Source of the DNA: Tahibacter aquaticus
Lineage (GTDB): Bacteria > Pseudomonadota > Gammaproteobacteria > Xanthomonadales > Rhodanobacteraceae
Direction: 5' to 3'
Assembly: GCF_004363655.1 (NCBI RefSeq)
Contig: NZ_SNZH01000002.1
Span: 62,001-126,000, forward strand
DNA: 64,000 bases
In this document: positions 1 to 64,000 of the stretch, piece by piece
Position numbering within the stretch: position 1 is the first letter of the stretch
Layout: each line of letters begins with the position of its first letter
The notes under the pieces: model-generated
Told to the model about the DNA's origin: nothing
The model's database searches: none
What the model saw: the letters and a program-made list of their open reading frames with translations, nothing else
Program-made: the position numbers and the translations under genes

Positions 1-3000
1 CGTCGACCGGGTTCGGGTTGGCCAGGGTCACGCTCAGCGTGCTCGTTGTCGCCGTGGTGATCGCTGCCGGCGCGAACGCATTGCTCAGCGTCGGCGGCTG
101 ACGGGTGACGGTCAATTCCAGCGGCACCGGCAAGGTCGCCGCATTGGTGGCATTGCTGCTGAGGCACAGCGTGGCGCGGTAGGTGCCGGCGGCAAGGCCG
201 GTGGCGTCGAACGTGGCTTGTGTGGTGGTCTGGCCGGCAAAGCCGAGGGTGCCGCCGCTGCTGTTGTAGCTGATCCACGCCGGCTGCGTGCAGTCGACCG
301 TGCCCTGGACGAACGCAGACATCGCCGTCGTGGCGGCGTCGGACTGCCAGCTGTTCGGGTCGTCCCAGGGGGCATAGCGCTGCGGCGATGCGCCGATCTG
401 CGCATCGGCGCTGGTGCGCCACGCCCACAGCGGATTGCCGGCGCTGTTGTTGCCCAGGCCGTTGATCGTCGGCCATACCATCAGCCAGTAGCGTCCCGGC
501 GGCAGGGCCAGCGGCGTGCCGGCCACGTTCGCGGCCGTCAGATTCAACTGCAGATTGCCGCCCGTGGTGGTGATGCCGTTGGACGTGCCGATGGTGTTCG
601 AGTACGTCCACAGCGGCGCCGCGCCAAAGCCTTGTGGCGCACCGGCCGGCACACCGGCCGCATCGGCGTAGATGCTGAATGTCACTGCCGGCGTGTTGGC
701 CGTCGTCAGCGCGGTGTTCGGCAAGACGAAGCCGTTGGCGCGCAGCGTAGTGACATGCGTCAGTGCCGCCACATCGAAGTTCTGCGCCCAGTAGTCACCG
801 CGCGCACTGCCGTTGTAGAAACCGGCCTGCTGGCCGTTGCCGCTGCTGGCCGTGTTGAGCGGCGTGACCTGGGCGCTGCCGCTATCGACGATGCTCCAGT
901 TCAGGCTGGGGTTGCCGCTGTTGCGGATCGTCAGCGTCCTTGTCTCGGTCAGCTGAGTGCTGGCGCTGAGTGCCGTCGGCGCGACCTCGATGACCGGTCC
1001 GCCCGGGCGGATCGCCACCGGCAGATGCAGCACCGGTTCGGCCGGGCTCGACGGCGTCAGCACGATTTCGCCGAGCGACCATTGCGCTTCGGGCAGCAGC
1101 TGGCTTTGCACGCTGATGGTCAGCGTGCCCGTGCCTGCGCTGGCGACGGTGAAGCTGGCCGGCGTCGCCGCCAGCGCATTGCCGGAAAATCCATTTGTCG
1201 TCACGGTATACGTTTGTGCACCGGCCAGGGCGCGGCGCAGCGTGCGCGTGAAGGTGCAGGTGCCCACGCAGGTAGCGCTGGCCAGGCTGGGCAGGTTCAG
1301 ATGGGCGAGGTTGCCGCCAGTGGCAGGGTTTGCCGCGAGGAAGTTGGCACCGCTTTCGTCGAGCACCAGCCCGGCCTTGGCCGCCGCCGCCAGGTCGACA
1401 CGGCCGGCGCCGCGGTCCCACAGATCGCTGGGCTGGCCGTTCGACTTGACCACGCCACTGGTCCTGGCGGTCAGCATCAGTGCCGATTTGATCTGCATCG
1501 GCGACCAGCCGGGCTGCAGCGCGCGCAGCAGCAAGGCAGCACCGGCCATATGCGGACTCGACATCGAGGTGCCGTTTTCCAGCGCGGTCGCGCTGGGATC
1601 GGGCGTGGACGTCACATGGGCCTGGTAGGCGGCGAGGATGTCGACGCCGGGCGCGGTGATGTCGGGTTTCACCAGCCACTGGTTGTTCGCCAGCGCACGC
1701 GGGCCGCGCGAACTGAAATCGGCGACGACGTCGCCCGTGCCCGCGTAGGTGCGCGCTGGCCGCGTGATGGAAACCGTGCGCGTGGCCGGATCGAGCGCAG
1801 AAAAATTATCCCAATGGGCACGCCGCATCGACCAGGCATTGCCGGCCGCGCCGAGGTTGATATAGGCCGGGTCGACGAAGATCACGCCGACGGCGCCGGC
1901 TGCGACGGCGTTGGCCTGGCGTTCGCCGCTGCCGCAGGCGCTGTTGTTCTGGTCGAGATTGAGCACGGCGATGGCGCCGACCGGCGGCGGCGTTCCCGGC
2001 GCATCGAAGCCGTCGGCGAAAACACGGTCGGCCGGTGGCGCATACGGCCGCGTAAAGGTGCCTGCCGGGAACGCACCGGCCGACGTGCAGCCGTCGTTAT
2101 TGCCGTTGGCGAAGCCGGGGCTTTGCACAATGGGAACGGTGTACAAATCGGCGGACTGGATCGGCGGTGCACCGGGGCGCAGCGGAATGTTCTGCGTATT
2201 CGCCGGTGGCGTGCCGGGGCCGGTCGCGTCGAGATTGAAGCCGAGTACGCGGTCGTGGGTCGACGCGGCCACCGTCTGCACCCAGGGCTCCTGGTGATCG
2301 GAGGTGCCGGCTGCCGGGCCACTGTTGCCGGCCGAAGCGACGACGAGAATGCCGGCGTTGTGCGCACCGAGGAAAGCGACGGAATTGGCGTCGGTCCAGG
2401 GCGAGGAGCCGCCGCTGATGGAGAAATTCATCACGTCGACGATGCCGTCGGCAACCACCTGGTTGGCCGCCTGGGTGATGGCCGAGCTGGGACAGGAACC
2501 GACACAGACCTTGAACGCAACGATGTTGGCGTGCGGTGCGACACCGGAGATCGCGAAGGTGCCGCCACCGAACGGCGCGTTCCAGCTGTTGCCGGCGACG
2601 GTGCTCGCCGTATGCGAGCCGTGGCCGTCATCGTCGGTCGCGCTGCGCGTCGGCGCGGTCGAGGTGAAGTTGTACATGCCGATCAGCTTGTCGTTGCAGC
2701 GGCCCAGATCGGCGTTCGGCGGTGTGCTGCCGCACAGGCCGAGGTAGTTGCCCGGCCCCAGCGGATTGACATGGACATAGCCGTCGAGCGGGCCGGTCGC
2801 GGCGAAGGCAGGACTCTGCCAGTTGATGCCGCTGTCGAGCACGGCCGCGACCACGCCTTCGCCCTTGCTGGCGACACCGCTGGCGCTGCCGTTCCAGATC
2901 GATGCCGCACCGATGAAAGCAGGGCCGCGATCGGTCAGCAGTTCCAGCTGGTGTTCGCGCTCCACCAGCATCACGTCGCTACGCTGCGCGATCTGCTGCG

Positions 3001-3469
3001 CTTCGGCGCTGCTGAGGTCGAGGATCAGCGCGTTGACCGCGTGACGCAACTGCACATCGGCTGACAGCACGCGGCCGGCGATGCGGGACGCGTCGGCGAG
3101 AAACGCCTGCTGCCGGCGTTCGAGCAGGCCCAGATAGGCCTGCGCCGCTGCCGACTGCAAATCGGCCCGGCCCGCCTGCGCGCCGGACGCCGCCCGCGGC
3201 AAGCCGGGATAGCCGGCGAGACTGCCGTCGTACGAGGCCAGCGCAGCGTCCTTGAGCACCACGGTATGGCGCGTGCGCTGCAGCGACGACGGTGCATCCC
3301 GCAACACCGGGCGCACGCCGCCGCCGGTATCCTGTCGTGCTGCCGCCGCGGTTTTTGCTTCGCCCGCGGCTTGCGCCGCCAGCGGCGGCGGGCTGGACGA
3401 GGCGCCGGCAAGACCCGACCACAGCGTAAGGGCGAGCGCGCCGGCCAGCGGCGTCAGCGAAGACTTCAT
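1..3469 (-). CDS. Secreted S8 (subtilisin-family) serine peptidase, C-terminus beyond the window
   Basis: Secreted serine endopeptidase. A Sec signal peptide (about residues 1-23, ending LAGA) is followed by an I9-like pro-region (about 60-190) and the S8 catalytic domain. The triad is visible as D212 (AAVLDSGIN), H283 (DDDGHGSHTA) and S635 (NGTSMSSPHMAG), with the oxyanion Asn in VVASAGNSGP. A PA-like insertion lies between His and Ser. After the catalytic domain come beta-rich Ig/fibronectin-like segments that run off the left edge, so at least 1156 residues are present. Oddity: a peptide RVFADGFD sits inside the insertion at about residue 480; in Rhodanobacteraceae secreted proteins an FADGF peptide usually occurs near the C-terminus (recollection, not searched). 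Start chosen at the ATG that gives the signal peptide. The family call is secure; the substrate is unknown. Confidence 0.93.
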   Translation of the reverse strand, partial: MKSSLTPLAGALALTLWSGLAGASSSPPPLAAQAAGEAKTAAAARQDTGGGVRPVLRDAPSSLQRTRHTVVLKDAALASYDGSLAGYPGLPRAASGAQAGRADLQSAAAQAYLGLLERRQQAFLADASRIAGRVLSADVQLRHAVNALILDLSSAEAQQIAQRSDVMLVEREHQLELLTDRGPAFIGAASIWNGSASGVASKGEGVVAAVLDSGINWQSPAFAATGPLDGYVHVNPLGPGNYLGLCGSTPPNADLGRCNDKLIGMYNFTSTAPTRSATDDDGHGSHTASTVAGNSWNAPFGGGTFAISGVAPHANIVAFKVCVGSCPSSAITQAANQVVADGIVDVMNFSISGGSSPWTDANSVAFLGAHNAGILVVASAGNSGPAAGTSDHQEPWVQTVAASTHDRVLGFNLDATGPGTPPANTQNIPLRPGAPPIQSADLYTVPIVQSPGFANGNNDGCTSAGAFPAGTFTRPYAPPADRVFADGFDAPGTPPPVGAIAVLNLDQNNSACGSGERQANAVAAGAVGVIFVDPAYINLGAAGNAWSMRRAHWDNFSALDPATRTVSITRPARTYAGTGDVVADFSSRGPRALANNQWLVKPDITAPGVDILAAYQAHVTSTPDPSATALENGTSMSSPHMAGAALLLRALQPGWSPMQIKSALMLTARTSGVVKSNGQPSDLWDRGAGRVDLAAAAKAGLVLDESGANFLAANPATGGNLAHLNLPSLASATCVGTCTFTRTLRRALAGAQTYTVTTNGFSGNALAATPASFTVASAGTGTLTISVQSQLLPEAQWSLGEIVLTPSSPAEPVLHLPVAIRPGGPVIEVAPTALSASTQLTETRTLTIRNSGNPSLNWSIVDSGSAQVTPLNTASSGNGQQAGFYNGSARGDYWAQNFDVAALTHVTTLRANGFVLPNTALTTANTPAVTFSIYADAAGVPAGAPQGFGAAPLWTYSNTIGTSNGITTTGGNLQLNLTAANVAGTPLALPPGRYWLMVWPTINGLGNNSAGNPLWAWRTSADAQIGASPQRYAPWDDPNSWQSDAATTAMSAFVQGTVDCTQPAWISYNSSGGTLGFAGQTTTQATFDATGLAAGTYRATLCLSSNATNAATLPVPLELTVTRQPPTLSNAFAPAAITTATTSTLSVTLANPNPVD

Positions 3470-3618
3470 GCGGTATTCCCCTGAGTGACACATTGGCGGC
3501 CGGCCGTCGCGCACGACGGCCGGCTGGTCGTTTGCGAAGCGGCGATTGGCGGGGAAACCCATCAGTCGGCTGTCAGGACAACCTGGCTGCCCCGGCACCG
3601 CAGCTGGCAAACTGGGGC

Positions 3619-4188
3619 ATGCACCCGACCCGCCCGCCCCGCCACTACCTCGTCATCGATTTCGAAGCCACCTGCTGCGACCGCGGCAGCGTGCCGCGGG
3701 AACAGATGGAGATCATCGAGATCGGCGCCGTGATGGCCGACGCCGCCACGTTGGCAGCCGTCGATGAATTCCAGACCTTCATCCGCCCGCTGCGCCATCC
3801 GCAGCTGACGCCGTTCTGCCGTTCGCTGACATCGATAGATCAGCACGATGTCGATGGCGCGCCGACCTTTGTCGAAGCTCTGCCGGCGTTCAAGCGCTGG
3901 CTGTCTCGCTACAGCGATGTCGTGTTCTGTTCCTGGGGCGACTACGACAAGCGCCAGCTGCAGCAGGATTGCGACTTCCATGGCGTGCCCAACCCGATCG
4001 GCGCGCCCCATGCCAACGTCAAGCGCCTGTTCGCGCAGCGCCAGCAACGGGCCAAGAAACCGGGCCTGGGCGAAGCCGTACAGATGGCCGGTCTCGCGTT
4101 TGCCGGCACGCATCACCGCGGTATCGACGATGCGCGCAATATCGTGCGGCTGCTGCCTTATGTCTTCGGCACGGCGCAGCTGCAATAG
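3619..4188 (+). CDS. DEDDh-family 3'-5' exonuclease
   Basis: Predicted 189-residue exonuclease acting on RNA or DNA 3' ends, cytoplasmic. The start follows the ATG that places the first strand just after the N-terminus (HYLVIDFEATC). Exo I is DFEAT (two metal-binding acids). Exo II is in the SWGDYDKRQL segment. Exo III is HHRGIDDARN, giving the His-x4-Asp pattern of the DEDDh class. Size and single-domain layout resemble the ERI1/KapD-like exonucleases more than DnaQ. It stands alone, with an unassigned 310-bp gap downstream before the EamA gene. An upstream in-frame start at 3493 exists but would add a non-conserved basic leader. Substrate not predictable from sequence. Confidence 0.85.
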   Translation: MHPTRPPRHYLVIDFEATCCDRGSVPREQMEIIEIGAVMADAATLAAVDEFQTFIRPLRHPQLTPFCRSLTSIDQHDVDGAPTFVEALPAFKRWLSRYSDVVFCSWGDYDKRQLQQDCDFHGVPNPIGAPHANVKRLFAQRQQRAKKPGLGEAVQMAGLAFAGTHHRGIDDARNIVRLLPYVFGTAQLQ

Positions 4189-4498
4189 GCTGACGGAGTG
4201 CGGTTGCCGCTGCGAAAGCCGGCGGCAGAGCGAGCCTGCCCAGGGGAAAACGCCGAAGCGCTGCCTTGTGGCGCCCGCCCCCTCAGACCACTTCCCACGA
4301 GCCGTTTCGCGCAGCGCCCCTGCGACGCGTCCTTCGGCCTGGCGCTTTTTCAGCCTCACGCGATCGAACGTTCGCCGAGGCCGATGCCTGCTGCAACTGG
4401 ACCACTATGAATTTCATAATCTGGGACTGATTGCAGGCCAGTTGCCTGACTAAGCTGCCCACGCCGACTACCTGTAACGGATCGACGAGGAAGTTGCG
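4189..4498. other. Gene-less stretch between exonuclease and EamA genes
   Basis: 310 bp without a supported gene. The 3' part turns AT-richer (about 4385-4450) and contains a short palindrome listed separately; it is presumably the promoter region of the EamA gene. No strong -35/-10 pair or RNA gene is seen. Confidence 0.5.
4407..4417. promoter_or_regulatory. Short palindrome upstream of EamA transporter (possible operator)
   Basis: ATGAATTTCAT is an 11-bp inverted repeat (ATGAA/TTCAT around one base) in the only AT-rich patch of the gap, 81 bp before the transporter start. It could be a repressor or activator site. An 11-bp palindrome can occur by chance, so this is weak. Confidence 0.25.
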
Positions 4499-5401
4499 AT
4501 GAAACGTTCCGACCTGGCCCAACTGCTGTTGCTCGCCGCACTCTGGGGCGGCTCTTATCTGTTCATGCGCCTGGGCGCGGGCGAGTTCGGCGCGTTTGCG
4601 CTGGCCGGCGTGCGCGCGATCTGCGCCAGCGTGCTGATGGTGCCCTTGCTCGCACTGCGTGGCGGATTCGGCGACTGGCGGCGCTACTGGAAAGAAATCA
4701 TCGTGGTCGGACTGACCAATTCGGCGCTGCCGTTCGTCTTGTTCAGCTTTGCCGCGCTGAGCATCAGCGCTGGACTGTCGGCCATTTTCAATGCGGCCAT
4801 GCCCTTGTTCGCCGCGGTCATTGCCTGGGCCTGGCTGAAGGAGAAACTCACGCCGGCGCAGGCACTGGGCCTGGCCGTCGGCTTCGTCGGCGTGATCGCG
4901 CTGGTGGTCGACAAGGCTGGCTTCAAGCCGGGCGCCGGCCGGGTTGGCTGGGCCATCGCTGCCTGCCTTGCGGCAACCTTGCTTTATGCATTTTCAGCCA
5001 ATTTCAGCAAACGCCACCTGGGCCGGGCCACGCCGCTGGCGATATCCAGCGGCAGCCATCTGGTTTCGGCGCTGGTATTGCTGCTGCCGACGCTCTGGCT
5101 ATGGCCAGCAGCGGCGCCATCGTCCAAGGCCTGGCTCGCTGCATTGGCCCTGGCCGTGGGCTCCACCGCAATCGCCTACCTGCTCTACTACCGCCTGATC
5201 GCCGCCATCGGCGCCGCGCGTACGGTCAGCGTGGCTTATCTGATTCCCCTGTTCGGCGTGCTCTGGGGCTGGTTGTTCCTGGGCGAGTCCGTCAGCGGCG
5301 CGATGGCGCTGGGCGGTGTGGTGATTCTGCTGGGCGTCGCGTTGACGACCGGCCTGGTTCGGCCGCCGCGGCGCAGGGCGCTCGCTGTGCTGAGCGGTTG
5401 A
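4499..5401 (+). CDS. EamA/DMT-superfamily inner-membrane transporter
   Basis: 300-residue integral membrane protein with about ten hydrophobic segments arranged as two EamA repeats. The first starts at AALWGGSYLFMRLGAGEFGA and the second around VGWAIAACLAATLLYAFSANF. The family exports amino acids or other metabolites, or takes up nucleotide sugars; substrate is not predictable. Conserved EamA features include LWGGS near the N-terminus, the PLFAAVIAWAWLKE motif at the end of the first repeat and PLFGVLWGWLFLGE at the end of the second. A purine-rich GAGGAAG lies 7-14 bases before the ATG. Monocistronic; the next gene is convergent. Confidence 0.9.
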   Translation: MKRSDLAQLLLLAALWGGSYLFMRLGAGEFGAFALAGVRAICASVLMVPLLALRGGFGDWRRYWKEIIVVGLTNSALPFVLFSFAALSISAGLSAIFNAAMPLFAAVIAWAWLKEKLTPAQALGLAVGFVGVIALVVDKAGFKPGAGRVGWAIAACLAATLLYAFSANFSKRHLGRATPLAISSGSHLVSALVLLLPTLWLWPAAAPSSKAWLAALALAVGSTAIAYLLYYRLIAAIGAARTVSVAYLIPLFGVLWGWLFLGESVSGAMALGGVVILLGVALTTGLVRPPRRRALAVLSG

Positions 5402-5443
5402 TCGGCCTATCCGTTCCACGATCGGGTCGGGTCGTCGTCCGAT

Positions 5444-5944
5444 CTATGCCACAGCGCCCAGCGGACGCAGATCGCGCCGGCGCAGCGCCCGCAGCTGCAG
5501 CGCAAGACCGATCAGGAACAGCAGGAATACGCCGCCGATCAAGGCCTGCAGGTTGGCCGCTTCCGGACTGGCGGCCCAGGGCGCTCCGGCCGGCAGGCGC
5601 GTCAGGGTTTCGGTGAAACCCGGGATCATGTGGAAAAAGAAGGTTGTGGAATAGGAAATAACGCCGACATAGCGGGCGATGCGGCCGGGCCGGCGTTCCG
5701 CACCATAAGCCGCGCCGAGTACGACCAGGGTCAGTACGCCCAGGGCATGCGGCTTGCCGAAGCCGCCGTGCTTGAACAGGAAGAAGCCGGTGATGCAGGT
5801 AAGCACCGTCAGCACCACGTAGAGCAGGCCGCTGCGCGTGCGCGTACCGATTTCGCCGTACTGCCAGAATGCGGCAATGCCGAAACCGACGGCGATCAGG
5901 CCGATGAGCGTGTGTACGATGCCAATGGTGGACAGGCCGAGCAT
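5444..5944 (-). CDS. Small integral membrane protein, unknown function
   Basis: 166 residues with four to five hydrophobic segments (LSTIGIVHTLIGLIAVGFGI, LLYVVLTVLTCITGFFLF, ALGVLTLVVLGAAYG, a segment near ISYSTTFFFHMIPGF, and LIGGVFLLFLIGLALQLRAL). The internal FKHGGFGKPHALG and SYSTTFFFHMIPGFTET stretches, with polar and His residues inside membrane regions, resemble small DUF-type membrane proteins seen beside oxidoreductases. I do not recognise a named family. The ATG is preceded by GGGAG in the right place. Divergent from the GNAT gene across a 259-bp gap. Confidence 0.75.
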   Translation of the reverse strand: MLGLSTIGIVHTLIGLIAVGFGIAAFWQYGEIGTRTRSGLLYVVLTVLTCITGFFLFKHGGFGKPHALGVLTLVVLGAAYGAERRPGRIARYVGVISYSTTFFFHMIPGFTETLTRLPAGAPWAASPEAANLQALIGGVFLLFLIGLALQLRALRRRDLRPLGAVA

Positions 5945-6203
5945 GGACGACTCCCGCGATGGCTGATGCCGGTATTCCGGCTGGCTGGGTTATGCGGCGG
6001 TTTACGACGGCCATGCCGCCGGGTCTGCAGCAGCGTCTTAGGGCTGACAGCACGTCATGCGATCCACTGTTGCCCGATCGCCCTGGCGGCTCTGCCCTGC
6101 CCCTGCCGAATGGCGCTTGAGCGCGCACGGTGCCGGCGGCATCGTGCTGCTGCCGCCGGTGCAATGCGCGTGCGTAAACCGTTCCCGTAGATGGACAAAT
6201 GCC

Positions 6204-6686
6204 ATGAACCCCGAAGCCACCGCAATACCCGAACAGGTAGTTCGACGCGGCGAATACTGCATCAGCGCGGACCGCAGCGCTGTCGATATTGCCGCTACCC
6301 ATGCCTATCTGAGCCAGTCCTACTGGGCGCGTGGCATTCCCCTCGCAACGGTGGCGCGGTCGATTGAGAATTCGCTGTGTTTTTCGCTGCACGACGGCAG
6401 GCACAACCAGGTCGGCTTCGCCCGCGTCGTCACCGACTACGCCACCTTTGCCTATCTTTGCGATGTCTACGTGCTGCCCGAGCACGGCGGCCACGGCCTG
6501 GGCAAATGGCTGATGCAGACCCTGATGGACTGGCCCAGCCTGCACGGCCTGCGCCGCTTCCTGCTGGCGACGCGGGATGCGCATGGGCTTTACGCGCAGT
6601 ACGGCTTCACCCCGCTCGGCGCGCCGGAACGGCTGATGGAAGTGTTGCAGCCGGATATCTATACGCGGCCAGCGACGGCGGGCTAG
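6204..6686 (+). CDS. GNAT-family N-acetyltransferase
   Basis: 160-residue acetyl-CoA-dependent N-acyltransferase. The central VCDVYVLPEHGGHGLGKWLM-type segment (residues about 90-109: CDVYVLPEHGGHGLG) carries the Q/RxxGxG/A-like acetyl-CoA pyrophosphate loop, followed by the helix KWLMQTLMDW. The C-terminal LLATRDAHGLYAQYGF matches the conserved beta5-alpha4 portion of the fold. The overall pattern (YWARGIPLATVARSIENS near the N-terminus) is that of a common uncharacterised GNAT subgroup acting on small molecules. Start at ATG 6204; an upstream in-frame start lacks domain support. It overlaps the stop of the convergent gene by 4 bp (CTAG). Confidence 0.88.
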   Translation: MNPEATAIPEQVVRRGEYCISADRSAVDIAATHAYLSQSYWARGIPLATVARSIENSLCFSLHDGRHNQVGFARVVTDYATFAYLCDVYVLPEHGGHGLGKWLMQTLMDWPSLHGLRRFLLATRDAHGLYAQYGFTPLGAPERLMEVLQPDIYTRPATAG

Positions 6687-7069
6687 GACACGGCAGCGCC
6701 CAGCCGGAAGATCGGCAGGTAGAGCGCGAACAGGCTGCCTCCGATCAGCAGGCCGCTGAGCAACAGGGCGAAAAGCAGCGCAGCCGTTCCGCTACGGGCG
6801 GGATTCGGCCAGGCCAGCCAGATCGCCGGCACGATGAATACGCAGAGGAAAAGACCGGGGTAGTAGCCGACCAGCCAGCGCGTGAGATGGGGCAGATCTA
6901 CCCCGAACGCCTGATGCATGGCCTGAAACTGGGGCACGGCAAAGAAGACAGCCGCCGCGGCGATCAGCACCAGGCTGATGCCGATGGACAGCATCACGAC
7001 GTTGCCGGTGTCGCTGCGTGCGCCGTCATGGCCGCGGGCGCGCGCGGCGGTAGCCTGCCGGGTATTCAT
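6683..7069 (-). CDS. Small membrane protein, unknown function (pair with upstream gene)
   Basis: 128 residues with three predicted membrane helices (VVMLSIGISLVLIAAAAVFF, YYPGLFLCVFIVPAIWLA, AALLFALLLSGLLIGGSLFA). The FGVDLPHLTRWLV stretch between helices 1 and 2 recalls a loop found in several poorly characterised small membrane proteins and PilC-like segments; this is a weak analogy. Its ATG overlaps the stop of the upstream gene (ATGA), so the two are translationally coupled and probably act together. Function unknown. Confidence 0.75.
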   Translation of the reverse strand: MNTRQATAARARGHDGARSDTGNVVMLSIGISLVLIAAAAVFFAVPQFQAMHQAFGVDLPHLTRWLVGYYPGLFLCVFIVPAIWLAWPNPARSGTAALLFALLLSGLLIGGSLFALYLPIFRLGAAVS

Positions 7070-7704
7070 GTCTCGGCCTTGTCGGATCGCGCATGGCTTT
7101 CCAGCGCGCTTGCAATCCGCTCCAGCTGCGTGTTTTGCGCCTGCAGCAGGATGTTTTGCTGGGCTGCCAGTTCCAGTGCCTGGGACTGCGGCGATTTCTT
7201 GCTGCGCAGCCAATGCAGCAGAAAACCCAGGAACGTCGAAAACACGAGGAACGGTATCCATTGCAGCAAATGCTCGATCAGGCCGGGGCCGCTTCGCTGC
7301 GCCGGTGCCGCACGCGGCGGCGATGCGCTGATCACGCTCACCTCCTGAGCGACATAGTCGCTCAGCGGGTGCAGCGGCACGCTGTCGAGGCGGAAGGCGA
7401 CGGTCTTGCCGGGCGGCACGACGATGTCGAAGAACGACTCGGTCGCACTGTCGATCAGCTGCTTGTCGGCGCCGAAATAGCGCACCTCGATGACCACGTC
7501 CTCGAGACAGGCCGCCGAGGTGTTCTTCAGCGATACCAGGGTCGCCAGTACCGTCGCTTCGCCGCGTTGTACGCGTTCCAACCGGGGATCGACCACGCTG
7601 AGGTCAGCGGCGCCAGCCTGCAGCGGCCCGGCCGGCGGCTGGCCGCAGGCCATCGCGGCCGACGTGCCCAGCAGCAACCACAGCAGCACAGAACGCAGAA
7701 TCAT
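7066..7704 (-). CDS. Exported, membrane-anchored hypothetical protein with coiled-coil tail
   Basis: 212 residues from the ATG giving a signal peptide (MILRSVLLWLLLGTSAAMAC, with a possible lipobox-like Cys). A beta-rich domain follows (about 35-125, VVIEVRYFGADKQLIDSA and VPPGKTVAFRLDS), resembling FxLYD-type extracellular domains that handle ligand or surface contacts. Then one membrane helix (WIPFLVFSTFLGFLLHWL) and a cytoplasmic coiled coil (LELAAQQNILLQAQNTQLERI). Coupled by ATGA overlap to the small membrane protein. Divergent from the XRE regulator gene, with a candidate operator between them, so it may be a target of that regulator. No named family recognised. Confidence 0.75.
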   Translation of the reverse strand: MILRSVLLWLLLGTSAAMACGQPPAGPLQAGAADLSVVDPRLERVQRGEATVLATLVSLKNTSAACLEDVVIEVRYFGADKQLIDSATESFFDIVVPPGKTVAFRLDSVPLHPLSDYVAQEVSVISASPPRAAPAQRSGPGLIEHLLQWIPFLVFSTFLGFLLHWLRSKKSPQSQALELAAQQNILLQAQNTQLERIASALESHARSDKAET

Positions 7705-7896
7705 CCAACCGTCTCCCCAGGGGTCGCCATGACCCATTCTCCGCCATCGGCGGCAATCGCGTCCTGCAGCGCGGGCTGCAAAACGAACAGTGCCGGCTCC
7801 AGCCGATTACGACTGGCGGATTTTCGCGGCGGCTACGGTCGTTTCGCGGCGTTGGCGCCGCACTGGCCGGCGGCAACTTCAGCGTCTGCGTCACGT

Positions 7897-7930
7897 CGCA
7901 GGTCATCGCGGCATGACCTGCGAGGTCATG
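7897..7930. promoter_or_regulatory. Candidate operator: 10-bp inverted repeat plus a third half-site
   Basis: CGCAGGTCAT (7897-7906) and ATGACCTGCG (7913-7922) are perfect inverted repeats around 6 bp, and AGGTCAT recurs at 7924-7930. The cluster lies 59 bp before the XRE regulator start in a divergent intergenic region, the usual position for an autoregulatory operator. Confidence 0.6.
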
Positions 7931-7988
7931 GTTTTGCGGGAAGGGCGGACGTAAAGTCGGCGCACTTCGCCCCTGCACGTGCCGCACC

Positions 7989-8819
7989 GTGAATCGCATC
8001 GCTGCCAACGCTGTTGCTCCGCTGCCGGTCGGCCAGCTGCTGCGCGAATGGCGCACGGCGCGGCGACTGAGCCAGCTCGATCTGGCCCTGGATGCACATG
8101 TCTCGGCACGCCATCTGAGCTGCGTGGAAACCGGCCGTGCCGCGGCCAGCCGCGAGCTGATCGCGCGCCTGGCCGATGCGCTGGACATGCCTTTGCGCGA
8201 GCGCAATGCCTTGCTCGTCGCCGCGGGTTTTGCGCCGCGCTATGCCGAATCGGCACTGGCTATGCCAGCGATGGCCCAGGTGCGCCGCGCGATCGAGGCC
8301 ATGCTGGCGCAGCAGGAACCGTATCCGGCCTTTCTGCTCAACCGGCACTGGGATGTACTGGCGGCGAACCGCGCCGCATTGCGTTGCAACCGCTTTGCCC
8401 TGGGCGGCCGCGACAGCCGGCACAGCAACATGTTGCGCATGATCTTCGACCCGCAGGATCTGCGCCCCGCCGTGGCCAATTGGGAAGAAGTGGCCGGCAC
8501 GCTGATCCGTCACCTGCATAACGAAGTGGCGGCCGTGCCGTCGGACTTCACCGCGCGCGCGCTGCTCGACGAAGTGCTGGCCTATCCGGACGTGCCGGCG
8601 CGCTGGCGCCGGCGCGAGCTGGATGTCGCGGCGCAGCCGTTGCTGACCACGGTATTGCGTAACGGCTCGCGCGAACTCAGTTTCTTTTCCACCATCACGA
8701 CCTTCGGCACACCACGCGACATCACCGTGGACGAGCTGCATATCGAATGCAATTTCCCGGTCGACGAGGCGACGGCGCAGCTCTGCCGCGAATTGGCCCA
8801 GGCCGACCCCGGCGCGTGA
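7989..8819 (+). CDS. XRE-family transcriptional regulator with MmyB-like ligand domain
   Basis: 276 residues from a GTG start. The N-terminal helix-turn-helix (about 14-70: LREWRTARRLSQLDLALDA, ARHLSCVETGRAAASREL) is followed by an MmyB-type PAS-like ligand-binding domain (about 100-270: YPAFLLNRHWDVLAANRAAL, LRMIFDPQDLRP, FFSTITTFGTPRDITVDELH). Members of this family often regulate a neighbouring oxidoreductase and bind fatty acid-like ligands; no such oxidoreductase lies next door here. The upstream palindrome suggests autoregulation. The divergent hypothetical gene pair is the other likely target. Confidence 0.9.
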   Translation: MNRIAANAVAPLPVGQLLREWRTARRLSQLDLALDAHVSARHLSCVETGRAAASRELIARLADALDMPLRERNALLVAAGFAPRYAESALAMPAMAQVRRAIEAMLAQQEPYPAFLLNRHWDVLAANRAALRCNRFALGGRDSRHSNMLRMIFDPQDLRPAVANWEEVAGTLIRHLHNEVAAVPSDFTARALLDEVLAYPDVPARWRRRELDVAAQPLLTTVLRNGSRELSFFSTITTFGTPRDITVDELHIECNFPVDEATAQLCRELAQADPGA

Positions 8820-9000
8820 CGCGGCCACGCTGCAGCGCGCTTTCGCCACGCTGAAAATACCGCCCGCAATCCGCCACAACTGATCAGCAAGCCGGCCCGA
8901 GTCGCGCGCAACACCGGCCGCGGCCTGCGCTGCAATGGTGTTGCGCCTGGGGAAGGCGCCAACCCTTCGTGTTTCCTTCGCTGGTCCTGGAGAAACTTCC

Positions 9001-10176
9001 GTGTCTCATCCTTCGTCGCGTCTGTCGCAGACGGTGCGCGTGTTCGTGAATCGTCGTACGGTCCTGTTGGCTGCTTTGCTGGCCGGCGGCTATGCCTTGT
9101 ACGCATACCCGCCGACGGAAAGCGTCGGTCACGGCGAACTCGGCGTAAGGATCAACCGCTGGACCGGCACGACGACGGCGACCGGCGAAGGCGCAGTGCT
9201 GATGATTCCCGGCCTGCACGAGTTGCGCCGCTATCCGCTGCACGACCGCCTGTACAAGCCCGAGCGCAGCGCCAAGGCCGACGGGCCGGCGCCGTTCCAG
9301 TCCATCGAAGGTCTGTCGCTGGGGGTGGAACTGGCGATCCGCTATGCGCTGGACGAAAGCAAGACCGATGCGATTTCACGCACCCTGCCGGAACAGATCG
9401 ACAGCGAGCGGCTGGAGCCGGCCGTGCAGGGCGTGATCTACAAGATTTTCGCGCGCTATACCGTGCGCGAGATTTTTTCCAGCAAGCGCCAGGAATTACA
9501 AGACGTGCTGGAAGCCGAACTCAAGCCGCGCCTGGCCGCCGACGGCATCGTGCTGCGCTCGGTGCTGATGGGCAATGTCGATCTGCCGTCGGACTACCGC
9601 GCCGGCATGGACAAGCTGCTCGCGGTGGAGCTGGAAACCGAGAAGATGAAATACACGCTGGATCTGAAGGAAAAACAGGTCAAGGAAGCCGAACTGGTCG
9701 GCAATGCGGAAAAAGTCACGCGGGAAAAAGCCGCCGAAGCCGCCGCCTCGGAACAGGTGATTGCGGCCAAGGCGCAGGAAGAAGCGATGAAACATGTGCT
9801 GCCGTTCAAGCAGAAGCAGATCGAGCAGCGTCAGCTGGAAGCGGAAGCCGAGAAAGCCTCGCGCATCAAGATCGCCGAAGCCTCGGCCGAGGCGCGTCGC
9901 ATCGAGGCAGCCGGCGAAGCCGATTCTCGCACCAGGCTGGCCGAAGCCGATGCGTTCCGGCTGGAGCGCCTGGGCAAGGTGGCCAGCGAGCAGATGCAGC
10001 GCGACGGCGAACTGATCACCCGACATCCGCTGCTGATCCAGAAGACGCTGGCCGACAAGTTGTCGGACAAGGTGTCGGTGATCATCGCCCCGCCGCCGGC
10101 CGACGGCGGCTTCATCGGCAATACCCTGCTGGGCACGACGGTGGCGCAGCACAGCGCGCCGGCCAACAACAACTGA
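9001..10176 (+). CDS. SPFH/Band 7 (prohibitin-like) membrane protein
   Basis: 391 residues. An N-terminal membrane anchor (about 19-36, TVLLAALLAGGYALYAY) is followed by a Band 7/SPFH domain (about 45-215, including the conserved RLEPAVQGVIYKIFARYTVRE region). A long charged coiled coil (about 215-345) is rich in Ala/Glu/Lys, with AEAEKASRIKIAEASAEARR typical of the family. Such proteins form large rings on the membrane and scaffold proteases or lipids. The GTG at 9001 is preferred over an upstream ATG at 8935 because CTGGAGAA sits 8-14 bases upstream and the shorter form starts near the membrane helix. The next gene follows after 20 bp and is probably co-transcribed. Confidence 0.9.
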   Translation: MSHPSSRLSQTVRVFVNRRTVLLAALLAGGYALYAYPPTESVGHGELGVRINRWTGTTTATGEGAVLMIPGLHELRRYPLHDRLYKPERSAKADGPAPFQSIEGLSLGVELAIRYALDESKTDAISRTLPEQIDSERLEPAVQGVIYKIFARYTVREIFSSKRQELQDVLEAELKPRLAADGIVLRSVLMGNVDLPSDYRAGMDKLLAVELETEKMKYTLDLKEKQVKEAELVGNAEKVTREKAAEAAASEQVIAAKAQEEAMKHVLPFKQKQIEQRQLEAEAEKASRIKIAEASAEARRIEAAGEADSRTRLAEADAFRLERLGKVASEQMQRDGELITRHPLLIQKTLADKLSDKVSVIIAPPPADGGFIGNTLLGTTVAQHSAPANNN

Positions 10177-10196
10177 AACGCGGGCAGGCCGACGCC

Positions 10197-11654
10197 ATGA
10201 AACTGTATTTTGCCGCACTGTTGTTTTTTATTACCGGCACCACCCAGGCGCAGGATACCGCGCTCGCCACGGCCATCGTGACCCAGGACCAGATCGCGCT
10301 GCGCGCCGCGCCAAAGGAATCGGCGCGGCAGCAGGCCGTGCTGTGGCAGGGCGATACGCTGGAGATCCGCGGCCAGCGCCAGGACTACCTGCAGGTCTAC
10401 GACTACCGGCGCGAACGCGGCGGTTTCGTCCGCGCCAGCCAGGTGCGGCGCATTTCGCTGCAGCCGGAAGCGGCCGGCGAACTGCTGGCCGTGGTGCGCT
10501 TCCTGCGCGACACGCCCGGCGCCGAGGCGCTGGGCCTGGCCTATGTCGCCGCCTACCTCAAGGCGGCGCCGGGGCAAAGCATCGGCAGCGAGGCGTTCTT
10601 CGCCCTGGGCACCATGGCCGAGCGCCTGGCCCGGCGCGCTTCCTCGCGCCATGCCAAGGCCGACGATGCGGTGATTGCCGCGCATCTGGAAGTGGCCGCC
10701 AGCCTCGGCGTGACGATGACGAGTTTCGAGCGCGACGGCCGCATGCAGCTGTGCTACGACGGCGAAGCCTATCGCCGCGTACTGGCCCTGCCCGCAGCGG
10801 CGGAAGAACGCGCCCGCGCCGCACTCGGCCTGACCCGGCCCGAATGCATCCCGCCCGAACTGACGCCGCAGGCGCGTTACGAACACGACAGCTGGCGCAT
10901 CGACGTGCTTGCCCGCGTACCGCGCGAGGCGCTGCCGGAACACCTGCGCAACCGCCTGCGTCTGCGCAGCGCCGGTGTCCAGGCCAGCTTTGCCTTCCAG
11001 CGCGCACGCCGCGGTGAAGCCGCCGCGGAAGCCATGGCGCTGGCGCTGCAGGAACTGGCTGCTGTCAACAAAATGGAATTGGCAGAAGAAGATACGAATG
11101 CCTATAGCGACGCCGCCGTGCGTGTCGGCGCCTCGCGCTGGAGTGCCGAGCCGCCTGCTCCGGTCCGCGACAAGGGCTTGCGCGTGGAAACCAGCGCGGG
11201 CGATCCGGGCCAGACCTGTATTGCCCTGGTCGATGCACAGCACGATGCTGCCCATGCGCTCGCGCGACGCTGTACCTATGGCCTGGTCTGGACCGCTTCG
11301 GCAGCCAGCAATGCGGCCGGCAGCGTGCTCGCGCTGGCCGTGCAGCCGCTGGACAGCTGGCGCGAGCTGTGGATATTCCAGCAGGGCAGCGACGGCTGGC
11401 GCATCGACGTGCTGCCGCCGAACCTGGACAGCCCGGAACTGGGCTATATCGAATTCGCCGGCTGGGTACCGGGCAAGGCGCAGATGCTGGCCGCACGGGA
11501 AACGCGGGTCGACGGCCGCTTCCGACGCAGCTTCGAAGTGATCGACCTGGCCACCCTGGCGGTGGACAAGCAGGTCGACAATCCTTCGTCGCTGAGCGTG
11601 TTCTATCGCTCGCAGGATGCAGCCTGGAAACGCCAGAGCGTGGCGATACGCTGA
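10197..11654 (+). CDS. Exported SH3-like domain protein, unknown function
   Basis: 485 residues with a signal peptide (MKLYFAALLFFITGTTQA). A bacterial SH3-like domain follows at about 25-85 (IVTQDQIALRAAPKESA, LWQGDTLEIRGQRQDYLQVY, RRERGGFVRASQVR), the pattern of SH3b domains that bind cell-wall peptides or other surface ligands. The remaining 400 residues are partly helical (about 100-330) and partly beta-rich (about 330-485) and match no family I recognise. It sits 20 bp after the SPFH gene, suggesting an operon at the cell envelope. Role unknown. Confidence 0.8.
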   Translation: MKLYFAALLFFITGTTQAQDTALATAIVTQDQIALRAAPKESARQQAVLWQGDTLEIRGQRQDYLQVYDYRRERGGFVRASQVRRISLQPEAAGELLAVVRFLRDTPGAEALGLAYVAAYLKAAPGQSIGSEAFFALGTMAERLARRASSRHAKADDAVIAAHLEVAASLGVTMTSFERDGRMQLCYDGEAYRRVLALPAAAEERARAALGLTRPECIPPELTPQARYEHDSWRIDVLARVPREALPEHLRNRLRLRSAGVQASFAFQRARRGEAAAEAMALALQELAAVNKMELAEEDTNAYSDAAVRVGASRWSAEPPAPVRDKGLRVETSAGDPGQTCIALVDAQHDAAHALARRCTYGLVWTASAASNAAGSVLALAVQPLDSWRELWIFQQGSDGWRIDVLPPNLDSPELGYIEFAGWVPGKAQMLAARETRVDGRFRRSFEVIDLATLAVDKQVDNPSSLSVFYRSQDAAWKRQSVAIR

Positions 11655-11656
11655 GC

Positions 11657-11723
11657 GGCCGGCGCCAGCCGGCCAGGCAGTGATTCCGCCGTTCGCCGAA
11701 CGCTTTCGGCAAACGGTGGAATC
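11657..11723. terminator. Two intergenic hairpins between convergent genes
   Basis: GGCCGGC (11657-11663) pairs with GCCGGCC (11668-11674). A second structure pairs GATTCCGCCGTT (11682-11693) with AACGGTGGAATC (11712-11723; one G-U) and encloses a GCCGAA/TTCGGC stem (11695-11710). They lie between the ends of the SH3 protein gene and rtcR. No T-run follows, so they may be REP-like barriers or factor-assisted terminators. Confidence 0.55.
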
Positions 11724-11739
11724 TGCACGCCGACAACAG

Positions 11740-13377
11740 TTACTTCAGCGACGGCAGTGCCTTCGCCGCCGCCTGCACCTGGGCAAATTCCAGGCCGAAG
11801 CGCTTGAGGTATTTGCGCAGGCGGTCCGCATCGTTGCTCGACGTGCGCTTCTCGCGGCTGGCCTGGAACAAGGTGCGTCCGGCGTCGCTGGCGCTGCGCG
11901 CGGCGGCGCAGACACGCAGCACCTCGCACAGCTGCACGCGATCGAAACGATCGATTTCCCCGATAGCGTCGCCAAGCACCGCCTGCAGCAGGCTGTCGTG
12001 GCCATTGCCGGCAACACCGCGGCGCGAATGACCCCAGAGCCGGCCCAGGCGCGCCGTCTCTTCGTCGACCACTTCGACGGTGATACGGCCCTGGCTGGCC
12101 AGGGTGGCCATGCGCGTGACCGAGGCGCCCAGATCGCGGAAATTGCCCGGCCAGGTCGCGTCCACGCTCATGGCGAAGCGCAGGTAGCGCTCGCGCGCCT
12201 CGCGGTTGAAGGTGATGCGTTCGCTGTTGAGGCGGGCGAAGCGCTCCAGTTCGAAATCGAGGTTCGGCTCAATGTCTTCGGCGCGCTCCTTCAGGCCGGG
12301 CAGATAAAATGTCCACAAATTCAGGCGTGCGTACAGGTCTTCGCGGAAACGGCCCTGCAGCACGGCTTCGGCCAGGTCGCGATTGGTGCCGGCGATCAGC
12401 TGGAAATCGCTGCTGACTTCGCGGTCGCCACCCAGTGGCGGGAAGCGCTTGTCCTCGATCGCGCGCAGCAGCATGGCCTGTTCGTCCAGGCCCAGCTCGC
12501 CGATTTCATCGAGAAACAGCAGGCCGCCATCGGCACTCTTGAGCAGGCCGGCGCGCTCGCCCTGGGCGCCGGTGAACGCGCCGCGCACGTGGCCGAACAG
12601 GGCGCTGCCGGCGCCGTCGCCACGCAGGGTGGCGCAGTTCACTTCGACGAAACGGCCCTTGAGGTCGTGCCGGCTGCGTTTCAGCTCGAACAGGTTGCGC
12701 GCGAGCATGCTCTTGCCCGCGCCGGTCGGGCCCAGCAGCAGCATCGGCGCACGCGAACGCACGGCGACGCGTTCGATCTGTTCGATCATGCGGTTGAAGG
12801 CCGGGCTGAGCGTGGCGATACCGCTCTTGAGAAAACTCGCCGTATCGGCGCGTTCGCGGGCGAAACGCTGGGCGATGCGGTCGTAGCGGGCCAGGTCCAG
12901 GTCGATGACGGCGTAGCTGCCGCAGTCGCCGGTGCGCTGCTTGGGCGGCGGCGAGGTCTGTAGCAGGCGCGCCGGGAAGAAGCGCGCCTCGGTCAGCAGG
13001 AACCAGCAGATCTGCGCCACGTGCGTGCCGGTGGAAATGTGTACGAGATAGTCTTCGCGCTCGACATCGAACGGATAGCTGCGCGCGAACTCGTGCAGCG
13101 CGGCGAATACCTGTTCGAAATCCCAGGGGTCGGCCAGGTGGAAATCGTGGATCTGGACCTGGGTTTCCGGACTGACCTGGGCCAAGTCGTGGCGCAAGGT
13201 AGCGGCAAGCTTGGTGAAGCGCCGCTCGTCCAGCAGCAATTCCAGGCGGGCGACGGCGAGGTCTTCGTACATGCCGATGGCCACGGTAGGGCGCCAGCGT
13301 TCCCAGCGTGCAGGCCCTGTAGCCGCATCCAGCACCGTGCCGACGAAGCCGATCACGACCAGCGGTTTGATCTGCAT
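11740..13377 (-). CDS. rtcR: RtcR, sigma-54-dependent activator of the RNA-repair operon
   Basis: 545-residue enhancer-binding protein. Residues about 1-180 form the CARF-like regulatory domain of RtcR (LVVIGFVGTVLDA, WRPTVAIGMYEDL, DYLVHISTGTHVAQICWFLL). In Salmonella this domain senses tRNA fragments with 2',3'-cyclic phosphate ends. The AAA+ domain shows Walker A GPTGAGKS, the sigma-54 contact loop GAFTGA and Walker B GLLFLDEIGEL. The C-terminus carries a Fis-type helix-turn-helix (about 490-540, ARSASDAGRTLFQASREKRT). It is transcribed divergently from the RNA-rich leader of rtcB, the standard arrangement. A 20-bp palindrome sits 14 bp before its start. High confidence from full-length architecture. 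Confidence 0.97.
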   Translation of the reverse strand: MQIKPLVVIGFVGTVLDAATGPARWERWRPTVAIGMYEDLAVARLELLLDERRFTKLAATLRHDLAQVSPETQVQIHDFHLADPWDFEQVFAALHEFARSYPFDVEREDYLVHISTGTHVAQICWFLLTEARFFPARLLQTSPPPKQRTGDCGSYAVIDLDLARYDRIAQRFARERADTASFLKSGIATLSPAFNRMIEQIERVAVRSRAPMLLLGPTGAGKSMLARNLFELKRSRHDLKGRFVEVNCATLRGDGAGSALFGHVRGAFTGAQGERAGLLKSADGGLLFLDEIGELGLDEQAMLLRAIEDKRFPPLGGDREVSSDFQLIAGTNRDLAEAVLQGRFREDLYARLNLWTFYLPGLKERAEDIEPNLDFELERFARLNSERITFNREARERYLRFAMSVDATWPGNFRDLGASVTRMATLASQGRITVEVVDEETARLGRLWGHSRRGVAGNGHDSLLQAVLGDAIGEIDRFDRVQLCEVLRVCAAARSASDAGRTLFQASREKRTSSNDADRLRKYLKRFGLEFAQVQAAAKALPSLK

Positions 13378-13391
13378 GTCCCTGTCCCAGA

Positions 13392-13411
13392 TATTATCCC
13401 ACCGGATAATA
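13392..13411. promoter_or_regulatory. 20-bp palindrome just upstream of rtcR
   Basis: TATTATCC and GGATAATA form perfect 8-bp arms around 4 bp, ending 14 bp before the rtcR ATG. The position overlaps the expected 5' UTR or promoter of rtcR, so it could be an operator or an mRNA hairpin limiting rtcR expression. Confidence 0.45.
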
Positions 13412-13462
13412 CACGAGCCGATCAGCTCGGCAAGCGCGACCGTAGAAAATTCGGGTGAATTT

Positions 13463-13481
13463 TCAATGCATTGATTATCAA
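13463..13481. promoter_or_regulatory. rtcR: Candidate RtcR upstream activating sequence
   Basis: Two overlapping palindromes, TCAATGCATTGA (13463-13474) and TTGATTATCAA (13471-13481), lie in an AT-rich island about 25-40 bp upstream of the -24 element. This is where enhancer sites for sigma-54 activators can occur, although such sites are often farther away. Assignment to RtcR is by position only. Confidence 0.45.
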
Positions 13482-13504
13482 TAAAATAGTTGCGAAAAGC
13501 AGGC

Positions 13505-13522
13505 TTGGCACGACCCTTGATA
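13505..13522 (+). promoter_or_regulatory. Sigma-54 (-24/-12) promoter of the rtc RNA-repair operon
   Basis: TTGGCACG (13505-13512), then CCC after one base, then TTGAT (13517-13521). TGGCAC and TTG are separated by exactly 5 bp, matching the RpoN consensus TGGCAC-N5-TTGCA except for A in place of C in the -12 GC. It faces rtcB, and RtcR is encoded divergently. The expected transcript start is near 13532, giving a leader of about 875 nt before rtcB. Confidence 0.85.
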
Positions 13523-13667
13523 TAGCAACCTGGCGCCGGGATGGCCTCGCCGAGGCTGGAGGGCGGCGACTGCGGACTGCGATGCTCCTCTCATCGGATC
13601 GGCAGACGCCAACTCGCCCAGCGGGGCCATGACCTGGCCCTGGCGCAGCGGCAAGAAAATGGGAAAT

Positions 13668-13693
13668 GGCCGCAGCGAATAGGCGTTGCGGCC
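13668..13693 (+). ncRNA. Hairpin in rtc leader (GGCCGCA/TGCGGCC)
   Basis: GGCCGCA (13668-13674) pairs perfectly with TGCGGCC (13687-13693). The 12-nt loop carries GCGAAT, the same hexamer that begins each downstream leader RNA unit. It lies between the sigma-54 promoter and the first 104-nt repeat. It may be part of the first structured RNA. Confidence 0.4.
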
Positions 13694-13721
13694 GCACAGG
13701 ACACACGGTTTGAACGCGGCA

Positions 13722-13825
13722 GCGAATGCCGGCAGGACTACATGGGATTCAGCGCCGCAAGGCATGCGGGGTGAAAGTCCTCGCCGCAGCGCAGGCTGCG
13801 TGGCGGAACACAGACGCACTGAATG
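13722..13825 (+). ncRNA. Leader RNA repeat, copy 1 (104 nt, structured)
   Basis: First of two tandem 104-nt units in the untranslated rtc leader, 100/104 identical to the copy at 13947. Predicted fold: GGCAGGACT (13731-13739) pairs with AGTCCTCGCC (13776-13785, one bulged C). It encloses a GCC-GCAA-GGC mini-hairpin (13754-13763), and GCAGC-GCAG-GCTGC follows (13786-13799). A 5' motif GCGAATG with GACTACA downstream is shared with the other leader RNAs. No coding frame is supported. It is probably a non-coding RNA processed from the RtcR-controlled transcript. Whether it is a Y RNA variant or another repair-associated RNA is not known. Confidence 0.7.
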
Positions 13826-13826
13826 T

Positions 13827-13842
13827 CCCGCCTTGGTGCGGG
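13827..13842 (+). ncRNA. Short hairpin after leader repeat 1
   Basis: CCCGC (13827-13831) and GCGGG (13838-13842) pair around a 6-nt loop directly after the first 104-nt repeat. It may end or space the RNA unit. Confidence 0.35.
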
Positions 13843-13892
13843 GTTGTCTTGCCATCCTCGTCACTGGCGCGTTCATTGTTTGCAAGGGAAAT

Positions 13893-13918
13893 GATCACGG
13901 CGAATGGACGCCGTGATC
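13893..13918 (+). ncRNA. Strong 10-bp hairpin between the two leader repeats
   Basis: GATCACGGCG (13893-13902) and CGCCGTGATC (13909-13918) form a perfect stem with a 6-nt loop (AATGGA). It separates the two 104-nt repeats and would be a natural processing or stability element. No T-run follows, so it is unlikely to terminate transcription. Confidence 0.5.
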
Positions 13919-13946
13919 GCATAGAACACGGAGTTTGGACACGGCT

Positions 13947-14050
13947 GCGAATGCCGGCAGGACTACATCGGATTCAGCGCCGAAAGGCATGCGGGGTGAA
14001 AGTCCTCGCCGCAGCGCAAGCTGCGTGGCGGAATACAGACGCACTGAATG
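13947..14050 (+). ncRNA. Leader RNA repeat, copy 2 (104 nt, structured)
   Basis: Second copy of the structured leader unit. The four differences from copy 1 all spare the stems. In the mini-hairpin loop GCAA becomes GAAA, keeping a GNRA tetraloop. In the second hairpin loop GCAG becomes GCAA, also GNRA. That pattern supports selection on RNA structure. The flanks differ from copy 1, and identity fades upstream of GCGAATG, with related sequence still visible for about 20 nt (ACACGG then TTTG). It starts 225 bp after copy 1. Confidence 0.7.
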
Positions 14051-14093
14051 CAGTCTTTCCACGACCTCGTCGCAGCGTGTCCATTCGGACGAA

Positions 14094-14118
14094 GAGGCCC
14101 CGTCCCAAATAGGGCCTC
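14094..14118 (+). ncRNA. Hairpin GAGGCCC/GGGCCTC in rtc leader
   Basis: A perfect 7-bp stem (14094-14100 with 14112-14118) around an 11-nt loop, preceded by a small GTCC/GGAC hairpin near 14079-14089. It lies between repeat copy 2 and the third leader unit. No T-run. Confidence 0.4.
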
Positions 14119-14157
14119 GCCAACCGTCACACCGAAACCCGCGGCCTTGCCGCAAGC

Positions 14158-14203
14158 GGCGAATGTCTGTTGCGACTACATCTCCAAAATCGATGTCGCC
14201 ACA
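14158..14203 (+). ncRNA. Third leader RNA unit, related 5' motif and hairpin
   Basis: Begins with GCGAATGTC and carries GCGACTACATC, echoing GCGAATGCC and GGACTACATC of the 104-nt repeats. GCGA and CATC pair with GATG and TCGC across a CTA bulge to give a hairpin around 14173-14200. It is shorter than the repeats and diverges after the hairpin. It probably belongs to the same RNA family, but boundaries are uncertain. Confidence 0.4.
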
Positions 14204-14220
14204 CCGTTGTTCGTTGTCGC

Positions 14221-14390
14221 CGCTTGCTGCAGTGCCGCGAATGCATGCCGGTCTACAGGATTGCGAGGGGCGCGGGTTCGAATCCCGCCGGAGCGAACAT
14301 GGCGTGGAAAATACGCCATCGAACCGTAGCTCAGCGCGTTAGAGCATCGTACGTGACTGGCACCACCTTGTCGTTTCACTGCATCTGACC
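14221..14390 (+). ncRNA. YrlA-like bacterial Y RNA with circularly permuted tRNA module
   Basis: The order of tRNA parts is permuted. Anticodon-stem 3' strand TGCGA (14262-14266), 5-nt variable loop GGGGC, T-arm GCGGG-TTCGAAT-CCCGC (14272-14288), acceptor 3' strand CGGAGCG (14289-14295). Then a closing hairpin ATGGCGT/ACGCCAT (14299-14319, 7-nt loop), acceptor 5' strand CGAACCG (14320-14326), TA, D-arm GCTC-AGCGCGTTA-GAGC (14329-14345), and anticodon-stem 5' strand TCGTA (14347-14351), which pairs with TGCGA (one G-U). Two further helices close it: GCCGGTC (14247-14253) with GACTGGC (14355-14361), and TGCAGTG (14228-14234) with CACTGCA (14377-14383). This is the architecture known for bacterial Y RNAs (a Ro-binding stem plus a tRNA-mimic module), which are often encoded next to rtcB. 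The acceptor helix has two mismatches, and G18 of the D-loop is C. The end lies about 18 nt before rtcB. Confidence 0.75.
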
Positions 14391-14407
14391 AAGAGTTGAA
14401 AGAAATC

Positions 14408-15631
14408 ATGAGCACCCAACTGCATCACACCCTGCACGCTGACGGCGGCGTGCCGATCAAGGCCTGGATCGAAGGCGTTCCGCTGGATGAAGGCGCGCGC
14501 CGGCAGCTGGGCAACATGGCCAAGCTGTCCATCGTCGGCCCCTGGATCGCCGTCATGCCCGACGTACACCTGGGCATAGGCGCCACCGTCGGCTCGGTCG
14601 TTCCCACCGAAGGCGCGATCATTCCGGCCGCGGTCGGCGTGGATATCGGCTGCGGCATGATGGCCTACCAGACCACCCTGCAGGCCAGCCAGCTGCCCGA
14701 CAATCTGTTTGGTATCCGTAGCGACGTGGAACGCGCCGTTCCGCACGGTTTCGTCACGGTGGACGGGCGCAGCGCCAAGGGCAACTGGATCGTCGCACCG
14801 AATTCCGCCACCACGCGCTGGCGAGGCCTGGAACAGCGCTACCGTTCCCTGGTCGAACGCCATCCGCGTATTTCGCACAAGTCGCCCTTGAGCCAGCTTG
14901 GCTCGCTCGGTGGCGGCAATCACTTCATCGAACTGTGCCTGGACGAAAACGACCAGGTATGGGTAATGCTGCACTCGGGCTCGCGCGGTGTCGGCAACGG
15001 TATCGGCCAGTATTTCATCGAGCGAGCGCGCAACGAGATGCAGCGCCAGCAGGCCAACCTGCCGGATCGCGACCTCGCCTACCTCAGCGAAGGCAGCGTG
15101 CTGTTCGACGACTATGTGGAAGCCGTGGGCTGGGCGCAGGAATACGCGGCAGAAAACCGCCAGCAGATGATGGAAACCGTATTAGGCGTACTGCGCAAAC
15201 AGTTGCCCAGCTTCCAGCTCACGCGAATGGCGATCAACTGTCACCACAACTACGTACAACGCGAGACGCATTTCGGACGCGAACTGCTGATCACGCGCAA
15301 GGGCGCGGTGAGTGCGCGCAAGGACCAGCTGGGCATCATCCCCGGCAGCATGGGCGCAAAGAGCTTCATTGTGCGCGGCCTGGGCAACGAGGAAAGCTTC
15401 TGTTCCTGTTCGCACGGCGCCGGCCGCGTGATGAGCCGTACCGAAGCCAAGAAGCGCATCACCCTGGGCGAACACCGCGCGGCCACGGCGCATGTGGAAT
15501 GCCGCAAGGATGCGGACGTGGTCGACGAATCGCCGGCCGCGTACAAGCCGATCGACCAGGTGATGGCGGCGCAGCGCGATCTGGTGGAGATCGTGCACAC
15601 CCTGCGCCAGGTGGTTTGCGTCAAGGGTTGA
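14408..15631 (+). CDS. rtcB: RtcB RNA-splicing/repair ligase
   Basis: 407-residue GTP- and Mn-dependent ligase joining 2',3'-cyclic phosphate or 3'-phosphate RNA ends to 5'-OH ends. It closely follows the E. coli type. Metal ligands lie in AVGVDIGCGM (Asp and Cys) and in GGGNHFIELC, LHSGSRGVGN and NCHHNYVQ (His). The guanylylated His is in CSCSHGAGRVMSR. GTP contacts include PGSMGAKSF. It ends with LRQVVCVKG as in E. coli. ATG 14408 is chosen because it aligns with the usual N-terminus; a TTG 12 bp upstream is possible. It is the first protein gene of the sigma-54 operon, after the RNA leader. The next gene follows after 12 bp. Confidence 0.97.
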   Translation: MSTQLHHTLHADGGVPIKAWIEGVPLDEGARRQLGNMAKLSIVGPWIAVMPDVHLGIGATVGSVVPTEGAIIPAAVGVDIGCGMMAYQTTLQASQLPDNLFGIRSDVERAVPHGFVTVDGRSAKGNWIVAPNSATTRWRGLEQRYRSLVERHPRISHKSPLSQLGSLGGGNHFIELCLDENDQVWVMLHSGSRGVGNGIGQYFIERARNEMQRQQANLPDRDLAYLSEGSVLFDDYVEAVGWAQEYAAENRQQMMETVLGVLRKQLPSFQLTRMAINCHHNYVQRETHFGRELLITRKGAVSARKDQLGIIPGSMGAKSFIVRGLGNEESFCSCSHGAGRVMSRTEAKKRITLGEHRAATAHVECRKDADVVDESPAAYKPIDQVMAAQRDLVEIVHTLRQVVCVKG

Positions 15632-15643
15632 AGGGGCAGGTGC

Positions 15644-16336
15644 ATGCGCAGCGATATGCACGAGGCATTGATTGAACGGCCGCGGTGCCGCTTGCGCCGC
15701 AAGACGCACCGCGGCAACAAGCCACGCCTGCACGAATGGGCCGGCGAAGACAGTTTTGGCGGCAACTACCGGCCCAAACGTCATCGCACGAAATATTTCG
15801 ACGATCTCATTTCGCCGCTGCGTCGCTGGCTGCAGGCCCAGGCCGGCCCACCCTGGGACAAGGTATGGAGTGAACTTAGTGCCAGCATCGATGCACGTAC
15901 CACGGTCGGCCAGCATCTGCTCGACCATGTACGCCGGGAAGTCACGCTGCATTGCGACTACGACCTGAAGCAACGTTGCGCCGTCGAGCGGCTGCGGCCG
16001 AATCACCGCACGCGGCAGCCGCACGTGGTCACCGGGTTGTACGTGGATCCGCGCAATGGACTGCTGCGCTGGAAAGGTCCGCATTCGATCCGGCCTGTGC
16101 GTGACGGCAGCCCGACAGAGCGTGGCGATGTGGTTGCGGTGAAGGGGAACGCGGTTTGCGTCAAGCTGAAAGGCAACTGGTTCGATGCCGACATCCGCGT
16201 GCTGCCGTGGGACGCAAAAAGCAAGACAGCGTTCGACCTGCAATGGCAAGGCCAGCGCTGGATCGTGCTGCGCAAGCGCAGCCTGAACTCGAACGAATTG
16301 CGTGACTATGGATTGAAAAACGACGTCGACGCCTGA
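15644..16336 (+). CDS. Uncharacterised basic protein inserted between rtcB and rtcA
   Basis: 230 residues, strongly basic at the N-terminus (RPRCRLRRKTHRGNKPRLHE), with no signal peptide or membrane helix. A conserved-looking core reads FDDLISPLRRWLQAQAGPP then WDKVWSELSASI and QHLLDHVRREV, and the C-terminal third is beta-rich (VVAVKGNAVCVKLKGNWFDA). I have seen WDKVYSE-like motifs in scattered uncharacterised proteins but cannot name the family. It lies 12 bp after rtcB and 30 bp before rtcA, so it should be induced with them. Its basic character suggests RNA or RNP binding (inference). The usual E. coli order is rtcB-rtcA with nothing between. Start could also be the ATG at 15656. Confidence 0.8.
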   Translation: MRSDMHEALIERPRCRLRRKTHRGNKPRLHEWAGEDSFGGNYRPKRHRTKYFDDLISPLRRWLQAQAGPPWDKVWSELSASIDARTTVGQHLLDHVRREVTLHCDYDLKQRCAVERLRPNHRTRQPHVVTGLYVDPRNGLLRWKGPHSIRPVRDGSPTERGDVVAVKGNAVCVKLKGNWFDADIRVLPWDAKSKTAFDLQWQGQRWIVLRKRSLNSNELRDYGLKNDVDA

Positions 16337-16366
16337 GGATCATCATCCCGGGCAGGGAGGACCGGA

Positions 16367-17407
16367 ATGAACACGAAAAAGGATTCGGAATTACTGCTGG
16401 ACGGCTCCCAGGGCGAGGGAGGCGGACAGATTCTGCGCAGCGCACTGGCCTTGTCCATGCTGAGTGGACGGCCGTTCCGGCTGACAAAAATTCGCGCCGG
16501 CCGCAGCAAGCCGGGTTTGATGCGCCAGCACCTGGCCTGCGTGCGCGCTGCGGCGCTGGTCGGCAATGCGCAGGTCGAAGGCGCCGAGATCGGCTCCACC
16601 GAAATCGGCTTCCGCCCCGGCACCATCCGCGGCGGCCAGTTCGAATTCAAGGTCGGCAGTGCCGGCAGCACCATGCTGGTTTTGCAGACCGTCTTGCCCG
16701 CCTTGCTGCGCGCCGATGCGCCCAGCCGCATCAGCATCGAAGGCGGTACGCACAACATGTTGGCGCCAACCAGCGACTTCATCGCCGACGCATTCCTGCC
16801 GCTGCTGGCGCGCATGGGTGCGCAGGTGCAGATGACGGTGGAGCGGCACGGCTTCTTTCCGGCCGGCGGCGGACTGGTACACGTCGAGGTGCGTCCCGGC
16901 CCGCTGCAGCCCTTGCACCTGCACGAGCGCGGCGCGAGCACCGGCCTGGAAGCGATCGCGCTGCTGCGCAGCCTGCCCCAGCATATCGGCGAACGCGAAC
17001 TGGAAATCGCGGCGCGGCGGTTGCCGCTGACGGCATCGGCGCGGCGCGATCTGTCCGCCGGCTTCGGTCCGGGCAACGCGCTGGTGCTCAAGGCCAGCTA
17101 TGCCAATGTGACCGAAATCGTGGTCGGCCTGGGCGAACATGGGCTCAGCGCCGAAAGCGTTGCCGAGAACGCGTGCCGCGAGCTGCGCAGCTATCTTGCC
17201 CATGGCGCGCCGGTCGGCGAACACCTGTCCGACCAGTTGCTGTTGCCGCTGCTGCTCGCCGGCGGCGGCAGCTTCGTCACCGGCAGGCCCAGCTCGCACC
17301 TGGAAACCAATGTGGCGGTGATCCATGCCTTCGGCGCCGCCCAGGTGAGCATCGCGCCGGACCAGGGCAATCCGCAACAGCACTTTCGCGTCAGCCTGGA
17401 AACCTGA
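16367..17407 (+). CDS. rtcA: RtcA, RNA 3'-terminal phosphate cyclase
   Basis: 346 residues, the usual family length. ATP-dependent conversion of RNA 3'-phosphate to 2',3'-cyclic phosphate, producing RtcB substrates and RtcR inducers. The N-terminus has the hallmark LLDGSQGEGGGQILRSALAL, and RAGRSKPGLMRQHL follows. The central segment shows GSAGSTMLVLQT and GGTHNMLAPTSDF. The adenylylated His lies in RPSSHLETNVAVI near the C-terminus. Third gene of the rtc operon; a 14-bp-arm hairpin terminator follows 22 bp after the stop. Confidence 0.97.
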   Translation: MNTKKDSELLLDGSQGEGGGQILRSALALSMLSGRPFRLTKIRAGRSKPGLMRQHLACVRAAALVGNAQVEGAEIGSTEIGFRPGTIRGGQFEFKVGSAGSTMLVLQTVLPALLRADAPSRISIEGGTHNMLAPTSDFIADAFLPLLARMGAQVQMTVERHGFFPAGGGLVHVEVRPGPLQPLHLHERGASTGLEAIALLRSLPQHIGERELEIAARRLPLTASARRDLSAGFGPGNALVLKASYANVTEIVVGLGEHGLSAESVAENACRELRSYLAHGAPVGEHLSDQLLLPLLLAGGGSFVTGRPSSHLETNVAVIHAFGAAQVSIAPDQGNPQQHFRVSLET

Positions 17408-17429
17408 TGCGCCACCATCGGCGTACCTG

Positions 17430-17474
17430 AAACGGACGGCCCGGCCTGCCAACGCAGGTGCGGGCCGTCCGTTT
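17430..17474 (+). terminator. Hairpin terminator after rtcA
   Basis: AAACGGACGGCCCG (17430-17443) and CGGGCCGTCCGTTT (17461-17474) are perfect 14-bp arms, and CCTGC/GCAGG pair inside. The short T-run is built into the 3' arm (GTTTCC), so it is a plausible intrinsic or bidirectional terminator separating the rtc operon from the Hen1-Pnkp remnant. Confidence 0.6.
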
Positions 17475-17559
17475 CCGCCGCACAGGTCGGTATCGCGCCT
17501 GCGGCAACCGCGCCGTACGGCAACAATTCCATTCGTATGCATTACTCCGCGGGGCCTGC

Positions 17560-18789
17560 ATGCTGCTCACCCTAAGCACCACTCACCAGCCGGCGACCGA
17601 TCTGGGCTACTTGCTGGCCAAGCATCCCGATCGCCTGCAGCGTTTCGGCCTGTCCTTCGGCCAGGCCTGTGTTTTCTACAGCGAGGCCAGTGCACAGCGC
17701 TGCACGGCCGTGCTGATGCTGGATATCGATCCGGTCGGCCTGGTGCACGGCAACGGCGAGAACAGCGCCGGGCCTCTGGCGCGTGCGCCAGTTCGCCCTG
17801 TACGGCGAAACCGACGAATTCGGCCTGCCCGTGCGCTATGACTGGGCCAGCGACTATCGCGGCAGTGCCGTGGTGGTCTACGGCCACACGCCGGTGCCCG
17901 AGCCGGAATGGATCAAGCGCACGGTCTGCATCGATACCGGTTGCGTCTTCAGCGGCCGCCTCACCGCCTTGCGCTATCCGGAAAAGCAATTCGTCAGCGT
18001 GCCAGCGGCACAGGTCTACTACGCACCGGTCAAGCCGTTCGCTGGCGATGCGCCCGTGACGGCGGTGGCACGCGATGCGCAGATGCTCGACTTCGCCGAC
18101 GTCAGCGGCAAGCGGGTGATAGACACGCGCGTACTCCATCGCGTCACCGTGCGCGAGGAAAACGCCGTGGCCGCGCTGGAAGTGATGAGCCGCTTCGCCA
18201 CCGATCCGCGCTGGCTGGTCTACCTGCCGCCGACCATGGCGCCGCCGGAAACCGCTGCCGACGGCGAGCTGCTGGAACGGCCGCAGGAGGCGATTGCCGC
18301 CTTCCGCCATACCGGCGTGGCCGAGCTGGTCGCCGAAGAAAAGCACATGGGATCGCGCGCCTTGCCGCGGCCGATGCAGCCCCGATCCGCGTCACTGCGC
18401 ACCGCTACATCGATCTGTCCGACGAGGCCAGCGCCGCCGCCGCCGTGGCATGGTGGGAACAGCTCACCGCGACAGGCGGCGAAGGCATGGTGCTGAAGCC
18501 GGCCGAAGGCCTGGCCCGCGGGCCGCGCGGACTGGCGCAGCCGGCGCTCAAATGCCGTGGCCGCGAATACCTGCGCCTCATCTACGGGCCCGAATACACC
18601 GCGCCGGAAAACCTTGCGCGCCTGCGCCAGCGCCGCGTGCGCGGCAAGCAGAGCCTGGCCCTGCGCGAATTCGCCCTGGGCCTGGAAGCGCTGTACCGCT
18701 TCGTCGAGCACGAGCCGCTGTACCGCGTGCACGAATGCGTGTTCGGCGTGCTGGCGCTGGAGAGCGAGCCCATGGATGCGAGTCTGTAG
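17560..18789 (+). pseudogene. Hen1-Pnkp RNA-repair remnant (two deletions, frameshifted)
   Basis: Three pieces in order. (1) 17560 to about 17760, frame 1: the start of bacterial Hen1 ([47 protein letters not shown]), the domain that docks onto the Pnkp ligase. (2) About 17765-18358, frame 2: the end of the Pnkp phosphatase domain ([53 protein letters not shown]) and the start of its ligase domain ([39 protein letters not shown], with the nucleotidyl Lys). (3) About 18360-18789, frame 1: the ligase C-terminus ([50 protein letters not shown]). Missing are the Hen1 methyltransferase, the Pnkp kinase, most of the phosphatase and the middle of the ligase. Not functional as a complete repair system. 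Confidence 0.85.
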
Positions 18790-18976
18790 CCTGGCCCGAT
18801 AGCCGCCGCGGAGCGGCTGTCGGCTATGCCGGCCATGCCCGCGCCAGCTCGCCGCGGGCATGGCCTATGCGCGATTTCTGCATTGCCGGGCGGCCCTTGC
18901 ATCTGCGCCAGCCGCCGCGATATGCACTACTCTTTCGATGTCCGATCAGCCTCATTGCCACCGCAGAGGGATCCGC

Positions 18977-19903
18977 GTGCCCGCCATTATCTCCATCGCC
19001 GGACTGGGCAAGACCTACAAGTCCGGCTTCACCGCGTTGAAAAATATCAATCTGGACATCCAGCGCGGCGAGATCTTCGCCCTGCTTGGCCCCAACGGCG
19101 CCGGCAAGACCACGCTGATCGGCATTGTCTGCGGCATCGTCAACCCGAGCGCGGGCACGGTGCTGGCCGACGGCCACGACATCGTCAAGGACTACCGCGC
19201 CTCGCGCAGCAAGATCGGCCTGGTGCCGCAGGAACTGTCCACCGACGCGTTCGAGACGGTCTGGGCGACGGTGAATTTCAGTCGCGGCCTGTTCGGCAAG
19301 CCGGCCGATCCGGCGCTGGTGGAAAAGATACTGCGCGACCTGTCGCTGTGGGAAAAGCGCGATGCCAAGATCATGACCCTGTCCGGCGGCATGAAGCGCC
19401 GCGTGATGATCGCCAAGGCGCTGTCGCACGAGCCCAGCATCCTGTTCCTGGACGAGCCCACCGCCGGCGTCGACGTGGAACTGCGCCGCGACATGTGGAA
19501 CCTGGTACGCGGCCTGCGCGAGAACGGCGTCACCATCATCCTGACCACGCATTACATCGAAGAAGCCGAGGAAATGGCCGACCGCATCGGTGTGATCAGC
19601 AAGGGCGAGCTGATCCTGGTCGAGGAAAAGCACCAGCTCATGCGCAAACTGGGCAAGAAGCAGCTTACGTTGCAGCTGCAGAATCCACTGACACAGATTC
19701 CCGCCGGCCTGTCCGACTACGCGCTGGAGCTGTCGGCCGACGGCAACGAACTGATCTACACCTTTGACACCCAGGCCGAGCAGACCGGCATTGCCGCACT
19801 GCTGCGGCGCCTGTCCGAACAAGGCATCGACTTCAAGGATCTGCATTCCAGCGAGTCGTCGCTGGAAGACATCTTCGTCAGCCTGGTGAGGACGAACGCA
19901 TGA
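18977..19903 (+). CDS. ABC transporter ATP-binding protein (ABC-2 type export)
   Basis: 308 residues. Nucleotide-binding domain: Walker [12 protein letters not shown]-loop [14 protein letters not shown], signature LSGGMKRRV, Walker B ILFLDEP and switch His in [14 protein letters not shown]-terminal extension (about 225-308) is typical of exporters of the YadG/DrrA sort. The GTG at 18977 follows AGAGGG by 6 bases; an upstream ATG at 18938 would add 13 residues. It overlaps the permease gene by 4 bp (ATGA). Substrate unknown (lipid, polysaccharide or drug). Confidence 0.93.
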
Positions 19904-20661
19904 ACCTGTACGCCATCCGCGCCATCTACCGTTTCGAAATGGCCCGCACCGGCCGCACGCTGATGCAGAGCATCGCCTCGCCAGTGCTGTCCACCTCGCT
20001 CTATTTCATCGTCTTCGGCGCAGCCATCGGTTCGCGCATGGGCGATGTCGACAGCGTCAACTACGGCGCTTTCATCATCCCCGGCCTGATCATGCTGACC
20101 CTGCTGACCGAAAGCACGTCGAATGCCTCGTTCGGCATCTACCTGCCGAAATGGTCGGGCACCATCTACGAGCTGCTGTCCGCACCGGTGTCGTGGATCG
20201 AAGTGGTGATCGGCTATGTCGGCGCCGCGGCCACCAAATCGGTGATTCTGGGCCTGCTGATCCTGATCACGGCGCGCTTCTTCGTTGACTATCACATCGA
20301 GCATCCGTTCTGGATGGCGGGCTTCCTGGTGCTCACCGCGGTCACCTTCAGCCTGTTCGGCTTCATCATCGGCGTGTGGGCCGACGGCTTCGAGAAACTG
20401 CAGGTGATTCCGCTGATGATCGTGACGCCGCTGACCTTTCTCGGCGGCAGTTTCTATTCGATCAGCATGCTGCCGCCGCTGTGGCAGAAGATCGCGCTGT
20501 TCAATCCGGTGGTCTATCTGGTCAGCGGTTTCCGCTGGAGCTTCTACGGCGTGTCCGATGTCAATGCCGGCCTGAGCTTCGGCATGACGCTGGGCTTCAT
20601 GCTGGTCTGCCTGGGCATCGTCTGGTGGATCTTCCGCACGGGCTACCGCCTCAAGAATTGA
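19900..20661 (+). CDS. ABC-2 type permease
   Basis: 253 residues with six membrane helices and the ABC2_membrane pattern: [38 protein letters not shown], a coupling-helix segment [20 protein letters not shown] and [20 protein letters not shown] near the C-terminus. It resembles E. coli YadH and works with the preceding ATPase, to which it is translationally coupled. Exported substrate not predictable. Confidence 0.92.
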
Positions 20662-21345
20662 GACGGACCTGGCCGCGCGGCATCGCCGCACCGATGCCGT
20701 GCAGCCAGCGGACACAAATTTTGCGATTTCGCCAAACGGAGTTTCTCGTTTTTGGGTTTCCGCGCCCGACGCCGCCCCGGCGTAATCCAGCAGCGGCCTG
20801 TAATTCTCCACCATCGTCTACGGCGCCCGTGTCGCCCTGCCGGCTGGCGCCAGCGGGATCTTTTCCGCCTGCCCCCGCGACAGCAGCATCGCCGGACAAC
20901 GCCATGGGCTGAACGGCCGTTGCCTGCCGACCACGCCGAGCATGTCGTTCAGCAACACCTGCGTCGGCAGCGGCCAAGCACCCCAATCCATCGGCAGCTT
21001 CGACACCAAGCTTACGATCGGGTGCGCTGCACGGCGGCGACCAATGTCAGGTTCGGCAGCGACATGGGCCAGCTGCGCGATCCGAAGATGATTTTGGTCC
21101 TGCAATGATTGCTGGAAACGCTGCCGTCCACCGTCACTCACCCGGCGCTGCACAGCGCCATCGGTATCTGGCACAGGCGCATCGACTGAAACGAGTTTGC
21201 TCAACGTGAAAGAAGGTGAAATGGCTTCACGTTGACGCACATTTCTGCATAACGGCTGCCGGCGGTGGCGCCGGGTCACTCGAAATGGTGCGAATTTTGC
21301 TAATACAGAAAATACGGGCAATGACCATGACATCGAGAGCTTTTC
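20662..21345. other. 684-bp stretch without a supported gene
   Basis: All reading frames on both strands are short or of spurious composition, and codon-position bias is lost compared with the neighbours. It may hold a decayed gene I cannot identify. The last 50 bp contain a candidate promoter for the following phosphatase gene. Confidence 0.4.
21298..21306 (+). promoter_or_regulatory. Candidate extended -10 promoter for the PP2C phosphatase
   Basis: TGCTAATAC fits TGn-TAnnnT-type extended -10 elements (TAATAC in place of TATAAT) and lies 40 bp before the start codon in an AT-rich patch. No good -35 is seen. Confidence 0.35.
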
Positions 21346-23493
21346 ATGTACAGCAACAGCGGCTGGCTGCCACAGACTGCCGTCTCCTCCCCCGCCGGCG
21401 AAACTGAGCACGCCGGCGACAACACCTGCGGCGGCGCGCTTGCGCCGGCAACCACGGCTTCGCTGGCTGCTCGGCTGGGCGGCCTGCGGGGCCGTTTTCT
21501 GCTGCTGGTGCTGGGCGTACTCGTCGGCGTCGGCACCGCGGTGGGACTGGGCTCCGTGTACATGACCGACCGCATCGTCCACGGCCTGGGCAGCGGCTAT
21601 GCCCTGCAATACGCCAACCAGTTGCACGAGCGCCTGCTGGCAGGTATCCAGCGCGAACAGGTACTGACACAGAAACTGGTCGATTCGCCCTTGCTCAAGC
21701 GCTGGGCCGACAACGAGTCCGATCCGGAACTGACGCGCCAGGCCCTGGCAGAACTGGACAGCTATCGCACGCTGTTCCTTGACAAGAACTATTTCTTCGT
21801 CGTCGATGCCAGCCGCAATTACTACGCCAACAACGCGGCCAACGAATTTGCCGGCAAGGAACTGCGCCATCGGCTGAACCCGGCCGACAAGTCCTCGGGC
21901 TGGTACTTCGCCACGATGAAAGATGTGGACAATTTTGAACTGCGGATCGACCCCAGCACAGAGCCGGGTGTGGCCGGGCTCTGGATCAGCGCGACGCTGC
22001 GCAGCAGCGACGGGCGCAAGCTGGGCCTGGGCGGCAGCCGCCTGGGTCTGTCGTCCTTCGTCGAGGACATCGTGCGCCGCACCGATCCGGGCGTGGAAAC
22101 CTGGCTGGTCGACGATGCCGGCTTATTGCTGGGCCATCCCGACGGCGCACCGATGCAAGCCAACACGCAGAACACGGACTCGGCGCTGCGCAAGAGCGCA
22201 TTTTCGCTGCTGCACGACGCACGCCAGGTCGAGCTGCTGAGCGAGGCCCTGGCGCAGCTGGCGTGCGAGGGCAAGCGCGGTTCGGCACAGCGGGAACTTA
22301 CCGTCGACGGTCGCCCGCGCCTGGTCGCGGTCAGCTATCTGCCGGAAATCCACTGGGCCGTGATCGTGCTCGTCGATCCGGCCCGGGTCACGCAGCTAGC
22401 CTCGTCCCGGCCGATTCTTGTCCTGCTCGCCGTGTCGTTGCTGGCCATCGTTCTGTTGATTTCCTGTCTGCTCGACCGGCTGGTGCTGGCGCCGCTGGCA
22501 CGCCTGGCCGCGCACGCGCGCGCGGTAGCGGACGGCCGCTACGACACGGTGTCGCCCGAGCGGCCCGACGAGATCGGCCAGCTCGCCGCCTCGTTCAACC
22601 GGATGACAACGGCCGTCGCCGATCGTACACAGAATCTGGAACTGACCCTCGCCCAGCGCAGCCAGGCGCTGCAACAATCCAACAGTCTGCTGGAGGCCGC
22701 CGACAGGAAGATCGTCGACAGCATCGACTATGCGCGGCTGATCCAGTCTTCGCTGCTGCCCAAACCTGCCGAGATGGCGCGCCTGTTCGCCGACTGCGCT
22801 GTGCTATGGCTGCCGCGCGACGGAGTAGGCGGCGATTTCTATGCGGTCTACCCCGACGGCGCCGACGGCTGCCTGCTCGCGCTCGGCGACTGCAGCGGCC
22901 ACGGCGTGGCCGGCGCGTTCATGACCATGGCGACCAAGACCCTGCTCGATCGTGCGGTCGATGCACTCGGCATGGACGATCCAGCCGCCTTGCTGGACGA
23001 GCTGCGTAGCGGTGTGGCGGCACTGCAGCATGGCGGCCAGGCCAGCGGCGACGGTGGCCTGGACCTCGCCTTGCTGCATTTGGCGCCGGGCCGCAAAAAA
23101 CTCACCTTTGCCGCGGCCAGACTGGCGCTGTGGGTGGTACACGCCGACGGCTCGCTCGATGTGATCAAGGGCGACCGGCGCAGCATCAGCCATCGCCGCA
23201 GCGGTGAACGGGACTTCGCCAATCAGCACATCGACCTGGGTGAGGGCGATCGCTACTACCTGTTCAGCGACGGCATTCTCGACCAGAACGGCGGCGCGCG
23301 CGGCATCGCCCTGGGCCGCAGCCGCCTCGCCGGCGTCTTGCGGAGCTGGCACACGCAGCCACTGGCACAGCAGGCGGCAACACTGCAGCAGCTGCTCGCC
23401 GACTATCGCGGCAACTTGCCGCAACGCGACGACATCGCCCTGGTTGCCGTTTCGCTGACGCGTGTGCCTCCGGCATCGCGGGGTTCTGCCTGA
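21346..23493 (+). CDS. SiaA-like membrane sensor PP2C (SpoIIE-type) phosphatase
   Basis: 715 residues. Membrane helix at about 50-70 (GRFLLLVLGVLVGVGTAVG), a periplasmic dCache-like sensor (about 75-345, NYFFVVDASRNYYANNA, WLVDDAGLLLGHPDG), a second helix (about 348-370), a HAMP domain (RLVLAPLARLAAHARAVADG) and a coiled linker. The C-terminal PP2C domain has metal-binding acids in DGVGGDFYAV, ALGDCSGHGVAGAFMTM, LFSDGILDQ and RDDIALVAV. This is the layout of Pseudomonas SiaA, which dephosphorylates the SiaC anti-sigma-antagonist-like protein to control a diguanylate cyclase. No siaBCD partner is visible here. Function by analogy: signal-responsive Ser/Thr dephosphorylation. Confidence 0.85.
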   Translation: MYSNSGWLPQTAVSSPAGETEHAGDNTCGGALAPATTASLAARLGGLRGRFLLLVLGVLVGVGTAVGLGSVYMTDRIVHGLGSGYALQYANQLHERLLAGIQREQVLTQKLVDSPLLKRWADNESDPELTRQALAELDSYRTLFLDKNYFFVVDASRNYYANNAANEFAGKELRHRLNPADKSSGWYFATMKDVDNFELRIDPSTEPGVAGLWISATLRSSDGRKLGLGGSRLGLSSFVEDIVRRTDPGVETWLVDDAGLLLGHPDGAPMQANTQNTDSALRKSAFSLLHDARQVELLSEALAQLACEGKRGSAQRELTVDGRPRLVAVSYLPEIHWAVIVLVDPARVTQLASSRPILVLLAVSLLAIVLLISCLLDRLVLAPLARLAAHARAVADGRYDTVSPERPDEIGQLAASFNRMTTAVADRTQNLELTLAQRSQALQQSNSLLEAADRKIVDSIDYARLIQSSLLPKPAEMARLFADCAVLWLPRDGVGGDFYAVYPDGADGCLLALGDCSGHGVAGAFMTMATKTLLDRAVDALGMDDPAALLDELRSGVAALQHGGQASGDGGLDLALLHLAPGRKKLTFAAARLALWVVHADGSLDVIKGDRRSISHRRSGERDFANQHIDLGEGDRYYLFSDGILDQNGGARGIALGRSRLAGVLRSWHTQPLAQQAATLQQLLADYRGNLPQRDDIALVAVSLTRVPPASRGSA

Positions 23494-23573
23494 AATTCCG
23501 CCGCTTCAGCGCACATCGCCCGGCCAGCGGTGACGACTTCGCTACCGACAGCGCACCCTGGCCCGTAGGGCGC

Positions 23574-23594
23574 GATGAGCGCAGCGAATTGCGC
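23574..23594. repeat. 21-bp dispersed repeat (REP-like), copy 1
   Basis: The 21 bp starting GATGAGCGCAGCGAATTG recur exactly at 34140-34160. The core is an imperfect palindrome around GCGCAGCGAATTGCGC. Intergenic position at the end of the phosphatase gene suggests a REP-type element. Confidence 0.5.
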
Positions 23595-23657
23595 GGCAAG
23601 TGTTTCCACCCTGCCGCGCCGCAGGCTTTGGTCCAAACGGCGCGATCTGCGCAACGC

Positions 23658-24941
23658 TTACTCGCAGGCTGTCCCGACGACTGAAGTCAGCCGCTGCAAC
23701 TCCAGCGAACCGGCCGCAGTAAACGCCGCATCGGTACTGGTCCAGCGCACACTGGCCCGGTCGCAGCTCGCGAACGTGAAGTCCAGCGTGCCCCAGCTCG
23801 GCCGCGTGATGCTGGCCGGGTTGAAATTCGGGGGAAAACGGCCGCCGCGCGTGCGTATCGCGTCCATTTGGATGCGGTTTCCGTCGATGCTGCCTACGCC
23901 GAGTATCCAGACCTCGTTGCCGGCGTTGTCGAAGGTGAACCAGAACGCCGTGACGGTGGTGGCATCGATCATCTCGAACTGGAAGCCGTGTCCGTTCTGA
24001 TTCGGCGGCGACCAGTTGCCGCTGATGCCTGCCGGCACGACAAAGGCCGGCGGACTCGCATTCAGCGTGCGCAGATAGAGCAGCTGTTCCGGCCAGTAGC
24101 GGGACAGATAGTCGTAGGGATTGGCGGGCAGATCGTCACTGACATAGACCCAGCGATGCTCGCGCGCGACGGCGCGCTGCAGGTTCGCGCGCATCTGCGC
24201 CGGCGTGGGAACGCCGTAGACGATGCTGCCCAGTTCCGCTGCATCGGCCCCGCCGGCCCAGGGCGGCCGCACGTAGCTGCCACTGAAGGTGTCGGAATGA
24301 CCTTCGAACACGACCAGCGCATCGAACTGCGCCGCGTATTGCTGCGCCGTGGCAGCGGCCTGGGACGGATTGACGGTAAAGGGCTGGCCAGGATTGCCGA
24401 TCAGCAGCGCGTTTGCGTCCAGCGCGCGCAGTGCCTCGCGAATACGCCGGTAGCCGGGCACGTTGGCGAGATCGGCGGACACCTGGTCGAGGAAAATGCC
24501 GTCCAGGCGCAGCGACGTGCCGCGCCAGTAGTCGGCGCGGTAGTAGCGCCGGATCTCGTCGATCACCGCGTCCGGACTCTTTGCTGCGTTGCTGCTGGTA
24601 ACGTAGCCGAGCACCCTCGCATTCGTCGCCAGTAGCCGGGGCAGCGGGCCTTGGCCTGCATCGTTCTGGTAGTTCGGGTCGACGCGTGTGCCGGGGCCGC
24701 TGGCGGGGTTGAAGATCACGGCAAGCTCGTCCGGGCGGGCCTGGGCCAGTGCGATGAGATCGCGCCACATATCCAAGCCGCCATCGCAGCACACATCCGG
24801 GTTGCCGTAGGCGGGGACCAGCCAGCGTACGGGAGAGCTGCCCTGCGGTCGGGCAATGGAATCTGCCGCAGCAGGCGGAGACAAACTGCCGATCAGCAGC
24901 AACGACACGACAAGACAGGCGATACGCAAGGGCTGGTACAT
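23658..24941 (-). CDS. Exported Spherulin-4-like protein with C-terminal beta repeat domain
   Basis: 427 residues from the ATG that yields a signal peptide (MYQPLRIACLVVSLLLIGSL..PAAA). The N-terminal domain (about 35-300) matches the spherulation-specific family 4 pattern, a TIM-barrel glycoside-hydrolase-like fold: WLVPAYGNPDV, LAVIFNPASGPGTRVDPNY, ARVLGYVTS, LRLDGIFLDQVSAD. The C-terminal domain (about 305-427) is a beta-rich module, GISGNWSPPNQNGHGFQFEM, TAFWFTFDNAGNEVWILGVG, RLTSVVGTACE, which I recall as common in secreted Xanthomonadales proteins. Probably secreted; activity on polysaccharide is an inference. Upstream in-frame starts add a non-signal leader and are rejected. Confidence 0.85.
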   Translation of the reverse strand: MYQPLRIACLVVSLLLIGSLSPPAAADSIARPQGSSPVRWLVPAYGNPDVCCDGGLDMWRDLIALAQARPDELAVIFNPASGPGTRVDPNYQNDAGQGPLPRLLATNARVLGYVTSSNAAKSPDAVIDEIRRYYRADYWRGTSLRLDGIFLDQVSADLANVPGYRRIREALRALDANALLIGNPGQPFTVNPSQAAATAQQYAAQFDALVVFEGHSDTFSGSYVRPPWAGGADAAELGSIVYGVPTPAQMRANLQRAVAREHRWVYVSDDLPANPYDYLSRYWPEQLLYLRTLNASPPAFVVPAGISGNWSPPNQNGHGFQFEMIDATTVTAFWFTFDNAGNEVWILGVGSIDGNRIQMDAIRTRGGRFPPNFNPASITRPSWGTLDFTFASCDRASVRWTSTDAAFTAAGSLELQRLTSVVGTACE

Positions 24942-25213
24942 GGCGCGCTCCGCTGCGAAGGTTCGCAGTAGCGGCATGTACGCCGTGCTCGAAACACCGG
25001 CGCGCATCGCGATGCAACCCATGCAGGGCTGGCCGAATACTGCTGTCGCGTTGACGGACAGCATTGCACCGGCACAACTCCGTACGCTACGGTCTTTTTA
25101 TAAATTGCGAAAACCGTGAAACGCCTACAACGGCCCGGGCACTCGCAGTGGGGCGGAAGCGAGCCGGCGCTGCCGCCCGCGACGGGCGGCAGGCGGCACC
25201 ATTGCCGGGTACG

Positions 25214-27067
25214 CTACTGCGGCATGGCCAGGTTCGCTGCCTCCAGCGGCTTGCCCAATCCGCGCGGCGTGGTCGCGATGACGGCATCGGCCGGCAGCGC
25301 CGCAGCGCCGTCCAGGTGCGCATCGACGCGATCCAACGCATTGTATACATACGGCAGAAGCGGCAAATACAGCGCACCGAACTGGGGCAGGCCGAGAAAC
25401 GCGTCGAAATGCTGCGCGTGTTTCACCTGCCAGTAGCGCACGTCGCGCCCGGCGGCCTTGGCCGCGGCAACATAGGGTGCGCTGCTGAAGGCAGGCGGCA
25501 CCAGGCCGTCGTCCAGGCCGTGCACGATAATCAGCGGCAGGCCCTGGCGCGGCAGACCGGCGCGCGTTTCGGCGATACCTTTCTTCACGCGCTGCGCCGC
25601 CGCATCGTCGCCGCTCCAGAGCTGGCGCAGGCAGTTCAGCGCGGCGAGCGCCGCGGCAGGGTCTTTGTCCACAATATTTACCGCCGCACCCGGCGGGATA
25701 CCGCTGGCTTCGGCCCACCAGGCCGCGCGCTCGGCGGCGCTGCTGGCGCGGGCGCTGCGGTCGGCGTTCACCGCCGCGAAGGAATGGCCGCAGGGTGCCT
25801 CGCCGGCCGCGTAGCGGCCGTAGGCCGAGGCATAGGTGACTGCAACCGCGCGCCACAGGTCGAACATCACGCTGAGGGAACCGGCGCGCAGCGCTTCGTC
25901 GGTCCAGCCGCTGGCGTGCAGGGCATCATAGGCGGCCTTCTGCTGTGCAGGCAGATCGGCACCGGCAATCAGGCCGGCCTGCACCGCGTTGGCACAGCGC
26001 TGGGCCTGGTCCGGCACGGCGGGCAGGCCGAGCTGGGGCAGCGCGCAGGGCATCAGCAGCGCGGCTTCGGTGGTGTAGTCGTACAGCGCACGCGAGCCCT
26101 TGGCGTCGGCATAGATATTCGGCTCGGCGACAACGGCCGCATCCAGCCAGTCGCCGTCGAGTTCGGCCGCGCGCAGCACGGCGCCGCCGCCGTTGGAAAT
26201 ACCGACCGCGATCACGCGCGTATTGGCGAAGGTGAACGGTGCCTGCTGCGGCAGCGCCTCGCTCAGCACCTGCAGGCCATATTCGGCCGCCTGTTTCAGA
26301 TGGCGGCCCCAGTCGGCCTCGGGATTGTCCCTGGAATGGGCGTGCTTGAAGGCGACGCCGCTGCCGGCGCTGGTATCCGGCTTGAACGCGAGCGTGTCGT
26401 CGCTGCCGCCGAGCGTGCCGTCGATACGCACGCCGCGCTTTTCCGCCAGGTCGAAATAGTCGGTGCCGGCGCCCTTGTCGGTATATGCCACGGCGCAGCC
26501 CTTGGGCAGGCCCCAGGCGCCGGCGACGGCGATGGCACCGTAGATGCCGCGCGAACCCGACGACGCCGTCACCAGCAGGCAGCGTTTCTTCGCATCGAAA
26601 CTGTCGGGAATCTGCGCCAGCACGCGGTGCGGCTGGCTGGCACCGGGCAGATCGGCCAGGGCCTGGAATTCACGGCCCGGCACACTGGCCAGGCTGCCGT
26701 AGAGCGTGCCGAAACCGCCGCCGGGGGCGAGATCGGCAATGCCACGCCAGTTGCTCCACACGGCGCGCCGGCGCAGTTCGGCCGGTGTCGGCGCCTCGGC
26801 ATTGGCAAAGGCCGGGGCAGTCATGACGCGCAACCCGTCGAGGCCGAGCCCGGCGCTGAGCAAGTCGTCGCCGTCGCGGTGTTCGCTGATGCGCTGGGCG
26901 CGGAACATGCGGCTGTTCTCCGTAGGACTGGCGGGCGCTGGCTTGGCATCCGTGGCGGCCACAGCCGTCGGCGCGGGCGCCGGCGCCGGTGCGGGGCTGC
27001 GGTCGCAGGCGCCCAGCAGCGGCAGCAGGGCCAGGGCGAGAAGACGTGGAATCGGTAGGGTAGTCAT
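25214..27067 (-). CDS. 3-Hydroxybutyrate oligomer hydrolase, lipoprotein
   Basis: 617 residues. Lipoprotein signal with lipobox LLGAC (Cys about 21) and an Ala/Pro-rich linker, so the enzyme is probably envelope-anchored. The body matches the D-(-)-3-hydroxybutyrate oligomer hydrolase family: LLVTASSGSRGIYGAIAVAG, CAVAYTDKGAGTDYFDL, the nucleophile elbow VGISNGGGAVLRAA, HAHSRDNPEADWG and, near the C-terminus, LPLIIVHGLDDGLVPPAF and VKHAQHFDAFLGLPQ with a plausible Asp/His of the triad. It cleaves 3HB dimers and oligomers released from PHB to monomer. Divergent from the 3HB dehydrogenase gene, which would consume the product. Confidence 0.93.
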   Translation of the reverse strand: MTTLPIPRLLALALLPLLGACDRSPAPAPAPAPTAVAATDAKPAPASPTENSRMFRAQRISEHRDGDDLLSAGLGLDGLRVMTAPAFANAEAPTPAELRRRAVWSNWRGIADLAPGGGFGTLYGSLASVPGREFQALADLPGASQPHRVLAQIPDSFDAKKRCLLVTASSGSRGIYGAIAVAGAWGLPKGCAVAYTDKGAGTDYFDLAEKRGVRIDGTLGGSDDTLAFKPDTSAGSGVAFKHAHSRDNPEADWGRHLKQAAEYGLQVLSEALPQQAPFTFANTRVIAVGISNGGGAVLRAAELDGDWLDAAVVAEPNIYADAKGSRALYDYTTEAALLMPCALPQLGLPAVPDQAQRCANAVQAGLIAGADLPAQQKAAYDALHASGWTDEALRAGSLSVMFDLWRAVAVTYASAYGRYAAGEAPCGHSFAAVNADRSARASSAAERAAWWAEASGIPPGAAVNIVDKDPAAALAALNCLRQLWSGDDAAAQRVKKGIAETRAGLPRQGLPLIIVHGLDDGLVPPAFSSAPYVAAAKAAGRDVRYWQVKHAQHFDAFLGLPQFGALYLPLLPYVYNALDRVDAHLDGAAALPADAVIATTPRGLGKPLEAANLAMPQ

Positions 27068-27153
27068 TTGCCCACACTAGCAAGCCGGCTATGCTCGGCT
27101 ATCGTACTTTCGTACCAAGCCGCCGCCCAGGGCAGTTGCTACTGTGTCTGTTG

Positions 27154-27237
27154 GTGACAGCCGGATCCAGCGCCCGCCGCGGCTACCAACGGGTTGCGCA
27201 GGGCCGGACCGGGACACACCGGCGATCCGGCTGTCAC
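27154..27237. promoter_or_regulatory. Long-spaced 14-bp inverted repeat in the divergent 3HB promoter region
   Basis: GTGACAGCCGGATC (27154-27167) and GATCCGGCTGTCAC (27224-27237) are perfect inverted repeats separated by 56 bp, between the oligomer hydrolase and dehydrogenase genes. GGCTAT is also directly repeated near 27090. The arms could be operator sites for looping control, or the stem of a structured leader of the dehydrogenase mRNA. Confidence 0.45.
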
Positions 27238-27260
27238 AGCTTTTCTTCTGGAGACTCCGC

Positions 27261-28025
27261 ATGACTTCTCGCTGCATTCTCATCACCGGCGCCGGCAGCG
27301 GCATCGGTGCCGGCGTCGCTGCCGAGCTGGCCAAGGCCGGCCACCACATCGTGCTGACCGACCTCGACCGCAACGCGGTGGAAAGCGTCGCGCAGCAGAT
27401 CCGCGCCGACGGCGGCTCGGCCGAGGCGCTGGCGCTGGACGTCACCTCCGACGACAGCGTCGCCGCGGCACTGGCCGCGGTATCGCGTCCGGTCGACGTG
27501 CTGATCAACAACGCCGGACTGCAGCATGTGGCCCCGCTGGAAGAGTTCCCGATTGCAAAATGGGATTTCCTCATCCAGGTGATGCTGGTCGGCGTGGCCC
27601 GCCTGACCCGCGCCCTGCTGCCCGGCATGCGCGCCCGCGGCTTCGGCCGCATCGTCAATATCGGTTCCATCCATTCCCTGGTCGCCAGCCCGTTCAAGAG
27701 CGCCTATGTCGCCGCCAAGCACGGCCTGCTGGGCTTTTCCAAGGTCATTGCGCTGGAAACTGCCGACACCGACATCACCGTCAACACCATCTGTCCCACC
27801 TATGTGAAGACGCCACTGGTGGACAAGCAGATCGCCGACCAGGCGCGCACCCGCGGCATTCCCGAGTCGCAGGTGGTCAGCGACGTGATGCTCAAGCCCA
27901 TGCCCAAAGGCGTATTCATCGGCTTTGACGAGCTGGCCGGCATTGCTGCGTTCCTGATCTCGCCGCCGGCGCGCAATATCACCGGTCATACCATCGACGT
28001 CGACGGCGGCTGGACCGTGCAGTAA
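27261..28025 (+). CDS. bdhA: 3-Hydroxybutyrate dehydrogenase
   Basis: 254-residue short-chain dehydrogenase oxidising (R)-3-hydroxybutyrate to acetoacetate with NAD+. Cofactor motif TGAGSGIGAG, NNAG motif INNAGLQHV, catalytic Ser in NIGSIHSLVASPFKSAY, and YVAAK (Tyr and Lys). The HSLVASPFKSAYVAAKHG and CPTYVKTPLVDKQIADQA stretches are characteristic of bacterial 3HB dehydrogenases. ATG preceded by CTGGAG. The CrbR-type regulator gene starts 22 bp after its stop, so the two are likely co-transcribed. It works with the divergent oligomer hydrolase and the GntP permease at 36.8 kb. Confidence 0.95.
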   Translation: MTSRCILITGAGSGIGAGVAAELAKAGHHIVLTDLDRNAVESVAQQIRADGGSAEALALDVTSDDSVAAALAAVSRPVDVLINNAGLQHVAPLEEFPIAKWDFLIQVMLVGVARLTRALLPGMRARGFGRIVNIGSIHSLVASPFKSAYVAAKHGLLGFSKVIALETADTDITVNTICPTYVKTPLVDKQIADQARTRGIPESQVVSDVMLKPMPKGVFIGFDELAGIAAFLISPPARNITGHTIDVDGGWTVQ

Positions 28026-28046
28026 GGCTGCGGCATCGTCTGCGCC

Positions 28047-28706
28047 ATGCCCTCCTTGCTCATTGCCGACGACCACCCGCTGTTCCGCGCCGCCTTGCGC
28101 GGAGCGGCGGCCGACGCCGTGGCCGATCTCACCGTGCAGGAAGCCGATTCCCTCGACGGCGTGCTCGCCGCGCTGGAGCGCGAGCCGGACATCGACCTGG
28201 TGCTGCTCGACCTGCACATGCCCGGCAATCACGGCCTGGCCGGGCTGGCGGCGATACGCGCCCAGCATCCCGGCGTCGCCGTCGTCGTGGTTTCCGCCAA
28301 CGACGACCCGCGCGTGGTGCGCCGCGCCCTCGACCATGGCGCCGCCGGCTACCTACCCAAGAGTTCCGGCTTCGAGGAGCTGCGCGACGCCATCCGCACC
28401 GTGCTGGCCTGCGAGCAGTGGCTTCCGGCGACCCTGCGCAGCGCGGTGACACGAGCACCGTCTTCCGCCCACGATGCCGACCTCGCCGCGCGCCTGGCCA
28501 GCCTGTCGCCGCAGCAGTTCCGCGTACTCGTGCTGGTGGCCCAAGGCCTGCTCAACAAGCAGATTGCCGACCGACTCGACGTACAGGAGCGCACCGTAAA
28601 AGCGCACCTCACCGCCATCTTCGAACGCCTCGGCGTGCGCAACCGCACCCAGGCGGGCGTGGTATTGCGCGAACTGGAGCTGACCGATCCGGCGCGGAGT
28701 TTGTAG
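28047..28706 (+). CDS. crbR: CrbR/ErdR-type LuxR-family response regulator
   Basis: 219 residues: receiver domain (about 1-120, acidic pocket DDHP, phospho-Asp in VLLDLHMPGNHGL, Lys in YLPKSSGFEEL) and a C-terminal LuxR/NarL helix-turn-helix (about 150-212, LSPQQFRVLVLVAQGLLNKQ, ERTVKAHLTAIFERL). LSPQQFRVL, GLLNKQIA and VKAHLTAIF are the signature of the ErdR/CrbR group, which activates acetyl-CoA synthetase in Pseudomonas and Vibrio. The likely kinase is the symporter-kinase at 30622-33954. Co-directional and probably co-transcribed with bdhA, an arrangement that ties C2/C4 acid sensing to 3HB use. Confidence 0.88.
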   Translation: MPSLLIADDHPLFRAALRGAAADAVADLTVQEADSLDGVLAALEREPDIDLVLLDLHMPGNHGLAGLAAIRAQHPGVAVVVVSANDDPRVVRRALDHGAAGYLPKSSGFEELRDAIRTVLACEQWLPATLRSAVTRAPSSAHDADLAARLASLSPQQFRVLVLVAQGLLNKQIADRLDVQERTVKAHLTAIFERLGVRNRTQAGVVLRELELTDPARSL

Positions 28707-28872
28707 GTTGGGCCAAGCCACAGGCGCACCCCGACATCGCGGTGTATCCGCGACAAAAAAAATGCCGAAGGAACGCGTTTGCTGGCAGCCATTGCGACGA
28801 ACATTCCTTTGGCATGGCATCTTTGCTGGTGCAGTACCTCGATGCCGGGGTGCGCCTGTGGCTTACCCAACC
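28706..28872. repeat. 167-bp nested palindromic element (MITE/REP-like)
   Basis: The outer arms are about 33 bp: the left begins GGTTGGGCCAAGCCACAGG (28706), and the right (28840-28872) is its near-perfect reverse complement (differences at two or three positions). Inner arms ATGCCGAAGGAA (28762-28773) and TTCCTTTGGCAT (28804-28815) pair inside. The element fills the gap after crbR and could act as a terminator. A related single arm lies at 50131-50154. No transposase is encoded. Confidence 0.75.
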
Positions 28873-28938
28873 GCCACACGCCACTGAATTAGTATCTATT
28901 TATCTTTATACTATTCCAGACAACGCATCGTGCGGGAC

Positions 28939-29679
28939 TCAGTCCGAGCCCGGCGCCAGTCTTCCGCCGGCGCGCACGCGCGGCACATCCTTGACCAGTT
29001 CGCGCAGGTATTTCGCATAGCTTTCAGGCACGGCTGCATCCGCATGCTTGAGCGCGTCGCGCAGCTGCTTGAGAAAGTTTGCCGACTCGCCGTTTTCGCG
29101 GAACCAGCGCGAATAGACGCTGGCGACGAACAGGTATTCCAGCCGCTGCGGCGGCTCCAGCGCATCGCCCTCCAGCTGTTCCAGGATCAGGTCGAGGGCT
29201 TCCGAGCGCCGGCTTTCCGCCGCAGACAGGTTGCCCATCTGTTCGTGCTGGTAGGCCAGCGCGCGCAGCACCGTGATCTGCTGGCGTGGCGCAAGCCGGC
29301 GTTGCACGTAGCAGCCTTCCAGCAACGTCAGCAGTTCTGCCAGTTCCGGCCGCCGTCGCTGCGCCTTGTAGCTGGACGCGAGAAAACCGGCGATGGCGCT
29401 GCGCTGTTCCACATCGATGCCGTCGAAATCGCCGACAAAGGCCGCAAAGCCCGACTGGCGGCAGAACCAGATGCCGTCCGGCGAGGTGATCGGCCAGAAC
29501 ACCTGGTCGAATTTCGACGGCGCCTCATAGATCGCAGAACCGAAAGTGCCCGGCATCGCCACCTCGCATTTGGCGCCGGGCAGGATGGGATCGGGCACGC
29601 TCTTTTCGGTCCACTTCGTGCTCTGCGCCGAAGCACTTGCCATGCCCAGCAGCAGCGTCGCGGCGACGGTCAGTCGCAT
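28939..29679 (-). CDS. Exported hypothetical protein
   Basis: 246 residues from the ATG that follows GAGGAAAA and starts a clean signal peptide (MRLTVAATLLLGMASASAQ). The mature part has an N-terminal beta region (CEVAMPGTFGSAIYEAPSKF, WFCRQSGFAAFVGDF) and a helical TPR-like C-terminal half (LRALAYQHEQMGNLSAAESR). No named family recognised. It lies downstream of the broken PARG-like gene. Because of the frameshift there, an uninterrupted frame now runs from that gene into this one, but the internal RBS and signal peptide argue that this is its own gene. Confidence 0.75.
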   Translation of the reverse strand: MRLTVAATLLLGMASASAQSTKWTEKSVPDPILPGAKCEVAMPGTFGSAIYEAPSKFDQVFWPITSPDGIWFCRQSGFAAFVGDFDGIDVEQRSAIAGFLASSYKAQRRRPELAELLTLLEGCYVQRRLAPRQQITVLRALAYQHEQMGNLSAAESRRSEALDLILEQLEGDALEPPQRLEYLFVASVYSRWFRENGESANFLKQLRDALKHADAAVPESYAKYLRELVKDVPRVRAGGRLAPGSD

Positions 29680-29743
29680 GGCGGTTTTCCTCGCGGCGAA
29701 TCCCTGCCAGGGTGGCATAGACGGCCGTAAGTTCCCGTGTTGC

Positions 29744-30597
29744 TCATGCACCGCCGCCGAATGCGCTTTCGAACGCGCGCAGGGTTGGCTTTGCCGTCGA
29801 TGAGTCCAGCACCGAGAAGCGCACCTGCGCGAAACGCCCGCGCCAGGCCGGGCCGGGCCCTGCAGCAGCTGGGCAAACACGCCGGCGACCTGTTGCGGAT
29901 CGTTGCGGAAGACGCCGCAGCCCCAGGCGCCGAGCACCAGCCGGCGATAACCTTGCGCCGCAGCCAGCGCCAGCACGTAGGCCGCGCGGCGCTGCAGGGT
30001 CGCGGCGATCAGCGGCAGTTCGTCCGGGCGGTTATCGGCAATCGCGCCGGCATTCGGCGCCGCCGCGGTGATGAAGCTGACGCGCTGCGCCTGCGGCAAC
30101 AGGTGGCCGGCATCGTCGCGAAACACCGGGCACTGCGGCGACAGGATCATCGCGTCGGTATACAGCAGCGACGGCGAGCGGCGATGCTGCTCGTAATACT
30201 GCGGCGCGCGCTGCAGCGAGGCATACAGCGCGGAACTGCGTGCCAGCGATTCTTCCTGCGCCTGCGCACCGCTGAGAAAGCCGCCGCCGGGCTGCCGGGC
30301 CGAGGCGAAGTTCAGCGCCGCGAGCGGCGCATCGCCCTGCGCCAGCAGCGCGGCCACGCCTTCCAGCGTGGTTTCGTTGACGACCTCGATGCGTATCGCC
30401 GTGGCAGTTGCCGGCTCTGCCAGCATGCGCGCCTGCACTGACTGCAGGTCCGCCGGCTGGAACAGTTGCGTTGCGGCGACACAGGCCGCCACGTCGGCGG
30501 CGATGTCGTTTCGCCGGCCATTGGCCGCGGTGTAGTGCCCCGTCTCGACGATTCGTACGGTTTCGGCGGCAATGTCCAGGCGCTGCTGTCGGTTCAT
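29744..30597 (-). pseudogene. Microbial-type poly(ADP-ribose) glycohydrolase (PARG-like), frameshifted
   Basis: Macrodomain-like protein of the TIGR02452/DUF2263 group: N-terminal helical part (MNRQQRLDIAAETVRIVETG), then PLAALNFASARQPGGGFLSG with the PARG signature GGGFLSGAQAQEE (GGG-x7-QEE). SLLYTDAMILSPQCPVFR and LVLGAWGCGVFRNDPQ follow, all typical. After LLQGPA the frame is lost: the tandem pentamer GGCCG,GGCCG (plus strand 29846-29855) appears once too often. Removing 5 bp restores an in-frame C-terminus ending FAQVRFSVLDSS..FGGGA and a 282-residue protein. The enzyme would remove ADP-ribose chains. The change may be a true mutation, a slippage-prone switch or a sequencing error. Confidence 0.8.
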
Positions 30598-30621
30598 GAG
30601 ATTTCCGATTTTGTAGTGCGG

Positions 30622-33600
30622 CTAACTCACGCTGCGCGCGGCCAGCAAGCGATCGAGCACGGATTTCAGCGCCAGCGGCTTGAGCGGCTTGATCAGCAGC
30701 GGCAGGCCGGCAGCATAGACCGCCTTGCGCACGGCTTCGCCGGCATCGGCGCTCATGACCAGCGCGGGGCGTGGTGCGAAGGCGGCACTTAGGCGTTCGT
30801 ACACGGCAACGCCGGTGTCGTCGTCGTCGAGATGGTAGTCGAACAGCCACAAGTCGGCAGGCTGCTGGCGCAACAGCGCCTGTGCGCTGTCGCTGTCGCG
30901 CGCGGCGCTTACTTCGCAGCCCCAGCCGCGCAGCAGGCGGCCCAGTGCTTCGCGCGCCGGCGCTTCGTTGTCGACGATCAGCACATGCATGCCGGCAAGA
31001 CGCTGGCGCGCCGCGGCAGCGCTGGCGGGTTCCCCCCGCGGCGGTGCAGCGGCCCGCGGCAGTTCGATACCGAATACGGTGCCCTGGCCAAGACGGCTGC
31101 GCAGGTGCAGCGGCACGTCGAGCAGCTGGGCCATGCGTTCGGCAATCGCCAGGCCCAGGCCCAGGCCGGGGCCGGCCACGTCGTCGCCGCGGCGGAATTC
31201 CTCGAAGATGACGCGCTGCTGTGCCACCGCAATGCCCGGGCCGGTGTCGTGGACCTCCACCAGCAGCCGGCCGCCGCGCCGGCGCAGGCCCAGCAGCACG
31301 CTGCCCTGGCTGGTATAGCGCACCGCATTGGCAAGAAAGTTCTGCAGCACGCGGCGCAGCAGCTGCGGATCGCTGCGCACCCAGGCCCCGGTGGCGCGAT
31401 AGCGCAGGCGCAGGCCGCGCTCGGCCGCCAAGGCACGGAATTCCGAGGCGAGCGGATCGAGCACTTCGGCCAAGGGGAAATCACGCAATTGTGCAGAAAG
31501 TCCACCGGCCTCCAGGCGCGACATGTCGAGCAGGCCGGTCAGCAGGTCGGTGGTCGAATCCAGTGCACCCCGGGTCTGCGCAATCAGCTCGCGCTGGCTG
31601 CTGCTGGCCTGCTGGCCCAGCGCCTCGGTGAACAGGTGGGCGGCGTGCAGCGGCTGCAGCAGGTCGTGGCCGATCGCGGCGAGGAAGCGGCTTTTGGCCT
31701 CGTTGGCGTGCTCGGCTTCGCGCTTGGCGTGTTCGAGCAAGGTGGTGCGCTCGGCCACGCGCTGTTCCAGCGTTTCGTTGGCCTGGATCAGCGCCGCCTC
31801 GGCGCGGCGGAATGCGGTGACCACGGTAAATGTCGCGACGAAACCGCCGCCAGGCATGGGGTTGCCGCGAATCTCCACGATGCTGCCATCGGGAAACACA
31901 CGCTCGGACAGATGCGGCGTGCCCGCCTGCATGAAGGCCAGGCGCCGCTGCAGTGCCAGATCCGCGTCGCCGCGATGCGGCATGCGCGCCAGCGACCAGG
32001 CAGCCAGGTCGGCCACCGGCGCACCGACGCGCAGCAGGCTTTCCGGAAAACCGAACATTTCCACATAGCGTCGGTTCCAGGCGACCAGGCGCAGCTGTGC
32101 GTCGACCACGCTGATGCCCTGGCTCATGTTTTCCAGGGCCGCTTCGAGCAGGCGCTGGTTGAAACGCAAGTCCTGCGAGACCTCGCCGACGATGGCGGCG
32201 ACGGTATCCAGGTCGGGCCCGGCCTGGCGCTGCGCCGTATGTAGCAACAGCCGCGCCGAAGCACTGCCGAGCACGGCGGCCAGTTCATGTTCCAGCTGCG
32301 CCTCGATGGCCGCGGGCACGGGCCCGCGCGCGGGCGCTTCGCGCAGCAGCTCGTCCAGGCGGTTTTCCGGCAGGAAGCGCCGGCCGGCATTGCGCAGGGC
32401 GCGCAGGTCGAAACCGGTCTGCTGGCGCCGCTGGCCAGGCCGCCAGGCCGCTACCAACACGGTGACCGCCGTGCCGACGAACAGGCTCGCCGCCACGGCA
32501 CGGCCGAGCCGGCTCCAGCCGGTCAGCCCGAACAAGGCATCGGGCGCCAGCCAGGGCCAGCCGTACAGGCCCTGCGACAGCCAGTCCGGCGCCACGCCGC
32601 GCACCTGGGCGGCCAGCGGCACCAGCAGGGCCCAGCACCAGAGGGCGAAACCGGCGGCGATGCCGGCGATGACCGCCCGCGGCGGCGTCTGCGGCCGCCA
32701 TACCGCAAACGCCAGGGCCGGTGTCAATGTAGCCAACGCGGAAAACGATACCGCGCCCACGTCGGCCAGCGCCTCGTTGCCGGCGATCAGGCGGTTGTAG
32801 GCCCAGGCCAGCAGCATGATCGCGACAATGCCGACGCGGCGCAGCAGCAGCACCGTGCCGCGCAGGTCGCCGCCGCCGGAATGCAGCCAGCTGCTGCGCA
32901 GCAGGCCCGGCGCCAGCCAGTGGTTGCCGATCATCAGGCTCAAGGTCAGCGTGCTGACCACGACCATGCCGGTCGCTGCGCTCAGGCCGCCGAGAAAACC
33001 GAACAGGGCCAGGCCTTCGTGGCCTTGCGACAGCGGCAGCGCCAGCACGTACAGGTCCGGCGACAAGCCCTGCGCCGCCAGCAGTGCATCGCCCGCATGC
33101 GCCAGCGGCAACAGGGGCAGCGCGATCAGCAGCAGGTACAGCGGAAACAGCCAGCGCGCGGTACGCACATGCGATTCGTCGCGGCACTCGACCACGCCGA
33201 CATGGAACTGATGTGGCAAGGTGAACATGGCCAGCACGCCGAGCAGTACCAGCGGCAGGAAGCCGCCGGCCATGGGCCGGGCCGGTTCCGGCAGGGGCTG
33301 CGGCGGGAGTTCCAGGCCCCATACCACGAAGATGCCCAGGGCCAGCATGGCGGCCAGCTTGAACAACGATTCGAAGGCGATCGCCAGCACCAGGCCACGG
33401 TTGTGCTCCGCCGCGCTGACCCGGCGCGTGCCGAACAGCATGGCAAACAAGGCCATGGCCAGGGCCACGTACAGCGCGCCGTCCTGCCACAGTGACGGCG
33501 ATACGGTAGCCGGCGACCGCGTCAGCATGGCGTAGCTCATCGCGACGGCTTTGAGCTGCAGCGCGATATACGGCACCAGGCCCAACGCGGCGACCGCGGT

Positions 33601-33954
33601 GACGACGGCAGCGACCCAGGAATCCTTGCCCAGGCGGGTGGCGATCAGGTCGGCCAGCGAAGTCGCATTCGAGGCACGTGCCAGCCGCACCAGCTTGACC
33701 AGGGCGAACGCGGCGAAGACATACAGCAGGATGGTGCCGATGAATGTCGGCGGCAGCGGCCAGCCGTAGCGCGCGGCCTGGGTCACGGTGCCGTAGAACG
33801 TCCACGAGGTGCAATACACGGCCAGCGACAGCGCGTAGACATACGGCCAGTAGCGGGCCAGGCCGGCCGGACGCCGCTCGGCATACAGCGCCACGCCGAA
33901 CAGCGCGCCCAGCCACAGCAACGAGGCCAGTACGACCAGGCCTACACTCAGCAT
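30622..33954 (-). CDS. crbS: CrbS-type sodium/solute symporter-sensor histidine kinase (hybrid)
   Basis: 1110 residues. Residues about 1-500 form a multi-helix SLC5/SSS symporter-like domain (YCTSWTFYGTVTQAARYGW, LPHQFHVGVVECRDESHV, GFLGGLSAATGMVVVSTLTL). A STAC linker follows (about 525-600, RFLPENRLDELL), then a PAS domain (about 605-720, LENMSQGISVVDAQLRLVAW). The kinase core has phospho-His in AIGHDLLQPLHA and ATPase boxes NFLANAVRYT, DTGPGI and GLGLGLAI. A C-terminal receiver (about 985-1105, DLWLFDYHLDDDDTG) completes the hybrid. This is the architecture of CrbS/MxtR, which control acetate use through CrbR/ErdR. The cognate regulator is encoded 2 kb away beside bdhA. Confidence 0.92.
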   Translation of the reverse strand: MLSVGLVVLASLLWLGALFGVALYAERRPAGLARYWPYVYALSLAVYCTSWTFYGTVTQAARYGWPLPPTFIGTILLYVFAAFALVKLVRLARASNATSLADLIATRLGKDSWVAAVVTAVAALGLVPYIALQLKAVAMSYAMLTRSPATVSPSLWQDGALYVALAMALFAMLFGTRRVSAAEHNRGLVLAIAFESLFKLAAMLALGIFVVWGLELPPQPLPEPARPMAGGFLPLVLLGVLAMFTLPHQFHVGVVECRDESHVRTARWLFPLYLLLIALPLLPLAHAGDALLAAQGLSPDLYVLALPLSQGHEGLALFGFLGGLSAATGMVVVSTLTLSLMIGNHWLAPGLLRSSWLHSGGGDLRGTVLLLRRVGIVAIMLLAWAYNRLIAGNEALADVGAVSFSALATLTPALAFAVWRPQTPPRAVIAGIAAGFALWCWALLVPLAAQVRGVAPDWLSQGLYGWPWLAPDALFGLTGWSRLGRAVAASLFVGTAVTVLVAAWRPGQRRQQTGFDLRALRNAGRRFLPENRLDELLREAPARGPVPAAIEAQLEHELAAVLGSASARLLLHTAQRQAGPDLDTVAAIVGEVSQDLRFNQRLLEAALENMSQGISVVDAQLRLVAWNRRYVEMFGFPESLLRVGAPVADLAAWSLARMPHRGDADLALQRRLAFMQAGTPHLSERVFPDGSIVEIRGNPMPGGGFVATFTVVTAFRRAEAALIQANETLEQRVAERTTLLEHAKREAEHANEAKSRFLAAIGHDLLQPLHAAHLFTEALGQQASSSQRELIAQTRGALDSTTDLLTGLLDMSRLEAGGLSAQLRDFPLAEVLDPLASEFRALAAERGLRLRYRATGAWVRSDPQLLRRVLQNFLANAVRYTSQGSVLLGLRRRGGRLLVEVHDTGPGIAVAQQRVIFEEFRRGDDVAGPGLGLGLAIAERMAQLLDVPLHLRSRLGQGTVFGIELPRAAAPPRGEPASAAAARQRLAGMHVLIVDNEAPAREALGRLLRGWGCEVSAARDSDSAQALLRQQPADLWLFDYHLDDDDTGVAVYERLSAAFAPRPALVMSADAGEAVRKAVYAAGLPLLIKPLKPLALKSVLDRLLAARSVS

Positions 33955-34092
33955 GTATTCGTATCCCCGGGGCGACGGGGCATGGTAGCGCGCCGGCTGG
34001 CACAGAAAGGCATCGACGCGGCGGCGAATCCATCGCGCCGCAGAGGCTTGCCGTTCAAGCCGGCGTCGACAGCTTGCGGGGCGACTCGCGTC

Positions 34093-34147
34093 CGCTCATC
34101 GGCACCCACGCAGGCCAAAGTCCGCCGTCGCAGGGTGCCGATGAGCG
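34093..34147. repeat. 15-bp perfect inverted repeat (REP-like hairpin)
   Basis: CGCTCATCGGCACCC (34093-34107) and GGGTGCCGATGAGCG (34133-34147) pair perfectly around 25 bp, between the end of the TonB receptor gene and the crbS start. The right arm merges into the dispersed 21-bp repeat. It could terminate the receptor transcript. Confidence 0.65.
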
Positions 34148-34160
34148 CAGCGAATTGCGC
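34140..34160. repeat. 21-bp dispersed repeat, copy 2
   Basis: Exact second copy of the 21-bp sequence at 23574-23594, intergenic, at the 3' end of the TonB receptor gene. Confidence 0.5.
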
Positions 34161-34179
34161 CGTCTGGTGCAGCCTCGAC

Positions 34180-36423
34180 TCAGAAGTTGTACCGCGCGCT
34201 CAGCGTGTACTGGCGCGGCGCGCCGTAGAAGCCCGTGAGTACGCCCAGCACCGGGATGTTGTAGCCCGTGGTGCGGTATTCCTTGTCGGCCAGGTTGGTA
34301 CCCTGCAGCGAGAAACTCCACTGCGGATTGACGCGCCAGATCACGCCGGCGTTGAGCAGGCCGTAGCCGTCCTGGCGGATCGCCGGGCTCAGGTCGGTGG
34401 TCGGCCAGACCTCGCTCTGGTAGGCATAGCCCAGGCGCGCCGACAGGTTGCCGCCGCTGGCCAGGTCGGTGCGGTATTCCAGGTTGACCGCGCCGGAGAA
34501 GCGCGGCGCGTTGGTGAACTTCTGGCTGTCAGCGACGTTCACGCCGGAGTTGATGAACTCGTCGTACTTGGCGTCCAGCCAGGCCAGGTTGCCGCTGAAC
34601 AGCCAGTGTTCGTTCGGCAGCCACTGGTATTCCATTTCCAGGCCTTGCACATGGCCGCGGCCGGCGTTGGTGAAATCGCCGAAGAAGGCGTCGTCGATGC
34701 CGTCGCCGTTGCTGTCGAAGGCGGTGAACACGGACAGCTGTATATCCTGATACTTGTTATAAAAGTACGCAAAATTCAGGAACAGGGTCTGGTCGGCCAG
34801 GGACATCTTGCTGCCGATTTCGAAACTGTCGACCTTTTCGTCGTCGAACGGTTCGGCCGAGCGCGGCACGGCGACCGAGTTGGCGCGGATATTGAAACCG
34901 CCGGACTTGAAGCCGCGCGAGGCCACGCCGTAGAGCATGGTGCTGTCGCTGAGCTTGTAGTCCAGCGCCAGCTTGGGCGAGACGTTGGTGAAATTCACCG
35001 TGCGGTTGAAATTGGCCACGGTGGTGGTCGGCGTGGTGAAGGTGGCATCGGTATAGCCGCGGTTGAGCACGACGGCGTGCTTGTCCTCGTCGGTCCAGCG
35101 CGCGCCGGCATCGAGGGAGAAACGCTCGCTCAGGTCGAAGGTCCAGTCGGCGTAGGCGGCGATGCTCTTGGTGAACACCGTGCCCTGGGTATCGCCGAAG
35201 GATGCATTGAAGAAATTGTTCAGCACCTGGCCGCCGGCTTCGCCATCGAAGCTGTAGATGCCCATCACGCCGCGGTATTTGCCGCCGCCGTCGAAATTGG
35301 CCTGTACTTCGTTGGTGGTCTGCTTGTCGCGATACAGCGCGCGCACGTCGGCGATCTTGTTCGGCAGGGTGTCGAAATCGATATTGGTTTCGGTGTCGGA
35401 ATCGCGCCGGGCGAAGATGTACTTGAAAGCCCAGCTGTCGCTGGCGCGCCAGTTGGCCGTGGCCGAGGCCCCTTTCATCTTGGTGTCGTTGACGTTGGGC
35501 ATGCCGCTGCGGATGTCATAGCGGTCGTCCAGCGGCACGAAGGTGGGCGCGAAACGGTTGGGCGCGAGCATCTTCGCGCCGCGCACGCCGGACTGGTCGT
35601 CCATCCAGTCGAATGCAACCTGCACGTCGAAACGGTCGCTGATGTCGGCACCGACGTTGGCGCGGAAGGCGTTGATCTCCTTGTCGCTGACCGGCGCGCC
35701 GTTGGTGAGGTTTTCGCCGAAGCCGTCGCGGTTGAGGCTGGCCACAGCCAGGCGCGCACGCACCGGGCTGTCGCTGCCGCCGATGGGACCGCCGAAGGCG
35801 CCTTTCATGTCGAGCTGGCCGTAGTTGCCCACGCTCAGCTGGGCATAGCCGTCGGCTTCCTTGGGCAGGCCCTTGGAGATGTACTTGATGGCGCCGCCGA
35901 TGGTGTTCTTGCCGTACAGCGAACCCTGCGGGCCGCGCAGCACTTCGACCCGGTCGACGTCGAACACGTCGAGCAGGGCGCCCTGCGGACGCGCAATGTA
36001 TACATCGTCGAGATAGATGCCGACGCCCGGATCGACGCCCCAGAGCGGATCGGACTGGCCTATGCCGCGGATATACGCGGTAACCGTGCTGGAAGAACCG
36101 CGCGCGGCGTAGATGGTGAGATTGGGCACCTGGGCGTCGAGGTCACCGATGTCCTCGACATTGAGCTTTTCCATCGCGTCAGCCGTAAACGCGGTGACGG
36201 CGACGGGGACGTCCTGCAGGGTTTCCTCGCGCTTGCGCGCGGTGACGGTGACGCGGTCCAGCGTGGTGGCGGAACTGCCGCCGCTATCGCCCGCCTGGGT
36301 CTCGTCGGCGGCGGCGCTGGCGGTTTCCGCCGCGCTCTCGCTTTCCTCGCTGGCCCAGGCCATCGGCGCCAGCAATACGCAGCTTATTGCCAGTGCCAGA
36401 CAGTTGCGCTTGATCCGCTTCAT
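34180..36423 (-). CDS. TonB-dependent outer-membrane receptor
   Basis: 747 residues. Signal peptide MKRIKRNCLALAISCVLLAP, then the plug domain (about 55-165) with the TonB-box-like TLDRVTVTARKREETLQDVP and VEVLRGPQGSLYGKNTIGGA. The rest is a 22-strand barrel ending in aromatic Phe (YTLSARYNF). It belongs to the large Ala-rich group of Proteobacteria/sphingomonad-type receptors that take up carbohydrates, aromatics or other nutrients rather than a defined siderophore. Neighbours (3HB permease divergent, CrbS downstream) suggest 3HB-oligomer or related import, which is inference. Start chosen at the ATG with a proper signal peptide. Confidence 0.92.
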   Translation of the reverse strand: MKRIKRNCLALAISCVLLAPMAWASEESESAAETASAAADETQAGDSGGSSATTLDRVTVTARKREETLQDVPVAVTAFTADAMEKLNVEDIGDLDAQVPNLTIYAARGSSSTVTAYIRGIGQSDPLWGVDPGVGIYLDDVYIARPQGALLDVFDVDRVEVLRGPQGSLYGKNTIGGAIKYISKGLPKEADGYAQLSVGNYGQLDMKGAFGGPIGGSDSPVRARLAVASLNRDGFGENLTNGAPVSDKEINAFRANVGADISDRFDVQVAFDWMDDQSGVRGAKMLAPNRFAPTFVPLDDRYDIRSGMPNVNDTKMKGASATANWRASDSWAFKYIFARRDSDTETNIDFDTLPNKIADVRALYRDKQTTNEVQANFDGGGKYRGVMGIYSFDGEAGGQVLNNFFNASFGDTQGTVFTKSIAAYADWTFDLSERFSLDAGARWTDEDKHAVVLNRGYTDATFTTPTTTVANFNRTVNFTNVSPKLALDYKLSDSTMLYGVASRGFKSGGFNIRANSVAVPRSAEPFDDEKVDSFEIGSKMSLADQTLFLNFAYFYNKYQDIQLSVFTAFDSNGDGIDDAFFGDFTNAGRGHVQGLEMEYQWLPNEHWLFSGNLAWLDAKYDEFINSGVNVADSQKFTNAPRFSGAVNLEYRTDLASGGNLSARLGYAYQSEVWPTTDLSPAIRQDGYGLLNAGVIWRVNPQWSFSLQGTNLADKEYRTTGYNIPVLGVLTGFYGAPRQYTLSARYNF

Positions 36424-36783
36424 TGCTGCGACTCCTGAAAATGTGGTGTTTCGTCGATTCGGCAACCGGTTTGCGCAGGGTGGCGCAGCCAACCGTCATG
36501 CCGGACCCGAGCGGGCGGCATGCAGCACTGCGGCGAAAGCGCCGGCAGCGCTGCCTTGTTGCCGAAATCGTCGGATTGGCCGGCACCGGTGCCCAGCGGA
36601 CCCCTGCCGCCGTTGTCCGCAGAGGCTAGGGCCGCCACGCCGGGCGCGGCATCGTACCTTCGGACAATGGGCCGTGACGGAGGCGTTCCCGACACTCGCG
36701 GCGTCGCGCGGCGCTGGCTGCGATGGCGTCGCAGCGGGTCGGGGCAGGAACGCCCCTGCTCCACATCCTGCCAGGAACCCGGA
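36424..36783. other. Divergent intergenic region, TonB receptor / GntP permease
   Basis: 360 bp carrying the promoters of two divergent transport genes. No convincing coding frame, RNA or long palindrome was seen; the open frames present have shadow composition. Confidence 0.4.
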
Positions 36784-38593
<1,810 letters not shown>

Positions 38594-38609
38594 GGCGGCG
38601 CAGTAGCTC

Positions 38610-40996
<2,387 letters not shown>

Positions 40997-41000
<4 letters not shown>

Positions 41001-42199
41001 ACCGGGATCTGCGGCGATCTCCAATGGCGGATCTGCTCGAGCAGGGCCGCACCGGACACCGCTGGCCCGATCAGATAGCCCTGGGCGTAGTCGCAGCCGA
41101 GTTCGGCCAGCATCTGCCACTCTTCCACCGTTTCCACGCCTTCGGCGACGGTACCCAGGTCGAGCTTTCTGGCCAGCTCCAGGCTGGTCTCGACCACGGC
41201 GCGCTTGCGCGGCTGGCGCACGGCGCCGGTAACGAAGCCCTGGTCGATCTTCAGTTCGGTAAACGGAATCTGCGACAGCTGCGACAGCGAGGAATAGCCC
41301 GTGCCGAAATCGTCGATGGCCAGGCCGAAGCCTTTCAGGCGCAGGCGCGCCAGCACGTTCAGCGCACTGGCCGCCTCGCCCATGACCGAACCTTCGGTCA
41401 CTTCCAGCACCACGTCGCGCGTGCGCACGCCGGATTGCTGCACGATCTGCTGGTAGCGGTCGGCTGTATCGACCCGGGCCAGATTGAGCATGGACACGTT
41501 CACCGACAGGCGCAGATCCAGCCCGGCGGCGGCCCAGCGCGTGCGCCAGCGGCAGGCCTTGCGCAACATGCTCTCGGTCAGCGCGTCCATCAGCCCTTCG
41601 CGTTCGAGCTGGTGCAGAAACTGCGCCGGCAGCAGTACCTCGTCGCCGCGCACCCAGCGGGCCAGCGCCTCGACGCTGACCACATGGCCGCTGGCAATCG
41701 CCACCTGGGCCTGGAACCAGGGCTCGATCTCGTCGGCCTCGATCGCCTCGACCAGGGTGATGCGGTCGAATTCCATCGGCGCGAGATAGCCCGATTCCTC
41801 GGCTTCCTGGTGGAAGTGCATCAGCACCTCCTGCAGCTTGGCCGCGGTCAGCGGTTTTTCGATCGCGCCGAGTACGCGCAGGCCTGAGGCACGCGCCATG
41901 GTCTGCACGGTATTGAGCAAGGCCGGATCGAGCGCCGACAGCACCACAATGGCGCGGGCCAGGCGCCGGCTGGCGATATGGCCGATGAGTTCGATGCCGT
42001 CGATCTCGGGCAGGTCGAGGTCGACCAGCACCACGTCGGGCTTGTCTGCCAGCATTCCCAGGCGATCAAGCGCTTCGCGCCCGTTGGCGGCTTCGTAAGC
42101 GCGTTCCACGCCCAGTCCCGCCAGCAGGCGCAGCGCAATACTGCGCTGAAAACTGTGATCTTCGACCACCATCACCGACAACTGTGCGATACGCGTCAT
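40997..42199 (-). CDS. Response regulator with EAL domain (c-di-GMP phosphodiesterase)
   Basis: 400 residues: receiver (about 1-135, VMVVEDHSFQRSIAL, phospho-Asp in VVLVDLDLPEIDGIEL) and EAL domain (about 150-395). Catalytic and metal residues appear intact: E in SVEALARW, N in SVNVSML, E in LEVTEGS, DD in AIDDFGTGYSSLSQL, K in LKIDQ, E in EGVET and QGYLIGP. It should hydrolyse c-di-GMP when phosphorylated, as in the RocR/PvrR group. First gene of a two-gene operon with the hybrid kinase. Possible output is control of biofilm or motility. Confidence 0.92.
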
Positions 42200-42583
42200 C
42201 GTGCCCCCGCTCTGGTCGGGCCGACTCTACCGCGAACCCGGGGGCGACGGGTAAAGCCACGGTTTGCCTGAGGGAAATCCGCTATTCGCGCAAAAAACCC
42301 TTGCCTGCGGCAGCGCGGCGCCACGTCGTGTGGAAAAGATCAATAAATGGAATAAGCGCCACCGCGCGCAATGCCCGGACAATTGGATGGAAAGCTCAAG
42401 CCAGGTCTGCGATTGCTGACGGCCGGCTTCGCGCTTGTTATTTGACGCATCGCAGCATCTATGTTTGATTTGAAGCCGTAATCCGCAGTGCCGCACCGAA
42501 CGGTTGCGATGGATCGCGCCGCCCAAGCCCTGCCCTTGCGTCCGCACTGGATCGGTCGCCGGGTGCCTTGCCAGGAATGCCGC
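42200..42583. other. Intergenic region upstream of gltB
   Basis: 384 bp between the divergent REC-EAL and gltB genes. An AT-rich part (about 42330-42480) contains TTGACG at 42442, but no well-spaced -10. The gltB promoter is expected here. No RNA or small gene supported. Confidence 0.4.
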
Positions 42584-47037
<4,454 letters not shown>

Positions 47038-47041
<4 letters not shown>

Positions 47042-48459
47042 GCGAGAAGACGTTTCCCTTCCTCAAGTTCCACCGCGCCCTGCCGCAGACGGTGCCGGTG
47101 GCGATCCGCGTGCTGGGCAACGGCGAGATCCACGGCGGCTTCGTCAACGGCGACGCCAGCGACCAGTCGGCACGCTGCATCGACTGCGGCAATCCGTATT
47201 GTTCCTGGGGCTGCCCGCTGGCCAATCGCATTCCGCAGTGGCTGCAGCTGGTACGCGACGGCCGTATCGAGGACGCCGCCAGCCTGATGCATGAAACCAA
47301 CCCGCTGCCGGAAATCTGCGGCCGCGTGTGTCCGCAGGACAGGCTGTGCGAAGGCGCCTGCACGCTCGAAGAAGGCGGCTTCGGCGCTGTCACCATCGGC
47401 AGCGTCGAACGCTGGGTGACCGACGAGGCGTTGCGCCGCGGCTGGCGTCCGTCCATGCATACGCAGGAGCGCACCGGCCAGCGCGTCGCCATTGTCGGTG
47501 CCGGACCGGCCGGGCTGTCCGCCGCCGACCGCCTGATCCGTGCCGGCATAGCGGTAGACGTGTTCGACCGCTACGAGGAAATCGGCGGCCTGCTCACCTT
47601 CGGCATTCCCTCGTTCAAGCTGGAAAAGAGCGTAGTGCGACAGCGCCGCCAGGTGCTGGAGGAGTTCGGCGTGCAGTTCCGTCTCGGCATCGAGATAGGC
47701 CGGGACATTGCTTTTTCCACCCTGGTACAAGACTACGATGCGGTATTTGTCGCTACCGGCGCTTATACCAGCGTCGACGCCCAACTGCCCGGACGCGAAT
47801 TGCCCGGCGTGCATTCGGCCCTGCCCTTCCTGGTGGCCAATACACGGCGTCTGCTCGGTTCGGACGTGGGCGAGGCCCTGCCCGACCTGGCCGGCAAGCG
47901 CGTGGTAGTGCTTGGCGGCGGCGATACGGCGATGGACTGCGTACGCAGTTCCATCCGCCTGGGTGCCGCGCGCGTGGCCTGTGTCTATCGCCGCGACGAG
48001 GGCAACATGCCCGGTTCGCGCCGCGAGGTGAAATACGCCCGCGAGGAGGGCGTGGAATTCGTCTTCCAGCGCCAGCCGCTGGCGATCCAGGGCGAAGGCC
48101 GCGTCGAATCGGTGCGCCTGGCGCAGACCGAACTCGTCGCCGACAGCAGCGGCCGCCCGGCAAGCCGCAACGTCGCCGGTAGCGAACGCGACATGCCGGC
48201 CGACATCGTCATCGAGGCATTCGGCTTTCTCGCCAGCCCGCCCGACTGGTGTATCGCCCAGGGCATAGCGACCGACCGCCAGGGCCGCATCCTGGTCGGC
48301 GGCCCCGGCCGCGCGGCGCAGCAGACCAGCCATGCCAAGGTGTTTGCCGGCGGCGACACCGTGCGCGGCGCCGATCTGGTCGTGCGCGCCGTGCTGGACG
48401 GACGCGAAGCCGCACGGTCGATACTGGCCCAGCTGCAAGCTGTGACGGCGTCGACATAG
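47038..48459 (+). CDS. gltD: Glutamate synthase small subunit
   Basis: 473 residues. N-terminal 4Fe-4S region (CIDCGNPYCSWGCPLAN, PEICGRVCPQDRLCEGAC), FAD-binding Rossmann VAIVGAGPAGLSAA, NADPH-binding VVVLGGGDTAMDC and a C-terminal HAKVFAGGDTVRGADLVV FAD-contact motif. Passes electrons from NADPH to GltB. Translationally coupled to gltB (ATGA). MSEKTFPFLKFHR is the common start in this family. A short GC hairpin follows the gene. Confidence 0.97.
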
Positions 48460-48495
48460 TCGCTTGCGACAGCCCTGAACGCCCCGGATACTCGC

Positions 48496-48511
48496 CCCGC
48501 CCGGGGGCGGG
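48496..48511 (+). terminator. GC-rich hairpin after gltD
   Basis: CCCGCC (48496-48501) and GGCGGG (48506-48511) form a 6-bp stem with a 4-nt loop. No T-run; weak terminator or attenuator between gltD and the next gene. Confidence 0.3.
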
Positions 48512-48529
48512 CAACTAGGAGTGGGACTT

Positions 48530-48871
48530 ATGCGGGCGTTGATGGTGGTGATGCTGGCGGCAGCAAGCATGGATGTGGCGGCGGCCGATCCCAGCGAAGC
48601 GAAGATCGATCAACTGATGAGCGCCGCGGCCAAGCCCGCGGCCGCCAGGCCGGCCGAGCCCAAGGCAGCCAAAGCCAAGGCGAACGAACCCGACAGCGCT
48701 ACCAGCCTGGTCGGCCAGCGCGTCGCGGTGACCACGCGCAGCAACGGGCTTTATCTGGGCACGCTGACCTCGGTGACGCGTGATGCGCTGGTGCTCGCCA
48801 TCGAACTGCCTTCGCGCAACCTCAGTTATTCCGTGCCGCGCAGCAGCGTGGCCAGCATCAGCCCGCGCTGA
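48530..48871 (+). CDS. Small exported hypothetical protein
   Basis: 113 residues: signal peptide (MRALMVVMLAAASMDVAAAD), an Ala/Lys/Pro-rich linker (about 25-60), and a compact beta domain (VGQRVAVTTRSNGLYLGTLT, LSYSVPRSSVASISPR) that looks like a small SH3/Sm-type barrel. No named family. TAGGAG lies 10 bases before the ATG. The next gene starts 9 bp after the stop, so the two are likely co-transcribed. Confidence 0.7.
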   Translation: MRALMVVMLAAASMDVAAADPSEAKIDQLMSAAAKPAAARPAEPKAAKAKANEPDSATSLVGQRVAVTTRSNGLYLGTLTSVTRDALVLAIELPSRNLSYSVPRSSVASISPR

Positions 48872-48880
48872 GGAATCTGC

Positions 48881-50077
48881 ATGACTCTGCTTTTCATTGC
48901 CTACGGCCTGTCGTTCATCATCGGCATTCTGATGCTGGTGCGCGTGTTCAAGGCGAGCGTGCTCGACGGCGTGCTGACCTTCTTCATCCCGCTGTATTTC
49001 ATCGTTCCGCTGATCAAGCACTGGAGCGATCCCGATCACGACATCAAATTCCATGTGCTGGCGCTGTTCGCCTGCGTGGGTATGGCGCTATGGGGCGCGA
49101 CACGGATGACGCAGGAATTCGCCGGCGATCCCGGCGGTTTTCTGAGCAGCCATCTGGTCAGCGCCTCGGCGGAAGAGCGCCAGAAGTTCGTGCAGGACAT
49201 GCGCGACGAAGGCATCGCCATCTCGGCCGAAGACGAGAAAGCCATTGTCAGCGGCAACAAGGACGAAGTGGCCAAGGCCTTCGGCCACGTGATGGAAACG
49301 GCTCACGCCAAGGGCCTGGGCGAGGAAGCGGTATCTGTGGGCGCGGCCACCTCCGGCGGTTCGCGCAAACGCGATGCGGAATTCGACAATCCGCGTCCGG
49401 TCGCCGTGCCGGACCGCCCGGTCGAGGTCATGAGCTATGCGGAAGCCGCGCGCCGCGCCGTGTTCAATCGCGGCCGCTGGACGCGCGAAGCGACCGGTTT
49501 CAGCGTCGACGTACCGGCGCGCTTCCGCCTGATCAGCCCTACCGATGCGCGCCGGCTGGAACAGGCCCGCGGCCGCGCCGAAGACAAGCGCCTGATGGGC
49601 TGGATTCTGCACGAGAACCTCAACCTGGCCGACCCGGACATCTGGCATGTGAGCATGCGCTGGCATAGCGACGGCTGGGTCAGCAGCATTGCGTTCGATC
49701 CGGCGCAGCAGCTGACCACGGCGCTGGCGAACAAGACACCGGCACCGCGCGTCGCGGTCAGCGCCGGCGACCTGGTCGGCTATGCCGCGGTACCCCAGCT
49801 CGAAGGCCAGGTGCTGAGCTGGACCGAGGAACGCGTGCTGACCAACTCCGATACCCACGTCGTCGACTGCCATGCCTTGCGCCTGGGCCTGCGCGGCATG
49901 CTGGAATTCAGCATCGTCGGCATGGAGCCTGGCTCGCTCGCCCTGTGCCAGACCACGGTGCGCCTGCTGGCGGACAAGTCTTCCTTCCTGCCCGGCAAGG
50001 AATACGTCGCCAGCGCGCCGGCCGGCGTCGCCGCCGCGCCGTATACCGTGGCTACCTTGCCGACGCACAGCTATTGA
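48881..50077 (+). CDS. Membrane protein with large soluble domain, unknown function
   Basis: 398 residues. Two to three N-terminal helices (LLFIAYGLSFIIGILMLVRV, GVLTFFIPLYFIVPLIKHW, HVLALFACVGMALWGA), a charged coiled segment (about 95-140), then a globular domain (about 185-385) with RGRWTREATGFSVDVPARFR, WHVSMRWHSDGWVSSIAF and VDCHALRLGLRGMLEFSIVG. I do not recognise a family. It follows the small exported protein by 9 bp, suggesting a two-gene envelope unit. Nothing links it to gltBD beyond position. Confidence 0.72.
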   Translation: MTLLFIAYGLSFIIGILMLVRVFKASVLDGVLTFFIPLYFIVPLIKHWSDPDHDIKFHVLALFACVGMALWGATRMTQEFAGDPGGFLSSHLVSASAEERQKFVQDMRDEGIAISAEDEKAIVSGNKDEVAKAFGHVMETAHAKGLGEEAVSVGAATSGGSRKRDAEFDNPRPVAVPDRPVEVMSYAEAARRAVFNRGRWTREATGFSVDVPARFRLISPTDARRLEQARGRAEDKRLMGWILHENLNLADPDIWHVSMRWHSDGWVSSIAFDPAQQLTTALANKTPAPRVAVSAGDLVGYAAVPQLEGQVLSWTEERVLTNSDTHVVDCHALRLGLRGMLEFSIVGMEPGSLALCQTTVRLLADKSSFLPGKEYVASAPAGVAAAPYTVATLPTHSY

Positions 50078-50130
50078 ATTTGCTGAAACGTATAACTACG
50101 GAAAAAGCATAAAAAGCTACACAGGCTGGA

Positions 50131-50154
50131 GCAAGCCGCAGGCGCACCCCAACC
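50131..50154. repeat. Single arm related to the 28.7-kb palindromic element
   Basis: GCAAGCCGCAGGCGCACCCC and the next four bases match the arm sequence of the element at 28706-28872 with two or three changes. Only one arm is visible here, in the gap between the membrane protein and the oxygenase gene. Confidence 0.45.
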
Positions 50155-50175
50155 TGGTTTTGCCTTTCGCAGTCG

Positions 50176-50892
50176 TTACGCGTTATAGCCCTTGTACAAG
50201 GTGCCATGCGCCTCGCGCGCCTCCGCGGCCGGACGCTGGGTGGTGTAGTAGTACAGGGCGATCGACTGGCGGTAGACGCCGTCAGGCGCAGCCCAGGGCC
50301 TGGGGTGGCCGTGGAAGGTGTCAGAGCGGGTAGTGAAGACCACGGCGCGGTTGAACAGCGGCGGCACGCTGCGCACGCGCTCGGTACCGCTGGTATTCCA
50401 CAATTCCAGCTCGCCGCCGTAATCCGCCTGCCAGTGCGGGCTCAGGTAGATCAGCAGGTTCAGGCGCCGGTGCGCCTGCAGGCCTTCGTGCCAGTTGAAG
50501 TCCGCATGGATGCCCAGGTGATCGCCCTGGCGGCTCAGATGGATGCCGCCGCCGACCAGGCCCGGATCGGGCAACAGGTGCTCGATGCCGCTGAGGCGCT
50601 CCAGAAAACGGATGAACGGGCCGGAGTTGAGATCGTGGATGGCGCGGCGCAGGGCCGGCGGAAAACGCACTTCGTCGGAGGAACCCAGCTTGACCTCGTA
50701 GCCGACGGCGCCGAAACGATCCCAGGACAGGCGCTGCTCGGGCGTGGGGAATACGCTGGCGATCTCGCTGACGGCAGCCTCGCGCAGGAAGCCGTCGAAT
50801 ACCGCATGCGGGTAGGGATCGGCCTCGCGGAATGCGGCGGCGCCGGTTTCGGCCAGACGTGCCAAGCTGTCAAGATCGAAAACGTACGGCAT
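50176..50892 (-). CDS. 2-oxoglutarate/Fe(II)-dependent oxygenase (prolyl-hydroxylase-like)
   Basis: 238 residues with a double-stranded beta-helix: iron ligands H and D in LGIHADFNWH and the distal H in TFHGHPRPW, with the 2OG-binding Arg about ten residues on in YRQSIALYYYT. RRLNLLIYLSPHWQADYGGE is typical of the prolyl 4-hydroxylase-like subgroup. It hydroxylates a protein or small-molecule target not predictable here. ATG 50892 chosen; an earlier ATG (50925) would add 11 residues. Divergent from the thiolase gene across 70 bp. Confidence 0.85.
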   Translation of the reverse strand: MPYVFDLDSLARLAETGAAAFREADPYPHAVFDGFLREAAVSEIASVFPTPEQRLSWDRFGAVGYEVKLGSSDEVRFPPALRRAIHDLNSGPFIRFLERLSGIEHLLPDPGLVGGGIHLSRQGDHLGIHADFNWHEGLQAHRRLNLLIYLSPHWQADYGGELELWNTSGTERVRSVPPLFNRAVVFTTRSDTFHGHPRPWAAPDGVYRQSIALYYYTTQRPAAEAREAHGTLYKGYNA

Positions 50893-50962
50893 AGAATAAG
50901 CAGGCACCGTGAAACGCCTGATCATAACAGGCGCTTACCCCCCAGCCGCAGGAAGGCGAATC

Positions 50963-52246
50963 GTGAGCAGCAAGCAACGCGTTGGCATCATCGGCGGGGT
51001 ACGCATCCCGTTCTGCCGCAACAACACCGCCTATGCCGACGTCGGCAACCTGGGCATGTCGATCAAGACCCTGGGCTCGCTGGTGGAGAAATACGGCCTG
51101 CACGGCGTGGAACTGGGCGAAGTCGCGATGGGCGCGGTGATCCATCACTCCTCCGACTGGAATCTCGCGCGCGAAGCCGCGCTGTCCTCGGGGCTGGCGC
51201 CAACCACGCCGGGCATCACCATGGCCAGGGCCTGCGGCACCTCGCTGGATACGGCCATACATATCGGCAACAAGATCGCCGTCGGCCAGATCGAGGCCGG
51301 CATCGCCGGCGGTTCCGACACGACCAGCGACGTACCCATCGTCTACGGCCGCAAATTGCAGCAGCGCCTGCTCGCCACGGTGCGGGCCAAGACGCCGCTG
51401 GACAAGCTCAAGACCTTCCTGCGCGGTTTCAGCCTGGGCGAACTCAAGCCGCACTTCCCCGGCGTGGCCGAGCCGCGCACGGGCAAGTCCATGGGCGATC
51501 ACTGCGAGCAGATGGCCAAGGAATGGAAGATCTCGCGCCAGGACCAGGACAAGCTCGCCTGGGACAGCCACCAGAAGGGCGCGGCGGCCTATCAGAACGG
51601 CTTTTTCAAGGATCTGGTCGTGCCGTTCCGCGGTGTCGAGCGCGACAACATCCTGCGCCCCGACACCTCGCTGGAAAAGCTCGCCACGCTCAAGCCCGCC
51701 TTCGACAAGACCTCGGGCCAGGGCACCCTGACCGCAGGCAATTCCACGCCGCTGACCGACGGCGCCTCGGCCGTGCTGCTGGGCAGCGAGGCCTGGGCCG
51801 CGGCCCGCGGCCTGAAGATCCAGGCCTTCCTGACCCATGCCAAGGTCGCCGCGGTCGACTTTGTCCACGGCGAAGGGCTGCTGATGGCGCCGACCATCGC
51901 TGTGGCGCAGATGCTCAAGGACGCCAACCTGACCCTGCAGGATTTCGATTTCTACGAGATCCACGAAGCCTTCGCCGCGCAGGTGTTGTGCACCTTGCGC
52001 GCCTGGGAAAATGCGGATTACTGCAAGAATCGCCTTGGCCTGGATGCGCCGCTGGGCAGCATCGATCCGGCCCGCATGAACGTGAACGGTTCGTCGCTCG
52101 CCCTGGGCCACCCGTTCGCCGCCACCGGTGCGCGCATCGTCGCGACCCTGGCCAAGCTGCTGGAGGAAAAGGGCTCGGGCCGCGGCCTGATCTCGATCTG
52201 CACCGCCGGCGGCATGGGCGTCACCGCCATCCTGGAACGTCCCTGA
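50963..52246 (+). CDS. fadI: Acetyl-CoA C-acyltransferase (FadI-like thiolase)
   Basis: 427 residues, close in length to FadI (436). Active-site Cys in ARACGTSLDTA, His in FYEIHEAFAAQ, second Cys in SICTAGGMGV, and NGSSLALGHPFAATGAR. AGNSTPLTDGASAVLL is also typical. Catalyses the thiolytic step of beta-oxidation or acetoacetyl-CoA cleavage. GTG start preceded by AGGAAG at 8 bases. No fadJ partner adjacent. It could complete 3HB breakdown (acetoacetyl-CoA to acetyl-CoA), though it lies 12 kb from that island. Assignment to FadI rather than another thiolase is moderate. Confidence 0.88.
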   Translation: MSSKQRVGIIGGVRIPFCRNNTAYADVGNLGMSIKTLGSLVEKYGLHGVELGEVAMGAVIHHSSDWNLAREAALSSGLAPTTPGITMARACGTSLDTAIHIGNKIAVGQIEAGIAGGSDTTSDVPIVYGRKLQQRLLATVRAKTPLDKLKTFLRGFSLGELKPHFPGVAEPRTGKSMGDHCEQMAKEWKISRQDQDKLAWDSHQKGAAAYQNGFFKDLVVPFRGVERDNILRPDTSLEKLATLKPAFDKTSGQGTLTAGNSTPLTDGASAVLLGSEAWAAARGLKIQAFLTHAKVAAVDFVHGEGLLMAPTIAVAQMLKDANLTLQDFDFYEIHEAFAAQVLCTLRAWENADYCKNRLGLDAPLGSIDPARMNVNGSSLALGHPFAATGARIVATLAKLLEEKGSGRGLISICTAGGMGVTAILERP

Positions 52247-52366
52247 GCAGCCTGCGCGCCGCGGGCTGCGGCGCGCTGCTGTTCGGATCGTGTTGCACAC
52301 GCGTTTTGAAACGGTAAAGTCGATCGTAGCGTGCCGCATCGGGCGCGCTCGCCATTGGGGATATTC

Positions 52367-53527
52367 ATGCAGAACACCAAACACGCCTTGGTGCTGACCG
52401 GCATCGTACTGCCCGGTCATGCCGCGGAATCGGTCTGGCCGGCCCTGGCCAGCTATTTCCGCATGGAACCGGACAAGGTCAGCGCCCAGCTGGTGCCGCG
52501 CGCGCCGGTGACGCTCAAGGAAAGCGATGACCTGGGCAAGCTGCAAGGCTTGCAGGACGGCCTGCGCAGCATCGGCGCCGACAGCGAGATCCACCTGCTG
52601 GACGAGCGCGGCAGCCTGTTTGCGGTGGTCGGCGGCAAGCCGCGCGGACCGGTGCCGCATGCGTTCATCGAGGGCAAGGTGGCCGTCGGCGACTGGTCCG
52701 GCAATGTGGAGGTGGCCAAGGTCGGCGACAACAACTGGGGACCGTTCAGCCGCTTGAACGGCGGTTCGCCTCCCCCGCCGCCGCCGCCGATGGCGCAGCC
52801 ATCGATGCCGCCACCGGCACCGCGCGCCGTGGAAGCGGCCGCGCCGCCGAGCTTCGCCGTCGCACCGGTCGCCGCTGCGCGAGCTGCCGCACCGCCGCCA
52901 TCGCTGCCGGCAGCCGACCCCTACGCCTCGCCGTATGCGGCGCCCGAAGCGCCGCTGGAACGCCACAGCATGATGCTCGACGCCGGCCCGCTGCCGGCGG
53001 GCGAGGCGATCCATGCCGGCTTCTGGCGCCGCGCCGCGGCCTATATCCTCGACTACCTGATCCTGCTGATTCCGATCATCGTGCTCAACATCATTCCCTT
53101 CCTGGGCGTGATCCTGGTCATCGTCGGACGCTGGCTCTACTACGCCCTGATGGAAAGCGGTCCGGCCCAGGCCACGCTGGGCAAGCAGGCCTTCGGCCTC
53201 AAGGTGACCGACGACCAGGGCAACCCGATCAGCTTCGGCCGGGCCAGTGGTCGCTTCTTCGCCGGTGCGGTGTCGTACATCATCCTGTGGATCGGCTATT
53301 TCATGGCCGGCTTCACCGAACGCAAGCAGGCCTTGCACGACATGATTGCCACCACCTGCGTGGTGTTCAACACGGTCGAACCCGGCGAGTCGCACGACGC
53401 CGAACGGCCGCCCATGCCCTGGTACGGCTGGGTGCTGAATATCGGCGCCATTTCCCTGTCGGTGCTGGCGGTATTCGCCTGGATCTTCGCCTTCGCTGCG
53501 CTGTACAAGAACGGCAACTTCAACTGA
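52367..53527 (+). CDS. RDD-domain membrane protein with N-terminal extension
   Basis: 386 residues. N-terminal alpha/beta domain (about 1-100, ALVLTGIVLPGHAAESVW), a Pro/Ala-rich linker (about 130-215, SPPPPPPPMAQPSMPPPAP) and a C-terminal RDD domain (about 225-340) with RRAAAYILDYLILLIPIIVL, GQATLGKQAFGLKV-type ATLGKQAFGLKVTDDQG and GRASGRFFAGAVSYIILWIG, then a final helix. RDD proteins have uncertain roles, some in Na+/H+ exchange. The N-terminal domain may be a soluble sensor. Monocistronic; a GC-rich hairpin follows. Confidence 0.85.
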   Translation: MQNTKHALVLTGIVLPGHAAESVWPALASYFRMEPDKVSAQLVPRAPVTLKESDDLGKLQGLQDGLRSIGADSEIHLLDERGSLFAVVGGKPRGPVPHAFIEGKVAVGDWSGNVEVAKVGDNNWGPFSRLNGGSPPPPPPPMAQPSMPPPAPRAVEAAAPPSFAVAPVAAARAAAPPPSLPAADPYASPYAAPEAPLERHSMMLDAGPLPAGEAIHAGFWRRAAAYILDYLILLIPIIVLNIIPFLGVILVIVGRWLYYALMESGPAQATLGKQAFGLKVTDDQGNPISFGRASGRFFAGAVSYIILWIGYFMAGFTERKQALHDMIATTCVVFNTVEPGESHDAERPPMPWYGWVLNIGAISLSVLAVFAWIFAFAALYKNGNFN

Positions 53528-53533
53528 TAAGCC

Positions 53534-53567
53534 CGGCGCCCGGCCTGCACCAGCAGTCCGGGCGCCG
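53534..53567 (+). terminator. Hairpin after RDD gene
   Basis: CGGCGCCCGG (53534-53543) and CCGGGCGCCG (53558-53567) form a perfect 10-bp stem 7 bp after the stop codon. No long T-run follows (GCTGTTCG), so termination strength is uncertain. Confidence 0.5.
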
Positions 53568-53589
53568 CTGTTCGATGCTGTCGCCGGCG

Positions 53590-54310
53590 GTCGCGCCGCC
53601 AGCGGCAATCCGTCTGCGCCGCCATGCTGGTCCGCGGCCGCTTGCTGCACCACGCGAACCTTGCCGCCTTCCCAGCCCCAGGCCCAGGCCGTCGCCAGCC
53701 CGGTCACTGCGTCGTCGCGCAGCTTGGCCCCGATCGCATGCAGATCGCGCCTGTCCTTGTCCGTCGGTGCGAGCCCGGCCAGCATGCCGTCCAGCTCAGC
53801 CAATGCCTGCTCGCGCAGGCGGCGGCGGTCTGCGCATACGCCAGGTTCAGCCGATACGGCAAAGCCATCGGGTGCGGGCTGTCGTCTGTGGCCTGAGCCA
53901 GTTGCACGGTACGCTGCATTATCGGCACGGCCTTGGCCGGCTGGCCTGCTGTGCGATAGGTGTCCGCCCGTGCCCGCAGCACGAAGGCGATCTGGTAGGC
54001 GCCGTGACCGAGGATCTGCTGCATATGCTCCAGCGCTTCGAGATGGACGCGCTCGGCCTGCGCATGGTGCTGCCGTTCGCTCAAGGCGCTGCCCCATTCG
54101 CCCTGCGCGCACCAGGTCAACCAATCGCTTTCGCCGCTGCTGGCGCGGCGCAGGCGCAGGGCCTCGCGTAGCGCTGCCTCGGCCTCGACGTCGCCGCACC
54201 GCGGAACTGCTCTGGCGCGGCATAGGCAAAGGTAAAAGCCGGCTGCTCGGTGGGCTGGTCGCTGTCATTGCCGGCCAGCAGCTTGCCGACGCCGAAATCC
54301 AGCAGGCGCT
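53590..54310 (-). pseudogene. Ser/Thr protein kinase with TPR repeats, remnant
   Basis: Only pieces remain. The 5' end starts inside the kinase domain at LLDFGVGKLLAG (DFG) and continues to FTFAYAAPEQFRGA (APE motif). It then jumps to TPR-like text (AERVHLEALEHMQQILGHGA, VLRARADTYRTAGQPAKAVP, LAYAQTAAA) and shifts frame to REQALAELDGMLAGLAPTDK. The N-lobe, the catalytic loop and most repeats are missing. Such kinases are commonly encoded directly after an ECF sigma factor, as here. Boundaries are approximate. Confidence 0.65.
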
Positions 54311-54870
54311 GCAGCAGGTTTTGCAGAGTCGTCGCCTTCTCCATCTCCGCCGCCGATGGCCGTCACCATCTTGTTAAGCACGCGGGAGAGCTTGATCCGG
54401 ACACCATCCGGCGTTTCGCCAAGCTCGGCGCCAATTTCCACGAAGCTCATGCCGAATTCGAAGCGCATCACCACCAGCGCCTGATGTTGCGGCGGCAGGC
54501 CGGCCAGCGCTTGTTCGTAGGCGAACAGATTGTCGCGGCCGACGATGCGCTCCAGCGCCGAGCCCTGGTCGACCAGTTCGTTCTGTGCGTCTTCGACCGC
54601 CACGGCAATGCCAGCACGAGCCTCGGTGCCCAGGGTACAGCGCACGGTATTCGGTATTGATGAGGATCTGCCACAGATAGGTTAAGGATGCGCCGGGGTG
54701 CACCGATTCGAATTCGTCTAGCCGGCCCAGCGCTGGAACAGGGGCAACACCCGGCGCACGAGTTCTTCGCATGCGGCGCTGTCGCCATCGTGGATGCGCG
54801 ACAGCAGCAGTTGAGTGGAATGTACGGGCGGCGTCGCAACGACGATGGTGCCCGGCGATACGTCGTTCAT
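54265..54870 (-). pseudogene. ECF sigma-70 family factor, internally deleted and frameshifted
   Basis: Starts MNDVSPGTIVVA with region-2 start LLLSRIHDGDSAACEELVRR and LPLFQRWAG, then a stop. In another frame the text resumes with RLDEFESVHPGASLTYLWQI. In a third frame the region-4 part is intact (NLFAYEQALAGLPPQHQALV, MRFEFGMSFVEIGAELGETP, KLSRVLNKMV). The core of region 2 (the DxxQ-type helix) is missing. So a former sigma factor with at least one deletion and two frame changes. It sits directly upstream of the kinase remnant, suggesting the pair decayed together. Confidence 0.7.
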
Positions 54871-55306
54871 GGCTTGCTCTTCGTTTGCAGCGGCCTGCGG
54901 CCCGGGCAGCGCGGTCGGGCCCTGACTCCGTGCCGATGGACGCAACGATGACTGCTGCGCCACTACGGAAACGTGCGGCACTTCCGACAGCGAACTTCTT
55001 CGCGTTTTTTGCGGCGGTGCAAGTTGGCAGGCGTACTCGTACGTATGCCGATTCCCGCAAAAAAGCGGCGTGTAGAGCGAACTGAGCCAGTATCGCCGCC
55101 AGCTTTTGCCGCTCTCCCGCGGTTGGTCCGAGACAGGCCCATCACCCTGCGTCTGCGAGCGGATTTTTTCGTTGGCTTCGATGGCGCGGCGGTATAGATA
55201 AAGTACTATTTGCCATTTAAAATCATAGTGGAAATATATAGTCAGACGCCGGCTGGCGCAAACGACAGCGGCGATGCCGCCGGCAGCTCCGCCACGCATA
55301 CCCAAC
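54871..55306. other. Gene-less stretch upstream of the sigma remnant
   Basis: 436 bp with no supported gene. An AT-rich island at 55185-55250 (TATAGATAAAG, TTTAAAATCATAG, AATATATAG) stands out in this GC-rich window and probably held the promoter of the sigma/kinase pair. Confidence 0.4.
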
Positions 55307-55339
55307 AAAAAACCCCCGGAAGGATTCCGGGGGTTTTTT
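55307..55339. terminator. Bidirectional rho-independent terminator
   Basis: CCCCCGGAA (55313-55321) and TTCCGGGGG (55325-55333) form a 9-bp stem with a GGA loop, flanked by six A and six T. It is the best intrinsic terminator in the window, ending the DUF1232 transcript from the right. Confidence 0.95.
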
Positions 55340-55398
55340 GGATTCGCCGGACAGCACTCCGGGCAAACAAATACTGTAACGGTGTACTAGCGCACCAC

Positions 55399-55977
55399 TC
55401 AGCCGAACTTGAACAGCGCCGGTTTCCACGAACCGCCCGAACCGCTGTAGGAATCGCGGCGGCGGCGACGCATGCGGTCCTGCAGTTCTTCGCGGCGGCC
55501 TTCCAGCCATTGCGCACGCTGTACTTCGTGGCTGGCCGGGTCTACACCGAGGCGACCGGCTTCGGCATTGCGGAAATCGCAGAAGTCGTCGTAGGCGTCG
55601 AGTTCATGCTTGAGCTCGCGTACGCACAGCTCGATCATGATGGCATCGTCGAGGAAACCCAGCACCGGCACGGTGTCGGGAATGACGTCCTTGGGATCGG
55701 CGAAATAGGTCAGGGCCGACAGGACGCGCACCTTGTCCTCGTCCGGCAGGGCCCAGCCGGCGTCGTGGACCATGGCGATCATGGCGTCGAGCTTGGCCAG
55801 GCGTTCGGCGATGAAGTGCGGCACCTGCACGTTGGCGGAGTCCGCCAGCAGCTTGCGCGCGGCATCGGTGACCTGCTGGGCGCTGAGGTGCTTGGTCTCC
55901 TCCTGCGCCTTCTTCATGCCGTCGATGAAATGCTGCAGATCGGCGTCGCCGAGTTCGATGGTAATGGTCAGAGACAT
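55399..55977 (-). CDS. YkvA-type DUF1232 protein
   Basis: 192 residues. The DUF1232 core (about 80-125) reads VRVLSALTYFADPKDVIPDT then VPVLGFLDDAIMIEL, the hallmark DxIPDxxPxxGxxDD. It is embedded in a longer cytoplasmic protein with a helical N-terminus (LQHFIDGMKKAQEETKHLSA) and an Arg-rich C-terminus (RRRRRDSYSGSGGS). Function of the family is unknown. ATG start; a strong terminator follows. Not linked by operon to its neighbours. Confidence 0.88.
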   Translation of the reverse strand: MSLTITIELGDADLQHFIDGMKKAQEETKHLSAQQVTDAARKLLADSANVQVPHFIAERLAKLDAMIAMVHDAGWALPDEDKVRVLSALTYFADPKDVIPDTVPVLGFLDDAIMIELCVRELKHELDAYDDFCDFRNAEAGRLGVDPASHEVQRAQWLEGRREELQDRMRRRRRDSYSGSGGSWKPALFKFG

Positions 55978-56095
55978 GGCTGGTCTTCAGGCTGCGGAGA
56001 CCTCGCAGACTAGCCAGTGCAGGGGTTTGGCGTCAATTGAACAGTTGGCGGATTCGCGCGGTTCGGCAGAGGGCCGCAGTACCCGCCGCAGACGT

Positions 56096-57937
56096 CTACA
56101 GGATGCCGACCAGACCGGCGCCGAAGGCCGTCACGATGCGCGTATAGATGCTTTTCAGCGGCAGGTCGACGCCGGGGAAATCGCCGACGGGCTCATAGCA
56201 GTCGTAGAAGCCGGGATCGCTCGGACGCAGCGGCGCGCAGCCCGGTTTCAGCTCGAAGCTGGTGGCGTAGCGGAACGGCCAGAAATCGAACAGGGGCAGG
56301 GCGGCGGAAAAATCGTTCATGGCGTTGTTGAGCCGCTCCAGCAGCAGCGGCCGCGGCCGTCGCGCAATCACCCACGCATTCTGCGGTTCGGTGTCGCGCA
56401 GGATGGATTTGCGCAGGGCGGCGGCGAAAGGTACGTCGTGGATGATGAATCCCGATTCGGTGTTGTAGTTGTCCGAACGCGGGTCGAAATTGTGCGAGCC
56501 GATCAGGCTTATGCGTTCGTCGATGACGATGGATTTGGCGTGCATGCCCAGGCGCGGGCCGGTTGTCTGCTCCACGGGTGCCGGCATGTCCAGCTGTTCC
56601 GCGCCGGTGTCCACGGTCTGCTCGCCCTGCTGCTTCAGCGCCGTGAGTTCGGCATAGCCGGGAATCAGCAGTGCCGCGTCGGCGGGAAACGGCTTGAATT
56701 CGTGGATCTCGAAACCGAGGTGCTTGATGTAGCGTTTTTTATATTTGTGCGAAAGCGCATAGACGTAGAACGCATCGGTCGCGGCCAGCGAATTGGTCGA
56801 GACGATGACGCGCAGCTCAGGCTTGCGTTCGCGCAGTTCACGGAAAACACGCCGCGCCGGCCGGCTGATGACGAGGTAGGGTGTCTGCAGCACGATCTCG
56901 TGTTCGGCGCCTTCGAGCAGGGTGATGATGCGCCGGGTCAGCGCCTTGTCCGCCTTGTTTTCCGGTTCCAGCGGCTTGTTCGGCGAATCGGAGAAGTAGT
57001 CCACGTCGGCGACGCGGAAGCTGGGCGCGACAAATGTGCTGGCGACCCAGTTCCAGTCGTCGGCCTGACGCGAGATCGCTTCCACGCGCAGCGGCCGCAC
57101 CCACGGCGGCATGTCCCAGGGCGGCGGCGGATCGCGTTCGGTCTGCAGCAGACGGCGGTTGACGTCCTTGAGCTGGGTCATGCCGCGCGTGCGCTGGTGC
57201 TTCCAGAACTGTTCGAACGAGGCCTGCATCTGCGCGCCGGCACGCACGCCGGTGACCAGCACGTCGCGGTCGCGGTAGTCGAACTCCGGATCCCAGTCGA
57301 AATAGCGGTCTTCGTAGTTGCGTCCGCCGGCGACGCCGGTTTCGCCGTCGATCAGCAACAGCTTGTTGTGCATGCGCTGGTTGAACTTGAAAAAACAGCA
57401 GACGATGCTGGCAGCAAATTCCAGCGGCTGCGTGGTGCCATCGTCGAAGGTAGGGTTGTACAGGCGCAGTTCGAAATTCGCATGCGCCCGCGCCAGCCGC
57501 GCGAGCAGGCTGTAGTCGCCGAGGGAAAACATCTGGTCGGCAATGACACGCACCTTCACGCCGCGCCGTGCAGCCTTGATCAGCTCGTCCAGGAACAGGT
57601 AGCCGGAGTCGTCGGCGGCGAAGATGAAGGTCTGTACTTCGATGCTTTTGCGCGCGCTGCGCACCAGGTGCAGGCGCAGGGCCAGCGAATCGGCGCCGTG
57701 GTCGAGCAGGGTGACGAAGTGCAGCGGCGTGGCCGAGGCAGCACTTTCGCGGTACAGCTCGTGGTAGGGCGAATAGGTGGCGCAGTGGTCGGCGCGCGCG
57801 CAACTGATCTCATGGTCGCGCAGCTGTTCGATCACCGCATCGGCCTTGCGCACGCGCTCGCGCGACAGGGTGCAGCCGCCGAGCAGCAGGCTCGCTCCCA
57901 GCAGCGCCAGAAGCAGGGGCAGGAATCCTTTCCGCAT
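56096..57937 (-). CDS. Phospholipase D-like lipoprotein (cardiolipin synthase-like)
   Basis: 613 residues. Lipoprotein signal with lipobox LLGGCTLS. Two PLD (HKD) motifs: RMHNKLLLIDGETGVAGGRN (His-x-Lys-x4-Asp) and GMHAKSIVIDERISLIGSHN. Both contain His, Lys and Asp, so the enzyme should be active. Domain order and length resemble ClsC/YmdC-type phosphatidyltransferases, and no partner YmdB is present. As a lipoprotein it may act at the periplasmic face of a membrane. ATG 57937 is preferred over a TTG two codons upstream. It starts 7 bp after the YceI stop and is probably co-transcribed. Confidence 0.88.
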   Translation of the reverse strand: MRKGFLPLLLALLGASLLLGGCTLSRERVRKADAVIEQLRDHEISCARADHCATYSPYHELYRESAASATPLHFVTLLDHGADSLALRLHLVRSARKSIEVQTFIFAADDSGYLFLDELIKAARRGVKVRVIADQMFSLGDYSLLARLARAHANFELRLYNPTFDDGTTQPLEFAASIVCCFFKFNQRMHNKLLLIDGETGVAGGRNYEDRYFDWDPEFDYRDRDVLVTGVRAGAQMQASFEQFWKHQRTRGMTQLKDVNRRLLQTERDPPPPWDMPPWVRPLRVEAISRQADDWNWVASTFVAPSFRVADVDYFSDSPNKPLEPENKADKALTRRIITLLEGAEHEIVLQTPYLVISRPARRVFRELRERKPELRVIVSTNSLAATDAFYVYALSHKYKKRYIKHLGFEIHEFKPFPADAALLIPGYAELTALKQQGEQTVDTGAEQLDMPAPVEQTTGPRLGMHAKSIVIDERISLIGSHNFDPRSDNYNTESGFIIHDVPFAAALRKSILRDTEPQNAWVIARRPRPLLLERLNNAMNDFSAALPLFDFWPFRYATSFELKPGCAPLRPSDPGFYDCYEPVGDFPGVDLPLKSIYTRIVTAFGAGLVGIL

Positions 57938-57944
57938 GATCAAT

Positions 57945-58523
57945 TCAATCCGTTGCTGCTTGGGTTGCCGACACGCTCAGGTGCAGGCGTACCTTGTCTG
58001 CCAGGGTGGCGCGGCGTGTGCGCATGCCGAATTCGCTGCGCTGCAGGCTGCCGTCGGCGACGACCGGACAGCTCAGCGCGGCCTGGCCGGGACATTCCGA
58101 GGGCCGTAGCGCAAAGCGCATGGGCTGGGTGCTGCCGCGCAGGGTCAGGCTGCCGACGATGTCGCCGCCCAGGTCCAGCGTAGCCAGGGGAAACGGTTCG
58201 GATTCGAACACGATCTGCGGGTAGCGCGCCGCATCGAAGAACTCGGCCGACTTGACCCAGGCCTCGTAGCTGTCGCGGCGCATGCTCACGTCGGCCACGC
58301 CGATGCGCGCCCATACCTTGACGCTGCGTGCTTCGCGATCGATCTCGACTTCGCCGCTGACATCGCCGAAACGTCCGCCGACATCGAACATCCACATGGC
58401 GCGGATCTCGAATTCGGCGCTGGAGCGCCGTGGGTCCAGGGCGACGCGCTCGGCCGCGACGGCGGACGCGGCCACTCCCCACAGCAGGGCGCCCATGCAG
58501 GCGCCAAGGCGCAGTGCCGGCAT
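57945..58523 (-). CDS. YceI-family periplasmic lipid-binding protein
   Basis: 192 residues: signal peptide (MPALRLGACMGALLWGVAASAVAA) and a YceI lipocalin-like beta barrel (LDPRRSSAEFEIRAMWMFDV, GRFGDVSGEVEIDREA, YPQIVFESEPF, GDIVGSLTLRGSTQPMRFAL). YceI-like proteins bind isoprenoid-type lipids and are often induced by stress or high pH. It lies between sixA and the phospholipase D gene, all on the same strand with short gaps. Ligand unknown. Confidence 0.9.
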   Translation of the reverse strand: MPALRLGACMGALLWGVAASAVAAERVALDPRRSSAEFEIRAMWMFDVGGRFGDVSGEVEIDREARSVKVWARIGVADVSMRRDSYEAWVKSAEFFDAARYPQIVFESEPFPLATLDLGGDIVGSLTLRGSTQPMRFALRPSECPGQAALSCPVVADGSLQRSEFGMRTRRATLADKVRLHLSVSATQAATD

Positions 58524-58536
58524 GGGCGTGGATGGC

Positions 58537-59007
58537 TTAAGGCGACCAGAAGGCTTTGAGGCTGCCGGCGCCCGGCTCTATATCGCCGGCGATTTCCAGC
58601 CAGGCGATACCCGAGGGCGGCATGCCGCGGAATTCACCGGACTGGCCGGTGGCGAGCAGCGCCACCAGGGTCTCGATGCCGGGGTTGTGGCCGACCAGCA
58701 GTACCTGGCCGGCGTCCTTGTGCTGGTCGAGCAGGCCCATCAGGTCGCCGGCCGTGGCTTCGTAGATGCTCGGCTCGTAGCGCGTATCGGAGTACTCCAG
58801 CCGGGCGAGCACGCGCTCCAGGGTTTGCCGCGTGCGCGCCGAGGGCGAACACAGCACCCGTTGCGGACGCGCTCCGCTGGACCTCAGCCAGGCTGCGGCG
58901 GCTTCGGCTTCCGCCTCGCCGGTAAGGCTGAGCGTGCGCTCGGCGTCGGCCTGTTCGGGCGCGGCGTTGCTAGCGTGCGCGTGTCGCAGCAGGATCAGTT
59001 CATGCAT
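58537..59007 (-). CDS. sixA: SixA-like phosphohistidine phosphatase
   Basis: 156 residues of the histidine phosphatase superfamily. RHA motif at the N-terminus (LILLRHAHASN), with a second His in LLVGHNPGIETLV, and SPSARTRQTLER with the conserved Arg. Length matches E. coli SixA (161), which removes phosphate from His of Hpt domains and of the nitrogen PTS. The RHG is RHA here, as in several SixA proteins. Possible targets are the Hpt-bearing kinase at 38.6-41 kb, by inference only. Confidence 0.88.
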   Translation of the reverse strand: MHELILLRHAHASNAAPEQADAERTLSLTGEAEAEAAAAWLRSSGARPQRVLCSPSARTRQTLERVLARLEYSDTRYEPSIYEATAGDLMGLLDQHKDAGQVLLVGHNPGIETLVALLATGQSGEFRGMPPSGIAWLEIAGDIEPGAGSLKAFWSP

Positions 59008-59073
59008 GGCTTGGCTTCCTCGCCTGTCGTGAGGCTCTTATGTTGCACCATGGCCGCGGCGCTGTGGCGACCA

Positions 59074-60786
59074 TCATTCGCGTTCGAACACATAGCCGGA
59101 GTAATGCAGCCGGGTCCGGCCGTCGGCGCGTTCCAGCCGCAGCCGCTCGCCGACGATAGAGCCGATGCCCGGCACGCGCAGCGCGTCGTCCCCTTCCGGC
59201 TGCAGCGGCACCCGCGTCCTGAGCAGCGGAATGTCCAGCGGATAGCTGGCGCTGAGCACGCCGTCGTCGAGTTCCAGCTGCAGCCGGGCGATGCCAAGCT
59301 CGGTGGTCAGGCTGTCGGGATTGAGCAGGCGGTAGCTGCCGGCCAGCGCCTGCACTGCCGCCGGCAGTGGCGGCGGCTGCCAGGCGCTGCCGATCAGGTA
59401 ACTGCGCCGCGCCGCCCAGACGATCAGCACGCGCTGCTGCGCCACCACGGCCGGTGCCACCAGTACGCGGCGCAGCGGCCCCAGGTCCAGCGGTACGCCG
59501 AGCAGGCGCAGATGCAGGCGGAACCAGCCGTCGTCGCGCCGCTCGGCGCTGAAGCGCAGGCCGAGTACGCGCACATCGAAGTCGTCGCCATCGGGGGTCA
59601 GCGCGACCAGGCCGGCCGCGCTGGAGTAATAGCGCGCCGCGCTGTCAGGCCTGGCCGCCGCCGGCCACTCGGCCCGGACAGGCAGGCCGGCCTTGGCTTC
59701 GCGCGGGGCAATGGCGTGGGCGGCTTGCAGCCAGGCATCGAGCAGGGCGTCGATGGTTTCGTCGACCGCATCGCCGGCGTCGGCGCCATTGGCCAGCACG
59801 ATGACAGCGGTGCGCTGGTCCAGCGCGATGTCGATGCGGCCGCGTGCGCCGGGATACAGCGAGCTCAGACGCGCAAGCGTACCGACCTGTGGCCGTCGAT
59901 CGGCGAACAGCGAAAACGCCAGGCCATTGCGGTAGTCCAGGTCCAGCAGACTGTCGCGGTTGTACGGCTGCAGCAGCGATGACAGATCCAGCTGCGGCAC
60001 CGGCGCAGTGAGCTGTTCGGCCAGGCGGGCCAGGTCAGCAATGCTGCCGCGCAGGCCCAGGGCGGCCTGTTCCCGCGCCAGTACGGGCGGTGCTATCGGC
60101 TTGCCCTTGCGGTGGCCTTGCGCATCGTCCTCGCGGGGGGCGAAGCCGGTCTGGACCAGGCCCAGCGGTGTCAGAACCTGGTCCTGCAGCAGCTGGGCAT
60201 AGCTGGCGGCACCCGCCGCGGCGAGCGCCTGGGCGGCCAGCTCCAGGCCGATATTGGAATAGGCATAGACGCTGCCGGGCGGCTGGGCGAAATACAGCGC
60301 CTGGGGCGGCAGCGAGGCAACCCCGGCGGCCGTGCCGGCTTCGTAGTACATGCCGGCAAGCTGGTTGGCAGGCAGGCCAGCGTGGTGGGTCAGCAGCCGG
60401 GTCAGGTTGACGGCGGCGGTATCGCCGCCGGCGATGCGCAGGTCCGGCAGGTAGCGCGTCAGCGGCACTGCCAGGTCGACCTTGCCGGCAGCGGCCAGGC
60501 GCGCAGCCAGGGCGGCGACGAAGATCTTGCTGAGATCGCCAAGGTTGTGGCGCGAGTCGTTGCGCAGCGGCCTGCGCAGGTTGCGATCCGCATAGCCGAA
60601 GCTTTCTACCCAGCGCGCCCGGCCGTCGACGACCAGGGCGATAGACAGTCCCGGCACTTTGCGCGAGCCGGCCAGGCTTTGAAATTCCGGCCGCAATTTC
60701 TGCTGCACCTGAAGCAGCGGTTCATCCGCCCAGGCCAGGGCGGGCAGCAGACACAGCAATAGCAGGCAATAGCGATACCAGGACAT
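59074..60786 (-). CDS. Beta-lactamase/PBP-fold serine hydrolase with altered active site
   Basis: 570 residues with a signal peptide (MSWYRYCLLLLCLLPALAWA). Class C beta-lactamase-like domain (about 30-370): KVPGLSIALVVDGRARWVES, LGDLSKIFVAALAARLAA, YLPDLRIAGGDTAAVNLTRL, LLTHHAGLP, PGSVYAYSNIGLELAAQ, and a beta C-terminal domain (about 410-570). The usual Ser-x-x-Lys reads Asp-Leu-Ser-Lys (GDLSK, codon GAT), so the catalytic Ser is Asp; YSN is intact. Probably not an active hydrolase, though it may bind ligands. No operon partner obvious. Confidence 0.85.
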   Translation of the reverse strand: MSWYRYCLLLLCLLPALAWADEPLLQVQQKLRPEFQSLAGSRKVPGLSIALVVDGRARWVESFGYADRNLRRPLRNDSRHNLGDLSKIFVAALAARLAAAGKVDLAVPLTRYLPDLRIAGGDTAAVNLTRLLTHHAGLPANQLAGMYYEAGTAAGVASLPPQALYFAQPPGSVYAYSNIGLELAAQALAAAGAASYAQLLQDQVLTPLGLVQTGFAPREDDAQGHRKGKPIAPPVLAREQAALGLRGSIADLARLAEQLTAPVPQLDLSSLLQPYNRDSLLDLDYRNGLAFSLFADRRPQVGTLARLSSLYPGARGRIDIALDQRTAVIVLANGADAGDAVDETIDALLDAWLQAAHAIAPREAKAGLPVRAEWPAAARPDSAARYYSSAAGLVALTPDGDDFDVRVLGLRFSAERRDDGWFRLHLRLLGVPLDLGPLRRVLVAPAVVAQQRVLIVWAARRSYLIGSAWQPPPLPAAVQALAGSYRLLNPDSLTTELGIARLQLELDDGVLSASYPLDIPLLRTRVPLQPEGDDALRVPGIGSIVGERLRLERADGRTRLHYSGYVFERE

Positions 60787-60864
60787 GGCCGCAGTGTGAC
60801 CGGTCGGCGTAACGATTTTGCGAAGACGCAGTGTAGAGACTACGCAGCGACGCCGCTCACGCGC

Positions 60865-61500
60865 TCAGGGGCGCTGCTTCTTCAGCCATTTGAACAACGG
60901 CTTCCAGTCGTCCTGGTGCGAACGCACGCTTTCGGAGTGATAGTCGAACAGGCTTTTGCCCAACCCGGTCGCCACGACGTAGCCCTGGGTATCGCGCAGC
61001 TGGGCCACCAGCGGCAGGGCGAATTGCTGCATTTCTTCCAGCGCCAGCTGGCTGGCATGGGTCCATGGCCGCAGGCGGTTGCCGACCACGCCAGCAGCCA
61101 CCTTGCCGCGCTTGACGCGGCTCAGGCCAGCGACCTGCTCGACGAACGGCCTGACCGCTTCCAGATCGAACGGCGAGGGCAGCACCGGCACGATCACGGC
61201 GTCGACGAAGTTCAGCAGTTCCTCGACTTCCTCGGCGGTGATGCCGGCAGCCGTATCGATGACGACGCGATCGACCCCATCGGGCAGGCGTTCGCGCCAG
61301 TTGCGCTTGGTACCGTCGATAGGCAATACGGCGCTGGCCAGGCCGGCGCGGCGTTCGCACCAGTGCCGGCTGGAACCCAGGCGGTCGGCATCGACCAGCA
61401 CGGTGTTCTTGCCGTCGACGGCGTAATGCGCCGCCAGGTGCGTCGCCAGCGTGGTCTTGCCGCTACCGCCTTTGCAACTTGCCAACAGGACTTTCAGCAT
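60865..61500 (-). CDS. ParA-family ATPase, orphan
   Basis: 211 residues. Deviant Walker A CKGGSGKTTLATHLA, VLVDADRLGSSRHW and Walker B-like VVIDTAAGITAEEVEELL, VIVPVLPSPFDLEAV. It belongs to the MinD/ParA superfamily and is closest in style to the short ParA-like proteins found alone on chromosomes (for example MipZ- or PpfA-like). No ParB or parS is visible nearby, so a role in positioning a protein or structure other than the chromosome is possible. ATG 61500 chosen because the P-loop starts by residue 9. Confidence 0.88.
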   Translation of the reverse strand: MLKVLLASCKGGSGKTTLATHLAAHYAVDGKNTVLVDADRLGSSRHWCERRAGLASAVLPIDGTKRNWRERLPDGVDRVVIDTAAGITAEEVEELLNFVDAVIVPVLPSPFDLEAVRPFVEQVAGLSRVKRGKVAAGVVGNRLRPWTHASQLALEEMQQFALPLVAQLRDTQGYVVATGLGKSLFDYHSESVRSHQDDWKPLFKWLKKQRP

Positions 61501-61676
61501 CGAAGCGTCCTCGCAGGGGCTGAACGCCCTGCAGGGTACACCGTGTGCACAAGGCTGCACATTGATGACGGTCGAAGTTCGCTACGAGTGCGGCAGCCGC
61601 GGCGGTGGTGCGGGGGACCCCGCCGCCCGGGCCTTGCGGCATCGGCAAGCGCCGGGGCGGCCGCCCGCGGCCTGAC

Positions 61677-62831
61677 TCAGTCCGGTTCGGATTCGGTTGC
61701 CGGGCCGTCGTCCTCGTTTGTCTCGTCGTCGTCGGTATCCTCCAGCGTCTGATCGGATTCCGCTGCGTCGAACGCCTCGGCAAACTCGGCCGGCATCTGC
61801 CACATGGCCGGTGGCGTCAACGGCAGGCCCAATGCCCTGACTACGGCGCGGGCGGCCTGTACTTCATCGCCAGTGCGCAGCCATTCGTCGCGTACGATGG
61901 CGTTGAGCTGTGTCTGGTCAGGGGAGCGTCCCATTGCCCAGGCAAGGTAGGCCATCTCGCGCCTGGATTCATCGGCGTTCGGGTCGACTTCGCCGAGTTT
62001 GCGCAGCAGGCTACGGCCCTGCTCGCGCAGGCCAAAACTCTTGCCATGTGCGCTCAGTTGGCGCCCGATGTCGGCACAGATGGAAAAACGGCGTGGCTCT
62101 ACCGCCGGCTTCTGGGCGCGGTCGCAGACCGTCTCCAGCAGATACAGCGACGGCGCCGTCGAGTGCGCCATCATCATCGCCATGCTGACATTCGCATCCA
62201 GACCACCCACGGTTTCCCCGTCGCTCCGCGACGCGACCATCTGCGGATTCTGCTCATACAGCGTGACCAGCAGCTGGGCATGCTCGTTTGCATGGTCGTC
62301 GAAGCGCGTCGCCGCGGCCATGCGCGACAGGGCGGAATCGACGCCCAGCGCATCCTTGTCCTGGTAGGCCTGACGCAGTACGGGCAGCCAGGCGATGCCG
62401 TTGTCGCCTTCCAGGCGCAGCACGTTGTCCATGTTCGCCGGTAGCTGCGCTGGCGCCGAACATCCGCTGCCGCCGCTGGTCCGGGCCGTCATCCCCACCC
62501 ATTGCACGATCACGTCGTCGGGCGCCGCCGCGACGGCATTGCGCAGCAGTTCGGCACGGGCGGCATGGCTGCTGAGCGGGTCGTTCTCGTCCAGCGGCCA
62601 CAGTTGCGAGGCAAGCATCCAGTCACGCGGTGCACTGCTTTCGCGCAGCTTGAGGTAAACGGGCAGTACGGCCTCGCGCATGCTGGCCAGATGGCGCTGG
62701 TAGGCGGCCTTCGCTTCCTGCTCGGCGTGCGCGGTTTCCGCTGCGGAGGCTTCCGGCGGCGACGGCACTGCGGCAAGCGACGCCTGCGCGAGCAGGGCCA
62801 GGGACAGACAGACGGCAATTCGCGTGAACAT
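61677..62831 (-). CDS. Exported helical hypothetical protein
   Basis: 384 residues: signal peptide (MFTRIAVCLSLALLAQASLA), a long mostly helical body (about 30-350, with WMLASQLWPLDENDPLSSHA, VIVQWVGMTARTSGGSG, ATRFDDHANEHAQLLVTLYE) and an acidic tail (DTDDDETNEDDGPATESEPD). Similar helical-repeat secreted proteins are frequent in Xanthomonadales, but I cannot name a family. Monocistronic on this strand, next to the gamma-glutamyltransferase. Function unknown. Confidence 0.75.
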   Translation of the reverse strand: MFTRIAVCLSLALLAQASLAAVPSPPEASAAETAHAEQEAKAAYQRHLASMREAVLPVYLKLRESSAPRDWMLASQLWPLDENDPLSSHAARAELLRNAVAAAPDDVIVQWVGMTARTSGGSGCSAPAQLPANMDNVLRLEGDNGIAWLPVLRQAYQDKDALGVDSALSRMAAATRFDDHANEHAQLLVTLYEQNPQMVASRSDGETVGGLDANVSMAMMMAHSTAPSLYLLETVCDRAQKPAVEPRRFSICADIGRQLSAHGKSFGLREQGRSLLRKLGEVDPNADESRREMAYLAWAMGRSPDQTQLNAIVRDEWLRTGDEVQAARAVVRALGLPLTPPAMWQMPAEFAEAFDAAESDQTLEDTDDDETNEDDGPATESEPD

Positions 62832-62972
62832 GATTGGCACTCTCCGCGGGAATCGAGAAGCAGCGGCCATGCCGGCATCCTTGCCCGGCTGAGGCGAGCA
62901 GCGGCGGACTCCTGTTCTCCGCTGCATGGCCCTGCGTCGAATACCCCTACCGCAATACCGCGCCGAAGATGA

Positions 62973-64000
62973 TCAGTAGCCCGCCGCCTGTCCGTCCTTG
63001 CGTCCTTCCGACGCACCGATCCAGACCTTGTTCTGCGCATCCCAGGCTATTGCCTGGTAGCCGCCGTAGGGGCCGTCGGCGTAGGTGACCTTGTGGCCTT
63101 TCTGCATCAGGCCGCGCACGGTTTCCCAGCTGTAGCCGGTTTCCAGGTTGATCTCGCCGCCGTCGCTCATGGCCGTGGCCTGGCCGGTGGGTTCGGTAGA
63201 ACCGTCGTGCTGGATGCGTGGCGCATCGCCGGCTTCCTGCAGGTTCATGCCGAAATCGATCAGGTTCATGACGATCTGTACGTGGCCCTGGGGCTGCATC
63301 GCGCCGCCCATCACGCCGAAGCTGAGCCAGGGCTTGCCGCCCTTGGTGACGAAGGCCGGGATGATGGTGTGGAACGGACGCTTGCCCGGTGCATAGGAAT
63401 TGGCATGGCCGGGCTTGAGCACGAACATCTCGCCGCGGTCCTGCAGGATGAAGCCCAGATCCGCCGGCGCCATGCCCGAGCCCATGCCGCGGTAGTTGGA
63501 CTGGATCAGCGACACCATGTTGCCGTCCTTGTCCGCGGTGGTGAGGTAGATGGTGTCGCCATCGTTGAGCGGCGGATGGCCGGCATCTACCGACCTGGCT
63601 GCCGTGGCACCGATCAGCTGGCGCCGCTGTGCCGCATAGTCCTTGGACACCAGCCCCTTCAGCGGCAGCTTGGCCATGGCCGGGTCGGCGAAGTACTGCG
63701 CGCGGTCGGCGAAGGCAAGCTTCTTCGCTTCTGTGAACAGGTGAACATGTTCAATACTGCCGAATTCTATTTTCCTGAAATCGTAGTTTTCAAGAATGTT
63801 CAGCATGGTCAGCGCAGCCACGCCCTGGCCGTTCGGCGGCAGTTCCCACACATCGTAGCCGCGGTAGTTGGTCGACAGCGGCTCGACCCATTCGCCGCGG
63901 TGGGCGGCAAGGTCCTCGGCGCTGAGAAAACCCTGGTTGGCCTTCATATAGGCACCGATAGCCGTCGCAATGCGGCCTTTGTAGAACGCGTCGCGGCCGC
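62973..64000 (-). CDS. ggt: Gamma-glutamyltransferase, N-terminal part beyond the window
   Basis: C-terminal 342 residues of the autoprocessed enzyme. GRDAFYKGRIATAIGAYM at the right edge belongs to the large subunit end. The catalytic Thr of the small subunit lies in NDGDTIYLTTADKDGNMVSL, aligned with T391 of E. coli GGT, followed by GMGSGMAPADLGFILQ, TIIPAFVTKGGKPWLSFGVM, GGAMQPQGHVQIVMN and DAPRIQHDGSTEP. Cleaves gamma-glutamyl bonds, for example in glutathione. A signal peptide would lie outside the window. Sequence style is closer to the YwrD-type group. Incomplete. Confidence 0.93.
   Translation of the reverse strand, partial: GRDAFYKGRIATAIGAYMKANQGFLSAEDLAAHRGEWVEPLSTNYRGYDVWELPPNGQGVAALTMLNILENYDFRKIEFGSIEHVHLFTEAKKLAFADRAQYFADPAMAKLPLKGLVSKDYAAQRRQLIGATAARSVDAGHPPLNDGDTIYLTTADKDGNMVSLIQSNYRGMGSGMAPADLGFILQDRGEMFVLKPGHANSYAPGKRPFHTIIPAFVTKGGKPWLSFGVMGGAMQPQGHVQIVMNLIDFGMNLQEAGDAPRIQHDGSTEPTGQATAMSDGGEINLETGYSWETVRGLMQKGHKVTYADGPYGGYQAIAWDAQNKVWIGASEGRKDGQAAGY

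What the first reader, a model, noticed from the sequence alone, without database searches (positions are those of the whole stretch)
14221..14390. Permuted tRNA-like Y RNA (YrlA-type) in the rtcB leader
In order: anticodon-stem 3' strand, variable loop GGGGC, T-arm with TTCGAAT loop, acceptor 3' strand, a capping hairpin ATGGCGT/ACGCCAT, acceptor 5' strand, TA, D-arm, anticodon-stem 5' strand. The two anticodon strands TGCGA (14262-14266) and TCGTA (14347-14351) pair across the permutation, and two outer helices (GCCGGTC/GACTGGC, TGCAGTG/CACTGCA) close the RNA. Bacterial Y RNAs of the YrlA type have a tRNA-mimic module attached to a Ro-binding stem and often lie beside rtcB. Unusual points: no Rsr/Ro60 gene in the window, the RNA sits inside the sigma-54 operon leader, the acceptor helix has two mismatches, and the D-loop lacks G18.
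Basis: partly seen in the sequence, partly recalled or inferred. Interest (0 to 1): 0.9.

Follow-up and report, generated by a model that had tools for sequence, protein, structure and literature searches.

The report
Y RNA array before RNA-repair genes
The leader of a bacterial RNA-repair operon carries not one but four small 'Y RNAs', one of them a rearranged tRNA look-alike, and the Ro protein expected to hold them is encoded elsewhere in the genome; the kind is known, but the mixed array and the split layout are an unusual variant.

Summary
Rfam's YrlA model finds the RNA end to end (14234-14380, 51.9 bits, E 1e-10), under its cut-off of 69. In 20 homologous units the outer, inner and acceptor strands pair better with their own partner than with swapped ones; the anticodon strands only weakly so. 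Put back in tRNA order, 19 of 20 modules, the window's included, are called tRNAs; 0 of 20 shuffled and 0 of 20 native-order ones are. Two degraded tRNA genes is ruled out.

Rsr/Ro60 is on contig C13, behind a sigma54-like site and beside a well-formed YrlA. Of 147 genomes (own included) 27 have rtcR; Y units sit at the locus in 17 of 17 with Rsr, 1 of 10 without. Best reading: an RtcR/sigma54-induced leader releases four Y RNAs that bind Rsr made elsewhere. Binding, processing and function are inferred. The window's YrlA looks partly decayed.

The parts
11740..13377 (-). rtcR, sigma54 activator (divergent)
   Evidence: Pfam RtcR 263 bits, Sigma54_activat 169 bits
13394..13409 (.). palindrome TTATCC-N4-GGATAA, candidate RtcR site
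   Evidence: exact pattern in 6 of 6 leaders of this genus that lack rsr (window, L030, L032, L033, L034, L036); not in G004 or G007, where a looser pattern matches G007 only
13506..13521 (+). sigma54-like promoter TGGCACGACCCTTGAT
   Evidence: matched in the same 6 of 6 leaders; the -12 element reads GA, not GC
13668..13693 (+). GC-rich hairpin (10 bp)
   Evidence: fold z -4.62; similar hairpins follow rsr in relatives (sequences, read by eye)
13711..13875 (+). Y unit 1, type C, with an extra 3' hairpin
   Evidence: model R1 121.2 bits, built partly from it; inverted arms 13711-13725/13861-13875; RF02553 19.4 bits, E 0.3; fold z -1.36
13893..13918 (+). second GC-rich hairpin, part of the duplicated block
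   Evidence: repeat D1, 86%; 10-pair stem
13936..14087 (+). Y unit 2, type C
   Evidence: R1 143.5 bits, built partly from it; RF02553 20.9 bits, E 0.1; alignment A1: 13 of 44 pairs with changes on both sides; fold z -2.20
14142..14237 (+). Y unit 3, compact Y RNA without a tRNA-like insert
   Evidence: R2 74.3 bits, built partly from it; A3: 18 of 23 pairs with changes on both sides; fold z -3.50
14228..14383 (+).
   Evidence: RF02553 51.9 bits, E 1.1e-10; fold z -0.95
14408..15631 (+). rtcB, RNA ligase
   Evidence: Pfam RtcB 422 bits
15644..16336 (+). open frame of 230 aa with no Pfam match
16367..17407 (+). rtcA, RNA 3'-phosphate cyclase
   Evidence: Pfam RTC 259 bits

Best explanation
The rtcR-rtcB gap is a sigma54/RtcR-controlled leader that encodes four Y RNAs in a row: two type C units, one compact unit and one YrlA. 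Damaged tRNA ends activate RtcR; the leader is transcribed with rtcB and rtcA; processing frees the Y RNAs; their common stem (GCGAATG...GACTACA paired with GTC...TTGTCGC) binds Rsr, made from an unlinked rsr-yrlA locus with its own sigma54-like site. The loaded Y RNAs then gate Rsr and bring partners through their differing heads. For YrlA the tRNA-like head would tether PNPase or occupy tRNA-binding enzymes, as proposed for Salmonella and Deinococcus. Shown here: sequence, structure with covariation, synteny, link with Rsr. Inferred: the RtcR signal, processing, Rsr binding, partner recruitment.
For: YrlA match. Swap test on 20 units, own versus swapped mean helix length: outer 7.05/5.08, inner 7.15/4.79, acceptor 6.15/3.70 (each p 0.0002, the floor of 5000 shuffles), anticodon 3.40/3.01 (p 0.015). 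Un-permuted modules called tRNA in 19 of 20, shuffles 0 of 20, native order 0 of 20. Type C and compact structures beat shuffled and slid controls. rsr lies between rtcR and the Y array in 12 relatives and before Y units and rtcB in one more. Rsr in the own genome: vWA_Ro60 61 bits, TROVE 25.7 bits over a cut-off of 23, PDB 2nvo Rsr E 1e-21, with a YrlA of 64.5 bits about 90 bases behind it. Y units (R1, E under 0.01) in 17 of 17 rtcR+ rsr+ genomes and 1 of 10 rtcR+ rsr- ones, Fisher p 2e-6. Sigma54-like site before the unlinked rsr in 4 of 4 genomes of this genus.
Against: Score below Rfam's gathering cut-off. The window's YrlA has 5 of 7 acceptor pairs, two mismatches in the lower Ro stem, no G18, and a fold z of -0.95. 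The single-sequence fold of the two window type C units is not the consensus fold either, though it is in the four relatives folded. No expression, processing or binding data. The unlinked rsr loci lack the exact TTATCC-N4-GGATAA palindrome, so co-control by RtcR is not shown; the sigma54 patterns matched only 6 of the 13 relatives with rsr beside the array. Of the 17 Rsr genes, G098 has one in-frame stop and G133 is split in two stretches. The genome-wide TROVE search alone gave only 16.2 bits, under its cut-off. R1 was built from six of the units it is then used to detect, and relatives are not independent, so the Fisher p overstates the evidence. The sigma54 chance estimate uses a pattern written after seeing the sites.
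Confidence: 0.7

Rival explanations
1. The window's YrlA copy is a decaying duplicate. The working tRNA-mimic Y RNA is the copy beside rsr on contig C13; in the leader only the compact and type C units still matter.
For: Longest acceptor run 3 in the window copy against 4-7 in the other 19 units; fold z -0.95 against -2.81 for the C13 copy, whose minimum-energy fold is close to the YrlA fold; RF02553 51.9 against 64.5 bits.
Against: Outer and inner helices of 7 and 8 bp and a 5-bp anticodon helix are kept; three sister leaders (G005, G001, G006) keep a YrlA at the same place, with acceptor runs of 4, 6 and 7; ARAGORN still calls the un-permuted window module.
Confidence: 0.15
2. The structures act in cis: as a leader regulator of rtcB, or as a landing site or decoy for RtcR, RtcB or anticodon nucleases, without release as Y RNAs.
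For: They lie between a sigma54-like promoter and rtcB; 14229-14232 can pair with two different partners (in unit 3 or unit 4), as in a switch.
Against: The stem motif is shared with units directly behind rsr, one with no rtcB after it in the 12 kb read (C13); Y units are missing in 9 of 10 rtcR+ rsr- genomes although 8 of those 9 keep rtcB beside rtcR.
Confidence: 0.12
3. Remains of two degraded tRNA genes side by side.
For: T-arm and D-arm look like pieces of two tRNAs; sub-threshold YrlA hits on C16 and C4 are ordinary tRNA clusters.
Against: No tRNA in the window; covarying helices across the permutation; full-length YrlA match with the Ro stem; same order in 20 units from 13 genomes.
Confidence: 0.01

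Closest known systems
YrlA (Rfam RF02553), bacterial Y RNA with tRNA-like domain
   Same: Ro-stem motif, permuted T-arm, acceptor and D-arm, place before rtcB (review passages of PMC8394870)
   Different: 51.9 bits against a cut-off of 69; two acceptor mismatches; D-loop without G18; rsr not in the operon
Salmonella rsr-yrlBA-rtcBA RNA-repair operon
   Same: sigma54 promoter, RtcR, Y RNAs before rtcBA, more than one Y RNA (passages of PMC7790460, and PMC9879122)
   Different: rsr lies at another locus; four Y units of three kinds; an extra 230-aa open frame between rtcB and rtcA
RYPER (Rsr/Y RNA/PNPase) of Deinococcus radiodurans
   Same: Rsr and Y RNA present; likely mode of action (passages of PMC8394870, and PMC4726728)
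   Different: No binding or nuclease data here

Membership tests
YrlA-type bacterial Y RNA | Match to the RF02553 covariance model end to end | tested here: met
   positions 1-114 of 114, E 1.1e-10
YrlA-type bacterial Y RNA | Rfam gathering score of 69 bits (a curator's cut-off, not a biological feature) | tested here: not met
   51.9 bits; the rsr-linked copy has 64.5; therefore called YrlA-like and not filed as a certain Rfam member
YrlA-type bacterial Y RNA | Permuted tRNA-like module: T-arm, acceptor, D-arm | tested here: met
   ARAGORN on the un-permuted module: window called; 19 of 20 units in all (G005 not), 0 of 20 shuffles
YrlA-type bacterial Y RNA | Helices supported by covariation in homologues | tested here: met
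   outer, inner, acceptor p 0.0002; anticodon weak, p 0.015
YrlA-type bacterial Y RNA | Encoded near an rsr gene | tested here: not met
   in this genome rsr is on another contig; it is beside the Y units and rtcB in 13 of the 17 rsr+ genomes, own included
YrlA-type bacterial Y RNA | Bound by Rsr in the cell | not testable with these tools
   only the link of occurrence: 17 of 17 against 1 of 10
Type C units as YrlA | Canonical T-loop and D-loop in a permuted tRNA module | tested here: not met
   T-like loop TGAAAGT in 3 of 6 and variants in 3; no GG in the D-like loop; standard ARAGORN of 5 un-permuted; mitochondrial mode 4 of 5, but it also accepts 61-100 of 100 loop-shuffled versions of each, so only geometry fits
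rtcBA RNA-repair operon | rtcR divergent from a sigma54 promoter, then rtcB and rtcA | tested here: met
   (promoter by sequence only)

The most novel reading that the evidence does not exclude
The array is a set of differently shaped tRNA look-alikes. Type C would be a second permuted tRNA architecture: hairpin a in the place of a long variable arm (class II), b as T-arm, c as capped acceptor, d as D-arm, closed by the anticodon stem, with the T-loop/D-loop elbow contacts lost on both sides together. One sigma54 leader would then supply Ro protein, made elsewhere, with several exchangeable heads, each recruiting or blocking a different tRNA-handling enzyme during tRNA damage.
Probability: 0.2. 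Interest if true: 0.75.

Novelty: new variant of a known kind. Interest (0 to 1): 0.5.

Why it matters
Bacterial Ro RNPs have been studied in only a few species, and what the heads of Y RNAs do is largely open. Here one small group offers a natural comparison: rsr in the operon, rsr elsewhere, rsr not found, with arrays kept or decayed accordingly, and several head types in one leader. That makes two questions directly testable in environmental bacteria: whether Y RNAs need Rsr, and whether different heads recruit different partners.

Tried and rejected
Degraded tRNA pair: rejected. RF02553 hits on contigs C16 and C4 of the own genome: ordinary tRNA clusters; weak RF02553 hits ring in 13 of 14 control genomes, so sub-cut-off hits in the own genome were each looked at. 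Other Rfam families in the leader upstream of the YrlA (Acido-1, RsmY, two miRNAs): E 1.4 or worse. Type C elsewhere: a tail pattern over GTDB contigs gave 7 stretches, 4 of them units already in hand (T. harae, T. caeni, one Rhodanobacteraceae MAG, one Lysobacterales MAG) and 3 others, L086-L088. Of these only L087 has an R1 match at the pattern (21.9 bits, E 6e-4); I judge it chance, since it lies in overlapping long open frames, one TetR-like by eye, with no Ro core seen. L086 reads as coding by eye, but the frame list showed no frame there; L088 lies in open frames. No match in viral contigs. A shared sequence between T-arm-only heads and class II tRNAs of G020: the pattern matched only the two Y units themselves. 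Key papers (Chen 2014, Wang 2018, Sim and Wolin 2018, Sim 2020) are not in the library, so whether such arrays or type C appear there or in their supplements is unknown. The searches listed no paper on such an array (listings only; long lists were cut). Passages of PMC8058203 and PMC7824862 were seen and not used.

Full report
The observation. ARAGORN finds no tRNA in the window and the default Rfam scan lists nothing, but with a lax threshold YrlA (RF02553) matches 14234-14380 over its full length with 51.9 bits and E 1.1e-10. That is clearly not chance, but it is under the curated cut-off of 69 bits.

Homologues. The gap between rtcR and rtcB was taken from related genomes. YrlA-like units with T-arm and D-arm in permuted order were collected (22) and 20 of them, from 13 genomes, aligned. 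For each helix I compared the pairing of a unit's own two strands with that of strands swapped between units. Mean longest helix, own and swapped: outer 7.05 and 5.08, inner 7.15 and 4.79, acceptor 6.15 and 3.70, each p 0.0002 (the floor); anticodon 3.40 and 3.01, p 0.015. When the modules are rearranged into tRNA order, with an artificial anticodon loop, ARAGORN of 20 as tRNA, including the window's (G005 fails); it of 20 shuffled and 0 of 20 native ones.

Results against a healthy YrlA in the window. Its acceptor pairs 5 of 7, its D-loop lacks G18, its lower Ro stem has two mismatches, and it folds no better than shuffles (z -0.95), while the copy beside rsr in the same genome reaches z -2.81 and folds nearly as expected. 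The window copy may be partly decayed.

The leader holds three more Y units. Unit 3 (14142-14237) is a compact Y RNA without an insert; 11 such units from 10 genomes give 94% paired cells and 18 of 23 pairs with changes on both sides, and no shuffle of 500 reaches this. Units 1 and 2 (13711-13875, 13936-14087) come from an 86% duplication. They share the Ro stem but carry a different head ('type C') of four hairpins inside a closing stem. In six units 91% of cells pair, 13 of 44 pairs change on both sides, 1 shuffle of 500 reaches that, and sliding the partner destroys it. Folded alone, the four relatives' units give the consensus fold but the two window units do not. Rfam has no matching family above cut-off. 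A model of type C scored over 90 bits in 4 of 398 genomes of the order (G000, G005, G006, G133) and also in G001, which one search does not list. A tail pattern over GTDB contigs found no further convincing case.

Reading of type C. Its order is: closing stem; hairpin a (absent in G133); hairpin b with a seven-base loop, TGAAAGT in 3 of 6 and close variants in 3; hairpin c directly stacked on b; T; hairpin d. This is the order of a permuted tRNA with a long variable arm. In tRNA order, standard ARAGORN calls only 1 of 5. The permissive mitochondrial mode of 5, but it also accepts 61-100 of 100 loop-shuffled versions of each, so this shows cloverleaf geometry and not tRNA identity. I keep it as the novel case only.

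Where is Rsr? The window has none in its annotated surroundings, but the genome does: contig C13, an open frame of 556 codons, TROVE 25.7 bits over a cut-off of 23, vWA_Ro60 61 bits, PDB 2nvo Rsr E 1e-21; the genome-wide TROVE search alone reached only 16.2 bits. A YrlA of 64.5 bits follows it. In 12 relatives rsr lies between rtcR and the Y array; in G106 it precedes Y units and rtcB with rtcR about 10 kb off; in G000, G001, G005 and G006 it is elsewhere, in G006 together with Y units and a second rtcB. In a tree of 17 Rsr proteins G000 groups with G006 (100/98) and G001 with G005 (97/99) inside a clade of 13, 12 of them of the same family, so a foreign source is not indicated. Before the unlinked rsr a sigma54-like site stands in 4 of 4 genomes; such a string turns up in about 1 in 10,000 random 150-mers, but the pattern was written after seeing the sites. 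The same kind of pattern matched 6 of the 13 relatives with rsr beside the array. The exact palindrome TTATCC-N4-GGATAA, found in 6 of 6 genus leaders without rsr, was not found at these rsr loci.

Link with Rsr. Of 147 genomes (own included) 17 have Rsr and 27 have RtcR over cut-off; all 17 are among the 27. Two of the 17 genes look damaged: G098 has one in-frame stop and G133 is split. Model R1 finds a Y unit at the locus with E under 0.01 in 17 of 17 and in 1 of 10 without Rsr; Fisher p 2e-6. R1 shares the Ro stem with other Y units and was trained on units of five of these genomes; the genomes share ancestry, so p is only a guide. One of the ten, G035, shows no rtcB beside its rtcR. The single exception, G127, comes from an 80% complete genome; its leader still holds an rsr-like start (MANRSLFASQ..., about 30 codons, by eye against MANFQLFQSQ...). 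Within the genus, the two species without detected Rsr are the one with no Y unit (G002, 100% complete) and the one with decayed ones (G003, 87% complete; R1 E 0.18).

Mechanism. [quoted passage not shown] Rsr and YrlA bind PNPase and steer it to structured RNA, and the tRNA-like head is modified by tRNA enzymes (passages of the review PMC8394870). Loss of Ro proteins lowers Y RNA levels (passages of PMC4726728). By analogy the leader here would release its Y RNAs on tRNA damage to bind Rsr made from the unlinked locus. Everything after the sequence, its covariation and the link with Rsr is inferred.

Novelty. The YrlA itself is of a known kind in all but its score. From memory, Chen and co-workers (RNA 2014, not held) reported Y RNAs near Ro60 in more than 250 species, at least one tRNA-like in each, so several Y RNAs per species is probably known. 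The mixed four-unit array, the type C head and the separation of rsr from the array did not show up in the listings; the primary papers could not be read, so this is not a claim that they are unpublished.

Noticed in passing
window 17551-18789: Behind rtcA, the start of Hen1 (Hen1_L 1-69 of 242) and two pieces of the Pnkp ligase (1-65 and 237-377 of 377) lie in separate open frames: a second RNA-repair system that looks broken here.
   Followed up: no
window 15644-16336: A 230-aa open frame between rtcB and rtcA has no Pfam match.
   Followed up: no
L109:3204-3360 (G127) and L064:4104-4180 (G133): Intact-looking tRNA genes sit inside the rtcR-rtcB leaders: tRNA-Asp(GTC) in both, tRNA-His(GTG) in G127. 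Spare copies of tRNAs that damage could remove?
   Followed up: partly
L063:3926-4893 (G106): 7.9 head-to-tail copies of a 124-base repeat, each carrying part of a Y RNA core, precede a complete compact Y RNA.
   Followed up: partly
L035:3175-3464 (G007): A YrlA whose acceptor cap has grown to about 160 bases with several hairpin-like repeats.
   Followed up: no
L033 (G006, T. harae) with L065: The leader holds six Y units at E under 0.01, three of them compact, and a weaker seventh (E 0.2); a second locus carries rsr, two Y units and a second rtcB of another clade.
   Followed up: partly
window 14229-14232: These bases can pair with 14147-14150 of the compact unit 3 or with the 3' end of the YrlA unit 4: two exclusive helices, possibly tied to processing.
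   Followed up: no
window 13668-13693 and 13893-13918: Strong GC hairpins; similar hairpins follow the rsr stop codon in relatives, and one remains in G002, which has no Y unit (by eye; fold).
   Followed up: no
L028, L057, L058, L061 and others: A further head type carries a canonical T-arm after a GCCTTCGGGC-like hairpin but no D-arm, resembling the 3' half of a class II tRNA (sequences).
   Followed up: partly
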